NCBI GenBank assembly: GCA_029254005.1
Contig: JAQWYJ010000121.1
Coordinates: 1 to 45,416 of the forward strand
Direction: 5' to 3'
Length of the DNA: 45,416 nt
From: Porticoccaceae bacterium
GTDB taxonomy: Bacteria > Pseudomonadota > Gammaproteobacteria > Pseudomonadales > Porticoccaceae
Under the pieces are notes generated by a model. It was not told the DNA's origin. It made no database searches and worked only from the letters and a program-made list of their open reading frames with translations. The position numbers and the translations under genes are program-made. Shown here piece by piece: positions 1-45,416 of this stretch. Numbering within the stretch: the stretch's first letter is position 1; each line of letters begins with the position of its first letter.

Positions 1-58
1 CAAGCTGTATGCCGCGCTATATAAGGCTTTAAATTTTTTAGCGGACAATTTGTCTAGG

Positions 59-74
59 CCGGCCCCGGGCACCA
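59..74 (+). other. tRNA 3'-end-like sequence, possible integrase attachment site
   Basis: The 16 bases read CCGGCCCCGGGCACCA, which looks like the T-stem and acceptor 3' end of a tRNA (probably Leu type) with CCA. The rest of a tRNA is not present upstream: the expected TTCGA T-loop is missing. P4-type integrases commonly use tRNA 3' ends as attachment sites, and a broken P4-type integrase follows 176 bases downstream. It is therefore probably a leftover att half-site; this is inference. Confidence 0.4.
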
Positions 75-249
75 TTACACTGTTTCATCCTGTGTTATTA
101 AACCTCAATTTGTCTCTGAAACCTTTTAAGGTTATGGCTTACAGCGTTTTATTTGTCTCATGTTGCTTCGTTTCGCTCCATTCAATCTCACGCATTGTGG
201 GGGTATATCTGGGGGGTATAGCATTTGAAAAAAACATGAGGAAATAAAC

Positions 250-934
250 ATGCCTCTGACTAATCAAGCTGTAAAAAATGCTAGGTACAATGAACCTGAA
301 AAGCCTAATAAACGTTCCGACGGTTAAGGCCTTTTTCTACTCCTTCATAAAAATGGGTCGAAATATTGGCGTTACAAATATCGTTTTGATGGTAAGGAGA
401 AATGTTTAGCTTTAGGCGTATATCCTGAAGTTACACTTCAAATGGCTCGTGAGGGTAAAGATGATGCTCGTATGCAATTACGCAACGGCATTGATTCAAG
501 CCAGCTCAAGCAAAGCGTAAAAGTTCAACGCAAGGAAGTAACTGAGCATAGCGTCAAAGCTATAGCTCTCAAGTGGCTTGATCGAGACATAGCTCGTGGC
601 TTGGCTGAGATCACTAATTAAGAAAAAAGTTGTGTTTCTAGAAAAGCGTTTGTTTCCCTCTATTGGCTCCTTGCCGGTTAAGGAGATCACGCCACCTCAA
701 ATGTTACATTGTCTAAAGAAAATTGAAGCTGAGGGAAGCTATGAAACAGCTAATTGTGTAAAGATAACAGCTAGTCAAGTATTCAAATATGCAGTTGCTC
801 ATGGCCTAACTGATAATGATCCCACTCGTGATTTAGGTGGAGCTCTTACCTCTCATAAAGTAAAGCACCTTGCTGCGATTACTGAGCCTAATGATTTCGT
901 AAAACAGTACTATCAGAAGCTATCAAGTCTATAG
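250..934 (+). pseudogene. Broken P4-type tyrosine integrase
   Basis: Reading from ATG 250 (GAGGA ribosome site just upstream) gives the usual integrase opening MPLTNQAVKNA, then an in-frame TAA at 325-327 right after KRSDG. The same frame continues with GSKYWRYKYRFDGKEK and LGVYPEV, the arm-binding DUF4102 domain, to a TAA near 619. The core-binding domain (LFPSIGSLPVKEITPPQML, then VFKYAVAHGLTDNDP and HLAAIT) resumes in a different frame and ends at 934. The C-terminal catalytic domain with the R-H-R-Y residues is absent. At least one nonsense mutation, one frameshift and a 3' deletion have occurred, so the gene is dead. It marks the edge of a former integrated element. Confidence 0.85.
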
Positions 935-1815
935 GAAACTAGGGGCTTGCCACCATTAATGCCGCCTATAATCATCGCTGTAGTAGGGGTTAGAATTACT
1001 GATTGGAAGCTGTTTTCGGGGTATTTTTGGCTACATCTATGGTGACTAAGGCAAACTAGGCAATAAAAATCTGGAGGCTATAGTGGTCTTTATTCTTCTG
1101 CGCGACAAAAAATGATCTCTACTTCACAGTATCGAGGTTAAGGGTCAGCGCAATTGTGCGAGGAGGACGGGAAGTAGTTGTTTTCTTGCTGATAATGCTT
1201 AGAACAGCGTCCCCTCCTGACATCATCCGCGAGAGGTTGATTATGCAAGCTCTCTTACAAGGACGCAGTAGTAAAGTGGTAATGCTGTGGATTGTAATTC
1301 CGCTATCGTCGGTTTTATTCCGGCCCGCGTCTCCAATAGATTGTGCTGATTTTGGTTTTGATTGTTAATGACCTCGGTGCTAATCGATTGAAGCTGGTCG
1401 CTGGAGTATGACCGTCAGCGGTTAGAGTGGAGAGGAGACGCTTTTCACCGCTCCCCTCAGTCGTTATTGACTCTTTTAGGCGACTATACTGTTTCAGGCG
1501 ACTATACTATTTCAGGTGACTATCCTATTTTATGCGATTTGGTTGCCGGTTTTTCCGCACTTAATGATATGTTGGTTATTGCTAGTATGGACGCTAGATA
1601 CCTAGGAGAGTGTTATTATGTCCATCGGCTTTAATCTGCATCAGCTATATATGCTGGTGCAAAGCTGAGTTAAAGCAGTGTGCTTAGGACACGAGATTTG
1701 AGTGATGTGTTAAGTGACCTTTGAGGTAAATTAAATTAGCATGATCAATGACTAGCCTATGCTTTTTTGCGTTGGCAGTGGGCAATTTTTTGCCTTTATG
1801 TGCAAAATATTAGAG
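935..1815. other. Gene-poor stretch beside integrase remnant
   Basis: No credible coding region is visible. The first bases contain shifted-frame scraps after the integrase (AIKSIGN then a stop). A 16-codon ORF with a GGAG site starts at 1618 but has no recognisable product. A 10-bp imperfect inverted pair (GCGTCyCCTC) lies at 1207 and 1441, too weak to call a mobile element. The 18-bp triple repeat is listed separately. Confidence 0.5.
1478..1531. repeat. Three tandem 18-bp direct repeats
   Basis: The unit AGGCGACTATACTGTTTC occurs three times in direct succession (1478-1495, 1496-1513, 1514-1531). The second copy differs at one base; the third has drifted at a few more. There is no ORF through it. 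The role is unknown; such iterons can bind a protein or be replication-slippage products in decaying DNA. Confidence 0.8.
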
Positions 1816-2023
1816 TTAAATAGATTCAGATACATTAAAGATTATAATTTTAGCCGCATAGCCACGTAAGTTAGATGGCGTCACATTTACTAGGCTCACA
1901 TAATTACCAGTTACGTTATTGGTCTGAGCATCATCCAATGTGTTTATTCAAAGAAGTCGAATCCAACTGATCTTTTGTCCAATCATAGCCTACCAAAAAT
2001 GGTTGCCAGCTCGTTGACAGGCC
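1816..2023 (-). pseudogene. Remnant of an unidentified gene (C-terminal end)
   Basis: On the minus strand two reading frames join into a protein-like stretch. One (about 2023-1945) reads STSWQPFLVGYDWTKDQL and LDSTSLNK. The next, one base shifted (1947-1816), reads TLDDAQTNNVTGNYVSLVNV, then TPSNLRGYAAKIIIFNVSES before a TAA. Composition looks like an exported beta-rich C-terminus rather than random DNA. It has no start and follows a stop just beyond the ceramidase gene, so it is probably the tail of a deleted gene. Family not recognised. Confidence 0.35.
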
Positions 2024-2056
2024 TCAAAGCTCTGATACATAAAAACAGGTAGGCTG

Positions 2057-4096
2057 CTAGTCAATATAGATCGTTTGCGACTCGACGCTATGCTCAGAAA
2101 TAATAGCATCCGAGTGCAGATGGGTAAGACGATAGGTTCCATTTGCAATCGTTGGTGAGGTCTGCCATTGGGCAGTTGCAACGAAAGATTTCTTGTTTAG
2201 GTGCCAGCTGATGGTTGTCTCCCAACTGCCATCTGTAGCCACCGCCTGCCAACCATTGGATGTTTGCTTTTCAACTAAAAGATAATTGTCGACTTCAGGG
2301 TAATTTTCGGTTGGATTTGTGGACCAAAAGTTGGCTTTTACTAAATCACCGGGACGATATTGTGTCTTGTTTTGAGCCTGAGGGCTTCCATAGTGAAGAT
2401 CTTCTGGTAAGCTGGAGTTGTCCCCCCTAGACAGCGATTTTTCTGAGGATTTGCCACGCCAATCGTCATAAATACTATCAGAATTTACAGCGGTATTAGT
2501 TTCTAAAGCCTTGGCCAATTGACTAGTGATTTGTAAATAGGCTGCCAATGTCCAGCGCCCGTGCAAAGTATGACCACCCTCATATTGCTGTATTGAATAC
2601 TCTTCAGGAGTAGTAACGTAGCCAGCATAACCATTGGAATAGCCTGCGATAACAATATGTTTGGCCCAGTTGCCCAACTGTGCCATGATTGTTCTGCGAA
2701 GCCGACGCCCCGCCATAGTAGTAACTTCCACAGGAAGGGCAATGATAATCAATGAGCCGATGCGCGCTATGGTGATTGAGCGTATTTGTGATTGCAAAGG
2801 TGGTTGGCCGCTGCCGGTTTCAAACAAGATAGGTTTTGGGCTCTGACACTCTTTTACTGCAGCGGTCCATTTGGGTGCCTTTGTTAGCCAACCAACCAGC
2901 AGGTCTAAAACGTAGCGTTGTTTGGTCATACCTTCTTCAAATAAAAAGTGGCCGCCACCATCTTCACTTGAGCCTCCTGCAAAAGAATAACCATAGGCCG
3001 ATGGGCAGGTAGTTTGTGGACCAGCCGCTGTGAATTCATCAGTAACTTGATAGTCCGATAGATCGACATAGACTTGCCGCGTCTCGATAGATCCGCTAAG
3101 AGGTATATTTGCCTGATCAAAAAGCTTTTGAGCTAAGACTAGTTGTCGCTCACCCATAATCTTAGTGGTTTGAACATCGGTTGATCCAGGGCCTGTATTG
3201 TTTAAATTAGTATTTGGAGACACATCGCCGGGATCAGACTGAGCAAACGCGGCAACAAAGGGCTTTTTGCCTTGATTACTTATATTGCGCTGATTCTCCA
3301 TTTGCAACGAGGCATATCCTTTATGATCACCAGAAATAAGGTGGTTGTTGAAATTCATCGCGGTGGGATGCAGTGCGTACCAGTTAATCATGCCTATATT
3401 TTCTGAGCCATGCATGAATTTCAGCAGCGTCATTTCAGTGGGCGTGTCTCCGGGGTATTTGTTGCGTTCTCTCTGTGGATTTTGTAAGTAGGCGATAACA
3501 GAGCGATTGACTCCAGCATTGGCTAGATGATCTTTTGCAAGATAGACAGACCCAACGTTAAGGTCATTATGAGCAAGATTAATTGATTTTACTATGCCAG
3601 AAACGATAGCGTTAAAGTGTTCAGGGTAATAACCACCGTCAAACCCAAGATCTGATCGTGAATGCCAGTAGCCACTTGGTCCTGCATGGGTGTGAGTGGC
3701 GCTCAGAATCACGTTTTTAATGCTGTAGACATCGCCGTATTGTTGTTGTAATTGATCGATAACTGCCAGGGTAATGTGGTGTTCGATACTGCCTAAGTCT
3801 GCGCTTACAAATACCACTCTTTTGTTAGGTTCTGCGCTTTGAGCGACAACAAAAGCACGAGAATGCTGGCGAATATGGATTCCTTCTGTTAATTGATCCG
3901 CTCGACCAAATCCCCATATTGGTATGCCATAACTAGGGCCTGTAATATCTGACATCCCACGGCCCACCAAAAAAGACGCGGTGGTATCAGCCGCCGTTGG
4001 CCCTGAGAAGCTGTTGAAAATCACGTATAACAGCATAAATAATATGGCAGGGCGTCTGGCTAAGTATTGGCTATGTATCGGACTGAAACTGGTCAT
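2057..4096 (-). CDS. Neutral/alkaline ceramidase, secreted
   Basis: This 679-residue protein has the length and motifs of bacterial neutral ceramidase (EC 3.5.1.23), which hydrolyses the amide bond of ceramide to sphingoid base and fatty acid using zinc. A hydrophobic N-terminus (residues about 15-36, ending PTAA) is a likely signal peptide. The zinc-binding THTHAGPSG segment puts His135 and His137 in place. A further His is at 243 (ALHPTAMN), and the nucleophile is Ser293 in GDVSPN. PVEVTTMAG and the tyrosine-rich YSNGYAGYVTTPEEY supply the remaining ligands, and a C-terminal Ig-like domain follows. It is transcribed away from the SSS symporter gene across a shared 174-base region. The enzyme assignment is strong. 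Whether its natural substrate here is ceramide or a related N-acyl lipid is inference. Confidence 0.93.
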   Translation of the reverse strand: MTSFSPIHSQYLARRPAILFMLLYVIFNSFSGPTAADTTASFLVGRGMSDITGPSYGIPIWGFGRADQLTEGIHIRQHSRAFVVAQSAEPNKRVVFVSADLGSIEHHITLAVIDQLQQQYGDVYSIKNVILSATHTHAGPSGYWHSRSDLGFDGGYYPEHFNAIVSGIVKSINLAHNDLNVGSVYLAKDHLANAGVNRSVIAYLQNPQRERNKYPGDTPTEMTLLKFMHGSENIGMINWYALHPTAMNFNNHLISGDHKGYASLQMENQRNISNQGKKPFVAAFAQSDPGDVSPNTNLNNTGPGSTDVQTTKIMGERQLVLAQKLFDQANIPLSGSIETRQVYVDLSDYQVTDEFTAAGPQTTCPSAYGYSFAGGSSEDGGGHFLFEEGMTKQRYVLDLLVGWLTKAPKWTAAVKECQSPKPILFETGSGQPPLQSQIRSITIARIGSLIIIALPVEVTTMAGRRLRRTIMAQLGNWAKHIVIAGYSNGYAGYVTTPEEYSIQQYEGGHTLHGRWTLAAYLQITSQLAKALETNTAVNSDSIYDDWRGKSSEKSLSRGDNSSLPEDLHYGSPQAQNKTQYRPGDLVKANFWSTNPTENYPEVDNYLLVEKQTSNGWQAVATDGSWETTISWHLNKKSFVATAQWQTSPTIANGTYRLTHLHSDAIISEHSVESQTIYID

Positions 4097-4270
4097 AGCA
4101 TCAGTCTACAGAGAGATAGTATTAACTTCTAGGGGTGTTTGGTTAAAAGCACTTAGTTGGTTATTTGATCTAGTAAACGCTGATTTACACCTTGATTTGT
4201 TACCTTGCTTTATTTTTCCGATTAATTTGTAGCATAAAAAGATATAATATCGAAAATTACAGGGATCTCT

Positions 4271-6004
4271 ATGGACGGTCAAGATATTGCTACAACTCTT
4301 CTGAGCTGTGTTTTTTTTATGGTGTTGGTAGCCTTTGTCTCTTACCGGCAATCAAAAAATGAGTCTTCTACCCGAGATGGCTACTTTCTGGCTGGGCGAA
4401 ATTTGAGCGCACTATTTATTGCCGGTTCATTGCTATTAACTAATCTTTCCGCGGAACAATTGATTGGGCTTAATGGCTCAGCTTACGGATTTAATCTTTC
4501 CAGTATGGGTTGGGAGGTCACAGCAGCTATAGCAACAATATGCATGGCGTTTATCTTTTTGCCGCGCTACCTTGCGGGTGCTTTCTCAACCTTACCAGAG
4601 TTCTTGAACAATCGATTTGATGATGATGTAAGACGTCTCACAGTTATATTGTTTATGCTTGGCTATGGTTTGGTAACAATTCCATCAGTGCTCTACTCTG
4701 GTTCTATTGCGGTACTTCAGTTATTTGATATTCCAAATCTGTTTAATTTTTCATACAGCCTATCTTTAGTGCTTACAATTATAGTTATTGGTAGTGTGGG
4801 TGCGGTTTATGCTGTGTTTGGTGGCCTCAGAGCGGTTGCAGTATCAGATACTTTGAATGGCATCGGACTCCTACTAATTGGTATTTCGGTACCCCTTTTG
4901 GGGCTGTCTTTATTAGGGGAGGGTAGTGTTGTGTCTGGCTTGAAAATTATTTCAAGTACCAATACCGAAAAATTAAATGCCGTTGGTTCCTCAACAGATC
5001 CTACACCCTTTGCGACACTATTTACCGGGATGATTTTCGCAAACTTGTTTTATTGGTGTGCCAATCAGTATGTCATTCAACGAACCTTGGGTGCAAAAAG
5101 TCTTGCAGAGGGACAAAAAGGCGTACTATTTTCTGGTTTTTTTAAGGTGTTAGTCCCCATTATGATGATGATTCCTGGGGTTATTGCTTTTCATCTCTAT
5201 GGTGGTGCGGGCACGTCCGAAGGTCTTGAGACGATTGATCTTGCCTATCCTAGATTAATTCGAGATGTGCTACCCACTTATGCCTCGGGGTTTTTCTTGG
5301 CAGTATTGCTTGGCGCGGTATTTAGTTCATTTAACTCGTTACTCAATAGCGCCGCAACACTATTTTGTTTGGATGTATATGAACCTTGGAAAAAAGCTAG
5401 GGGCGAGAATATTTCTGATCAGAGAATATTAAAAGTGGCTAAAATGGCCTCAATTGTTATTGCTCTGTTTTCATTTGTGGTGGCGCCATTATTACAATTC
5501 GCGCCTGAGGGACTGTGGCAAATTATCCGTATTTTTACAGGTTTTTATAATATTCCAGTGATCGCGATTGTTATTGTTGGTCTCTTTTCTACACGAGTAC
5601 CTCCTCTGGGCCCTAAGCTGGTCATTGTATTTCATGTTGTTACCTACGGTATTTTAAAATTTGTATTAGATGATGTTGTTACCCTTCACTTTATTCACTT
5701 GTATGCCGTGCTATTTTTTATCGAGGTAGCCATTATGTTATGGGTGGGTTATCGCCGTCCTAATCAGCATATATGGAGCTATGAAAGGAGCCACAAGGTA
5801 GATATGCAACCGTGGCGCTACGCAGTGCCCTGTGCAACTAGCTTGATTTCGTGTGTGATTGGTTTATACCTACTATTTTCACCAGTGGGTGTAGTGGGCG
5901 GGTTTAGCCCGCTTTTTGTGCCTCTGATAACCAGTGTAACTGTGGTCAATGGCCTTACATGGTGGATCTACCTCAACAAAGGAAAATCTACCTCTCATTA
6001 TTAA
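4271..6004 (+). CDS. SSS-family sodium:solute symporter, probable galactoside importer
   Basis: A 577-residue polytopic membrane protein of the SLC5/SSS family, with many hydrophobic helices and the family signature around GGLRAVAVSDTLNGIGLL (near residue 190). DGYFLAGRNLSALFIAGS and NLSAEQLIGLNG early in the protein are typical of sugar-type members and line the sodium/substrate site. It sits 177 bases upstream of, and in the same direction as, the GH36 alpha-galactosidase, so Na+-coupled uptake of an alpha-galactoside is the likely job. ATG 4271 has an AGGGA site close upstream. The substrate is inferred from neighbours only. Confidence 0.88.
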   Translation: MDGQDIATTLLSCVFFMVLVAFVSYRQSKNESSTRDGYFLAGRNLSALFIAGSLLLTNLSAEQLIGLNGSAYGFNLSSMGWEVTAAIATICMAFIFLPRYLAGAFSTLPEFLNNRFDDDVRRLTVILFMLGYGLVTIPSVLYSGSIAVLQLFDIPNLFNFSYSLSLVLTIIVIGSVGAVYAVFGGLRAVAVSDTLNGIGLLLIGISVPLLGLSLLGEGSVVSGLKIISSTNTEKLNAVGSSTDPTPFATLFTGMIFANLFYWCANQYVIQRTLGAKSLAEGQKGVLFSGFFKVLVPIMMMIPGVIAFHLYGGAGTSEGLETIDLAYPRLIRDVLPTYASGFFLAVLLGAVFSSFNSLLNSAATLFCLDVYEPWKKARGENISDQRILKVAKMASIVIALFSFVVAPLLQFAPEGLWQIIRIFTGFYNIPVIAIVIVGLFSTRVPPLGPKLVIVFHVVTYGILKFVLDDVVTLHFIHLYAVLFFIEVAIMLWVGYRRPNQHIWSYERSHKVDMQPWRYAVPCATSLISCVIGLYLLFSPVGVVGGFSPLFVPLITSVTVVNGLTWWIYLNKGKSTSHY

Positions 6005-6181
6005 TGCTGCTATTTTATTCAGGTGGCGATAGAAAATTTTGTGGAATAAGCGATTACTGAGATATAAGAAATACCATTTTTATGTTGGTGACTTGTGGGC
6101 ACTGTTTAACGTAGTAGAGATTTTATGCGGGGGCTATTTTATGGCTAAATTTAACCACATTGATGTAACTTATAAACCGCT

Positions 6182-8335
6182 ATGATTAATGCTATTAGAC
6201 CATTTTATACGCTGAGGAGTGATAAATGCAGTCTGATCGTAGATTGCCGCGGCAGGGCACCTGTAATTCTGTATTGGGGCGCCAAGTTTAACACTATAGA
6301 TAATGGAGGTGTCTTAGCCTCGCTCTCTATTCGCCAAGAGTTGCCGGCCTGCCAGCCAGAGGAGGCGGCGATAGCATTATCGCCTGAAACTGCAGCGGGA
6401 TTTACAGGATGTCCTGGGGTGCAAATACATCGACAGGGAAAGCAGTGGGCAATATCTACTGTAATTGAGTCAGTTCAGGCTTCATCTCAGCAGCTAGTCA
6501 TAAAATCGATCTGTTCTGGAACTCAGGTACAGCTAACTCATCGCTTAACATTAGATGATCAAACTGATATTTTAACTGGAACAACTGAAATTACTAATCT
6601 TGGTAACGCTACGCTCTGGGTCGATCGGTGTGATGCACCCTGTATCCCATTACCCGCCGAGTACACGAAAATTCTTGGTTTCACTGGGCGTTGGGCTAAC
6701 GAATTTCAACGACAAAATATAGACCGCTTTACCGGTGCTTATGTTCGTGAGAATCGTTCGGGCAGAACGTCCCATGATAGTTTTCCGGGTCTAGTACTTC
6801 ATACGGATCAGACCGGTGAGAGTTCTGGTGAAGCCTATGGCCTGCATTTAGGTTGGAGTGGAAATCATCATATTCGTGTCGAAGAGATGTTTACTGGTCG
6901 TGCCTATGCACAGTTGGGTGAGCTGTTCTATCCCGGGGAAATGAGTTTAGAGCAAGGTGAGTCTTATTGCTCGCCAATACTCTATGGTGCAAGTACGGTT
7001 AGTGGATTATCCGCATTATCAGAATGTTTTCACAATTACATTCGCAATCACTTAGTCGATCAGAATTTCGCTAATAAGCCTCGCCCCGTGCATTTTAATA
7101 CCTGGGAAGCGGTGTATTTTGATCTATCTTTTGAGCACCTCCGTGATCTTGCCGATAGCGCATCAGATGTAGGTGCAGAACGTTTTATTTTAGATGATGG
7201 TTGGTTTAAAAATCGTAAATCAGATGAAGCAGGATTAGGCGATTGGTTTGTTGATAAATCGGTTTTTCCCAACGGTTTGGGCCCATTGATTAATTATGTT
7301 CAGGCGAAAAACATGGAGTTTGGTCTATGGGTTGAACCAGAAATGGTTAACCCTGACAGTGACCTTTACCGTGCGCATCCCGATTGGATACTCAATGCTG
7401 ATCCAGCTCCCTTGATACTATCTAGAAATCAACTAGTGCTTGATCTGACGCGTGTAGAAGTACAGGATTATTTGTTTGAACGACTAGATGCATTGTTGAC
7501 GGATTACTCAATTAGTTATTTGAAGTGGGATATGAACCGTGCGGTATACCAGCCAGGTAATGGCAGAGGGCAGGCCGCAACTCATCATCAAGTTGTAGCG
7601 CTCTATGATTTATTGAAACGTATACGAGAGGCGCATCCTCAGGTAGAAATTGAGAGCTGTTCCTCCGGTGGCGGTCGGGCTGACTTTGGAATATTACGCT
7701 ACACTGATCGCATTTGGACGTCTGATAGTAACGATGCAGTTGATCGTTTAGATATTCAGAAGGGTTTTTCAATGTTTTTTCCACCAGAAATCATGGGTGC
7801 CCATGTTGGGCCAAGAGATTGCCATATTACCGGTCGTAGTATCAGTATGGACACTCGAGCAGGTGTGGCTCTATTTGGTCATATGGGTATTGAAGTGAAT
7901 CTGTTAGACATAGATACACAACAAAAGCAGACGTTAAAAGCGGCTGTGAAATTACACAAGAAGCATCGTAAATTACTGCATAGTGGGCGATTAGTGCGAC
8001 TACAAGTACCTCAAAATGAGACTGCTTTCGGAGTGTTGGCGCCGGACCATTCAGAGGCACTATTTTCTTATGTTCAACAGGCGAGCCTTTTACATAGTGT
8101 TGCAGGAAAATTACGTTTTACTGGCTTAGACATCGATTCTAAGTATGAACTGAATGTCGTATGGCCACCAAAATTTATCGGCCCATCTAAATCCGCAATA
8201 GAGCAGGTCAAGGGTTCTGTAATAGGTGGTGATGTTTTAGTAAAGATGGGCATGCAGTTGCCAATAATGCATCCAGAGACTATGCTAATTTTCCATTTGC
8301 GAAGGCTCAATGTGGATAATGAGGCCAGTTACTAA
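6182..8335 (+). CDS. GH36 alpha-galactosidase, cytoplasmic
   Basis: A 717-residue protein, full length for the bacterial GH36 AgaA/RafA type (EC 3.2.1.22), which removes terminal alpha-linked galactose with retention. The N-terminal beta-sandwich covers about residues 1-300 and the TIM barrel about 300-640. The FILDDGWF strand is at 336-343, and the nucleophile is Asp450 in YLKWDMNR. CSSGGGRADFG follows at 493-503, and the acid/base is Asp515 in WTSDSNDAVDRL. No signal peptide is present, so it acts on imported substrate; the SSS transporter gene just upstream fits. ATG 6182 lacks a clear ribosome site, so the exact start is less certain. An AraC regulator gene follows. Confidence 0.94.
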   Translation: MINAIRPFYTLRSDKCSLIVDCRGRAPVILYWGAKFNTIDNGGVLASLSIRQELPACQPEEAAIALSPETAAGFTGCPGVQIHRQGKQWAISTVIESVQASSQQLVIKSICSGTQVQLTHRLTLDDQTDILTGTTEITNLGNATLWVDRCDAPCIPLPAEYTKILGFTGRWANEFQRQNIDRFTGAYVRENRSGRTSHDSFPGLVLHTDQTGESSGEAYGLHLGWSGNHHIRVEEMFTGRAYAQLGELFYPGEMSLEQGESYCSPILYGASTVSGLSALSECFHNYIRNHLVDQNFANKPRPVHFNTWEAVYFDLSFEHLRDLADSASDVGAERFILDDGWFKNRKSDEAGLGDWFVDKSVFPNGLGPLINYVQAKNMEFGLWVEPEMVNPDSDLYRAHPDWILNADPAPLILSRNQLVLDLTRVEVQDYLFERLDALLTDYSISYLKWDMNRAVYQPGNGRGQAATHHQVVALYDLLKRIREAHPQVEIESCSSGGGRADFGILRYTDRIWTSDSNDAVDRLDIQKGFSMFFPPEIMGAHVGPRDCHITGRSISMDTRAGVALFGHMGIEVNLLDIDTQQKQTLKAAVKLHKKHRKLLHSGRLVRLQVPQNETAFGVLAPDHSEALFSYVQQASLLHSVAGKLRFTGLDIDSKYELNVVWPPKFIGPSKSAIEQVKGSVIGGDVLVKMGMQLPIMHPETMLIFHLRRLNVDNEASY

Positions 8336-8498
8336 TCCTTTAGAGTATGCTCGACAAATCGCCAAGATGAGTATTCATTGGTGCGTTAATCAGTGATGTG
8401 ATTTTACTGTGGAGCTAGTGCGTTGAGTCTATATCAGCTCCTTTATACTTGAACGATAAGCTATTGTTTAACCTTTGTATCAGACAGTTGGAGTTGGT

Positions 8499-9305
8499 GT
8501 GAAATCATTACTAGAGATTGTAAAACAGGTTAATGCCAGTGAGCAGGAGCTTCCTTTTTCTGTGTATAGTTCTATTAAAGAACAAAACCTATTGAATGTC
8601 CCTATAGCAAAGCCGCTTTTAATTGTGGTGTTGAGTGGCGATAAGGTGCTTGGTCAAGAAAATAAAATTACCTGTCAGGCGGGTGATTTTATCTTTTTAT
8701 CTGATAGTCCTGCGGTGAATATGCGAAACATTCCCAAGAATAAGGCCTATTATGCGCTTCTTATTGACTTTGATTATGAGGATATCAAGGGGCTAGAGAG
8801 TAGCATCAGCAGTAAAAAAAATTATTTTGTCGGGAAAACGTCAACGCTTTTAGAACAATGTTTACAACAGTTTGTACAAAGTGCGCTCTGGGCACCGCCG
8901 GCTGTACTCTCGTTACGCAAAAGGGAGATTATTGAGCTTTTGATATATTTGGGATATCAGGATATCTCTTCTTTGCTGGGTATTCCAATGCTAAAGAATC
9001 GCCTCCATGAGTTATTTCTACTTAAAGGTTTTACTGGATTAACAACACCCATCCTATGTGAACAGCTTGCACTGAGCGAGTCGACGTTGCGGCGAAAGCT
9101 CAAGCGGGAAGGAACCAGTATTCAGCAGATAAAAGACCTTGCTAGACTAGGACTGGGCGTGCATTTATTACAAACAACAGAACAACCCATAGGGTTAATT
9201 TCTGATGCCTGTGGTTATCAGTCACAGTCACGGTTTACAGAACGTTTTAAGCACCGTTTTGGATTGACACCCACAGAGCTTCGTCTAACTAAAATGGCGG
9301 ATTAA
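8499..9305 (+). CDS. AraC-family transcriptional regulator
   Basis: The C-terminal 95 residues carry the double helix-turn-helix of AraC/XylS proteins: LCEQLALSESTLRRKLKREG, then ISDACGYQSQSRFTERFKHR and a closing FGLTPTELR. The N-terminal half is a cupin-like sensing domain (LIVVLSGDKVLGQENKITC). An upstream TTG at 8475 would add eight residues. GTG 8499 is preferred because GGAG lies five bases before it. The gene follows the SSS/GH36 pair in the same direction, so it probably controls that pair in response to a galactoside; this is inference from position. Confidence 0.85.
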   Translation: MKSLLEIVKQVNASEQELPFSVYSSIKEQNLLNVPIAKPLLIVVLSGDKVLGQENKITCQAGDFIFLSDSPAVNMRNIPKNKAYYALLIDFDYEDIKGLESSISSKKNYFVGKTSTLLEQCLQQFVQSALWAPPAVLSLRKREIIELLIYLGYQDISSLLGIPMLKNRLHELFLLKGFTGLTTPILCEQLALSESTLRRKLKREGTSIQQIKDLARLGLGVHLLQTTEQPIGLISDACGYQSQSRFTERFKHRFGLTPTELRLTKMAD

Positions 9306-9394
9306 AGCGAATAAATGGTCGTTTTGATAGTAAAGGTTAACTAGTGTTGTCGGTACAATCGCCGGCCACTTCATTATCCTAGACGAGTAATATT

Positions 9395-9952
9395 ATGTTC
9401 AAGAGTATTAAACTGAATTTTATGATGGCCATAACACTTATTTCACCTGTATGGGCTGATTCCTTTATGGTTAGTAGCACTGATATGACTGAAGGTGAGT
9501 TCATGTCTAAAGCCCAAGAATTTAGCGGTTTTGGGTGTTCCGGTAAAGACCTCTCACCTCATCTAAAGTGGTCTAATCCACCTGCGGATACAAAAAGTTT
9601 TGCAATTACCGCTTATGATCCTGACGCGCCGACAGGCAGTGGTTGGTGGCATTGGCAAGTAGTTAATATTCCGATCACTGTTGATGAAGTAGTCACAGGG
9701 GCTGGTAGTGCCGATAAAAGTGGCTTACCTGAAGGGAGTATGCAAATTAAAAATGACTATGGCGTAAAAGGTTTTGGTGGTGCTTGTCCTCCAATTGGTC
9801 ATGGTGTGCACCACTACCGGTTTACAGTACACGCACTGTCAGTGGACTCACTTGATTTACCTGCAGATGCCTCTGGAGCATTGGCTGGTTACATGATTAA
9901 TGGTAGCACGATAGCGTCTAGTACTATCGAATCTCTATACAAACGAGATTGA
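9395..9952 (+). CDS. YbhB/YbcL family (PEBP-like) periplasmic protein
   Basis: This 185-residue protein begins with a signal peptide (residues 1-21, ending SPVWA). It then has the phosphatidylethanolamine-binding-protein fold of the bacterial YbhB/YbcL group. Diagnostic stretches are GFGCSGKDLSPHLKWSNPP, then the ligand-pocket motif YDPDAPTGSGWWHW, and CPPIGHGVHHYRFTVHAL. Bacterial members have no settled biochemical role; small anionic ligands or phospholipid head groups are suspected. It is followed directly by a strong terminator, so it is a single-gene unit or the end of the AraC transcript. Confidence 0.88.
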   Translation: MFKSIKLNFMMAITLISPVWADSFMVSSTDMTEGEFMSKAQEFSGFGCSGKDLSPHLKWSNPPADTKSFAITAYDPDAPTGSGWWHWQVVNIPITVDEVVTGAGSADKSGLPEGSMQIKNDYGVKGFGGACPPIGHGVHHYRFTVHALSVDSLDLPADASGALAGYMINGSTIASSTIESLYKRD

Positions 9953-9978
9953 ATTGTAGCTTAGTAGTGAGTTTACTC

Positions 9979-10009
9979 AGGCTCTGAGATAATCGGAGCC
10001 TGTTTTTTT
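9979..10009 (+). terminator. Rho-independent terminator after the PEBP gene
   Basis: AGGCTCTGA pairs with TCGGAGCCT across a five-base loop, with one G-T pair in nine. A run of seven T follows from 10003. It lies 27 bases after the stop codon of the rightward PEBP gene. Confidence 0.85.
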
Positions 10010-10261
10010 GAAGTTAAACCTTGCCAATGGACTGTCTGCTCAGTCCTTACCAATGATTTTGCAGGTTTCATAAGTGCTATTTGGCCTTCAGACGTGTTTT
10101 TATAGCCAACGCCGAAAGGCCGCCGCACTGGCTGTTTGTTGCTTATCTACCTTTCTATCTAATATAGCTTACGTATTGTGTGTCATTAATGATTTTGATA
10201 TTTGGATAGATAAGTGCTTTCTATTCTAATCAACAGTTTAATGACCGTTTTAAGCAGGGTC
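10010..10261. other. Spacer between converging transcripts
   Basis: No gene is visible. A perfect 6-bp hairpin (GGACTG, six bases, CAGTCC) lies at 10029-10046. It could help end the leftward GST transcript but lacks a T run. Nothing else stands out. Confidence 0.4.
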
Positions 10262-11119
10262 TTAACTATTATCGCCATGGGTTTCAAAGTCGCTGGCGCT
10301 ATGACGTTCTGCCAATTGTTTTTCATCCGCGCCCCATACTCGATTAACACGTTGTCCGCGCTTCATCGCAGGTCGCTGTTGGAGTTCTTGAGCCCACCGA
10401 ATGACATTGGTGTAGGTAGCCACATCTAAAAACTCTCCAGACTCATACAAAACGCCTGACACTAATGCCCCATACCAAGCAACATTGGCCATGTCGGCTA
10501 TGGTATATAGATCACCACAGAGATATTGATTATCTGCCAGCCGCTGATCTAGTACATCCAGCTGTCGTTTAACTTCCATGGTGTACCGATTGATTGGGTA
10601 TTCATATTTCTCTGGTGCATAGGCATAGAAGTGCCCAAAACCGCCGCCTAGGAAAGGAACACTTCCGATATTCCAAAACAACCAAGATAAACATTCAGCG
10701 CGAAGTGGCGAGCCTATCGACGGCACGTAATGATTAAATTTTTCAGCAATGTAAAGCATGATCGCACCAGATTCAAAGACTCTTATCGGATTGTCACCAC
10801 TATGGTCGGCCAATGCCGGAATTTTTGAGTTAGGATTGATGCCTACAAATCCGCTGCTAAACTGAGTGCCATCAGAAATATTAATCAGCCAAGCATCATA
10901 TTCTGCTTCGCTAATACCTAATTCTAAAAGTTCTTCTAGAAGGATAGTTACTTTAACGCCATTCGGCGTGCCCAGAGAATAGAGCTGCAGTGGATGCTTG
11001 CCAATAGGTAGCTCTTTATCATGAGTGGCACCAGCAATCGGACGATTGATCTTAGCAAACCGGCCACCACTTTCGGTATCCCATGTCCAAACTTTTGGGG
11101 GAGTGTATATCTCACTCAT
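10262..11119 (-). CDS. yghU: YghU-type glutathione S-transferase / disulfide-bond oxidoreductase
   Basis: This 285-residue protein has the long N-terminal extension typical of the YghU/Nu-class group (YTPPKVWTWD, then RFAKINRPIAGATHD). A thioredoxin-fold domain follows (LQLYSLGTPNGVKVTILLEE, NPNSKIPALAD, FESGAIMLYIAEKF). The helical GST C-domain ends with CGDLYTIADMANVAWYG. YghU proteins bind two glutathiones and reduce organic peroxides or disulfides in the cytoplasm. ATG 11119 has a good AGGAG site. It is the last gene of a leftward run (lipase, GH42, SSS, GST) with gaps of 71, 34 and 64 bases, so it is probably co-transcribed, although its link to galactoside use is unclear. Confidence 0.88.
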   Translation of the reverse strand: MSEIYTPPKVWTWDTESGGRFAKINRPIAGATHDKELPIGKHPLQLYSLGTPNGVKVTILLEELLELGISEAEYDAWLINISDGTQFSSGFVGINPNSKIPALADHSGDNPIRVFESGAIMLYIAEKFNHYVPSIGSPLRAECLSWLFWNIGSVPFLGGGFGHFYAYAPEKYEYPINRYTMEVKRQLDVLDQRLADNQYLCGDLYTIADMANVAWYGALVSGVLYESGEFLDVATYTNVIRWAQELQQRPAMKRGQRVNRVWGADEKQLAERHSASDFETHGDNS

Positions 11120-11183
11120 GTTTTTTCTCCTAGATTTAAATAGACTTGATTTATACGTTTTTGCTCAGGTGCAATAGTATCTT

Positions 11184-12635
11184 TTACGGTGTTGTTTGCT
11201 TTGGTGTTACTGACTGCAACCCAATAAATTCAGCACGGTTGCCCAATATAAATCGGTTAATAAATAATGCCAGACCAATACAGGCAAAAAAGGTAAAAAA
11301 CATCATATGAATGTAGTGCAAAGGCGTCCAGATCCAGATGAAAGCTGCATACATTGTCACGCCTGAAATTACCGCGATAATCGCTGCGCGATAATCAACA
11401 TTACTAAACAACAAACCGACGGTAAAGCAGGCGAGTATGGGCATGCTGATGAGTCCCCAAAGTTCTTGTAGGAGATTAATAATGCTTTCAGATTGAGCGT
11501 AGATAGGTACCATGGCTACTGCGATCACTACAAATATCATTGTCGCGGCACCACTTAATACGCGTAGATTCGGCTTGTCATTAACATACGCTTCATGAAT
11601 ATCACAAACATACATAGCGGCTGAAGAATTAACCAAACTATTAAAGGTACTGAGTACTGCAGCAGCAATTGCCGCAGCAAACACTCCTAGCAACCAATTG
11701 GGTAACAAATCACCAACAATACGACCATAGGCTTGATCACCAATGTCACCGTAAAGTTTAAATGCCACAATACCGGGAATAACAACCATGGAGGGAATGA
11801 AAACTACTCGAATAAAGGCTGCTGCATAAACACCTTTTTGAGCTTCGCTTACTGTTGGAGCTGCCATAGCGCGCTGTGTAATAGTTTGATTGGTGCTCCA
11901 ATAAAAAATTTGAATAAACAGCATGCCCGTCAGCAAAGTATGCCATGGTATGGGTGACTCACTGTCACCAATTAGGGTTAAGCGCTCGGCCGGAATGCCA
12001 CTGAAATCAAAATCGATTGCTATTAGGGAAAGAACAACTATTAACAAACCCATCACCAAGACTAATGCTCCACCATAGGTGTCAGACACAGCAACGGCGC
12101 GAAGGCCACCCAAAACAGCATAGGCGGCACCAAATACGGCGAAGGCAATAGCAATAGAAAGTAGCTCGACATCTATTCCAGTCATGGAAATCATGAATAG
12201 TGCGCCGGTATAAATAACAGCGGGCTGGAACACAAACACGTTTATGAATAAAAACATTACAGATACCAAGGCACGCACATGTTTACTGTTGTAACGTCGT
12301 TCCAGTAATTCTGTAGTGGTAGTACAGTTATTTTGGTAATACACCGGCAAAAAAACTTTTGCCAATATCATTAGCCCAACAAACCCTGAAAGTTCCCAAA
12401 GGGCGACCAATAGCATTTGATTGCCATTCATGCCAACAAGCTGATCAGTACTTAGATTAGTCAGTGTGATTGAACCGGCCACAAAAACCCAGGTGAGTCC
12501 GCCACCCGCTAAAAAATACTCTTTATTAGAATTTACAGAGCGATTAGTTTTTCCTCTACATTTTATGTATGTAAGTGTGGCAATGGCCCCTAGTACTAAA
12601 CAAAATACTGCAAGTTGTATGGTTTGTTCGCTCAA
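11184..12635 (-). CDS. SSS-family sodium:solute symporter (second copy)
   Basis: A 483-residue polytopic SSS protein related to the symporter at 4271. It shares YFLAGGGLTWVFVAGSITLT, then NLSTDQLVGMNGNQ and the GGLRAVAVSDTYGGALVL signature, but is shorter at the C-terminus. The start is a TTG with a strong AGGAG six bases upstream. It lies 34 bases downstream of the GH42 beta-galactosidase gene on the same strand, so a beta-galactoside is the likely cargo; this is inferred from the neighbour. Confidence 0.87.
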   Translation of the reverse strand: MSEQTIQLAVFCLVLGAIATLTYIKCRGKTNRSVNSNKEYFLAGGGLTWVFVAGSITLTNLSTDQLVGMNGNQMLLVALWELSGFVGLMILAKVFLPVYYQNNCTTTTELLERRYNSKHVRALVSVMFLFINVFVFQPAVIYTGALFMISMTGIDVELLSIAIAFAVFGAAYAVLGGLRAVAVSDTYGGALVLVMGLLIVVLSLIAIDFDFSGIPAERLTLIGDSESPIPWHTLLTGMLFIQIFYWSTNQTITQRAMAAPTVSEAQKGVYAAAFIRVVFIPSMVVIPGIVAFKLYGDIGDQAYGRIVGDLLPNWLLGVFAAAIAAAVLSTFNSLVNSSAAMYVCDIHEAYVNDKPNLRVLSGAATMIFVVIAVAMVPIYAQSESIINLLQELWGLISMPILACFTVGLLFSNVDYRAAIIAVISGVTMYAAFIWIWTPLHYIHMMFFTFFACIGLALFINRFILGNRAEFIGLQSVTPKQTTP

Positions 12636-12669
12636 GAATTACTCCTGTTTGTTATTATAATTAGCTTAT

Positions 12670-14631
12670 TCACACTTCTGTGATCCAGACGGTAACACCT
12701 AAAGGTTGAATGGTGGGAGAGCCCAAGAGAACCTTGGTGTTTGACTTCAGTGGTAACTGTCGTTCTTTATTTGCGTAATTAAATGCAAACATAAGTTTAC
12801 CACGACGGGACACACGGATATCTTCACCAAATCTATGAGTCTTTATACCATGATGTAGGCATTGTTCGTGGAAAAAATCCAGTAAAAAAGATCTGTCGGT
12901 CAAAGTAGCTATGTAAATGCAATGCTCGTGACGTACGATTGCGGGGTCATTGTTGTGGTATGTAGCTATAACTTCGGTATCACCGGGATCTATTTGCTCT
13001 CGCCAAGAACCGCTAAGGTATTTATCATTATTCCAATACAGGACTTCGGTGCAATCTTTACGAAGAGTTTCCACAGACAGTACACGGATTGGGATCAATG
13101 TTTGTAGTAATCCTGGAGGCAAATTTGAAGGAAAGCTAAATTCTGCAGTTTTAGCACCAGTTCTTGGGCCAAAGATAAAATGCGCCTGACTGGATTTGCA
13201 TTTTTTAACGAAATCGTCATTGATTATTGGCTGACTGGGCAAGATCACCAGACTGTAGGGTGAGAAGTCAGCCTCCATAGGAATAAAGTCTACGTCTACC
13301 CCCAGTTCGCGCAAGGCGCTGTAATATGAAAATTGCACATCGTTAAAATCATAAGCTTCACCTTGCTGCTCTATGGAACTAACCCATAGTCCCTCAGCGC
13401 CGGTGATAATAGCAACTGAAGCTGGCTTGGAATCTTCGCTGTTAATGTCTAGTTTTGTAATATCCAAGATTGCTTGCTGAGCTTCTGACCACGCCTCGGT
13501 TTTTGAGTTATCTGGTCGCAGCAGACCAGCATGCATTTGCTCTTGGGCAAAGGGTGCTTGGCGCCAACGAAAATAGCATACACAGTCTGCTCCGTGAGCA
13601 AAGGCCTCTAGGGTCCAGAACCTAATCATACCAGGTGCCGGGCGTGGATTATTATTGGCCCAATTAACCGGCCCGGGTTGTTGTTCCATTATCCAAAATC
13701 CACGGTTGAGTAAGCCGCGAGTTTGATCATGATAATAGGTGGCAAAGTCGGGATGTCCAGTACGCATGTAACGACGTAGCTGTTCTGTCGGTGCACCGGT
13801 AAGCATTAGGTCGGTTCGCCCCAACGGATAGTTGTCATAGCTGGCGAAATCCAATGGTGCTGCTAAGGCGAAATTGTCCACATCAGTTTCATTCATCGGT
13901 ATAAAGTTATGTGTGATGAATTGATGAGTTGTGTGTTGACGAATTTCATTCACCATTAGATTGTGGTATTGGACCACCTGATGGGATGAAAAGCGCTGAT
14001 AGGCCAAACGATGGGCTGGATTAGTCTCAGTCACCGCAAAAATAGGTAGCTCTATATCGCTAAACTGACGATATTCCATAGACCAGAATACGTTGCCCCA
14101 GTCGCTATTTAGTTTCTCTATGGTAGGGTAGTTATCTTCACACCAGTGTTGAAACGCGATACGAGCATTTTGTGAGCCACTAAGAGTCGTTTCATGGCAA
14201 CATAATTCGTTATCAGTCTGCCAGCCTAAAATACCTTCATGATTGCCATAGCGCAGAGCCATCGCACGAGTAATTCGAAGAGAGTGCTCTATATATGTTG
14301 CGCTGGAAAAATCATAATGTCGTCGAGAGCCAAACCCTCGCGTGATGCCAGTACTGGGATCAACAGGAAGTATCTCTGGATGTTGATCTATTAGCCATTT
14401 GGGCGGTGTTGCTGTTGGCGTGCAGATGACTACACTGAGCCCTGCATTATTTAGAGTATCAATAGCCTGATCCAACCAATCAAAGTTCAGTACTTCTAGG
14501 GCCGGTTCAAGCCTTGACCAAGCAAATTCACCAATACGGACGTAGGTAATACCCAATTCAGACATCATTGCTGCATCTTGCTCCCACTGTGATGGGGGCC
14601 AATGTTCCGGGTAGTAACAAACACCAAACAT
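12670..14631 (-). CDS. GH42 beta-galactosidase, cytoplasmic
   Basis: This 653-residue protein matches GH42 retaining beta-galactosidases (EC 3.2.1.23). It opens FGVCYYPEHWP and carries the TIM-barrel segment ITYVRIGEFAWSRLEP (28-43). The acid/base is Glu142 in GWQTDNELCCHE, and the nucleophile is Glu316 in GFWIMEQQPGPVNW. A Rossmann-like trimerisation domain and a small C-terminal beta domain follow. There is no signal peptide. GH42 enzymes usually act on small galactosides and galacto-oligosaccharides rather than lactose. ATG 14631 has AAAGG nine bases upstream. It lies in the leftward operon with a secreted hydrolase upstream and an SSS transporter downstream. Confidence 0.94.
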   Translation of the reverse strand: MFGVCYYPEHWPPSQWEQDAAMMSELGITYVRIGEFAWSRLEPALEVLNFDWLDQAIDTLNNAGLSVVICTPTATPPKWLIDQHPEILPVDPSTGITRGFGSRRHYDFSSATYIEHSLRITRAMALRYGNHEGILGWQTDNELCCHETTLSGSQNARIAFQHWCEDNYPTIEKLNSDWGNVFWSMEYRQFSDIELPIFAVTETNPAHRLAYQRFSSHQVVQYHNLMVNEIRQHTTHQFITHNFIPMNETDVDNFALAAPLDFASYDNYPLGRTDLMLTGAPTEQLRRYMRTGHPDFATYYHDQTRGLLNRGFWIMEQQPGPVNWANNNPRPAPGMIRFWTLEAFAHGADCVCYFRWRQAPFAQEQMHAGLLRPDNSKTEAWSEAQQAILDITKLDINSEDSKPASVAIITGAEGLWVSSIEQQGEAYDFNDVQFSYYSALRELGVDVDFIPMEADFSPYSLVILPSQPIINDDFVKKCKSSQAHFIFGPRTGAKTAEFSFPSNLPPGLLQTLIPIRVLSVETLRKDCTEVLYWNNDKYLSGSWREQIDPGDTEVIATYHNNDPAIVRHEHCIYIATLTDRSFLLDFFHEQCLHHGIKTHRFGEDIRVSRRGKLMFAFNYANKERQLPLKSNTKVLLGSPTIQPLGVTVWITEV

Positions 14632-14702
14632 AGTACTTAGCCTTTCTTATTTGAGCATAATTTCTGTGGTATCGGAGGTTTTATGCATAGCCAAGGTAAT
14701 TA

Positions 14703-16004
14703 TTATGGTCGATAAAATCGTATCCCACTACCCCAAAGATGTTTAAATCCAGGCCACGGATCAGTATATTTTCCGTCACTACCTAAATACTGTTGGATAT
14801 TCTCTCTAACAGGAAGGTACTCGCACCGATCCGGTTTATTTTTGACGTGGCAGTCTAAAAAAGCAAGGCTTATGTGTTTGTTGACACGATTTATAGTTTC
14901 TATATTCCAACTTGGTTCTGCGTAGTGACCCAGCTCAAAATCGCTATCAAAGGAAGCTGTCGGTGCTGGGTGAGGTGCAATATTATGCCGCGCATTTTCA
15001 TAGACCAACATATATTTATGCTCTGACCCAATTTGTTTAAAAAGTTTCTTGACACCATTTTCAAATCCTGAGGTGTTGTCTTGATCTCCGGCCAGGAACA
15101 ATGATGGTACGCTAATATTGTTCATCGCCTGTTCATTATGAGCATTAAATTCACCGCCCCAGGGAGCAAACACCTGAATAGCTTTCCATCGAGGGTCTAA
15201 TTGTTCTTGTCCAGCAAAACAGGAATTTAAGCGAAAAGGTAAAAGGCTAGCTATTATGTGCGGAGCGCCGAGTTTTTTCATTTGTTTGGCATTAAAATTA
15301 TAGCACCCACCCACCGTATTAAGAGCAGCAAAGCCACCCATTGAATGGCCAATAATTGCCGCATTATTGGTGTCAATCTGCTCATTTAAACCGATCACTG
15401 GAAGGACTTTTTTATCTGCAGAAAAATAATCTAAAACAAACTGTTGATCGCGTGCACGATTGTAAAGAGTACTGATAAATCCAGTTGTGCGAGTTGAATC
15501 ATCAAAAACATCAGCATTGGTGGAGTCAGTATGGTCAATACCAATGACTATATAACCATGGCTTGCAAGGTGCTCACCCAAATAAAACATTTGTGTGCGG
15601 TAACCGGTGAATCCATGAGATAAAATAATCAATGGAAAGGGCTCTGCAGTAAGGATGGGAGTATCTCGAAATGCAGTTCCTTGTATTTCAAACGGTTTCT
15701 GTAAACGTGTCACATCTTTATAAGTGGTGGTCTGTTTTAGTGCTTCATCGGTGTCAGATAAATCAGAGGGATACCAGATTTCAAGAACTAATGATCGCTC
15801 GGTTGATGTTATAAAATTTTTGCTATTAAGTCTTTTAGAGTCCGTTATTTTGGTGCTAGTAACTCCCACGGGGTGAGTACCTTTGAACGCAAGCTCTGGT
15901 GTCACTGCGGGTTGGTGAGTGTAGAGCTGGTCAATCGACCAACAGTGGCCACTAAAAAAAAGCATGTAGCTTAAAATAGTTAAACACAGATTAACTTTAC
16001 TCAC
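14703..16004 (-). CDS. Secreted alpha/beta hydrolase, PAF-acetylhydrolase/lipase-like
   Basis: A 433-residue protein with a signal peptide (about 1-23) and an alpha/beta-hydrolase core. The oxyanion region is PLIILSHGFTGYRTQ (124-138). The nucleophile elbow is GHSMGG with Ser221. LFLAGDQDN (acid region) and YENARHNIAPHP (catalytic His) follow. The layout resembles PAF acetylhydrolase isoform II and related bacterial dienelactone-like lipases. The GTG start has GGGAG six bases before it. As first gene of the operon with GH42 and SSS, it could free polar head groups from lipids outside the cytoplasm; that role is inference. An esterase for another acylated sugar is possible. Confidence 0.8.
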   Translation of the reverse strand: MSKVNLCLTILSYMLFFSGHCWSIDQLYTHQPAVTPELAFKGTHPVGVTSTKITDSKRLNSKNFITSTERSLVLEIWYPSDLSDTDEALKQTTTYKDVTRLQKPFEIQGTAFRDTPILTAEPFPLIILSHGFTGYRTQMFYLGEHLASHGYIVIGIDHTDSTNADVFDDSTRTTGFISTLYNRARDQQFVLDYFSADKKVLPVIGLNEQIDTNNAAIIGHSMGGFAALNTVGGCYNFNAKQMKKLGAPHIIASLLPFRLNSCFAGQEQLDPRWKAIQVFAPWGGEFNAHNEQAMNNISVPSLFLAGDQDNTSGFENGVKKLFKQIGSEHKYMLVYENARHNIAPHPAPTASFDSDFELGHYAEPSWNIETINRVNKHISLAFLDCHVKNKPDRCEYLPVRENIQQYLGSDGKYTDPWPGFKHLWGSGIRFYRP

Positions 16005-16361
16005 TTGTTACTCCCATAATAATTTTTGCCACTATTAAGCGCTGCTAATACTCTCATGATGTTGCCACCAGTTTGTCAGCGAACGTCTAACAGTGATTAA
16101 TTTTTTTTACTTTGACGCTATGGTAAATCAAATAGAATTTATTAAATAGGGTAATGGGGGGGCGTGTAACACATAACTTATTGAAGGTTTTTTTAGAGAC
16201 TAATAAGGGCAATAGTGATGGCTCCATGGCAATAATAACTAATAGTGTTATTAAAGCTTGGTGTTATTGGTCGATAAAATAGAAAAATAGCACTTGGTTA
16301 CTGTTTTTTTTACGTGCTTTGGGTACACTTATTTAACGTTTTGCCAGTTGGATATTTTTCA
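16005..16361. other. Divergent intergenic region
   Basis: An AT-rich 357-base region between the leftward lipase operon and the rightward oxidoreductase operon. It must hold promoters for both. The only clear structure is the perfect 7-7-7 inverted repeat at 16233-16253. The start of the rightward gene is uncertain (GTG 16314 or GTG 16362). Confidence 0.5.
16233..16253. promoter_or_regulatory. Perfect inverted repeat, possible operator
   Basis: TAATAAC, a seven-base centre TAATAGT, then GTTATTA form perfect 7-bp arms. It lies about 130 bases upstream of the first gene of the Gfo/Idh-AKR-TauD operon. No regulator gene is adjacent, so the binding protein is unknown. Confidence 0.4.
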
Positions 16362-17573
16362 GTGACCAAACAACGATTACGTTTTTTTGAAAAAGCCTCA
16401 AGTCAGCAACATATTCCAGATGATCATAAGTATCTTTACAAATCTCCTGAACCTAATCACCGGTTAGCGATTATCGGCACAGGAACCATTGGTCAGGAGC
16501 ATATGTATGTCTGCTCGTTGCTCGGTAGAGGGAGAGTGTATGGTATTTACGATCAGCAACTTCACAGTATGGATGTAGCGAAGCAAAATTTTCAGAGTTA
16601 CAGTGATCAACCTCTTGTCTTATATTCTGATATAGAGTCACTCTGTAATGATGTTAATGTGGATGCGGTAATGATTTGTACACCAAACTTCACCCACTTC
16701 AGTATTTTAAAGCAGGTGATGTCTTCGGGTAAGCCTATTTTTATAGAAAAGCCTATGGCAACAAACTTAGAAAACTCCGCCACACTTGTGGAGTTGGCGA
16801 GCGATTATTCCTCATTTGTGCAAATAGGTTTACAGTATCGCTACAAAGCGCAATATATTGAAGCCTTTCATGAACTTCACTCGAGACAATCTATTGGTGA
16901 TATTAAAACCATTAGTATGAGCGAGTATCGCCCGCCGTTTTTGGACAAGGTAGATCAGTGGAACAAATTTAGTGAATATAGTGGCGGTACTCTGGTTGAA
17001 AAATGCTGTCATTATTTTGATTTGATCAATCTTATGGCAAACTCTTTGGCCACGCGAGTTTATGCTTCTGGCGGTCAGGCAGTAAATTTTTTAGATCTTA
17101 AACATCAGGGTAGGTCGGCCAATATTGATGATCATGCTTTTGTCATAATTGATTTTGCCAATGGCGTCCGCGCTAATTTTACGCTTAACATGTTTTGTCA
17201 TGACTTTACTGAAGAGTTAGTCGTTACAGGTGAGAGAGGACGGCTGACTACCAAAGAAACGTTCAATTTTCATCAAAATAAACCATCTGAGGCTACCATT
17301 GGTATCGAGAAGGGTGAGTGGGGTGCTTCTCGGGAATCTCATGTAGCCTATTCTCAAGAAATTGAGCAAAGCGGTCATCATGGAGCAACCTACTATGAGC
17401 ATATTGCGTTCATGGATCAGCTAGATGGAATTGCAAGCGATCCAGCAACGCCATTGCAGGGCCTTTGGTCAATAATTGTCGCTAGTGCTGCGCAGCACTC
17501 ACTGCAAACTGGCCAAGTAGTAGATGTAAGGCAATTTATGGTGGATAACAATTTAGCACATTACCTTGGATAA
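16362..17573 (+). CDS. Gfo/Idh/MocA-family oxidoreductase
   Basis: The NAD(P)-binding Rossmann motif LAIIGTGTIGQEHM is followed by VMICTPNFTHF, the catalytic EKPMATN and, further on, VEKCCHYFDLINLM with the conserved Lys. This is the arrangement of sugar or inositol dehydrogenases of this family. The start is uncertain. GTG 16314 gives 419 residues with a 50-residue lead before the Rossmann fold. GTG 16362 (TTGGA about ten bases upstream) gives 403 and is preferred. Ten to fifteen bases separate this gene and the next two, making a clear operon with an aldo/keto reductase and a 2-oxoglutarate dioxygenase. The substrate is not evident; a polyol or cyclitol is a reasonable guess. Confidence 0.85.
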   Translation: MTKQRLRFFEKASSQQHIPDDHKYLYKSPEPNHRLAIIGTGTIGQEHMYVCSLLGRGRVYGIYDQQLHSMDVAKQNFQSYSDQPLVLYSDIESLCNDVNVDAVMICTPNFTHFSILKQVMSSGKPIFIEKPMATNLENSATLVELASDYSSFVQIGLQYRYKAQYIEAFHELHSRQSIGDIKTISMSEYRPPFLDKVDQWNKFSEYSGGTLVEKCCHYFDLINLMANSLATRVYASGGQAVNFLDLKHQGRSANIDDHAFVIIDFANGVRANFTLNMFCHDFTEELVVTGERGRLTTKETFNFHQNKPSEATIGIEKGEWGASRESHVAYSQEIEQSGHHGATYYEHIAFMDQLDGIASDPATPLQGLWSIIVASAAQHSLQTGQVVDVRQFMVDNNLAHYLG

Positions 17574-17585
17574 ACTGGATTACCT

Positions 17586-18563
17586 ATGAAACAAGCAATT
17601 AATGTAACAGGTCAGCTTATGCCCGCTGTGGGTCTGGGGCTTTGGAAAATAGAGCAAGCTAGCGTAGCTGAAGCAGTATATAAAGCTATCGAAGCTGGTT
17701 ATAGGCACCTAGATAGTGCAGCCGACTATGGAAATGAGAAACAGGTGGGCGAGGGTATTGCTAAAGCGATAAGTAACGGATTGTGTTCACGCGAGGATCT
17801 ATGGATTACCTCTAAACTGTGGAATACATTTCATCGTCAAGAACATGTACAGGCAGCCTGTGAAAAGTCTCTGAATGACTTGGGTCTTACGTATTTTGAT
17901 CTGTATTTGATTCACTTTCCTATAGCTCTGGAGTATGTCGATTTTAATGATCGCTACCCGCCGGAATGGTTGCATAACCCTCTAGATAAAGAACCATCGA
18001 TGGTACTTGATAAGGTTCCCTTAAGTGAGACCTGGGGAGCTATGGAGACATTAGTCGAGAAGCGTTTGGTACGTAAAATTGGTGTTTGCAATTACAATAC
18101 AGGCCTACTTCACGATTTAATGAGCTATGCAAGAATAAAGCCTGCCATGATACAAATAGAGTCGCATCCCTACTTGACTCAAGAGTCACTAATTAGAACT
18201 GCACAATCTTATAATATTGCGATAACCGCATTTTCACCGTTGGGTGCGCTTTCTTATGTGTCTCTTGATATGGCTACGGAAAAAGATTCGGTGCTGACTG
18301 AACCTGTGGTAGTGGCAGCAGCAAAAAGAGCGTCAGTGACACCAGCTCAGGTAGTGTTGAAATGGGGTCTGCAGCGCGGCACCGCAGTAATACCAAAGAC
18401 TAATAATCCCAAACGCTTGATAGAAAATCTATCGTTGTCTGGCTTTAGCCTTACAGAAGTAGAAATGGAAGCTATTTCTGGGCTTAATAAAAATTGTCGC
18501 TTTAATGACCCCGGGGCCTTTTGTGAAGGAGCTTTTAACACTTTTCACGCTATTTATGACTGA
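17586..18563 (+). CDS. Aldo/keto reductase
   Basis: A 325-residue (alpha/beta)8 NADPH-dependent reductase. The catalytic tetrad is complete: Asp43 and Tyr48 (HLDSAADYGNE), Lys77 (WITSKLW) and His110 (LYLIHFP). The NADP-binding end VIPKTNNPKRLIENL is present. The loop DRYPPEW after the catalytic His resembles that of eukaryote-like xylose/aldose reductases, suggesting a sugar or short polyol substrate. ATG 17586 starts 12 bases after the Gfo/Idh gene. Function within the operon is probably a carbonyl/alcohol conversion paired with that dehydrogenase. Confidence 0.9.
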   Translation: MKQAINVTGQLMPAVGLGLWKIEQASVAEAVYKAIEAGYRHLDSAADYGNEKQVGEGIAKAISNGLCSREDLWITSKLWNTFHRQEHVQAACEKSLNDLGLTYFDLYLIHFPIALEYVDFNDRYPPEWLHNPLDKEPSMVLDKVPLSETWGAMETLVEKRLVRKIGVCNYNTGLLHDLMSYARIKPAMIQIESHPYLTQESLIRTAQSYNIAITAFSPLGALSYVSLDMATEKDSVLTEPVVVAAAKRASVTPAQVVLKWGLQRGTAVIPKTNNPKRLIENLSLSGFSLTEVEMEAISGLNKNCRFNDPGAFCEGAFNTFHAIYD

Positions 18564-18577
18564 GAGATACTATTTAA

Positions 18578-19555
18578 ATGAGTGCTTTAATCGTTGAAAA
18601 AACAAGTATAGATAACCAACACACCTATGAAAATAGTGTTTTTCCTCTTGTTTATGCTAGTCAGGCTAATAATTATTCAAGATCTATAGGGCAGTGGGTT
18701 AAAGACAATAAACAAAGTATTGAAAAAGAATTGTCTCTCAACGGAGCGGTTTTATTTCGCGGCTTTGGGGTTAATGATGACCATAACTTTGATGACTTTA
18801 TAAGAGCCTTTGGTTGGGAGAGCTTCACTTATGACGAGTCATTGTCTAACGCGGTGAGGCATAATAGGACTGAATTGGTATTTACTGCGAATGAAGCGCC
18901 GCCATCGGTTTCTATCTTCCTTCATCATGAGATGGCACAGACGCCTATTTATCCGTCTAAATTATTTTTCTTTTGTGAACAAGCGTCTGAGTCAGGCGGC
19001 GCCACGCCTATCTGTCGTTCTGATATTTTGTTAGAACAGCTCGAGCAAGAAATTCCAGACTTTGTTTTGTCTTGCAGAGAAAAGGGCCTACGTTACTCGC
19101 AAACTATGCCTCCAAAAAATGATCTAGCATCAGGTCAGGGGCGAAGCTGGGCGAGTACTCTTAGTGCTGAGACTCAAGCTGAAGCAGAAGTTAAGCTGAA
19201 ACGATTGGGCTATGAGTGGCAGTGGCAGAGTGATGGTTCATTGAGTGTTGTAACCCCTGTATTACCGGCGATAAAGACGCTTGAGGATGGTCGAAAAGTT
19301 TTCTTTAATCAATTAATTGCCGCGTTTAGGGGCTGGCAAGATACCCGTAACAAGAGTGGAAAGTCTATTTGCTTTGGTGATAATTCACCTATTAGCAATT
19401 TTGACATGGCAGTAGTGATCGACTTAGCCGATAGGCTGACCTTTGATATTCCTTGGCAGACTGGTGATGTTGCGCTGTTAGATAATTTAGTTGCCATGCA
19501 CGGTAGGCATCCCTTTGAGGGGCAGCGTCGAGTGCTGGCATCATTAGTAGCCTGA
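18578..19555 (+). CDS. TauD/TfdA-like Fe(II)/2-oxoglutarate dioxygenase
   Basis: A 325-residue enzyme with the facial triad of this family. His116 and Glu118 lie in FLHHEMAQ, with Glu replacing the commoner Asp. The distal His is in VAMHGRHPFEG, followed by the 2-oxoglutarate-binding Arg in QRRVL. LFRGFGV and FFCEQASESGGATPI are typical of the SyrP/clavaminate-synthase-like branch that hydroxylates amino acids and small polar metabolites. It is the last gene of the three-gene operon, 14 bases after the aldo/keto reductase. The substrate is unknown. The His-X-Glu triad argues for hydroxylation rather than halogenation. Confidence 0.87.
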   Translation: MSALIVEKTSIDNQHTYENSVFPLVYASQANNYSRSIGQWVKDNKQSIEKELSLNGAVLFRGFGVNDDHNFDDFIRAFGWESFTYDESLSNAVRHNRTELVFTANEAPPSVSIFLHHEMAQTPIYPSKLFFFCEQASESGGATPICRSDILLEQLEQEIPDFVLSCREKGLRYSQTMPPKNDLASGQGRSWASTLSAETQAEAEVKLKRLGYEWQWQSDGSLSVVTPVLPAIKTLEDGRKVFFNQLIAAFRGWQDTRNKSGKSICFGDNSPISNFDMAVVIDLADRLTFDIPWQTGDVALLDNLVAMHGRHPFEGQRRVLASLVA

Positions 19556-19778
19556 TTTACTTGTAAGACCACGTTTTAAACGTTTAAAGTGCGGACAATG
19601 TTTAGTCTCTAGCTTAGCTACACTCAATTGCCAGAATATTTGTAACTTTTAGTCAAAACTATAAAAGCGATCAATGATTACAGGCCTAAGGCATAAAATT
19701 TGGTTGGTGTATCTGTCAAAAGTCACTTTATCGGCGACTTTATGGTTAATTGCATCGCCGACGTAGTTCTAAAGATAC

Positions 19779-19793
19779 ATCAACGACGTTGAT
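19779..19793. promoter_or_regulatory. 15-bp palindrome, possible operator
   Basis: ATCAACG-A-CGTTGAT is a perfect inverted repeat with 7-bp arms and a one-base centre, about 250 bases upstream of the CotH gene. No regulator gene is nearby to assign it to. Confidence 0.3.
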
Positions 19794-19934
19794 CACGGAG
19801 CACTAGTAGCACTAACGACGTTTTTTTTATAGGGTTTTTAAGTGATTGACTGTTCTTGACAGGTACACATTTTATTATGGTTTGCTTGTTCTAATACGCA
19901 TATAGCTCTAATGAGATAAGCTTAGTTAAGATTT

Positions 19935-19967
<33 letters not shown>

Positions 19968-20041
19968 GCTCGAGTATTTCTATTAATCTCATATTTGCAA
20001 ATAAAAAGTGAAATTCTAGACGGCTTAAGAGAGAAAAAATA

Positions 20042-21838
20042 ATGATAAAACAGTCTATTATGGTGATTTTCGTCACTTTTGTTAGCGCAGTATTGTCTGC
20101 ATGTGGAGGCTCAGGATCATCTACTCCAGTGGTCAATAGAGCGCCAATATTTATTTCTTCTGGAATATTCAGTGTGGAAGAGAATCAGTTATCAATAGGA
20201 ACAGTAAATGCTCGAGATGATGATAGTGACACTATTACTTTCAGTATTTCAGGAGCAGATATTGGGATTGGCAGCGATGATGGAGTTCTTACTTTTAATT
20301 CAGCACCTGATTATGAAATACAGTCAACCTATAGTGCGACAGTGTTTGCAACTGATGGTATAGCATCAACAGAGCTAAGGATTACTGTGACTATTTTAGA
20401 TGTAGCGGATGCGCCACCTGAGATTACAGTATTCACTTTTAAGGCCGAACATAATCCAGATTTAATAGACGACATAACGCTATCGATTGTTGATCAACAA
20501 ATTACAGGGCGCACCCAAACGGTTATTGATGTTTCCCAATTGAAAGCGACTTTTGACTATCAAGGCACGTCGATTACTGTTGCCGATGGCAAACAAGAAA
20601 GTAGCATTACCGCAAATAATTTCACCCAGCCTGTAACCTATCGTCTTGAGTCTTCTGATGGGCAAGTGGCAAATTATACAGTCGATCTAGCGGTGTTTAC
20701 GGGTCTTCCAGTTGTTTATCTTTCGACTGAGGATGAAAGTCCTATTGAGTCAAAAAATGATTATGTGGTTGGACAAACCTCTGTGTTGGGCGGACGACAA
20801 GCTGATGACATTGATCTGATTGATATGAAAATTCGTGGTCGGGGCAATTCTACCTGGGAGCTTCACCCTAAAAAACCATTTCAGATGAAATTAAGCGATA
20901 AGACCCAATTTTTGGGTATGCCCAGAGACAAAAAATGGTTGTTTCTTGCTGAGTATTCAGACAAAACTATGCTGCGCAATAAAATAGCATTTGAGTTGGG
21001 TTATATAAGCAACTTAGATTGGACGCCGCAAGGGCGGTTTGCTGAGGTCTTTGTTAACAATGAATACAATGGAACCTACAATATTACGCAAAAAGTCGAG
21101 GAAGGTGACAACAGAGTAGCGTTGGGTGACACGGGATTTTTGTTGGAACTTGATCAGGTATTCAGGCTTGATCCGGATGATGTTTATTTTGAAAGTAATG
21201 CTACAGATGAATTTTTAGTGAACATTAAAGAACCTGAACTGACTGCCGGGAGTAGTCAGTTTATGTATATTAAAAACATGATTCACGGCTTTGAAGATGC
21301 CCTGTTTAGTGATGATTTTAAAAGTCAAACTCAAGGATATGCGGCGCACATCGACTTGGAAAGTTTTATTGATTGGTACCTGATCAGCGAGATAACAAAA
21401 AATGTTGATTCCCAATCTTTCTCTAGCATGTATCTACATTTAATCCCTGGTGAACGTATCAAAATGGGCCCTTTGTGGGACTTTGATTTGTCTTTTGGGA
21501 ACGTTGATTATGCTGACAGTCAATATGCAGCAGGTTTCTGGGTTAAATATCACCCATGGTACGATCGTTTGTTTGAGGACCCAAATTTTGTGCAGTTGGT
21601 GAATATGCGATTTTCATATTTTATGGAAAATCAAGATTTTATCCTATCCAAAATAGAGATCTATGCTGAACAGTTGCGTTGGGCACAAAAAGAAAATGAT
21701 GATAAATGGCAAACATTGGGTATCTACGTTTGGCCCAATCCGGTGGTATTTGACACCTATCAAGAAGAAGTGGAGCATTTGAAGAACTGGTATATCAATA
21801 GGATGGCTTGGCTAGAAGAGGCTCTGGCTGCCTTATGA
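20042..21838 (+). CDS. CotH-kinase-domain lipoprotein with cadherin-like domain
   Basis: A 598-residue exported protein. A lipoprotein signal ends in LSAC with Cys21, followed by Gly-Gly, so it is probably membrane-anchored. Residues about 32-125 form a cadherin-like repeat (VEENQLSIGTVNARDDDSD, DGVLTFNSAPDYE). About 128-215 form a second beta domain. The CotH kinase domain follows: GRGNSTWELHPKKPFQMKL from residue 265, WLFLAEYSDKTMLRNKIA, GTYNITQKVEEGDN and the metal-binding WDFDLSFG (Asp480, Asp482). CotH proteins are atypical protein kinases; in bacteria outside spore formers their targets are largely unknown, and similar lipoproteins often accompany polysaccharide or cellulosome systems. 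It appears monocistronic. Confidence 0.9.
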   Translation: MIKQSIMVIFVTFVSAVLSACGGSGSSTPVVNRAPIFISSGIFSVEENQLSIGTVNARDDDSDTITFSISGADIGIGSDDGVLTFNSAPDYEIQSTYSATVFATDGIASTELRITVTILDVADAPPEITVFTFKAEHNPDLIDDITLSIVDQQITGRTQTVIDVSQLKATFDYQGTSITVADGKQESSITANNFTQPVTYRLESSDGQVANYTVDLAVFTGLPVVYLSTEDESPIESKNDYVVGQTSVLGGRQADDIDLIDMKIRGRGNSTWELHPKKPFQMKLSDKTQFLGMPRDKKWLFLAEYSDKTMLRNKIAFELGYISNLDWTPQGRFAEVFVNNEYNGTYNITQKVEEGDNRVALGDTGFLLELDQVFRLDPDDVYFESNATDEFLVNIKEPELTAGSSQFMYIKNMIHGFEDALFSDDFKSQTQGYAAHIDLESFIDWYLISEITKNVDSQSFSSMYLHLIPGERIKMGPLWDFDLSFGNVDYADSQYAAGFWVKYHPWYDRLFEDPNFVQLVNMRFSYFMENQDFILSKIEIYAEQLRWAQKENDDKWQTLGIYVWPNPVVFDTYQEEVEHLKNWYINRMAWLEEALAAL

Positions 21839-22344
21839 GTTAACTATTGGCGATATGCTTGTGAGGCAAAAGTTTGAAGGAGCGCTACGAGAGCACCGCT
21901 TGTATAGATGAACTAAAGCAAACAGGGCTGTGAGGTGTCTTTCGGTTTGTTTGTGAACGTCTTATGTGAGCAAAACTTTACGGCGGATGTTAATGCTGTT
22001 AAACGGTACTTAGTTCCGCTAGGGTGTAAAAAAGTTGCACTCTTTTAGCAAAATAAATAGTTTTTGTGCTTTCGATGGTTGCCGTGGAGGAGGAAAAGTT
22101 ACTAAGGTTTGGTTATTACTTGTTAATCTTTGTTGAAGAATTACAATTTGTTACTGAATTTATCAACGTTGTTTTTTGTTGAGTGACCAGAGGTTAAATA
22201 CCAGTAGGAGTTTGAATTGTCAGTTCAGTGATTTCTCATATAATTCTTTTTATAGTAATTTTATTTGACGAGTCAAAGGCCCAGCGATTAATGTCAAATT
22301 ATCCAATACAGCACGTTTAATGCAGGCCTGTAATCTGCGTTACG
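21839..22344. other. Intergenic region between converging genes
   Basis: 506 bases between the CotH lipoprotein and the leftward acyl-CoA ligase. No ORF with protein-like content and no clear hairpin with a T run was found. Confidence 0.5.
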
Positions 22345-23913
22345 TTAGTTAATTTGCCGATTTTTACCTTGCCAATAGGGCTTTCTTAGCTCTCGTTTCA
22401 GTAACTTACCAGTGGGATTCCTAGGTAGTGTGTCAGTAAAGTCAACACTTTTAGGAATCTTATAACCGGCAATTTTAGAACGCGAATGGGCAATTAGATC
22501 TTCCTCAGTGGCTGTTGCTCCGGGTTTTAGAACCACCACAGCTTTGACAGCTTCGCCCCATTTTTCATCTGGCACCCCAATGACGGCAACATCGCCCACT
22601 GCAGCATGATCAAAGAGCGCATTTTCAACTTCTGCAGGGTAGATGTTTTCGCCGCCTGAGACAATCATGTCTTTAATTCTGTCATGAATATATAGATAAC
22701 CTTCTTCGTCCATATAGCCGGCATCACCTGTGAAAAACCATCCATTTTGTATCGTTTTAGCTGTAGCTTCGGAATTGTTCCAGTAACCTTTCATGAGGCT
22801 TTTAGATCGATAAGTGATTTCACCCACCTGATTGGGCGCTAAAATTGATCCATCATTGTCAAGAATACGAACCTCGGCGGTAGGTGCCGCCTTACCGCAG
22901 GAGCGAAGTTTGCCTCGTGCTGGATCATGATCTTCTGGAGGCAAGATGGTGCCTGCTCCACAGGTCTCTGTAAGACCATAGACTTGACAGAAGTTACATT
23001 TAAAAATGTCTTTTGCTGTAAGTAATACGTCTTCTGAAATTGGACTCGCACCATACAACAAAAAATCTAGGTTAGAAAAATCTCGATCTCGCACTCCCGG
23101 AATGCTGTTCATAAATAGAATTACTGCTGGGACAAAGAAAGCATACTTAACTCGATATTTTTCTAAAAGATCAAGAATAACTACAGGATCAACATCTTTA
23201 AGGACAACATTGACTAGCCCTTGGGCAAGGCCCACAACGCCGACATTAACTCCTGCTACGTGAAAGATTGGCATAGCCACAATACTAGCCTCGCCCTCGT
23301 CCCAGTCCCCCCATCCACCGTTCGCGGCTTGGTCAAGAACATCCAAATAGTTGCCGTTAGTTAACTGAACGCCCTTTGGATGACCAGTTGTACCACTTGT
23401 GTATAATTGCAAAACATCGTCTTCCAACGATATGGGTAACAGAGGGTCTGCAGTATTTTGGCTATCGCGCCATTGGCAATAATCTACCCACTTATGATGG
23501 TTGCCGTCTATCGCGATAATCTGAGAAATTGCCGGTAGATTTGGTGCTAATTGCATGACCATGTCGTAAAATTCTGCTCCAACAAAAAGTATTTCTACAC
23601 AGGCATCGTTTAATATATATTCAACTTCTGGCATAGCCAGACGCCAATTAACTCCAGCAATAACCACGTTAGCTTTTGCTGTACCGGACATAACCTCAAA
23701 ATAGTAATCGCTATTTTTGCCTAAATAGCCAATACGCGATCCTTGGATACATCCTGCATTGATAAGCCCGTTAGCTACCTGACTTGCACGAGTATCTAGT
23801 TGACTATAGGTCGTTTCTCTACCCTCAAAAATTTGAGCAATCCGGCTTCCATTAATTGTTGCTTGATATCGACTTATGTCCGCCACACAGTTAAGTTTAT
23901 CTAGCGCGATCAT
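22345..23913 (-). CDS. AMP-forming acyl-CoA synthetase (fatty-acid type)
   Basis: A 522-residue ANL-superfamily ligase that activates a carboxylic acid via an acyl-AMP to its CoA thioester. The P-loop YTSGTTGHPKG is at 171-181. VYGLTETCGAG, then GWFFTGDAGYMDEEGYLYI and DRIKDMIVSGGENIYPAEVE give the adenylation and hinge motifs. The catalytic lysine of the C-domain is Lys503 (NPTGKLLKREL). ATG 23913 has AGAGG eight bases upstream. It lies 338 bases downstream of the FAH gene on the same strand, so it probably has its own promoter. Long- or medium-chain fatty acids, or an aryl acid, could be the substrate. The neighbouring acyl-CoA dehydrogenases favour beta-oxidation. Confidence 0.88.
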   Translation of the reverse strand: MIALDKLNCVADISRYQATINGSRIAQIFEGRETTYSQLDTRASQVANGLINAGCIQGSRIGYLGKNSDYYFEVMSGTAKANVVIAGVNWRLAMPEVEYILNDACVEILFVGAEFYDMVMQLAPNLPAISQIIAIDGNHHKWVDYCQWRDSQNTADPLLPISLEDDVLQLYTSGTTGHPKGVQLTNGNYLDVLDQAANGGWGDWDEGEASIVAMPIFHVAGVNVGVVGLAQGLVNVVLKDVDPVVILDLLEKYRVKYAFFVPAVILFMNSIPGVRDRDFSNLDFLLYGASPISEDVLLTAKDIFKCNFCQVYGLTETCGAGTILPPEDHDPARGKLRSCGKAAPTAEVRILDNDGSILAPNQVGEITYRSKSLMKGYWNNSEATAKTIQNGWFFTGDAGYMDEEGYLYIHDRIKDMIVSGGENIYPAEVENALFDHAAVGDVAVIGVPDEKWGEAVKAVVVLKPGATATEEDLIAHSRSKIAGYKIPKSVDFTDTLPRNPTGKLLKRELRKPYWQGKNRQIN

Positions 23914-24251
23914 GTTGTGTGCCTCTCTTTGAATCCTGTCTTAACGACTTATTATTTTAGCAGTGTACTGACCAATTCGAGAGGTGCAACTAATTTTGCG
24001 TTTTTGAAGGGGAGCCCTCTATAGCTACATTTTCAATTTATAAGCTAGAAAGACCTTGTATGTTTTTCCTAAAGATGGCCCTTGGGGTCTTAACAAAGGT
24101 CTAAACTGCGCAAGATTGGTTAATAAACCCTGAAGATCGGAAACTCGAATTAATTATTTCTAGCGGAATAGTTTACATTTTATGATTATTCGGTTGGTAC
24201 TATTATCAGAATTTCAGAGATTAGGTTATAGAACAATGATCTCATCAAACA
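23914..24251. promoter_or_regulatory. Upstream region of the acyl-CoA ligase with a MarR-like half-site
   Basis: 338 bases without a gene. At 23985-23993 the nine bases TGCAACTAA exactly repeat one half of the hppD/marR operator at 26892-26911. The other arm is not conserved. The half-site lies about 72 bases upstream of the ligase start, so shared control is possible but weakly supported. Confidence 0.3.
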
Positions 24252-25241
24252 TTAAGAGCTTGGATTTTTATAGGGCACAACAGTTTGATCAATCTTTCCA
24301 AAAATACTCTGCCCAAGTGTAGTGTGCATTTCAATTTGAATATTGTCACCATACTGCATGAATGCAGTGATAGGATTACCGGTGGCAATAACCTCTAGCA
24401 TCCGCACTTCGGCTAGACAGCAGGACCCTTGGGACTTATCAATGTTTGAGACTGTACCTGATCCTATGATAGTGCCTGCACAGAGAGGTCTGGTTTTAGC
24501 CGCATGGGAGATTAATTGACCAAAATCAAAGGTCATATCAACACCTGCATTAGGTTGTCCAATTAAGGCATGATTGAGTACTGCCTTCAAAGGCAAGTGC
24601 AATTTTCCGTCATCCCAATGGTCTCCCAATGTCTTGGGACTAACTGCCACGGGAGAAAATGAACTGCTTGGTTTGGCATGATAAAAGCCAAATCCTTTGC
24701 TTAATTCCGCAGGAATAAGATTGCGCAGAGATACGTCATTTACTAGCATGACTAATTTAATATGTTTTTTGGCGTTTTTTGCACTAATACCCATAGGGAC
24801 ATCGTCGACAATAACAGCGACCTCCGCTTCAAAATCTATGCCCCACGTCTCATCGGCAACGATAATATCTTCTTGCGGTCCCAAGAAACAATCAGAACCA
24901 CCTTGATACATTAACGGATCCGTCCAAAATGACTCGGGCATCTGAGCGTTACGCGCTTTGCGAACTAATTCAATATGATTGACATATGCGCTGCCATCGG
25001 CCCAATGAAACGCGCGTGGCAGAGGCGACATACAGGCACTTTGATTGAACGGCAGGCCAGTAACTACTCCAGTTTCTAGTTTCTCAGCTAGTATTTCGAG
25101 TTCACTTTCACAGTCACTCCAATTATCTAATGCTGTTTGCAGTGTTAGGCTTATGTGTTTCGCAGATATGTAGCTGTCAAGACTGTTATTGACCACGACA
25201 AGAGACCCGTCTCGCTCATGATGAAGTGATGCAAGTTTCAT
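24252..25241 (-). CDS. Fumarylacetoacetate hydrolase family protein
   Basis: A 329-residue FAH-superfamily protein. The metal-binding signature is WGIDFEAEVAVIVDDVPMG (133-151, with Glu138 and Glu140), followed by LVNDVSLRNLIPAEL and FYHAKPSSSFSPVAVSP. AGTIIGSGTVSN closes the active site. True fumarylacetoacetase, the last step of tyrosine breakdown, is usually longer (about 420 residues). This shorter form could be a functional bacterial FAH or a related acylpyruvate hydrolase. It is third in the hppD-VOC-FAH operon, three bases after the VOC gene with AAGGA inside the VOC end. That placement makes a role in tyrosine/homogentisate breakdown likely. Confidence 0.87.
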   Translation of the reverse strand: MKLASLHHERDGSLVVVNNSLDSYISAKHISLTLQTALDNWSDCESELEILAEKLETGVVTGLPFNQSACMSPLPRAFHWADGSAYVNHIELVRKARNAQMPESFWTDPLMYQGGSDCFLGPQEDIIVADETWGIDFEAEVAVIVDDVPMGISAKNAKKHIKLVMLVNDVSLRNLIPAELSKGFGFYHAKPSSSFSPVAVSPKTLGDHWDDGKLHLPLKAVLNHALIGQPNAGVDMTFDFGQLISHAAKTRPLCAGTIIGSGTVSNIDKSQGSCCLAEVRMLEVIATGNPITAFMQYGDNIQIEMHTTLGQSIFGKIDQTVVPYKNPSS

Positions 25242-25244
25242 TTA

Positions 25245-25784
25245 TTAGTCCTTTTTAAGGCTGCCATCATGCAACCAAGCTGCGTGCTGAGGTGCACGTT
25301 TGGTTTCGTTCCATTCCTCAAGCATAGCCGGGGCAACGCTATGGAGTTTCTCTAAAACACCAGGTCCAAGGGTGTTAACTGCTAGCTCTAAACGGTGGCC
25401 GTTGGGGTCAAAGAAGTAGATAGATTGAAAAAGTGTGTGGTCTATAGGACCAATCACTTCTATACCTGCATCCTCCACTCTTGACTTTGCCTCTATCAGA
25501 TCGTCCATAGAATCAACCTTGAAGGCGATATGCTGCACCCACGATGGTGTGTTTGGATCTGGCTGCATGTCAGGCGAATTAGGCACCTCAAAAAATGCTA
25601 GAACATTGTTGTTACCTGCATCTAAAAAAACGTGCATGTAGGGGTCAGGTTCACCGGTTGATGGCACTTTGTTTTCAGCGATAGCTAACTGAAAGTCCAT
25701 ATTCAATAATTTTTGATAAAAGGTTACTGTTTGCTTTGCATTGTTGCAACGATAGGCTACATGGTGAATACCTTGAATGTTCAT
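25245..25784 (-). CDS. VOC-superfamily (glyoxalase/extradiol dioxygenase fold) protein
   Basis: A 179-residue single-chain VOC protein with two beta-alpha-beta-beta-beta modules. Candidate metal ligands are present in all four expected places: His7/His8 (IHHVAY), Glu66 (VLAFFEVP), His85 (WVQHIAFKV) and Glu133 (GHRLELAV). It begins two bases after the hppD stop with a strong AGGAGG site, so it is translated with it. VOC members include glyoxalase I, epimerases and extradiol ring-cleaving dioxygenases. The exact reaction cannot be read from the sequence. Position suggests it acts on homogentisate-pathway intermediates. Confidence 0.83.
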   Translation of the reverse strand: MNIQGIHHVAYRCNNAKQTVTFYQKLLNMDFQLAIAENKVPSTGEPDPYMHVFLDAGNNNVLAFFEVPNSPDMQPDPNTPSWVQHIAFKVDSMDDLIEAKSRVEDAGIEVIGPIDHTLFQSIYFFDPNGHRLELAVNTLGPGVLEKLHSVAPAMLEEWNETKRAPQHAAWLHDGSLKKD

Positions 25785-25786
25785 GG

Positions 25787-26872
25787 CTATGCCTCCTGTA
25801 CTTCATGCTTGTCAATAACGCCTCGATTTAATTGGTCGCGTTCGATAGACTCAAATAAAGCTTTAAAGTTGCCCTCACCAAATCCGTCATCTTTTTTGCG
25901 TTGAATAAATTCGAAGAAAACTGGCCCGACTAAAGCTTGAGAAAAAATTTGTAGTAGTAATCTTGGGTCATCATTTTGGGTAGATCCATCAAGTAAAATA
26001 CCTCTGCACTGAAGTTCCTTTGTAGGCTCGCCATGACCTGGTAGACGATCAGCTAGCATATCGTAATAGGTGTCTGGAGGAGCAGTCATAAAAGGTATGC
26101 CGCGCGCTTTTAGTTGATCCCAGCTAGAAATAATATCGTCGGTGGAAAAGGCAATATGCTGAATACCCTCTCCATTATAAGCCATTAAAAATTCCTCGAT
26201 TTGACCGCCTTGAGTGGACTCTTCGTTTAATGGTATACGTATTTTTCCATCAGGAGCAGACATGGCTCGGGACTTTAGGCCAGTATACTCTCCAGTGATA
26301 TCAAAATATCTAACTTCGCGAAAGTTAAAAATTCGTTCATAGAAATTAGCCCAGTGATCCATTCTGCCTCGATATACATTATGGGTTAGGTGGTCAATAA
26401 CATTGAAACCACACCCATTTGGGTGACGGTCATCAGTGATAAAGTCAAAGTCTATATCGTAAATACTGTTGCCTTCACTATAGCGGTCTATTAAGTAGAG
26501 AGGCGCGCCGCCAATGCCTTTTATTGCCGGCAAGCGCAGCTCCATGGGGCCGGTGGGTATATTCATAGGTTGACCACCTAGGGATAGTGCACGTGCGAAT
26601 GCTTGTTGTGCGTTTTTTACGCGAAATGCCATACCGCATGCTGAAGGGCCATGTTCATCTGCAAAATAATGGGCGTGACTTTCCGGTTCATAGTTGATAA
26701 TAAAATTAATATCATTCTGACGATAGAGTACTACATCTTTGGATCGGTGATTCGCAACATGCATGAAACCCATCATCTCAAATACAGGTTCCAATTGACC
26801 GCGTTTTTCGCAGGCAAATTCTACAAATTCGAAGCCATCGAGGCCCATGGGATTGCTATTTAAATCGTTCAC
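25787..26872 (-). CDS. hppD: 4-hydroxyphenylpyruvate dioxygenase
   Basis: Converts 4-hydroxyphenylpyruvate to homogentisate in tyrosine catabolism (EC 1.13.11.27). GTG 26872 is chosen because AAAGG lies seven bases upstream and the protein then opens [20 protein letters not shown], like Pseudomonas enzymes; a longer reading from TTG 26929 would run through the operators. From this start it has 361 residues with iron ligands His161 (VIDHLTHNV), His239 (GEGIQHIAF) and Glu321 ([10 protein letters not shown]), almost the numbering of the P. fluorescens enzyme. It is first of a three-gene operon (VOC, FAH) and faces a MarR gene across an 80-base region with two operators. Confidence 0.95.
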
Positions 26873-26891
26873 TGGAAGACCTTTGAGTTTA

Positions 26892-26911
26892 TTAGTTGTA
26901 TATGCAACTAA
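26892..26911. promoter_or_regulatory. MarR-type operator O1 in the hppD/marR region
   Basis: Arms TTAGTTG and CAACTAA are perfect inverted repeats around the six-base centre TATATG. This is the usual form of MarR-family sites. It lies 20 bases upstream of the hppD GTG and 41 upstream of marR, so one bound dimer could block both promoters. Confidence 0.75.
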
Positions 26912-26916
26912 TATAG

Positions 26917-26930
26917 GTTGAAAATGCAAC
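26917..26930. promoter_or_regulatory. Second MarR-type operator O2
   Basis: GTTG-AAAATG-CAAC repeats the core and the six-base spacing of O1. Its centre is 22 bp away, about two helical turns, which places two dimers on the same face of the DNA. Confidence 0.6.
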
Positions 26931-26952
26931 TGTTGTCAAGCATCATCAATGA

Positions 26953-27408
26953 ATGACTACTAAAGCCCTGCAGCATAAAATTCTTCGATTGGAACGCTAT
27001 TTACCTTACCGGTTGTCAATTCTATCCAATAGAATTAGTGCTAATATAGCAACCACTTACAGCGACAAGTTTGGTTTATCAGTTACTCAGTGGCGTATTA
27101 TGGCGGTTCTTGGCGAATATTCAGGTATTTCTGCCGATGAGGTGTCAGCGAAAACTCAAATTGAAAAATCAATGTTGAGTCGGGCGATCAGTAAATTGTT
27201 ACAGCGCAAATTATTGTCTAGGGATTTTGATCCAGCAGATAAACGCCGCTCAATGCTCAAGTTGACAGTGACTGGCTGGTCTGTTTATGAAGAGGTAGTT
27301 CCTATATCTTACGCTTATGAAAAGGATCTATTAACTTGTTTTAGTGAGACTGAAAAGCAACACTTCAGTGATCTCATCGACAAACTTTATGAGCAAGCTG
27401 AACGGTAG
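26953..27408 (+). CDS. MarR-family regulator divergent from hppD
   Basis: A 151-residue winged-helix protein. The recognition region is SADEVSAKTQIEKSMLSRAI with SKLLQRKLLSRDFDP, and the wing has the family signature DPADKRRSMLKLTVTG. Helical dimerisation ends flank it. It is transcribed away from the hppD operon across 80 bases that carry two matching operators, the classical layout for an autoregulated repressor. The inducer is probably an aromatic acid of the pathway (4-hydroxyphenylpyruvate or homogentisate); that is inference. ATG 26953 has only a weak ribosome site. Confidence 0.88.
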   Translation: MTTKALQHKILRLERYLPYRLSILSNRISANIATTYSDKFGLSVTQWRIMAVLGEYSGISADEVSAKTQIEKSMLSRAISKLLQRKLLSRDFDPADKRRSMLKLTVTGWSVYEEVVPISYAYEKDLLTCFSETEKQHFSDLIDKLYEQAER

Positions 27409-27610
27409 GCTGAGATTTTTTGGTAGCCACTGACAACTGATTGGTTATGCTGGTACCTCCGTTGAACAATATAAAAAATTGGTACAAGTCTGTTTAACCT
27501 TGCGTAGGAATAAAATTAAGATGTTATTGTAAGAACTGCCACGTTGCCAGAGTTTTGTCGGTGATAGTTGGAAACAGAATAGACAACCTTAGAATGAAGA
27601 GAGGAATACC

Positions 27611-29410
27611 ATGTCAATGATAGTAAACCGACGAGATCTTGATTTCGTGCTTTATGAGACGCTGGGTCTTGAAAAGATTCTTACAGCTGATCGTTATGCG
27701 GACTATGATCGAGAGTCTCTGGATGCCATGTTGGATCTTTGCCAAACAGTAGCTGAGGACAAATTTTTGTCTTGTGCATCTAAATTGGATGCCAATGAAC
27801 CAACGTTTGTAGATGGTAAAGTAGAAACTATTCCAGAATTAAAGGACGCCATTGAAGCTTATCAAGAAGCTGGGCTGTGCGCCTCTGCATATGATGCAGA
27901 TATAGGTGGCTTGCAATTACCATGGATGATGGATCAAGCACTTAATGGTATGTTCGTCTGTGCTAATAATCCGGCCCATATTTATCTGTTTTTGACGCAA
28001 GGTGTAGCTAATATGCTAAATGCCTGCGGATCCAAGGCGCTAAAGGATAAATATTTACCCAACCTGGTAAATGGTAGCTGGTTTGGAACAATGTGTTTAT
28101 CTGAACCTCAAGCCGGGTCTTCACTTGCTGATATTCGAACCAAAGCTGAGCTTAACGCCGATGGTTCATATTCTGTCACTGGAACAAAGATGTGGATATC
28201 AGGTGGGGAGCAAGACATTACCGAAAACATCATTCATATGGTACTAGCCAAAATACCTGGTTCACCGCCTGGAGTGAAGGGCATTTCTTTATTTTTAGTG
28301 CCAAAAAATCGCGTCAACGACGACGGCCGATTGGGAGAATATAATAATATCGCTCTAGCTGGTCTAAATCACAAGATGGGATGTCGTGGTGCTACAAATT
28401 GTTTATTAAATTTTGGTGAATCAGGAGAATCTATTGGTTTTTTAGTGGGTGAGCCTAACCAGGGGTTAGCCAACATGTTTCACATGATGAACGAAGCACG
28501 GATCTCTGTGGGAATGTCTGCAGTTATGACGGCATTGGGCGGATATCTATACTCCTTGGACTATGCACGTAATAGGCCCCAAGGACGTCCGCTGGTGAAT
28601 CGTAACCCGGAAGATTCACAGATTATGATTAGTGAGCATGCGGACATTAAACGTATGTTGATGGCTCAGAAAGCTTATGTGGAAGGGGCGCAAACGCTTA
28701 TTTATTATTGTGCCGAATTGATTGATACAAAGAAAATCAGTGGCGATGAGGTCGGTAATAAACGGATAGATTTACTGCTTGATTTACTTACTCCGATTTG
28801 TAAATCATGGCCTTCAGAATTTTGTTTGGAAGCTAACAAACTTGCGATTCAAGTCTTAGGTGGTTATGGCTACACCAGAGAATACCCAGTAGAGCGGTTA
28901 TACAGAGATAATCGACTCAATCACATCCATGAAGGTACCTGGGGTATACAAGGGCTCGATATTCTGGGTCGTAAAGTACGAATGCAGGGCGGTGCTGCAG
29001 TGGCTGTGTTGCGAGAGGAGATAGAGGCTACGATTAGTTCCGCTGGAAGTGAACCTCAGTTGACAAAATTTTGCCAGCAATTAATTGATGCCTTAAGTTT
29101 GACCGAAGGAACTATTACTGCGGTTGATAAGGCTAACGATCCATCACTTGCACTTGCGAATGCTACTTTATTTTTGGATGCCATGGGCCATTTGGTGGTA
29201 GCGTGGATGTGGCTAAAGCAAGGTGTCGCGGCATTGGAGGGCAAGGCTAAAGGAGATACGGCAGACACGGCCTTTTATAATGGAAAAATAGCAGCTATGA
29301 GATACTTTTTTCGCTATGAATTACCCAAAATATCAGCAAGTATGCACGTGGTTGCAGAGTTAGATAGCACCTGTTATGACTTAACCGCGGACCAATTTTT
29401 AGGGATTTAA
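27611..29410 (+). CDS. Acyl-CoA dehydrogenase (FadE-like, long form) 1
   Basis: A 599-residue FAD enzyme of the large bacterial acyl-CoA dehydrogenase class. The flavin-binding motif is GTMCLSEPQAGSSLADIRTKA, followed by VTGTKMWISGGEQD and NEARISVGMSA. GYGYTREYPVERLYRDNRL precedes the probable catalytic base Glu441 (IHEGTWGIQGLD). A C-terminal helical extension of about 130 residues (acetyl-CoA-dehydrogenase-like C domain) is typical of this class. ATG 27611 has an AGAGGA site. Its stop overlaps the ATG of a 55-codon ORF, and a paralogue follows at 29699, suggesting a beta-oxidation unit with the nearby ligase. Confidence 0.9.
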   Translation: MSMIVNRRDLDFVLYETLGLEKILTADRYADYDRESLDAMLDLCQTVAEDKFLSCASKLDANEPTFVDGKVETIPELKDAIEAYQEAGLCASAYDADIGGLQLPWMMDQALNGMFVCANNPAHIYLFLTQGVANMLNACGSKALKDKYLPNLVNGSWFGTMCLSEPQAGSSLADIRTKAELNADGSYSVTGTKMWISGGEQDITENIIHMVLAKIPGSPPGVKGISLFLVPKNRVNDDGRLGEYNNIALAGLNHKMGCRGATNCLLNFGESGESIGFLVGEPNQGLANMFHMMNEARISVGMSAVMTALGGYLYSLDYARNRPQGRPLVNRNPEDSQIMISEHADIKRMLMAQKAYVEGAQTLIYYCAELIDTKKISGDEVGNKRIDLLLDLLTPICKSWPSEFCLEANKLAIQVLGGYGYTREYPVERLYRDNRLNHIHEGTWGIQGLDILGRKVRMQGGAAVAVLREEIEATISSAGSEPQLTKFCQQLIDALSLTEGTITAVDKANDPSLALANATLFLDAMGHLVVAWMWLKQGVAALEGKAKGDTADTAFYNGKIAAMRYFFRYELPKISASMHVVAELDSTCYDLTADQFLGI

Positions 29411-29577
29411 TGGGTGTAAGTTGTACTTTTTTAACTGGCGCTTTAAAGGGGACAGATCTGCTGACGCTGCAAACCTTGATACCACTTTATGTAAACATTG
29501 GCATGTCCGTGTATCGTGGCGAAATCCAAATGGATTTAGCTGTTATTGATCTAGCTTTAATTAATGCTGATGAATAG
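29410..29577 (+). CDS. Small hypothetical protein, start overlaps upstream stop
   Basis: A 55-codon ORF begins with ATG sharing its A with the TAA of the acyl-CoA dehydrogenase (TAATG), a common arrangement for translational coupling. It reads MGVSCTFLTG, later MSVYRGEIQMDLAVIDLALI, and ends in NADE. The family is not recognised. It could be chance, or the tail of a deteriorated gene. Confidence 0.35.
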   Translation: MGVSCTFLTGALKGTDLLTLQTLIPLYVNIGMSVYRGEIQMDLAVIDLALINADE

Positions 29578-29698
29578 ACCCTCGAGTCATCAGTTTATGT
29601 TTACAGCCGCTGCATGAAAGCTGAAAATTGACACGAAGGCTGATATTCCCCCTGTAAGCCTTTTTAGATACCAATGTATTTTTCTGTGAGGCCTATTT

Positions 29699-31477
29699 AT
29701 GTCTGGATATAAAGCACCTATCCAAGAGTTCATGTTTATTCTTGATGAACTTGTTGGTTACGACGAGCACAGTAAGCGGCCAGGCTATCAAGATGTCGGT
29801 AAGGATATGCTTGAGGCTGTATTGCCCGAAGCAGCCAAGTTCTTTGAGCACGTTGTTGCCCCGACAAATCTTATCGCCGACGGACAAAAGACGCATATTG
29901 AAGATCGAGCGGTTGTCACAGCGCCCATCTTAGATGGGATCAATCAACAAATGGTTGATGCAGGATGGAGTGGTCTTGGTGGCTCACCTGAATATGAGGG
30001 TTCTGGATTCCCGGGGGTTGTTGATGTGGTGGTGCAAGAAATGCTGCAGTCAGCCAATATGGGGTTAAGCTTGTTGCCAATGCTCACTAGGGGAGTGATA
30101 CATGCACTCCATCTATACGGAACAAAAGCGCAAAAAGATACCTACCTGGCCAACCTCATCAGCGGTGTTTGGTCTGGCACCATGAATCTTACCGAGCCTC
30201 AGGCGGGTTCTGATTTGTCTGCTGTGCAATGTAGAGCGGTTCAGCGTGATGATCACTATCTAATTTCGGGCCAAAAAATCTACATCACATGGGGCGATCA
30301 CCAGCAGGTAGATAACATTATCCATCTAGTGTTAGCACGATTGCCTGATGCACCTGAGGGAAATCAAGGAATTTCGTTGTTTCTTGTACCTAAGTTTTTG
30401 GTTAATACGGATGGTACTTTGGGTCAACGGAATGATGTATACCCGGTTGGTCTTGAGCATAAGTTAGGTATTCACTGCAGCCCTACTTGCACCATGGCCT
30501 ATGGTGATGACGAAGGTGCAGTGGGGTACTTGGTGGGGCCAGTTAATCAGGGCCAAATGTGTATGTTCAGTATGATGAACAACGCGCGCTTGTCAGTAGG
30601 CCATCAAGGTGTAGCTATTGGCGAACGAGCTTATCAGCAAGCTGTAAGTTATGCAGCGAATAGAGTGCAGGGCAAAGTTCAAGGAGTAAAAGGGCGAGCG
30701 CCCATTATTCATCATGGTGATGTCAAGCGAATGTTATTGCAGATGCGAGCTCTCACTGAGGCGGGAAGGGCAATGTCTGTTTATACCATTGCAGCAGAGG
30801 ATCGAAGTCACCATAGTATTGATGAGCAGTCTTTAGTGATTGATAAACGTTTAGTTGAAATACTTACTCCTCTAGTAAAAGGTTGGTGTACCGAGGTATC
30901 AATGGAGGTGACTTCTCTGGGTGTGCAGGTTCACGGTGGTATGGGATTTGTCGAGGAAACTGGCGCTGCACAACATATGCGAGATGCACGAATTTTACCC
31001 ATTTATGAGGGAACGAATGGTATTCAGGCTCTTGATTTTATTGGTCGTAAGTGTCTGCGTGACGGCGGTGAGGGATTACGTCATCTAATTGAAAATATGA
31101 GACATACGGCGGCGGCTAGTTTTTCTGAATCCGTGAGAATCAATAAACTAATAGAGAGCTTGCAGCGAACTATTAATGAGTGTGAAACAGCGCTTGAGGT
31201 TGTTCTAAGCGATGCATCAAGAGCCCAAGACTCGGCTTACAATTTCATGATGCTATATGGCAATTCAGTATCTTACTGGTTAATGGTTAGATTAGCAGTT
31301 GCATCCCACGCCCATATTGCAGAGGGCAGCACAGATCGATTCTATGGGCAAAAAATTGCCACAACAGAATTTTTTGCTGCACAGATATTGCCTCGTAATG
31401 CAGGGTTTCTGGGCGCTATTAAGAGTGATTTACAGAGTATAGATGACTTTGAAGTAGAGGATTTTTATCGTCAATAG
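29699..31477 (+). CDS. Acyl-CoA dehydrogenase (FadE-like, long form) 2
   Basis: This 592-residue paralogue of the preceding dehydrogenase has GTMNLTEPQAGSDLSAVQCRA, then LISGQKIYITWGDHQ and NNARLSVGHQGVAIGERAY. The canonical GGMGFVEETGAAQHMRDARI is followed by catalytic Glu437 in IYEGTNGIQALDFIGRK. The C-terminal helical domain is also present. This copy matches the family consensus better than copy 1 at the active site (YEGTN against HEGTW), so the two probably differ in acyl preference. ATG 29699 has GAGG upstream. 289 bases separate the genes, leaving room for a separate promoter. Confidence 0.91.
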   Translation: MSGYKAPIQEFMFILDELVGYDEHSKRPGYQDVGKDMLEAVLPEAAKFFEHVVAPTNLIADGQKTHIEDRAVVTAPILDGINQQMVDAGWSGLGGSPEYEGSGFPGVVDVVVQEMLQSANMGLSLLPMLTRGVIHALHLYGTKAQKDTYLANLISGVWSGTMNLTEPQAGSDLSAVQCRAVQRDDHYLISGQKIYITWGDHQQVDNIIHLVLARLPDAPEGNQGISLFLVPKFLVNTDGTLGQRNDVYPVGLEHKLGIHCSPTCTMAYGDDEGAVGYLVGPVNQGQMCMFSMMNNARLSVGHQGVAIGERAYQQAVSYAANRVQGKVQGVKGRAPIIHHGDVKRMLLQMRALTEAGRAMSVYTIAAEDRSHHSIDEQSLVIDKRLVEILTPLVKGWCTEVSMEVTSLGVQVHGGMGFVEETGAAQHMRDARILPIYEGTNGIQALDFIGRKCLRDGGEGLRHLIENMRHTAAASFSESVRINKLIESLQRTINECETALEVVLSDASRAQDSAYNFMMLYGNSVSYWLMVRLAVASHAHIAEGSTDRFYGQKIATTEFFAAQILPRNAGFLGAIKSDLQSIDDFEVEDFYRQ

Positions 31478-31511
31478 CGCTGCTCACAGCCTTAATTAGG
31501 GCAAGAGAAGT

Positions 31512-31535
31512 TAATTTCATGCAGCTAAGAAATTA
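31512..31535. terminator. Hairpin between converging genes
   Basis: TAATTTC and GAAATTA pair perfectly across a ten-base loop between the rightward acyl-CoA dehydrogenase and the leftward DUF2970 gene. The stem is AT-rich and has no good T run on either side, so termination is possible but weak. Confidence 0.35.
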
Positions 31536-31558
31536 GGGTTTGCTTTAAACATATCTTG

Positions 31559-31897
31559 TCAACCGGAGCTTTTACTCAGTACCAGTCCAACTATCAAAGC
31601 AACAGATAGAATAAAAAGCAGAGTGAATAAAAAGCCTCCTAAAATAAACGCGAGAGGACTACCTTGGTTAAAATCACGCTCGCGATTTTTATCGCTTTGT
31701 ACGCCAAAGCCGGCGGCAAGAATACTTAAAACAAGAGCGGTTAAGTTAGGTTTCTTCTTTGGTTGCTGGTTTTTATTATCAGATTCTTTCACAGTGATTT
31801 CCGATGCATAGGGAATTAAGTCTTCGACCTCGAACATTGTATATACGGTCAAAAATCCCGCAATCTTACCACTATTCAAGCGTCCGTACACGCGCAT
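31559..31897 (-). CDS. DUF2970 family small membrane protein
   Basis: A 112-residue reading whose second half carries the DUF2970 pattern: LSILAAGFGVQSDKNRERDF, then GSPLAFILGGFLFTLLFILS and a C-terminal membrane helix. The function of the family is unknown. An in-frame ATG at 31837 (MFEVEDLIPY) would give 92 residues without the first twenty; neither start has a clear ribosome site. The transcript converges with the upstream dehydrogenase. Confidence 0.7.
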   Translation of the reverse strand: MRVYGRLNSGKIAGFLTVYTMFEVEDLIPYASEITVKESDNKNQQPKKKPNLTALVLSILAAGFGVQSDKNRERDFNQGSPLAFILGGFLFTLLFILSVALIVGLVLSKSSG

Positions 31898-32038
31898 TGA
31901 TCATTGCTACAGCCTAGCGTTGTATTAAATGTTAACAAGATAGAGTCATATCAAAGGTAGTGTACTGAATAAGTTGGCCATTGACTTTGGATGGCGTAAC
32001 ATACTCCCCAGACATGTTTCATGATATCAGGATTTTTT

Positions 32039-32620
32039 ATGTTAAACGTTACTATTACAGAATCGGCCCAAGAGTATCTGGCAGGCCTCTTAGACAAGCA
32101 GAATTGCGAGGGCATTGGTATAAGAATGTTTGTATCAGACCCTGGAACTCCAAAAGCAGAGACATGTATTGCTTACAGTCGACCTGGTGAGCACAATGAG
32201 GAGGACATGATTGTAGAGTATGAAAAATTTAATGCCTACTATGAGCAGCGCAGTATCCCTTTTCTGGATGATGCGAAAGTTGATTTCGCGGAGGATAAAT
32301 TTGGCGGGCAACTGACTATTCGTGCACCAAACTCACGACTGCCTAATATTAATGATGACAGTCCATTGGAAGACAAGGTCAATTACTTGCTCTACAACGA
32401 GATTAATCCTGGTCTTGCTTCTCATGGTGGTGTGGTTTCTCTGGCTGAGTTAGATGATGGATTTGCTGTTTTAGAATTTGGTGGGGGCTGCCAAGGTTGT
32501 TCTGCGGTGGATCTAACCTTGAAAGAGGGCGTTGAAAAGACTCTTATGAGCAAGATTCCTGAGTTAAAAGGGGTAAAAGATGTTACCGATCATTCAGACA
32601 CTACAAATGCTTATATGTGA
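32039..32620 (+). CDS. nfuA: Fe-S biogenesis protein NfuA
   Basis: A 193-residue two-domain protein. The N-terminal degenerate A-type domain ([17 protein letters not shown]) is followed by the C-terminal Nfu domain with the cluster-binding Cys151 and Cys154 in [17 protein letters not shown]. It carries [4Fe-4S] clusters to target proteins, especially under oxidative or iron stress; aconitases are among the known NfuA targets, and acnB lies nearby. ATG 32039 has an AGGA site. An upstream in-frame ATG at 32021 would add six residues and is less likely. Confidence 0.95.
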
Positions 32621-32655
32621 GGCATAGATGACTGTTCTAGAACACTAGACATTTT

Positions 32656-34230
32656 CTAAATGTCCTCTGGTCGAACAAAGATGCCCTTTGGAACAAAATC
32701 TCTGAGTAGTGCTTGCAATGTTGTAAGAGCGTTGTCCGCGGTACATAAATCATGTTCGTAGAGACGTTGTAGCGCCTCCCCTATGCTACTCTCTTGATCA
32801 ATACTTTTAAGTCCCTCATATTCTAAATTAGTAAGTTTCTGGCGATACACCTGTAACTTGTCACAGATATATAGGGTATTTCCTGCAAGTTTAGTCATTG
32901 GCGCTAAACGTAGCTTTAGGTCCAGCATATTTGCGGGCTCTATCTGAGCAATCATCGCTAAGGTAACGGTTTTAGTTTGTGGTTGATTGCGTAATTCACT
33001 GATCATTGCCTCGGTCTTAGCCAGTTCTGCATGGGGAGATAATTGGTGCGCTAAAAAATCTGCGAAGCCATGAATATAAGGTTGTAAAGTTGCATATGTA
33101 GAGGGGTTGTGTTCTATATAGGTTCTGATCAAAATGTCGAATTCATTATCGCCTGTCAGCTCTCGTGTTTGAGGATAATCCTCAACAATTGCGTTAAACA
33201 GCCGTTTGCGATATGCATATTGGTAAACATTTAGTTGTTCTGCTGCAGAGAAATTATCTTTGTCCGCTACCCAGTCACCAGGATTTTTATTATCTAAAAC
33301 ACAAGACTGAAAGTTATTCATCAACTCTTTAAAGGATGGTAAGTCGTTGGCACTATCTAGATTGTAGTTAGCCTGTACTACAGGCTTTTCTTGAGAAAAA
33401 TTAACCAGTGGATACTTTTCACTTGAATTTCTTACTCGATCCAGTTCAGACAACATGGTTGAAAAGGCAGGTATATCACTGTCCCATTCAATCATAGTAT
33501 TCTTATAGCCCTTGGTCGCCATAGTGTAGGCATAAAGAGCAAGTACATCGTCATTGATATGGGTGTTATGTGTATCAATAATATGATTACCATGATGTTC
33601 ATGACCGGCCAAATGTACTTGGCCGATGCGGGTGGCTGGTATGGCATCAATGTAGCTCTTTGGATCTAGATTATGATTAAAGCAGGTTACATAAATGTTG
33701 TTAATGTCCAATAGGAGCATGCAGTCTGCTCGGATAAGTAATTGTTTAATGAAATCCCATTCATTAAGGGTATTAGCAGAAAACGCCATATAATTTGACG
33801 GGTTCTCTAGCAGGATTCTTCGACCTAAGTAATTTTGCACCTGGTCCACTTTGTTCACCATATGCGCTAAAGAGGCTTCGGTGTAAGGTACGGGCAATAG
33901 ATCATGGCTGTTAATGTGATTTATACCTGTCCAGCAAATGTGGTCTGAGATCCAAGCAGGTTGTAGCCAGTCTGCTAGTTCTTTAAGGCGCTTTAAGTAG
34001 GCCATATCGATCGGATCATGACTGCCAATGGATAGAGATACGCCATGCATTACAACAGGATATGCGGCTCGAACTTCTTCTAGTACCTGCTGAGGATAGC
34101 CATTGGTGAGCATGAAGTTTTCAGAAATTATCTCAAACCAGTCGATACTACAGGGTTTGTTGTTGAGAACATCATCCCAATGTTGGCTGCGTAACCCCAA
34201 GCCATAGCCAAGGTAAGGAATTGAATTCAT
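32656..34230 (-). CDS. Fused bufferin maturation enzyme BufB-BufC (DUF692/MNIO + DUF2063)
   Basis: One uninterrupted 524-residue protein joins two parts usually encoded separately. Residues about 1-275 are a DUF692 multinuclear non-haem iron oxidase TIM barrel. Metal-ligand candidates are Glu37 (SEN), His62, His97 (SDHICW), Glu142 (LLENPSNY), Asp175/Asn177 (LLLDINNIY), His206 (QVHLAGHEHH), Asp219 and Glu248 (MIEWDSDIP). After a linker, about 300-400 match DUF2063 (LNVYQYAYRKRLFNAIVEDYPQ, GDNEFDILIRTYIEHNPSTY), the peptide-recruiting partner. The pair oxidises cysteines of a precursor peptide into thiooxazoles. The precursor bufA is 127 bases upstream on the same strand. ATG 34230 has AAGGA. 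Confidence 0.9.
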   Translation of the reverse strand: MNSIPYLGYGLGLRSQHWDDVLNNKPCSIDWFEIISENFMLTNGYPQQVLEEVRAAYPVVMHGVSLSIGSHDPIDMAYLKRLKELADWLQPAWISDHICWTGINHINSHDLLPVPYTEASLAHMVNKVDQVQNYLGRRILLENPSNYMAFSANTLNEWDFIKQLLIRADCMLLLDINNIYVTCFNHNLDPKSYIDAIPATRIGQVHLAGHEHHGNHIIDTHNTHINDDVLALYAYTMATKGYKNTMIEWDSDIPAFSTMLSELDRVRNSSEKYPLVNFSQEKPVVQANYNLDSANDLPSFKELMNNFQSCVLDNKNPGDWVADKDNFSAAEQLNVYQYAYRKRLFNAIVEDYPQTRELTGDNEFDILIRTYIEHNPSTYATLQPYIHGFADFLAHQLSPHAELAKTEAMISELRNQPQTKTVTLAMIAQIEPANMLDLKLRLAPMTKLAGNTLYICDKLQVYRQKLTNLEYEGLKSIDQESSIGEALQRLYEHDLCTADNALTTLQALLRDFVPKGIFVRPEDI

Positions 34231-34314
34231 GGGTCATGTCCTTGGTGATTACTAGTTCAGCAAGACACCATAGATTAGTTTATTGGACTAATTTATTTAC
34301 TACAGCGAGGTGAG

Positions 34315-34340
34315 CAGGGGGTCTTGGAACACTCCCCCTG
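34315..34340 (-). promoter_or_regulatory. Stem-loop between bufA and bufBC
   Basis: On the transcribed minus strand CAGGGGG pairs perfectly with CCCCCTG across a 12-base loop, 18 bases after the bufA stop. No T run follows. It is therefore better read as an RNA-stabilising or partial-termination element that lets precursor exceed enzyme. Confidence 0.6.
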
Positions 34341-34357
34341 CAGGTAACAGGGCTCGT

Positions 34358-34636
34358 TTAGCTGGCACTGCCTGACAGTGAACCATTAACAAGTTTACTA
34401 CAGGTGCCTTTAGCTAAATAAATCCACTCCCCATTGTCACCATCGATCTTAGACTGTCCGGCGCAGCTGTGAGTTTTGCTAACATTAGCGCAGTCATTTT
34501 TTCCCGCTTTAGCTACGCCGTAACATTTTTCCATATCTTTTTTCGCTGCAGTAGCTTCAGTGCTAGACAGACTTATAACTCCAACGACCGCAATTAAAGC
34601 TGCTGTTGGAATAATCAGTTTTGTTTTGTTACTCAT
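34358..34636 (-). CDS. bufA: Bufferin precursor BufA (DUF2282, four cysteines)
   Basis: A 92-residue exported peptide. Residues 1-30 form a signal peptide ending EATA. The remaining 60 carry the DUF2282 pattern KCYGVAKAGKNDCA, KTHSCAGQS and LAKGTCSKL with Cys38, Cys49, Cys58 and Cys79. Bufferins of this family are RiPPs whose central cysteines become thiooxazoles and which bind copper in the periplasm. ATG 34636 is chosen over the 34705 start because GGAG lies seven bases upstream and the sigma-type promoter at 34687-34715 would otherwise be inside the gene. The modification and the copper role are established for relatives, inferred here. Confidence 0.9.
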   Translation of the reverse strand: MSNKTKLIIPTAALIAVVGVISLSSTEATAAKKDMEKCYGVAKAGKNDCANVSKTHSCAGQSKIDGDNGEWIYLAKGTCSKLVNGSLSGSAS

Positions 34637-34686
34637 ATTTTTCTCCAGAATGGTAATAGTTAAAATTAAGTACGGTGTTCTGAGGT

Positions 34687-34715
34687 CTATTCGTTTTCTT
34701 TTCAATAAACGTTAC
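34687..34715 (-). promoter_or_regulatory. ECF sigma promoter for bufA
   Basis: On the minus strand GTAACG (34715-34710), exactly 16 bases, then CGAATAG (34693-34687). This matches the GTAAC-N16-CGAA form reported for the Caulobacter SigF regulon. A start about 45 bases upstream of the bufA ATG is predicted. The site lies between nrsF and bufA. Confidence 0.7.
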
Positions 34716-34730
34716 AATTTATCCGGAGCG

Positions 34731-35375
34731 TTACCACTTAAGAAGTTTTTGTCCAAAGATCAGGCCTAATATTGTTAACATGACTATAGGGGAATAACAC
34801 CACACTAGCACATCGGCAAAGTTCTCAGCTTGCCCCACCGTGCGCATTAAAAAGTGACCACAGCTGCTAGCAGATAGTAACGCCAAAGACCCAGCAAATC
34901 TGAGTTGAGTCGGTGACCCTTGACTCATCTGCCACATTAAAAAGCTGGCTGTGGGTATGGCACCTGCAATGACGCCAAATGAAATGTAAGAAAGCGACGG
35001 CGTTGTTAAAGATACTATTAAAGCATCAAGGCTAACGCCGCCAAGTTGCCATATTACAATTCCTAGGACAACAACTAGAAAAGGCAAAAAGACTGCTGGG
35101 GATCTCCCGATGGCCCTTGGGACGGAAAACCTTACGCTGGCAATACCTGCAAAAAATATCAGTATTATAGACAACGCTATTTCAATAGAATAACTCAGCT
35201 GACTTACTTGATAGTGCCAGTCCGATCGAAGGCCTATTGTGGCAATTATAAGACTTAAATAGACTGTTAAAAACAGTATTACTAAGCGACTGCGCGACGC
35301 TATGTTAAATCCAGTAGGCTTTGTGTCTGCTGCATCTTCAACTAAAGAGTTAATGAAGTCATTTCCTTCATTCAT
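34731..35375 (-). CDS. nrsF: NrsF-like anti-sigma factor (DUF1109), six membrane helices
   Basis: A 214-residue integral membrane protein with six predicted helices (about 31-49, 61-81, 93-112, 129-148, 157-177, 189-208) and a short cytoplasmic N-terminus. This is the topology of DUF1109/NrsF proteins that hold SigF-type ECF factors at the membrane. Cys172 (SSCGHFLM) and Cys193 (VWCYSP) are candidates for metal or redox sensing. Its ATG overlaps the end of the sigma gene by eight bases, so the pair is translationally coupled. The family match rests on topology, context and general pattern rather than strong motifs. Confidence 0.8.
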   Translation of the reverse strand: MNEGNDFINSLVEDAADTKPTGFNIASRSRLVILFLTVYLSLIIATIGLRSDWHYQVSQLSYSIEIALSIILIFFAGIASVRFSVPRAIGRSPAVFLPFLVVVLGIVIWQLGGVSLDALIVSLTTPSLSYISFGVIAGAIPTASFLMWQMSQGSPTQLRFAGSLALLSASSCGHFLMRTVGQAENFADVLVWCYSPIVMLTILGLIFGQKLLKW

Positions 35376-35949
35376 ATGGTATATTCACCTTTGATCTTAT
35401 GCGCTTGATAGCACGGTGGGCTGTGGTACGAACATTAGATACCGATATATTTAACAAAGCCGATACTTCCTCAGCCGAATTCCCATTTACGTAGAGCATT
35501 TCAATAATTCTTCGTTGCTGAGGCACCAAGTATGACAATAATTTTTGACTAAAATTTCGATATTCCCATTCTAACTGAGGGTCTGTAGCTAAACCTCTCT
35601 CATCAGAATTACTTATATCTTGGGTAATATTCCTTCGCGCACGGTAATAAGCTCGCAGGTAGTCTTGAAATCTGTAGTTAAAAATAGCATAAAGCCAAGG
35701 AAAAATCGGTTTTTCAAGGTCGAAAGTATGTCTTGCGTTATGTACCGAGATAAGTATTTCTTGAGTGAGGTCCTCTAGGTCGCTTGGGTTTTGCAGTCTT
35801 TTAGAGAGATATCCTCGTGCCATAGACTCAACCGAGATGAGTAGTTTTTGATAATGCGATTGATCACCACTCTGAGCAAAAACCATCGATTGATGGGCTT
35901 CAGCTTCGCTAAGCAAAATTGCTTTGTCGTTAATCTTCGAGAGACTCAA
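35368..35949 (-). CDS. sigF: ECF RNA polymerase sigma factor, SigF type
   Basis: Up to 193 residues. Region sigma-2 is about 35-105 (NPSDLEDLTQEILISVHNAR, IFPWLYAIFNYRFQDYLRAY). Region sigma-4 is about 137-188 (LVPQQRRIIEMLYVNGNSAE, LLNISVSNVRTTAHRAIKRI). The first in-frame start is a TTG at 35949 without a good ribosome site. An ATG at residue 22 (35886) also fits the family and may be the true start. The downstream overlapping gene is its membrane anti-sigma factor, and both flanking transcripts carry matching promoter motifs. It probably switches on the bufferin genes when copper or oxidative stress releases it. Confidence 0.88.
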   Translation of the reverse strand: MSLSKINDKAILLSEAEAHQSMVFAQSGDQSHYQKLLISVESMARGYLSKRLQNPSDLEDLTQEILISVHNARHTFDLEKPIFPWLYAIFNYRFQDYLRAYYRARRNITQDISNSDERGLATDPQLEWEYRNFSQKLLSYLVPQQRRIIEMLYVNGNSAEEVSALLNISVSNVRTTAHRAIKRIRSKVNIPYE

Positions 35950-36006
35950 ATCTAGTCGCTTATCAGTAGGTTAAATACTAAAAGTGTAATCTAAAAAGAG
36001 AGTTTT

Positions 36007-36035
36007 GTAATGCTTTTGATAAAAGGTGCGAAATA
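36007..36035 (+). promoter_or_regulatory. ECF sigma promoter for doxX
   Basis: GTAATG (36007-36012), exactly 16 bases, then CGAAATA (36029-36035). It differs from the bufA promoter by one base in the -35 hexamer and keeps the same spacing and CGAA core. A start near 36040 would give a leader of about 28 bases before the TTG start of doxX. Confidence 0.6.
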
Positions 36036-36068
36036 CGTTACTCACTAGCATCATTAAAGGGATTAACA

Positions 36069-36500
36069 TTGAATCAGATTTTTAAGATATACATTCAGAT
36101 TAATGAATTACTCAGACAATTTACTAACGTAGTTGCACTGCTCATTAGATTTTGGATGGCCAAGATATTTCTATTAGCCGGGCTGACTAAAATTGATAAT
36201 TGGGACAGCACACTTATGTTATTTGAGTATGAATATACAGTTCCATTTATATCCGTAGCCATGGCTGCGTTCTTAGCGACGTTCTTCGAATTGGTTATGC
36301 CGATTTTACTTTTTGTCGGGCTATTTACAAGACTAGCAGCTATTCCTTTGCTAGTGATGACCGCCGTGATTGAGTTTACTTATGGTTCTTTTCCTGAACA
36401 TGCCTACTGGGCACTGCTTTTGGGTCTTTTAGTGACCTACGGCGCTGGGCGATATTCTGCAGACCATTACTTTGTAGATCCTTGGTTATCTCGGTCCTAG
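36069..36500 (+). CDS. DoxX-family membrane protein of the bufferin locus
   Basis: A 143-residue protein with four predicted membrane helices and DoxX features: LIRFWMAKIFLLAGLTKIDN at about 25-45, ATFFELVMPILLFVGLFTRL in the middle, and GRYSADHYF at the end. DoxX proteins are common partners of DUF692/DUF2063/DUF2282 genes; their role is thought to be in membrane redox chemistry. TTG 36069 has AAAGG seven bases upstream. Here it is divergent from the sigma/anti-sigma genes but has its own sigma-type promoter. Confidence 0.86.
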   Translation: MNQIFKIYIQINELLRQFTNVVALLIRFWMAKIFLLAGLTKIDNWDSTLMLFEYEYTVPFISVAMAAFLATFFELVMPILLFVGLFTRLAAIPLLVMTAVIEFTYGSFPEHAYWALLLGLLVTYGAGRYSADHYFVDPWLSRS

Positions 36501-36515
36501 GTACTTTTTTCAACG

Positions 36516-36558
36516 CACAACAAAACCCACTGCGACATCCAGAGTGAGTTTTGTTGTG
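36516..36558. terminator. Large stem-loop between doxX and acnB
   Basis: A 16-bp stem with one mismatch (CACAACAAAAC..., mate ...GTTTTGTTGTG) closes an 11-base loop between converging genes. Arms CAACGCA (36511-36517) and TGCGTTG (36561-36567) can pair outside or compete. There is no T run beyond it, but the stem itself is T-rich on the right arm. It is probably a two-way transcription end. Confidence 0.6.
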
Positions 36559-36572
36559 ACTGCGTTGCAGCT

Positions 36573-39182
36573 TTAGGCTACGTCGACGATTTGTTCAGCA
36601 GCAATTAATTTACCTCGTTCGGCTGACTTTTGAAATGAGGCTATCTGATCAAAATTCATATACTTATATATCTCAGATGACATGGCGTCTATTTTTTCGG
36701 CATAAATCATATATTCTTCAACCGTCGGTAATCGACCTAAAATACCACCCACAGATGCTAGCTCAGCACTGGCCAAATAGACATTTGCACCGTCACCTAG
36801 TCGGTTGGGAAAGTTTCGTGTTGAGGTAGATAGAACAGTAGCACCGGCCAGTACTCGCGCTTGGTTTCCCATACACAGAGAACATCCGGGCATCTCAGTG
36901 CGCGCACCCACTTTACCATAAATATTATAGTAACCTTCTTCCATAAGTGTGTGTGCATCCATTCTTGTTGGAGGACAAATCCAAAATCGAGAGTCAACGC
37001 TACCTGCATCATCCAACAGTTTACCCGCTGCTCTAAAGTGGCCTATATTGGTCATGCAGGAGCCAATAAAAATCTCGTCAACGTTATTGCCAGAAACCTC
37101 AGAGAGCAATTTTGCATCATCAGGATCGTTAGGGCAGCACACTATTGGCTCAACAATATCGGCAAGATCAATTTCGATCACAGCGGCATATTCAGCGTCA
37201 ACATCAGCTTCCATAAGATGCGGATTGGCGACCCATTCTTCCATCTTGCGCACGCGTCGTTCAAGTGTTCTGACATCACCATATCCCTCAGCAATCATCC
37301 AACGCAGCAAGGTCATGTTGGAGTTAAGATACTCAGTAACTGACGCTTCACTAAGTTTTATTGTACAACCTGCCGCTGAACGTTCTGCCGAGGCATCTGA
37401 TAACTCAAAAGCTTGTTCAACGGTGAGTTCGTCAATACCCTCAATCTCAAGAATTCGTCCCGAGAAAAAATTCTTCTTACCTTTCTTTTCAACTGTAAGC
37501 AATCCTTCTTTAATACCATAGTAAGGAATTGCATGGACCAAATCTCGTAGTGTTATACCAGGCTGCATTTTGCCTTTAAATCGGACTAATACTGACTCTG
37601 GCATGTCTAAAGGCATAACTCCGGTAGCAGCGGCAAAGGCTACAAGACCTGAACCACCTGGGAACGAAATTCCCATAGGAAAGCGAGTGTGCGAGTCTCC
37701 GCCAGTGCCCACGGTATCAGGCAGGAGCATACGATTTAACCAGCTATGAATAATGCCATCACCGGGGCGAAGAGAGACTCCGCCACGGTTCATAATGAAG
37801 TCCGGCAAAGAGTGTTGGGTATCTATATCTACAGGCTTTGGATAGGCCGCAGTGTGACAGAAAGACTGCATTACCAAATCTGTTGAGAATCCAAGACAGG
37901 CAAGATCTTTGAGTTCATCGCGTGTCATGGGTCCAGTGGTATCCTGAGAACCCACGGTAGTCATTTTTGGTTCGCAGTATGTGCCAGGTCGAATTCCCAC
38001 TGTACCACAGGCTTTGCCAACCATCTTTTGAGCCAACGTGTAACCAGCATCAGATTTGATAGGTATCGTCGGATGACGGAATGCATCGGAAGGAGGTAGG
38101 CCCATATGTTCTCTGGCGCGCTGTGTTAACCCACGACCGATTATGAGATTGATACGCCCGTCAGCTTGAACCTCATCTAAAATGACTTCTGACTTATGTT
38201 CAAATTCACAAATCAACTTTCCTGATTCGTCAAGAATTTTCCCCTCATAGGGAAGTATTTCAATGATGTCACCATTATTAATGTCATCTACTGGGGCTTC
38301 AAATACTAGTGCACCAGCGTCTTCCATTGTGTTAAAGAATATTGGTGCGACTTTACTACCAAAACAAATGCCGCCAGAACGTTTGTTAGGGACACCGGGC
38401 ATATCCTCACCGAAAAACCAAAGCACAGAGTTAGTCGCTGATTTTCGTGATGAGCCAGTACCAACAACATCGCCGATAAAGGCTACTGGTAAACCTCGCG
38501 CCTTTAATTCATCAATTTGTGACATTGGACCTGTAACACCATGTTCTTCTGGATGCATACCATCGCGTGTCATTTTAAACATTGCGCGGGCATGCAATGG
38601 AATGTCTGGGCGTGACCAAGCATCCTGAGCTGGGCTCAGGTCATCAGTATTTATTTCACCCGTGGCTTTAAAGACAATTACTTTGGTACTCTGAGGCACA
38701 GGATCGCTGGAGGTAAACCATTCTGCATCAGCCCAAGATTGCATGACCGCCTTCGCTGGGATGTTGCCCGCGTCGGCCTTTTCAGCTACATCGTGAAAGG
38801 CATCAAATACCAGCAGCGTAGTTTTTAGGACCTCGGCAGCTTGCGCAGCAAGCTCATTGTCGTCAAGCAGCGATACTAGTGTTGCTACGTTATAGCCGCC
38901 GTGCATATTTCCTAATAGGGTTACCGCGGCGGACCGATTGATTAGCGGAGATGAAATTTCTTGGTTGACAATAGCGCTTAAAAATCCAGCCTTTACATAA
39001 GCTGCTTCATCAACTCCAGGTGGCACACGGTTTGCAATAAGATCCAGTAGAAAAGCTTCCTCACCTGCAGGAGGATTCTTTAGTAACTCAACGAGTCCTG
39101 CTGTCCACTCTGCATCCAAGGCCTTGGGTGGTATGTTTAGTAGTTGACGCTCAGCAACATGAGCGCGATAGGCTTCTAGCAC
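36573..39182 (-). CDS. acnB: Aconitate hydratase B
   Basis: A TCA-cycle enzyme interconverting citrate and isocitrate (also 2-methylisocitrate), with a [4Fe-4S] cluster. GTG 39182 is chosen: AAAGGAG lies nine bases upstream and the protein then opens with LEAYRAHVAERQLLNIPPKA as in other AcnB. It has 869 residues. The N-terminal HEAT-like domain and swivelling domain 4 come first, as is specific to AcnB. The cluster cysteines are Cys709 (GSCMTN), Cys767 and Cys770 (PGCSLCMGNQARV). It stands alone, converging with doxX. Confidence 0.96.
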   Translation of the reverse strand: MLEAYRAHVAERQLLNIPPKALDAEWTAGLVELLKNPPAGEEAFLLDLIANRVPPGVDEAAYVKAGFLSAIVNQEISSPLINRSAAVTLLGNMHGGYNVATLVSLLDDNELAAQAAEVLKTTLLVFDAFHDVAEKADAGNIPAKAVMQSWADAEWFTSSDPVPQSTKVIVFKATGEINTDDLSPAQDAWSRPDIPLHARAMFKMTRDGMHPEEHGVTGPMSQIDELKARGLPVAFIGDVVGTGSSRKSATNSVLWFFGEDMPGVPNKRSGGICFGSKVAPIFFNTMEDAGALVFEAPVDDINNGDIIEILPYEGKILDESGKLICEFEHKSEVILDEVQADGRINLIIGRGLTQRAREHMGLPPSDAFRHPTIPIKSDAGYTLAQKMVGKACGTVGIRPGTYCEPKMTTVGSQDTTGPMTRDELKDLACLGFSTDLVMQSFCHTAAYPKPVDIDTQHSLPDFIMNRGGVSLRPGDGIIHSWLNRMLLPDTVGTGGDSHTRFPMGISFPGGSGLVAFAAATGVMPLDMPESVLVRFKGKMQPGITLRDLVHAIPYYGIKEGLLTVEKKGKKNFFSGRILEIEGIDELTVEQAFELSDASAERSAAGCTIKLSEASVTEYLNSNMTLLRWMIAEGYGDVRTLERRVRKMEEWVANPHLMEADVDAEYAAVIEIDLADIVEPIVCCPNDPDDAKLLSEVSGNNVDEIFIGSCMTNIGHFRAAGKLLDDAGSVDSRFWICPPTRMDAHTLMEEGYYNIYGKVGARTEMPGCSLCMGNQARVLAGATVLSTSTRNFPNRLGDGANVYLASAELASVGGILGRLPTVEEYMIYAEKIDAMSSEIYKYMNFDQIASFQKSAERGKLIAAEQIVDVA

Positions 39183-39487
39183 GGTATGCTTCTCCTTTGA
39201 ACTTATTATTAACGTGGTTTTTGGCGTTGGACTGCCATTATTTTTGGCGATATTATACGGCAACTTGTAATTTTTTTACAGGTTTATGCGGTATACCCAG
39301 TATAAGCAAAACTAAATAATAAAATGTAGCTTGGTGGACTATTGCTATGTGTTTATCAAACTGTCTCTCTGATAAACTGTAAGACTGAGAAGTTGAGTGT
39401 CAAACGTCGCAACAATGTAGTTGAAATCGCTCTTTTGCATCAATCACGTTTTGGATGCTACAAGCTTAAACGGATAAAAAATAACCA

Positions 39488-40159
39488 ATGTTGAAGTCTA
39501 AGTTGCGACTCAATGCGCTAAACATGATGCTTATGCAGCGATACTCATTGATTTGGGATTGCTGTTGTGATCATGGTCTGCTCGGAATGTCATTGCTGCA
39601 AAAGCATCAGGCAGAAAAGGTTATTTTTGTTGATATTTTAGCGCATCAGATGGACACTCTCGAGACGAAGCTGGCTCGATATTTTCCGTTAAATCAGTTT
39701 GACTGGGAGGTTCGATGTCAGGATATTAAGGCTATTATTGTCCCGGACGTTGCACCTCAGTTGTTCATTATTGCTGGGGTTGGTGCCTTTCAAACCATCG
39801 AATTTATCAAGAGTCTCTACGCGTCTGCGCAAGGGTTGGAGTTTGATCTTTTGGTGTGTACTGTGCATGGAAGTCATGCAGTAAGACAAGTATTGATTAA
39901 CCTCGGATTTAAGTTAAAATCCGAGCGTATTATTGTCGAAAATAATCGATTTTATGAGGGGCTATACGTCTCTACGGCAGGTGATGAGAGAATTGTAAGT
40001 ACCGGAAACACAATGTGGAACTGGTCAGATCCGCTGCATCAGCAATATTTGGAAAAAATGATAACTCACTATAGAAAGAAAGCTACAACTGACCCAGACC
40101 AGTTTCAGTCAGTCTTAGCGCAGTATAAATTATTAAAGCAAAATAATACCGGCTACTAA
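39488..40159 (+). CDS. TrmK-like tRNA (adenine-N1) methyltransferase
   Basis: A 223-residue SAM-dependent methyltransferase. The SAM motif region is IWDCCCDHGLLGMSLLQ (residues 22-38). VIFVDILAHQMDTLETKLAR follows, and the gammaproteobacterial TrmK-like end includes RVLINLGFKLKSERIIVENN-type sequence near 136-155. TrmK methylates A22 of tRNA in Gram-positive bacteria; the proteobacterial branch is less studied, so the exact target is inferred. A tRNA-modifying gene (miaE) follows in the same direction. Confidence 0.8.
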   Translation: MLKSKLRLNALNMMLMQRYSLIWDCCCDHGLLGMSLLQKHQAEKVIFVDILAHQMDTLETKLARYFPLNQFDWEVRCQDIKAIIVPDVAPQLFIIAGVGAFQTIEFIKSLYASAQGLEFDLLVCTVHGSHAVRQVLINLGFKLKSERIIVENNRFYEGLYVSTAGDERIVSTGNTMWNWSDPLHQQYLEKMITHYRKKATTDPDQFQSVLAQYKLLKQNNTGY

Positions 40160-40239
40160 AAAGCGAATGCCAGCGCAGTTTAGTTGCGCTAGCAGTATTG
40201 GAAAAACTATTAATTGCTCAACCTAAAGATAGAAAAACT

Positions 40240-40845
40240 ATGACAGATATCGGCCATATTGAAGCATTTCTTCCGTGCCCAACACCTGATTTATGGCTTG
40301 AAAATGCTCTCAGTAATCAAGCTATTATGTTGATCGATCATGCAAACTGTGAAAAGAAAGCCGCTAGCACAGCGCTCAACTTGATTTACCGCTATACCGA
40401 TAATTTTGAATTACTAAACAAAATGTCTCGCTTAGTGCGAGAGGAAATGCGCCATTTTGAGCAAGTTATTAAAATCATGAAGAAGCGAAATATTGCTTAT
40501 CAGCATATTACCGCTTCTCGTTATGCCACTGGCCTTCGTCAGACAGTTCGAAATGAAGATCCAGCACGCCTGGTCGATATTCTTATCGTAGGAGCTTTTA
40601 TAGAAGCTCGATCTTGCGAACGTTTTGCCAAACTTGCACCTTATTTGGATGATGAATTAGAAGAATTTTATACATCATTACTAACGTCTGAAGCCCGTCA
40701 CTATAAGGATTATTTATATCTAGCCCAAAAAGCGGCAGGTGATGAATCTATTCAAGCACGCATTAACGTAGTTTCAAAGGTAGAAGAGCAACTGGTCCAA
40801 ATGCCTGACAGTGAATTTCGCTTTCATTCAGGACCGGTTGGTTGA
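40240..40845 (+). CDS. miaE: tRNA-(ms2io6A)-hydroxylase MiaE
   Basis: A 201-residue ferritin-like di-iron enzyme that hydroxylates the isopentenyl side chain of 2-methylthio-N6-isopentenyladenosine at tRNA position 37. Di-iron ligands are Glu38 (DHANCEKKAAST), Glu69 and His72 (REEMRHFEQ), Glu122 (GAFIEARSCERF), Glu151 and His154 (SEARHYKDY). ATG 40240 gives MTDIGHIEAFLPCPTPDLW, matching other MiaE starts. An upstream TTG at 40198 would add 14 residues and is unlikely. Confidence 0.94.
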   Translation: MTDIGHIEAFLPCPTPDLWLENALSNQAIMLIDHANCEKKAASTALNLIYRYTDNFELLNKMSRLVREEMRHFEQVIKIMKKRNIAYQHITASRYATGLRQTVRNEDPARLVDILIVGAFIEARSCERFAKLAPYLDDELEEFYTSLLTSEARHYKDYLYLAQKAAGDESIQARINVVSKVEEQLVQMPDSEFRFHSGPVG

Positions 40846-40891
40846 TGACTAAACCAAACACCTCCACTAGCACGTGAATACAGGATTACCT

Positions 40892-41998
40892 ATGAGAGTT
40901 AACAGCTGGACCATTGTTACAGGAAGTTGTTTGACAGTACTTTTAGCCCTAGGTGCTTTTAAATATAGCCAAATTCAAGCGGCAATTGCCTTCGGAGCGT
41001 CGTTTCCTGAGCCTGCGGAGTCGGTAGAGTATGCCATAGCACAATCGGTTGAGTGGCAGGATAAGGTTACAGCAACCGGTGAGGTGGTCGCAAAAAACGC
41101 GGTGAACTTAACTAATGAACTTGCGGGCCGAATTATCGAGGTAGGTTTTGACGGTGGCCAGCGAGTCAAAAAAGATCAGGTATTGATACGCTTGGATGTC
41201 AGTGAGGAGTTGGCGCGGCGAGATGCTGCTCTTGCTGAGGTTAAATTGGCGGGATTGTCACTACAGCGTAATACTAGTCTTGTAGACCAAGGTGTTGTAT
41301 CAAATGAAGCACTGGATAATGCTCAGGCACAATATAATGCTGCCTCTGCGCAGGTTGCAGCATTGGAGGCTGTAATTCTCAAGAAAACGATACGAGCACC
41401 TTTCGATGCTAGCACTGGTTTGCACGAATTAAGAGCTGGTCAATATCTTGCCCCAGGTACTATTATCACGCGGCTTATCGGCGTAGATAGCAGTGTTTGG
41501 ATCGACTTTGACTTGCCTCAGCATCAGGCATCAACGGCCTTGGGGGATGTTATTGAGGTAGTTGGGGATCCCAATAACAGGGCTGTGGTGGTGGCTAAAG
41601 ACTCCTGGGTAGATTCAGCATCTCGCCATGTAAGCTATCGTGCTGAGGCATCCGTTGATGATGACTTTTTACCCGGGTCTTTTACTCGCGTTAGAGTGCC
41701 ATTTGGTAGTCCAATGAGTGCAGTCATGTTGCCTGCGTCTGCTATCCGCTATGATTCAACGGGCGCTAATGTCTATGTTTTAGTTGCTGCGGAGATCGGT
41801 GCTGACGCGCCTGAGCGAGCTTCAAAACGCTCTGTTGAACTCGGTCCCGAAGATAATCAAGCGGTGATAATTTTAAAGGGCGTAAAAGCAGGAGAAAGGG
41901 TTGCTGCCAATGGATCATTTAAATTGAGAGAAAATCTTCTAGTAAATGCAGTGGCGCCGGCACTTTCCCCAATTATTACTGCACCCATAGTGAAATAA
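40892..41998 (+). CDS. RND efflux periplasmic adaptor (membrane fusion protein)
   Basis: A 368-residue adaptor. The N-terminal membrane anchor (about residues 7-24) is followed by a split biotinyl-lipoyl domain (NELAGRIIEVGFDGGQRVKK and, later, KKTIRAPFDASTGLHELRAG). Between them lies a short alpha-hairpin, then beta-barrel and membrane-proximal domains. ATG 40892 has AGGA six bases upstream; a GTG at 40874 would add six residues. It links the inner-membrane pump encoded five bases downstream to an outer-membrane channel. No channel gene is in the window, so a shared TolC-type protein is expected. Confidence 0.9.
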   Translation: MRVNSWTIVTGSCLTVLLALGAFKYSQIQAAIAFGASFPEPAESVEYAIAQSVEWQDKVTATGEVVAKNAVNLTNELAGRIIEVGFDGGQRVKKDQVLIRLDVSEELARRDAALAEVKLAGLSLQRNTSLVDQGVVSNEALDNAQAQYNAASAQVAALEAVILKKTIRAPFDASTGLHELRAGQYLAPGTIITRLIGVDSSVWIDFDLPQHQASTALGDVIEVVGDPNNRAVVVAKDSWVDSASRHVSYRAEASVDDDFLPGSFTRVRVPFGSPMSAVMLPASAIRYDSTGANVYVLVAAEIGADAPERASKRSVELGPEDNQAVIILKGVKAGERVAANGSFKLRENLLVNAVAPALSPIITAPIVK

Positions 41999-42003
41999 CC
42001 ACC

Positions 42004-45000
42004 ATGACTAATAGAACGCTACGGCAGTTTACTGATTCTGAATTTGCTGACTTGGAGATATCTAAATGGTCTGACGTTTTTGTTCATCGTCCAGTCTTGT
42101 CGATCTCTATTTGTGTCATTTTAATTTTGATGGGGCTAAAAGCTGCCACTAACCTCCCAGTATCACAATTTCCTCAAATCGAAAGTTCTTCCCTAGTGAT
42201 TAGCACCCCGTATATTGGTGCGGGAGCGGACGTGGTACAAGGGTTTGTTACAGATCCTATCGAACGAGCTGCTTCCACGGTCCCCGGAATTGATTACATT
42301 GACTCTGTCACCACAGCTGGGTTTAGCCAGGTCAACGTGTGGCTAAACCTTAATGAAAATAGTACCAACGCTTTAGCTGAGCTTTCAACTAGATTAGATC
42401 AAATTCGTTTTGAATTACCTGCAGGTGCCGAAGATCCGGCGGTCGAGGTGTCTAGGGCCGATCGACCTAACGCAGGTTTTTACCTTGACGTAGAGTTTCA
42501 AGGCATTAGCAGGGCTGATGCAACAGACTATCTGAGTCGCCGAGTAACCTCAATTTTGGCGGCTATTCCCGGTGTTCAAAGGGTGGGTTTACCTGGTGGG
42601 CGGTTGCCCGCTATGCGAGTTTGGTTAGAGCCAGAAAAAATGGAAGCGTTTAACCTAAGTTCAACTCAGGTCGAATTAGCATTGCGAACCAACAATGTCA
42701 TCGCCACCATAGGGCGCACAGAGAATTCAGTTCAGCGTATTGATTTACTGGCAAATACTGGACTTCAAACGGTTAGCGATTTTCAGCGCTTGGTTATAAA
42801 GGAAGATAAGGGTGTTCAGGTTCGCCTTGGGGATATTGCACAAATCGCTTTGGGTGAAGAAGAAAGTAACACCGATGCCCGTATCAACCAGCGACAAACT
42901 ATATTTATTGCTTTATGGCCGCTGCCTGGAGCCAATGAAATAGATATTGCTGATCGGTTATATGTGGCCCTTGACGAGATAAATTCTACTCTACCGCAGG
43001 GTATGAATATCAAAGTGGGTTACGATATTACAACCTACATGCGTGATGCCCTAAAGGAGATTTTTATCACGCTCATTGAGACTGTTCTACTGGTTGGTAT
43101 TGTGGTGGTTGCTTTTATGGGCTCTTTTCGAACCGCGCTGGTTCCTTTGGTAACTATTCCAATCTCGTTATTGGGTGCCATTGCTGCAATGTCGTTAATG
43201 GGATTCTCTCTAAATCTTTTGACCGTCTTAGCCGTCGTTCTTTCAGTGGGTTTGGTGGTGGATGATGCGATTGTTGTCGTAGAAAATGTTGGCCGCTTCA
43301 TGCGGCAAGGAATGAGCAGAACAGAAGCAGCTCTGAAAAGCTCTCGACAGCTGTTATCACCGATAATAGGGATGACACTTACGCTTGCAGTGGTTTATGC
43401 ACCAATTGGGTTTCTGTCAGGTTTAACTGGCGTACTTTTTAAAGAGTTTGCTTTTACACTTGCAATAGCAGTGCTTATTTCAGGTGTCGTGGCGATCACA
43501 CTGTCGCCTATTATGAGCGCCTATGTATGCCCTGAGGGTGGTAAAGAGGGCCGTTACACTCAATGGGTTAACGGACGATTTGTTGCTCTGCAATATCACT
43601 ACAGAAAAGTTCTTGATACAACCCTGGCTAGTAATGCTCAGGTTGCTGTGCTAGCGTTATTTTTCACTCTGTTGATAGTCCCATTTTTTATCCTCTCAAA
43701 GCAGGAGCTTGCACCTACCGAAGATCAGGGTTCGATATCAGTTATTACTAGGGGTCCAGCTGAGGCTTCTCTGGAGTATACAACCCGTTATATGAAGCAT
43801 GTTGTTGATGCGATGGGTTCTCTCCCAGCAACCACCGACATGTGGCAAATTGTTATGCCAGCCAGTAGTTTTGGTGGGCAAAACTTCGTTGAATATAGCA
43901 AGCGTGATGTCACCGTTCACGACCTTCGCTGGGAAACTTTTGAGAAGTTATCTGCAGTTACGGGGGTGAAAAGTCTTCCTATACTCAGCCCGGCGCTGCC
44001 TACAGCTGGTAATTTTGATATTGAGTTGGTCGTTCAGTCTACCGACAGTGCTAAAGATGCTCTGCCTTATGCTGAGGCTATGGTAGCGGCGGCATACGCT
44101 AGTGGTCTATTTTTATTTGCAGATACAGATTTACGTATCGACTTGCCACAAGCAAAATTTGATATTGATCGTGAAAAAGTGGCTGATCTAGGAATGAATT
44201 TAAATGATATTAGTCGCGAAGTGAGTCTTCTAGTATCCGGTAATTACGTCAATCGGTTTGACTACAATGGCAAGGCATATCAGGTGATCCCCATGGTGAG
44301 TCAGGAATTACGCTCTGATCCAGACATGCTGATGCAGATCAAGATTCGCACCCCAGCAGGAGATCTTATCCCTCTTTCTGCAATCGCGAGTCTAACGCGG
44401 ACCGCAGCACCTCGTTTTTTGGGAAAATTTGAACAAAAAAATTCGTTTCGAGTTTTTGGCGGTGTGATTCCTGGAGTCACCCGAGAACAAGCCTTAGGTG
44501 CGCTTGAGGTGGCCGCTAAAGAATTGTTGCCGGTACACTACACCCTGGACTACGCCGGGGAATCGCGGCAAATGCGCGCTGAGGGCAACACTCTGGCTGG
44601 TGTTTTAGGGATTGCAATGATCATTGTGTTTTTTGTACTCGCTGTCCAGTTCAACAGTTTTCGTGACCCACTCATCGTTATTGTAGGGTCTGTGCCCTTA
44701 GCTTTCGCAGGGGCTTTGTTATTCACATTTTTAGACTTAACAAGCATTAATATCTATTCACAGGTTGGGTTTATTACGCTGGCAGGCTTGATTTCTAAAA
44801 ATGCGATTCTAATTGTCGAATTTGCCAATCAGATGCAAGTCAGTGGACTTGACAAGTTAGAGGCAATTAAGCAGGGTGCCGCCACTCGTTTGCGTCCAGT
44901 ATTGATGACCACTGGTGCCACTGTATTAGGTCACTTTCCTCTAGTTCTAGTGGATGGCTCCGGCGCTGAGGCGCGCAACAGTATAGGAATTATTTTGGTG

Positions 45001-45144
45001 GCTGGTATGCTCGTAGGCACCCTGTTTACTTTGTTCGTGTTGCCAACCGTGTATCTGTGGTTGTCATCTGACCATCATGACAAAGAAAAGTCGTCTACCT
45101 TAACTGCCGATACTCGGATAGCAGAAACCAGGAGCTTTAATTAG
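42004..45144 (+). CDS. AcrB/MexB-type RND efflux transporter
   Basis: A 1046-residue proton-driven inner-membrane pump. It has the twelve-helix RND layout with two large periplasmic loops. The proton-relay aspartates Asp420 and Asp421 lie in VGLVVDDAIVVVEN in helix 4; QLLSPIIGMTLTLAVVYAPI and GLISKNAILIVEFANQM are also typical. Compared with AcrB it has about 20 extra residues before the first helix. It forms an operon with the adaptor gene. Substrates (drugs, bile-like compounds, dyes, metabolites) cannot be told from sequence. Confidence 0.93.
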   Translation: MTNRTLRQFTDSEFADLEISKWSDVFVHRPVLSISICVILILMGLKAATNLPVSQFPQIESSSLVISTPYIGAGADVVQGFVTDPIERAASTVPGIDYIDSVTTAGFSQVNVWLNLNENSTNALAELSTRLDQIRFELPAGAEDPAVEVSRADRPNAGFYLDVEFQGISRADATDYLSRRVTSILAAIPGVQRVGLPGGRLPAMRVWLEPEKMEAFNLSSTQVELALRTNNVIATIGRTENSVQRIDLLANTGLQTVSDFQRLVIKEDKGVQVRLGDIAQIALGEEESNTDARINQRQTIFIALWPLPGANEIDIADRLYVALDEINSTLPQGMNIKVGYDITTYMRDALKEIFITLIETVLLVGIVVVAFMGSFRTALVPLVTIPISLLGAIAAMSLMGFSLNLLTVLAVVLSVGLVVDDAIVVVENVGRFMRQGMSRTEAALKSSRQLLSPIIGMTLTLAVVYAPIGFLSGLTGVLFKEFAFTLAIAVLISGVVAITLSPIMSAYVCPEGGKEGRYTQWVNGRFVALQYHYRKVLDTTLASNAQVAVLALFFTLLIVPFFILSKQELAPTEDQGSISVITRGPAEASLEYTTRYMKHVVDAMGSLPATTDMWQIVMPASSFGGQNFVEYSKRDVTVHDLRWETFEKLSAVTGVKSLPILSPALPTAGNFDIELVVQSTDSAKDALPYAEAMVAAAYASGLFLFADTDLRIDLPQAKFDIDREKVADLGMNLNDISREVSLLVSGNYVNRFDYNGKAYQVIPMVSQELRSDPDMLMQIKIRTPAGDLIPLSAIASLTRTAAPRFLGKFEQKNSFRVFGGVIPGVTREQALGALEVAAKELLPVHYTLDYAGESRQMRAEGNTLAGVLGIAMIIVFFVLAVQFNSFRDPLIVIVGSVPLAFAGALLFTFLDLTSINIYSQVGFITLAGLISKNAILIVEFANQMQVSGLDKLEAIKQGAATRLRPVLMTTGATVLGHFPLVLVDGSGAEARNSIGIILVAGMLVGTLFTLFVLPTVYLWLSSDHHDKEKSSTLTADTRIAETRSFN

Positions 45145-45165
45145 ATTAAAGTCAGGGGTTTTTTT
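45135..45165 (+). terminator. Possible terminator after the RND operon
   Basis: CTTTAAT and ATTAAAG form a perfect 7-bp stem around the TAG stop codon, and a T7 run follows at 45159-45165. The stem is AT-rich and seven bases separate it from the T run, so it is not ideal. Confidence 0.4.
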
Positions 45166-45300
45166 CGGTAGTCTTTGCCTAAAAACTATGGATAAGTCGA
45201 TCCAAATAATGCTGTGTCAAAAGTAGGCTGATGATTTTTAGAGAACACTAAGGAGTTGCGTGTTGGTTGTAGTAAAAGATAGCTATAAAAACCAGACCAG

Positions 45301-45344
45301 AAAAAAGCCGCATTTCTTTTTCTTAATGGATAAACAGGAATGCG
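45301..45344 (-). terminator. Terminator-like hairpin for a leftward gene beyond the window
   Basis: On the minus strand CGCATTCCT pairs with AGAAATGCG (eight of nine) across an 18-base loop and is followed by GGCTTTTTT. A leftward gene further right would end here. Confidence 0.45.
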
Positions 45345-45371
45345 CTGTCATCATCATTGGCTAAGGCGATA

Positions 45372-45416
45372 GTCTTTACGTCTTTACGTCTTTACGTCTT
45401 TACGTCTTTACGTCTT
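45372..45416. repeat. Octanucleotide tandem repeat (GTCTTTAC)5.6, cut by window end
   Basis: Five perfect GTCTTTAC units plus five bases run to the end of the window; the true copy number is unknown. The minus strand contains a stop in every frame within three units, so it is not coding leftward. It may be a variable-number repeat. Confidence 0.95.

Follow-up and report, generated by a model that had tools for sequence, protein, structure and literature searches.

Described MNIO systems and the Porticoccaceae locus

MNIO enzymes mostly depend on a partner protein. In the oxazolin system the binding between HvfB and its partner HvfC is weak; for this reason the two were joined in the laboratory, and the man-made fusion outperformed the co-expressed pair (PMC13419390, a July 2026 preprint drawn on in excerpt). 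An Fe(II)/Fe(III) state arose only in the presence of HvfC (PMC13419390). Copper is bound by bufferins and other thiooxazole peptides, according to excerpts of two reports (PMC12452194, PMC13097082), and thiooxazole formation corresponds to −4 Da per modified Cys (PMC13097082), not per Cys pair as an earlier note on this DNA had stated. MovX is described as a natural MNIO fused to a recognition-type domain, a winged helix or RRE of its own at the C-terminus, and in this respect resembles a natural single-chain enzyme; it makes a C-terminal amide, and DUF2063 is not mentioned in the portions of its descriptions available (PMC13419390, PMC12452194). A literature search returned no description of a natural BufB-BufC fusion. 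In Caulobacter, the sigma-F genes CC3252-CC3257 encode NrsF, sigma-F, and DUF2282, DUF692, DUF2063 and DoxX proteins, where the DUF2282 protein has 93 aa, DUF692 (280 aa) and DUF2063 (254 aa) are separate, and doxX ends the operon (PMC3511200, in excerpt).

The window, a stretch of 45,416 nucleotides from a Porticoccaceae bacterium (contig JAQWYJ010000121.1), carries the same six functions as the Caulobacter sigma-F regulon, and its gene set is that of Buf1 clusters as far as these are described in the text available (PMC12452194). It differs from Caulobacter in that DUF692 and DUF2063 form one 524-aa protein and in that doxX is divergent. The five genes listed in the earlier note all lie where it placed them, with the corresponding Pfam matches. 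The gene for the ECF sigma factor (35368..35949, minus strand; 193 aa, TTG start as listed; PF08281 and PF04542) overlaps nrsF (34731..35375, minus strand; 214 aa), whose product, described earlier as a six-helix membrane protein, is the membrane anti-sigma factor NrsF (PF06532, 83 bits, E = 2.9e-23). The doxX gene (36069..36500; 143 aa, TTG start as listed; PF07681, E = 6.4e-14) is divergent from sigma-nrsF-bufA-bufBC and, being on the plus strand, is a separate transcription unit, a detail that departs from the picture in the earlier note. Judged by this gene content (DUF2282 precursor, BufB-type MNIO, DUF2063, NrsF, ECF sigma factor and DoxX), the locus is a complete Buf1-type bufferin locus. 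Base composition gave no sign of horizontal transfer (cassette GC 0.408 vs. 0.425, sd 0.013).

The precursor gene bufA (34358..34636, minus strand) encodes 92 aa with a DUF2282 match over cut-off (PF10048, 88 bits) and Cys at positions 38, 49, 58, and 79. CC3254 of Caulobacter is the bufferin-1 precursor. Translation of bufA likely starts at the ATG at 34636 rather than at a TTG at 34705; by eye, the resulting N-terminus has a charged start, a hydrophobic stretch and an ATA-A site, making it a candidate Sec signal peptide.

The fused maturase gene

The bufBC gene (32656..34230, minus strand) runs from an ATG at 34230 to a stop at 32656-32658 and encodes 524 aa. There is no internal stop, and both domains exceed curated cut-offs within this one open frame, in agreement with the earlier reading of a Buf1-type locus whose BufB and BufC form a single chain. 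The matches are to PF05114 (345 bits, cut-off 25), to the NCBIfam model MNIO_BufB (355 bits, cut-off 310) and to PF09836, the DUF2063 family of the BufC partner (54.3 bits, cut-off 27.2). The HvfB and HvfC models fall under their cut-offs (246 bits vs. 360 and 22 bits vs. 142) and EGKCG-type repeats are absent from the BufA sequence, which sets the locus apart from the oxazolin system (HvfABC); the MbnB model, at 60.8 bits under a cut-off of 325, sets it apart from the methanobactin system (MbnABC).

On the minus strand, the chain comprises the MNIO (DUF692, BufB) domain (residues 9-268; 33427..34206), a variable linker of about 35 residues (269-300; 33331..33426, with 276-281 modelled at low confidence), the DUF2063 helical domain (305-393; 33052..33318) and a compact RRE fold of order strand-strand-strand-helix-helix-helix (446-512; 32695..32895). 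Structure prediction of the 524-residue protein, a check suggested in the earlier note, gave pLDDT 88.4 and pTM 0.81, and the C-terminal half modelled alone gave pLDDT 92.5 and pTM 0.80; the predicted folds are those of an MNIO and of a partner with RRE, and the strand-helix order of the RRE is complete in the full-chain model. When PDB sequences were searched with a profile of a mixed alignment (A2), solely 3bww and 3dee matched, and no relatives were found in the viral collection searched. Nine residues (H62, H97, E142, D175, N177, H206, D219, H221, and E248), which we take to be metal ligands, are invariant in all 28 MNIO rows compared, of which 5 are fused and 23 stand-alone.

The C-terminal half has the DUF2063-then-RRE order of PME-type 1 partner proteins. 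Those partners (NGO1945, PDB 3dee) are stand-alone proteins of 250-260 aa (PMC12452194), whereas the partner half of bufBC, as part of a larger protein, spans 229 aa and in the alignment its RRE is short; the compactness proposed earlier thus extends to the partner half. The synthetic HvfB-HvfC protein has the same order as bufBC, an MNIO followed by a DUF2063-RRE partner in one chain, yet it is man-made, linker-free and directed at an oxazolin substrate, while bufBC is natural and has its linker, a Buf1 substrate, and a shorter RRE (PMC13419390, as excerpted). That enzyme and recruiter would stand at 1:1, as the earlier note held, follows from this anatomy and is backed by the synthetic fusion (PMC13419390).

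The source genome (about 94.5% complete, 147 contigs) has one PF05114, one PF09836, and one DUF2282 match. Since neither a free BufB or BufC nor a second DUF2282 gene was found in it, maturation of BufA would fall to the fused protein alone. G678, a contig of MAG UBA9550 from the same Porticoccaceae genus and a separate assembly, encodes the same 524-aa fusion, 89% identical and without indels. The two bufBC genes share 89.8% nucleotide identity, and 104 of their 161 differences lie in the third codon position; dN/dS is 0.080 for the MNIO domain, 0.122 for DUF2063, 0.388 for the C-terminus, and 0.150 overall. Both halves of bufBC are under selection, and the fused pair is under purifying selection. 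Gene content, the fusion and its conservation, selection on both halves and the predicted folds are established by the analysis.

Proposed function, distribution and alternative readings

Sequence, structural models and analogy together suggest, with a probability of roughly 0.8, a functional Buf1 bufferin locus in which a natural single-chain BufB-BufC enzyme, a thiooxazole synthase, would serve as the maturase. The chemistry, metal, regulation and benefit of fusion in this proposal are carried over from studied relatives. Envelope or metal stress would free the ECF sigma factor from NrsF, allowing it to transcribe two separate units, bufA-bufBC and doxX. The RRE at the C-terminus, together with DUF2063, may bind the signal-peptide region of BufA in the cytoplasm while the tethered partner keeps the MNIO iron site mixed-valent and hence active; the barrel would then oxidise the two central Cys of BufA to 5-thiooxazoles. 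Modified BufA would be exported by Sec and bind excess copper in the periplasm. Fusion would fix enzyme and partner at equal numbers, and two weakly binding proteins would no longer have to meet before BufA reaches Sec. The locus presents a rare natural design resembling a recent laboratory-built fusion in an otherwise normal-looking copper-binding-peptide gene set. Natural fusions are ready-made single-chain enzymes, one with a shortened recognition domain, and one-gene tests could address the role of the partner beyond peptide binding, the minimum size of the recognition part, and the way in which a precursor with a signal peptide is modified in cells ahead of Sec export.

A search for other DUF692-DUF2063 fusions, also advised in the earlier note, found 12 intact BufB-BufC fusions in samples of Pseudomonadota, including that of the window; ten are in genomes beyond the window and G678. 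Such fusions are rare, but they are not unique to the window. The view that the fusion is unusual stands, as in the order sample, where 197 of 293 genomes had a match, the only intact fusion among the matches listed was in the window's own genome; that it is unique does not. A long open frame is a mostly misleading indicator of fusion: one in nine was a true fusion in the class sample, as was one (G1011) of 29 further loci chosen from lists for long frames, and a 555-aa frame in G096 proved to be two genes end to end. The bufB and bufC genes are adjacent in most relatives, and in G430, G1007, and G096 they are in frame and one stop codon apart.

Trees comprised 142 rows in the largest set and 63, 60, 59, and 70 in reduced sets, from which long-branch rows (L118, L020, L062, L102, and L119) were left out and in which split rows were thinned; AU tests were run on reduced sets. 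A single origin of the fusions was rejected, and about five label changes are needed in the 70-row tree, where the G1011 branch is long (1.07) and, as in the 63- and 60-row trees, bootstraps are unsettled. The window clade falls within the same 8-row clade in the N-half and C-half trees (100/96 and 99/96), as expected of cognate halves; the C-half tree includes a broken C-terminal piece of G752 and was used for grouping, not label counts. In the BufB tree, the window clade groups with genomes of another class. Tentatively, and at somewhat under even odds, different bacterial lineages could have arrived about five times at the fusion of an MNIO to its partner, as nature's recurring answer to weak enzyme-partner binding and to a race between modification and Sec export. 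In single-chain synthases of this sort the iron site would stay partner-activated permanently, and a reduced recognition domain, such as that of the Porticoccaceae form, could be tolerated.

The fusion could instead be neutral, the outcome of losing the stop codon that separated two invariably co-expressed genes, and bring no higher activity. This is a serious but somewhat doubtful possibility: the usual adjacency of bufB and bufC and the rare, scattered occurrence of fusions agree with it, whereas the repeated label changes, the purifying selection in the single fused pair compared, and the clearly higher activity of synthetic HvfBC (PMC13419390, in excerpt) speak against it. It is unlikely that the product of the proposed single-chain enzyme guards against a stress other than copper, be it oxidative or sulphur stress or further soft metals. 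In Caulobacter, chromium and cadmium elicit a response of the sigma-F genes (PMC3511200) and a DoxX relative is tied to oxidative or sulphur stress (PMC12452194), but the copper binding reported for bufferins and other thiooxazole peptides (PMC12452194, PMC13097082) argues for copper, as far as these excerpted sources go.

Decay of the fused enzyme, with the partner half losing function and BufA exported unmodified, appears quite improbable. The short RRE and the C-terminal dN/dS of 0.39 are compatible with it, as is the broken locus of G751 and G752, which are one decayed locus because their contigs match at 99.7% identity across 5,958 bases; in-frame stops of three kinds (TGA, TAG, and TAA in G752) rule out stop-codon recoding there. 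However, the low overall dN/dS, the lack of indels relative to G678, the invariant candidate ligand columns and the complete RRE order in the model favor an intact enzyme. That bufB and bufC were merged by an error of assembly or sequencing, such as the frameshift named in the earlier note as a refuting case, has practically no chance of being correct: the source genome is in 147 contigs, G678 is from a MAG, and one base error would suffice to join the genes where a lone stop separates them, but the independently assembled G678 shares the fusion, has no indels and differs mostly at third positions, and intact fusions occur in ten more genomes.

Candidate regulatory elements

With the Caulobacter sigma-F motif GTAACC-N16-CGAA as reference (PMC3511200, in excerpt), a candidate sigma-F-type promoter of bufA is found at 34690..34715 on the minus strand (GTAACG-N16-CGAA, one mismatch), and a second candidate, for doxX, at 36007..36032 on the plus strand (GTAATG-N16-CGAA, two mismatches). 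L167 has similar sites in the equivalent position ahead of bufA and ahead of doxX. Between bufA and bufBC, an 8-bp hairpin (34314..34341, minus strand) is a candidate attenuator, with a fold z-score of only −1.6 for the spacer in the window; at the equivalent spot L167 has a different hairpin, of 16 bp.

The fused maturase and its cassette

The five genes that the earlier note assigned to this cassette were all found in the window where it placed them. bufBC (32656-34230, minus strand) is one open frame of 524 codons, whose product matches the Pfam families MbnB_TglH_ChrH (residues 9-268, E 3.1e-103) and DUF2063 (residues 305-393, E 1.7e-14). Among six matching NCBIfam models, MNIO_BufB, the bufferin maturase, was the sole one above its cut-off (355 vs 310 bits); matches to the HvfB, ApyH, MbnB, ChrH and HvfC models all fell under their own cut-offs. 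The bufA product has a DUF2282 domain and four cysteines, and Pfam identifies the membrane protein as NrsF, the sigma factor as ECF type and the product of doxX, which lies on the strand opposite to the others, as DoxX. Neighbouring genes, named by eye, encode an iron-sulphur protein resembling NfuA (32021-32620) and an aconitase (36573-39263). Excess copper harms proteins of this kind; their flanking of a copper-type cassette is perhaps due to chance.

That BufB and BufC are joined in one protein is borne out by a fusion of equal length in a genome of the same genus (G678; its contig matches DNBN01000184.1 of Porticoccaceae MAG UBA9550), found in the family search to be 89% identical to the window's protein over residues 1-522. 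By this shared genus, the window's genome is probably also a member of Porticoccaceae. The two genes, of the same length, share 89.8% nucleotide identity, with 38, 19 and 104 differences at codon positions 1, 2 and 3. Overall dN/dS is 0.150, with values of 0.080 for the MNIO domain, 0.122 for DUF2063 and 0.388 for the C-terminal part; both halves are thus conserved, the C-terminal part less strictly. The window's genome (94.5% complete) has one PF05114 match, one DUF2282 match and, among the matches listed, one PF09836 match; thus, a second BufB, BufC or Buf1 precursor was not seen in it.

Distribution and origins of the fusion

A fusion was counted as intact if profile search of the loci, applied to each one retrieved, detected the two domains within a single open frame. 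Such fusions occur in at least 12 genomes: the window's, G678, G734, G737 (whose locus contains some unknown letters), G738, G382, G1227, G1415, G1149, G1433, G1428 and G1011. The search for further DUF692-DUF2063 fusions that the earlier note proposed thus returned at least 11 beyond the window's genome. In the window's family, a relative of the fused protein was found in 67 of 112 genomes, five of them with intact fusions. The order sample (293 genomes, 197 with a match) held the window's own fusion only, among the matches listed; the class sample, in which 108 of 369 genomes matched the C half, added G382, itself the sole fusion among the matches listed for the 36 genomes of its family. In the phylum sample 145 of 398 genomes matched, and the matches listed gave first the window's own fusion and, after a check of long frames, G1011. 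At least three fusions were found in the class of G1066, probably Alphaproteobacteria (317 genomes, 122 with a match), one of four in the order of G1149 (the same genome again) and three of 33 in the order of G1415, two of these new. All fusion counts are lower bounds, because samples overlap, the matches listed for several searches are a part of the whole and only some long frames were retrieved.

A broken copy is present in sister-genus genomes G751 and G752, counted as one case since their loci are 99.7% identical. This orthologous locus (L166, PCCK01000017.1; L167, CAJWCO010000051.1) has decayed, with an in-frame stop in each of the sigma factor gene, nrsF and the fused gene, of three kinds; doxX is apparently intact, and bufA has an ambiguous start. 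In G096 (L062:2522-4180), the bufC ATG directly follows the bufB stop in the same frame, one stop codon short of fusion; among the matches listed for the phylum sample, bufB and bufC of G430 and G1007 share one frame with a single stop.

A tree of 142 MNIO domains (seven fused rows, including the broken copy) requires three changes of the fused label, and one with later fusions added (13 fused and 57 split rows) five, of which starred branches force four; gains and losses count alike. None of 200 bootstrap trees of the latter set needs just one change. AU tests rejected a single clade for the seven first-known fused rows (p 0.00085) and for ten (p about 1e-51), and weakly rejected the window clade with G382 (p 0.031); the window clade with G734, G737 and G738 was not rejected (p 0.128). 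Grouping the window clade with fused rows from the other class gave p 0.5, or 0.319 with more rows, and these may share a single origin. An identical eight-row clade appears in the N-half (100/96) and C-half (99/96) trees; therefore, the halves joined were cognate.

Precursors and a possible role for tethering

DUF2282-type precursors adjoin the fusions of the window, G734, G737, G738 and G1011 (those outside the window assigned by motif or eye), and that of G382 adjoins a six-cysteine Buf2-like precursor, similarly assigned. In G1011 (L213:1508-3391), the fused frame opens immediately after its DUF2282-like precursor (by eye) and has an Ala-, Gly-, Ser- and Thr-rich linker some 80 residues long. 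Loci L189, L190, L199 and L200 (G1415, G1149, G1433, G1428) contain cysteine-rich precursor-like ORFs unlike BufA, with starts resembling signal peptides, and L189 and L199 have a DUF2282-like precursor (by eye) nearby; a single fused enzyme of the other class may therefore serve several substrates.

According to two bufferin papers, an MNIO and its DUF2063-RRE partner form 5-thiooxazoles from bufferin cysteines (PMC12452194; PMC13097082). In Buf1, modification affects the two central cysteines and a disulphide joins the outer pair; the authors propose that the signal peptide stays masked by the partner as long as modification is incomplete (PMC12452194). According to a preprint, HvfB-HvfC binding is weak, a man-made linker-free fusion has higher activity and the active mixed-valent iron state requires HvfC (PMC13419390). 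By analogy, a natural fusion in the same domain order fits well with these results: the tethered partner would be permanently available to the MNIO part, the iron site would be constantly activated and the precursor would be modified ahead of uptake by Sec. No natural BufB-BufC or HvfB-HvfC fusion is named in the available parts of the literature found, mostly open-access. The nearest natural case there is MovX, which carries a winged-helix or RRE domain. The fusion is thus a variant apparently undescribed in that literature, which is no proof of novelty.

Candidate regulatory elements

In Caulobacter, sigma-F binds GTAACC-N16-CGAA (PMC3511200). Three sites with at most one mismatch occur in the window, including a candidate at 34715-34690 (minus strand), 53 bases upstream of the bufA start; a candidate with two mismatches lies at 36007, before doxX. 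With two mismatches allowed, 32 sites were observed against an expectation of 29.5, and the motif by itself is thus weak evidence; the sigma gene is preceded by none of the 32. L166 and L167 have looser-form sites at the same two places. Window NrsF (34731-35375) has cysteines at 172 and 193, and the important pair in Caulobacter NrsF is 131 and 181 (PMC3511200); since the positions differ, the sensing part may differ as well, though the alignment is too poor for a firm reading. A hairpin at 34314-34341, between bufA and bufBC, could allow more precursor than enzyme to be made; L167 has a longer, unrelated hairpin at the equivalent position.
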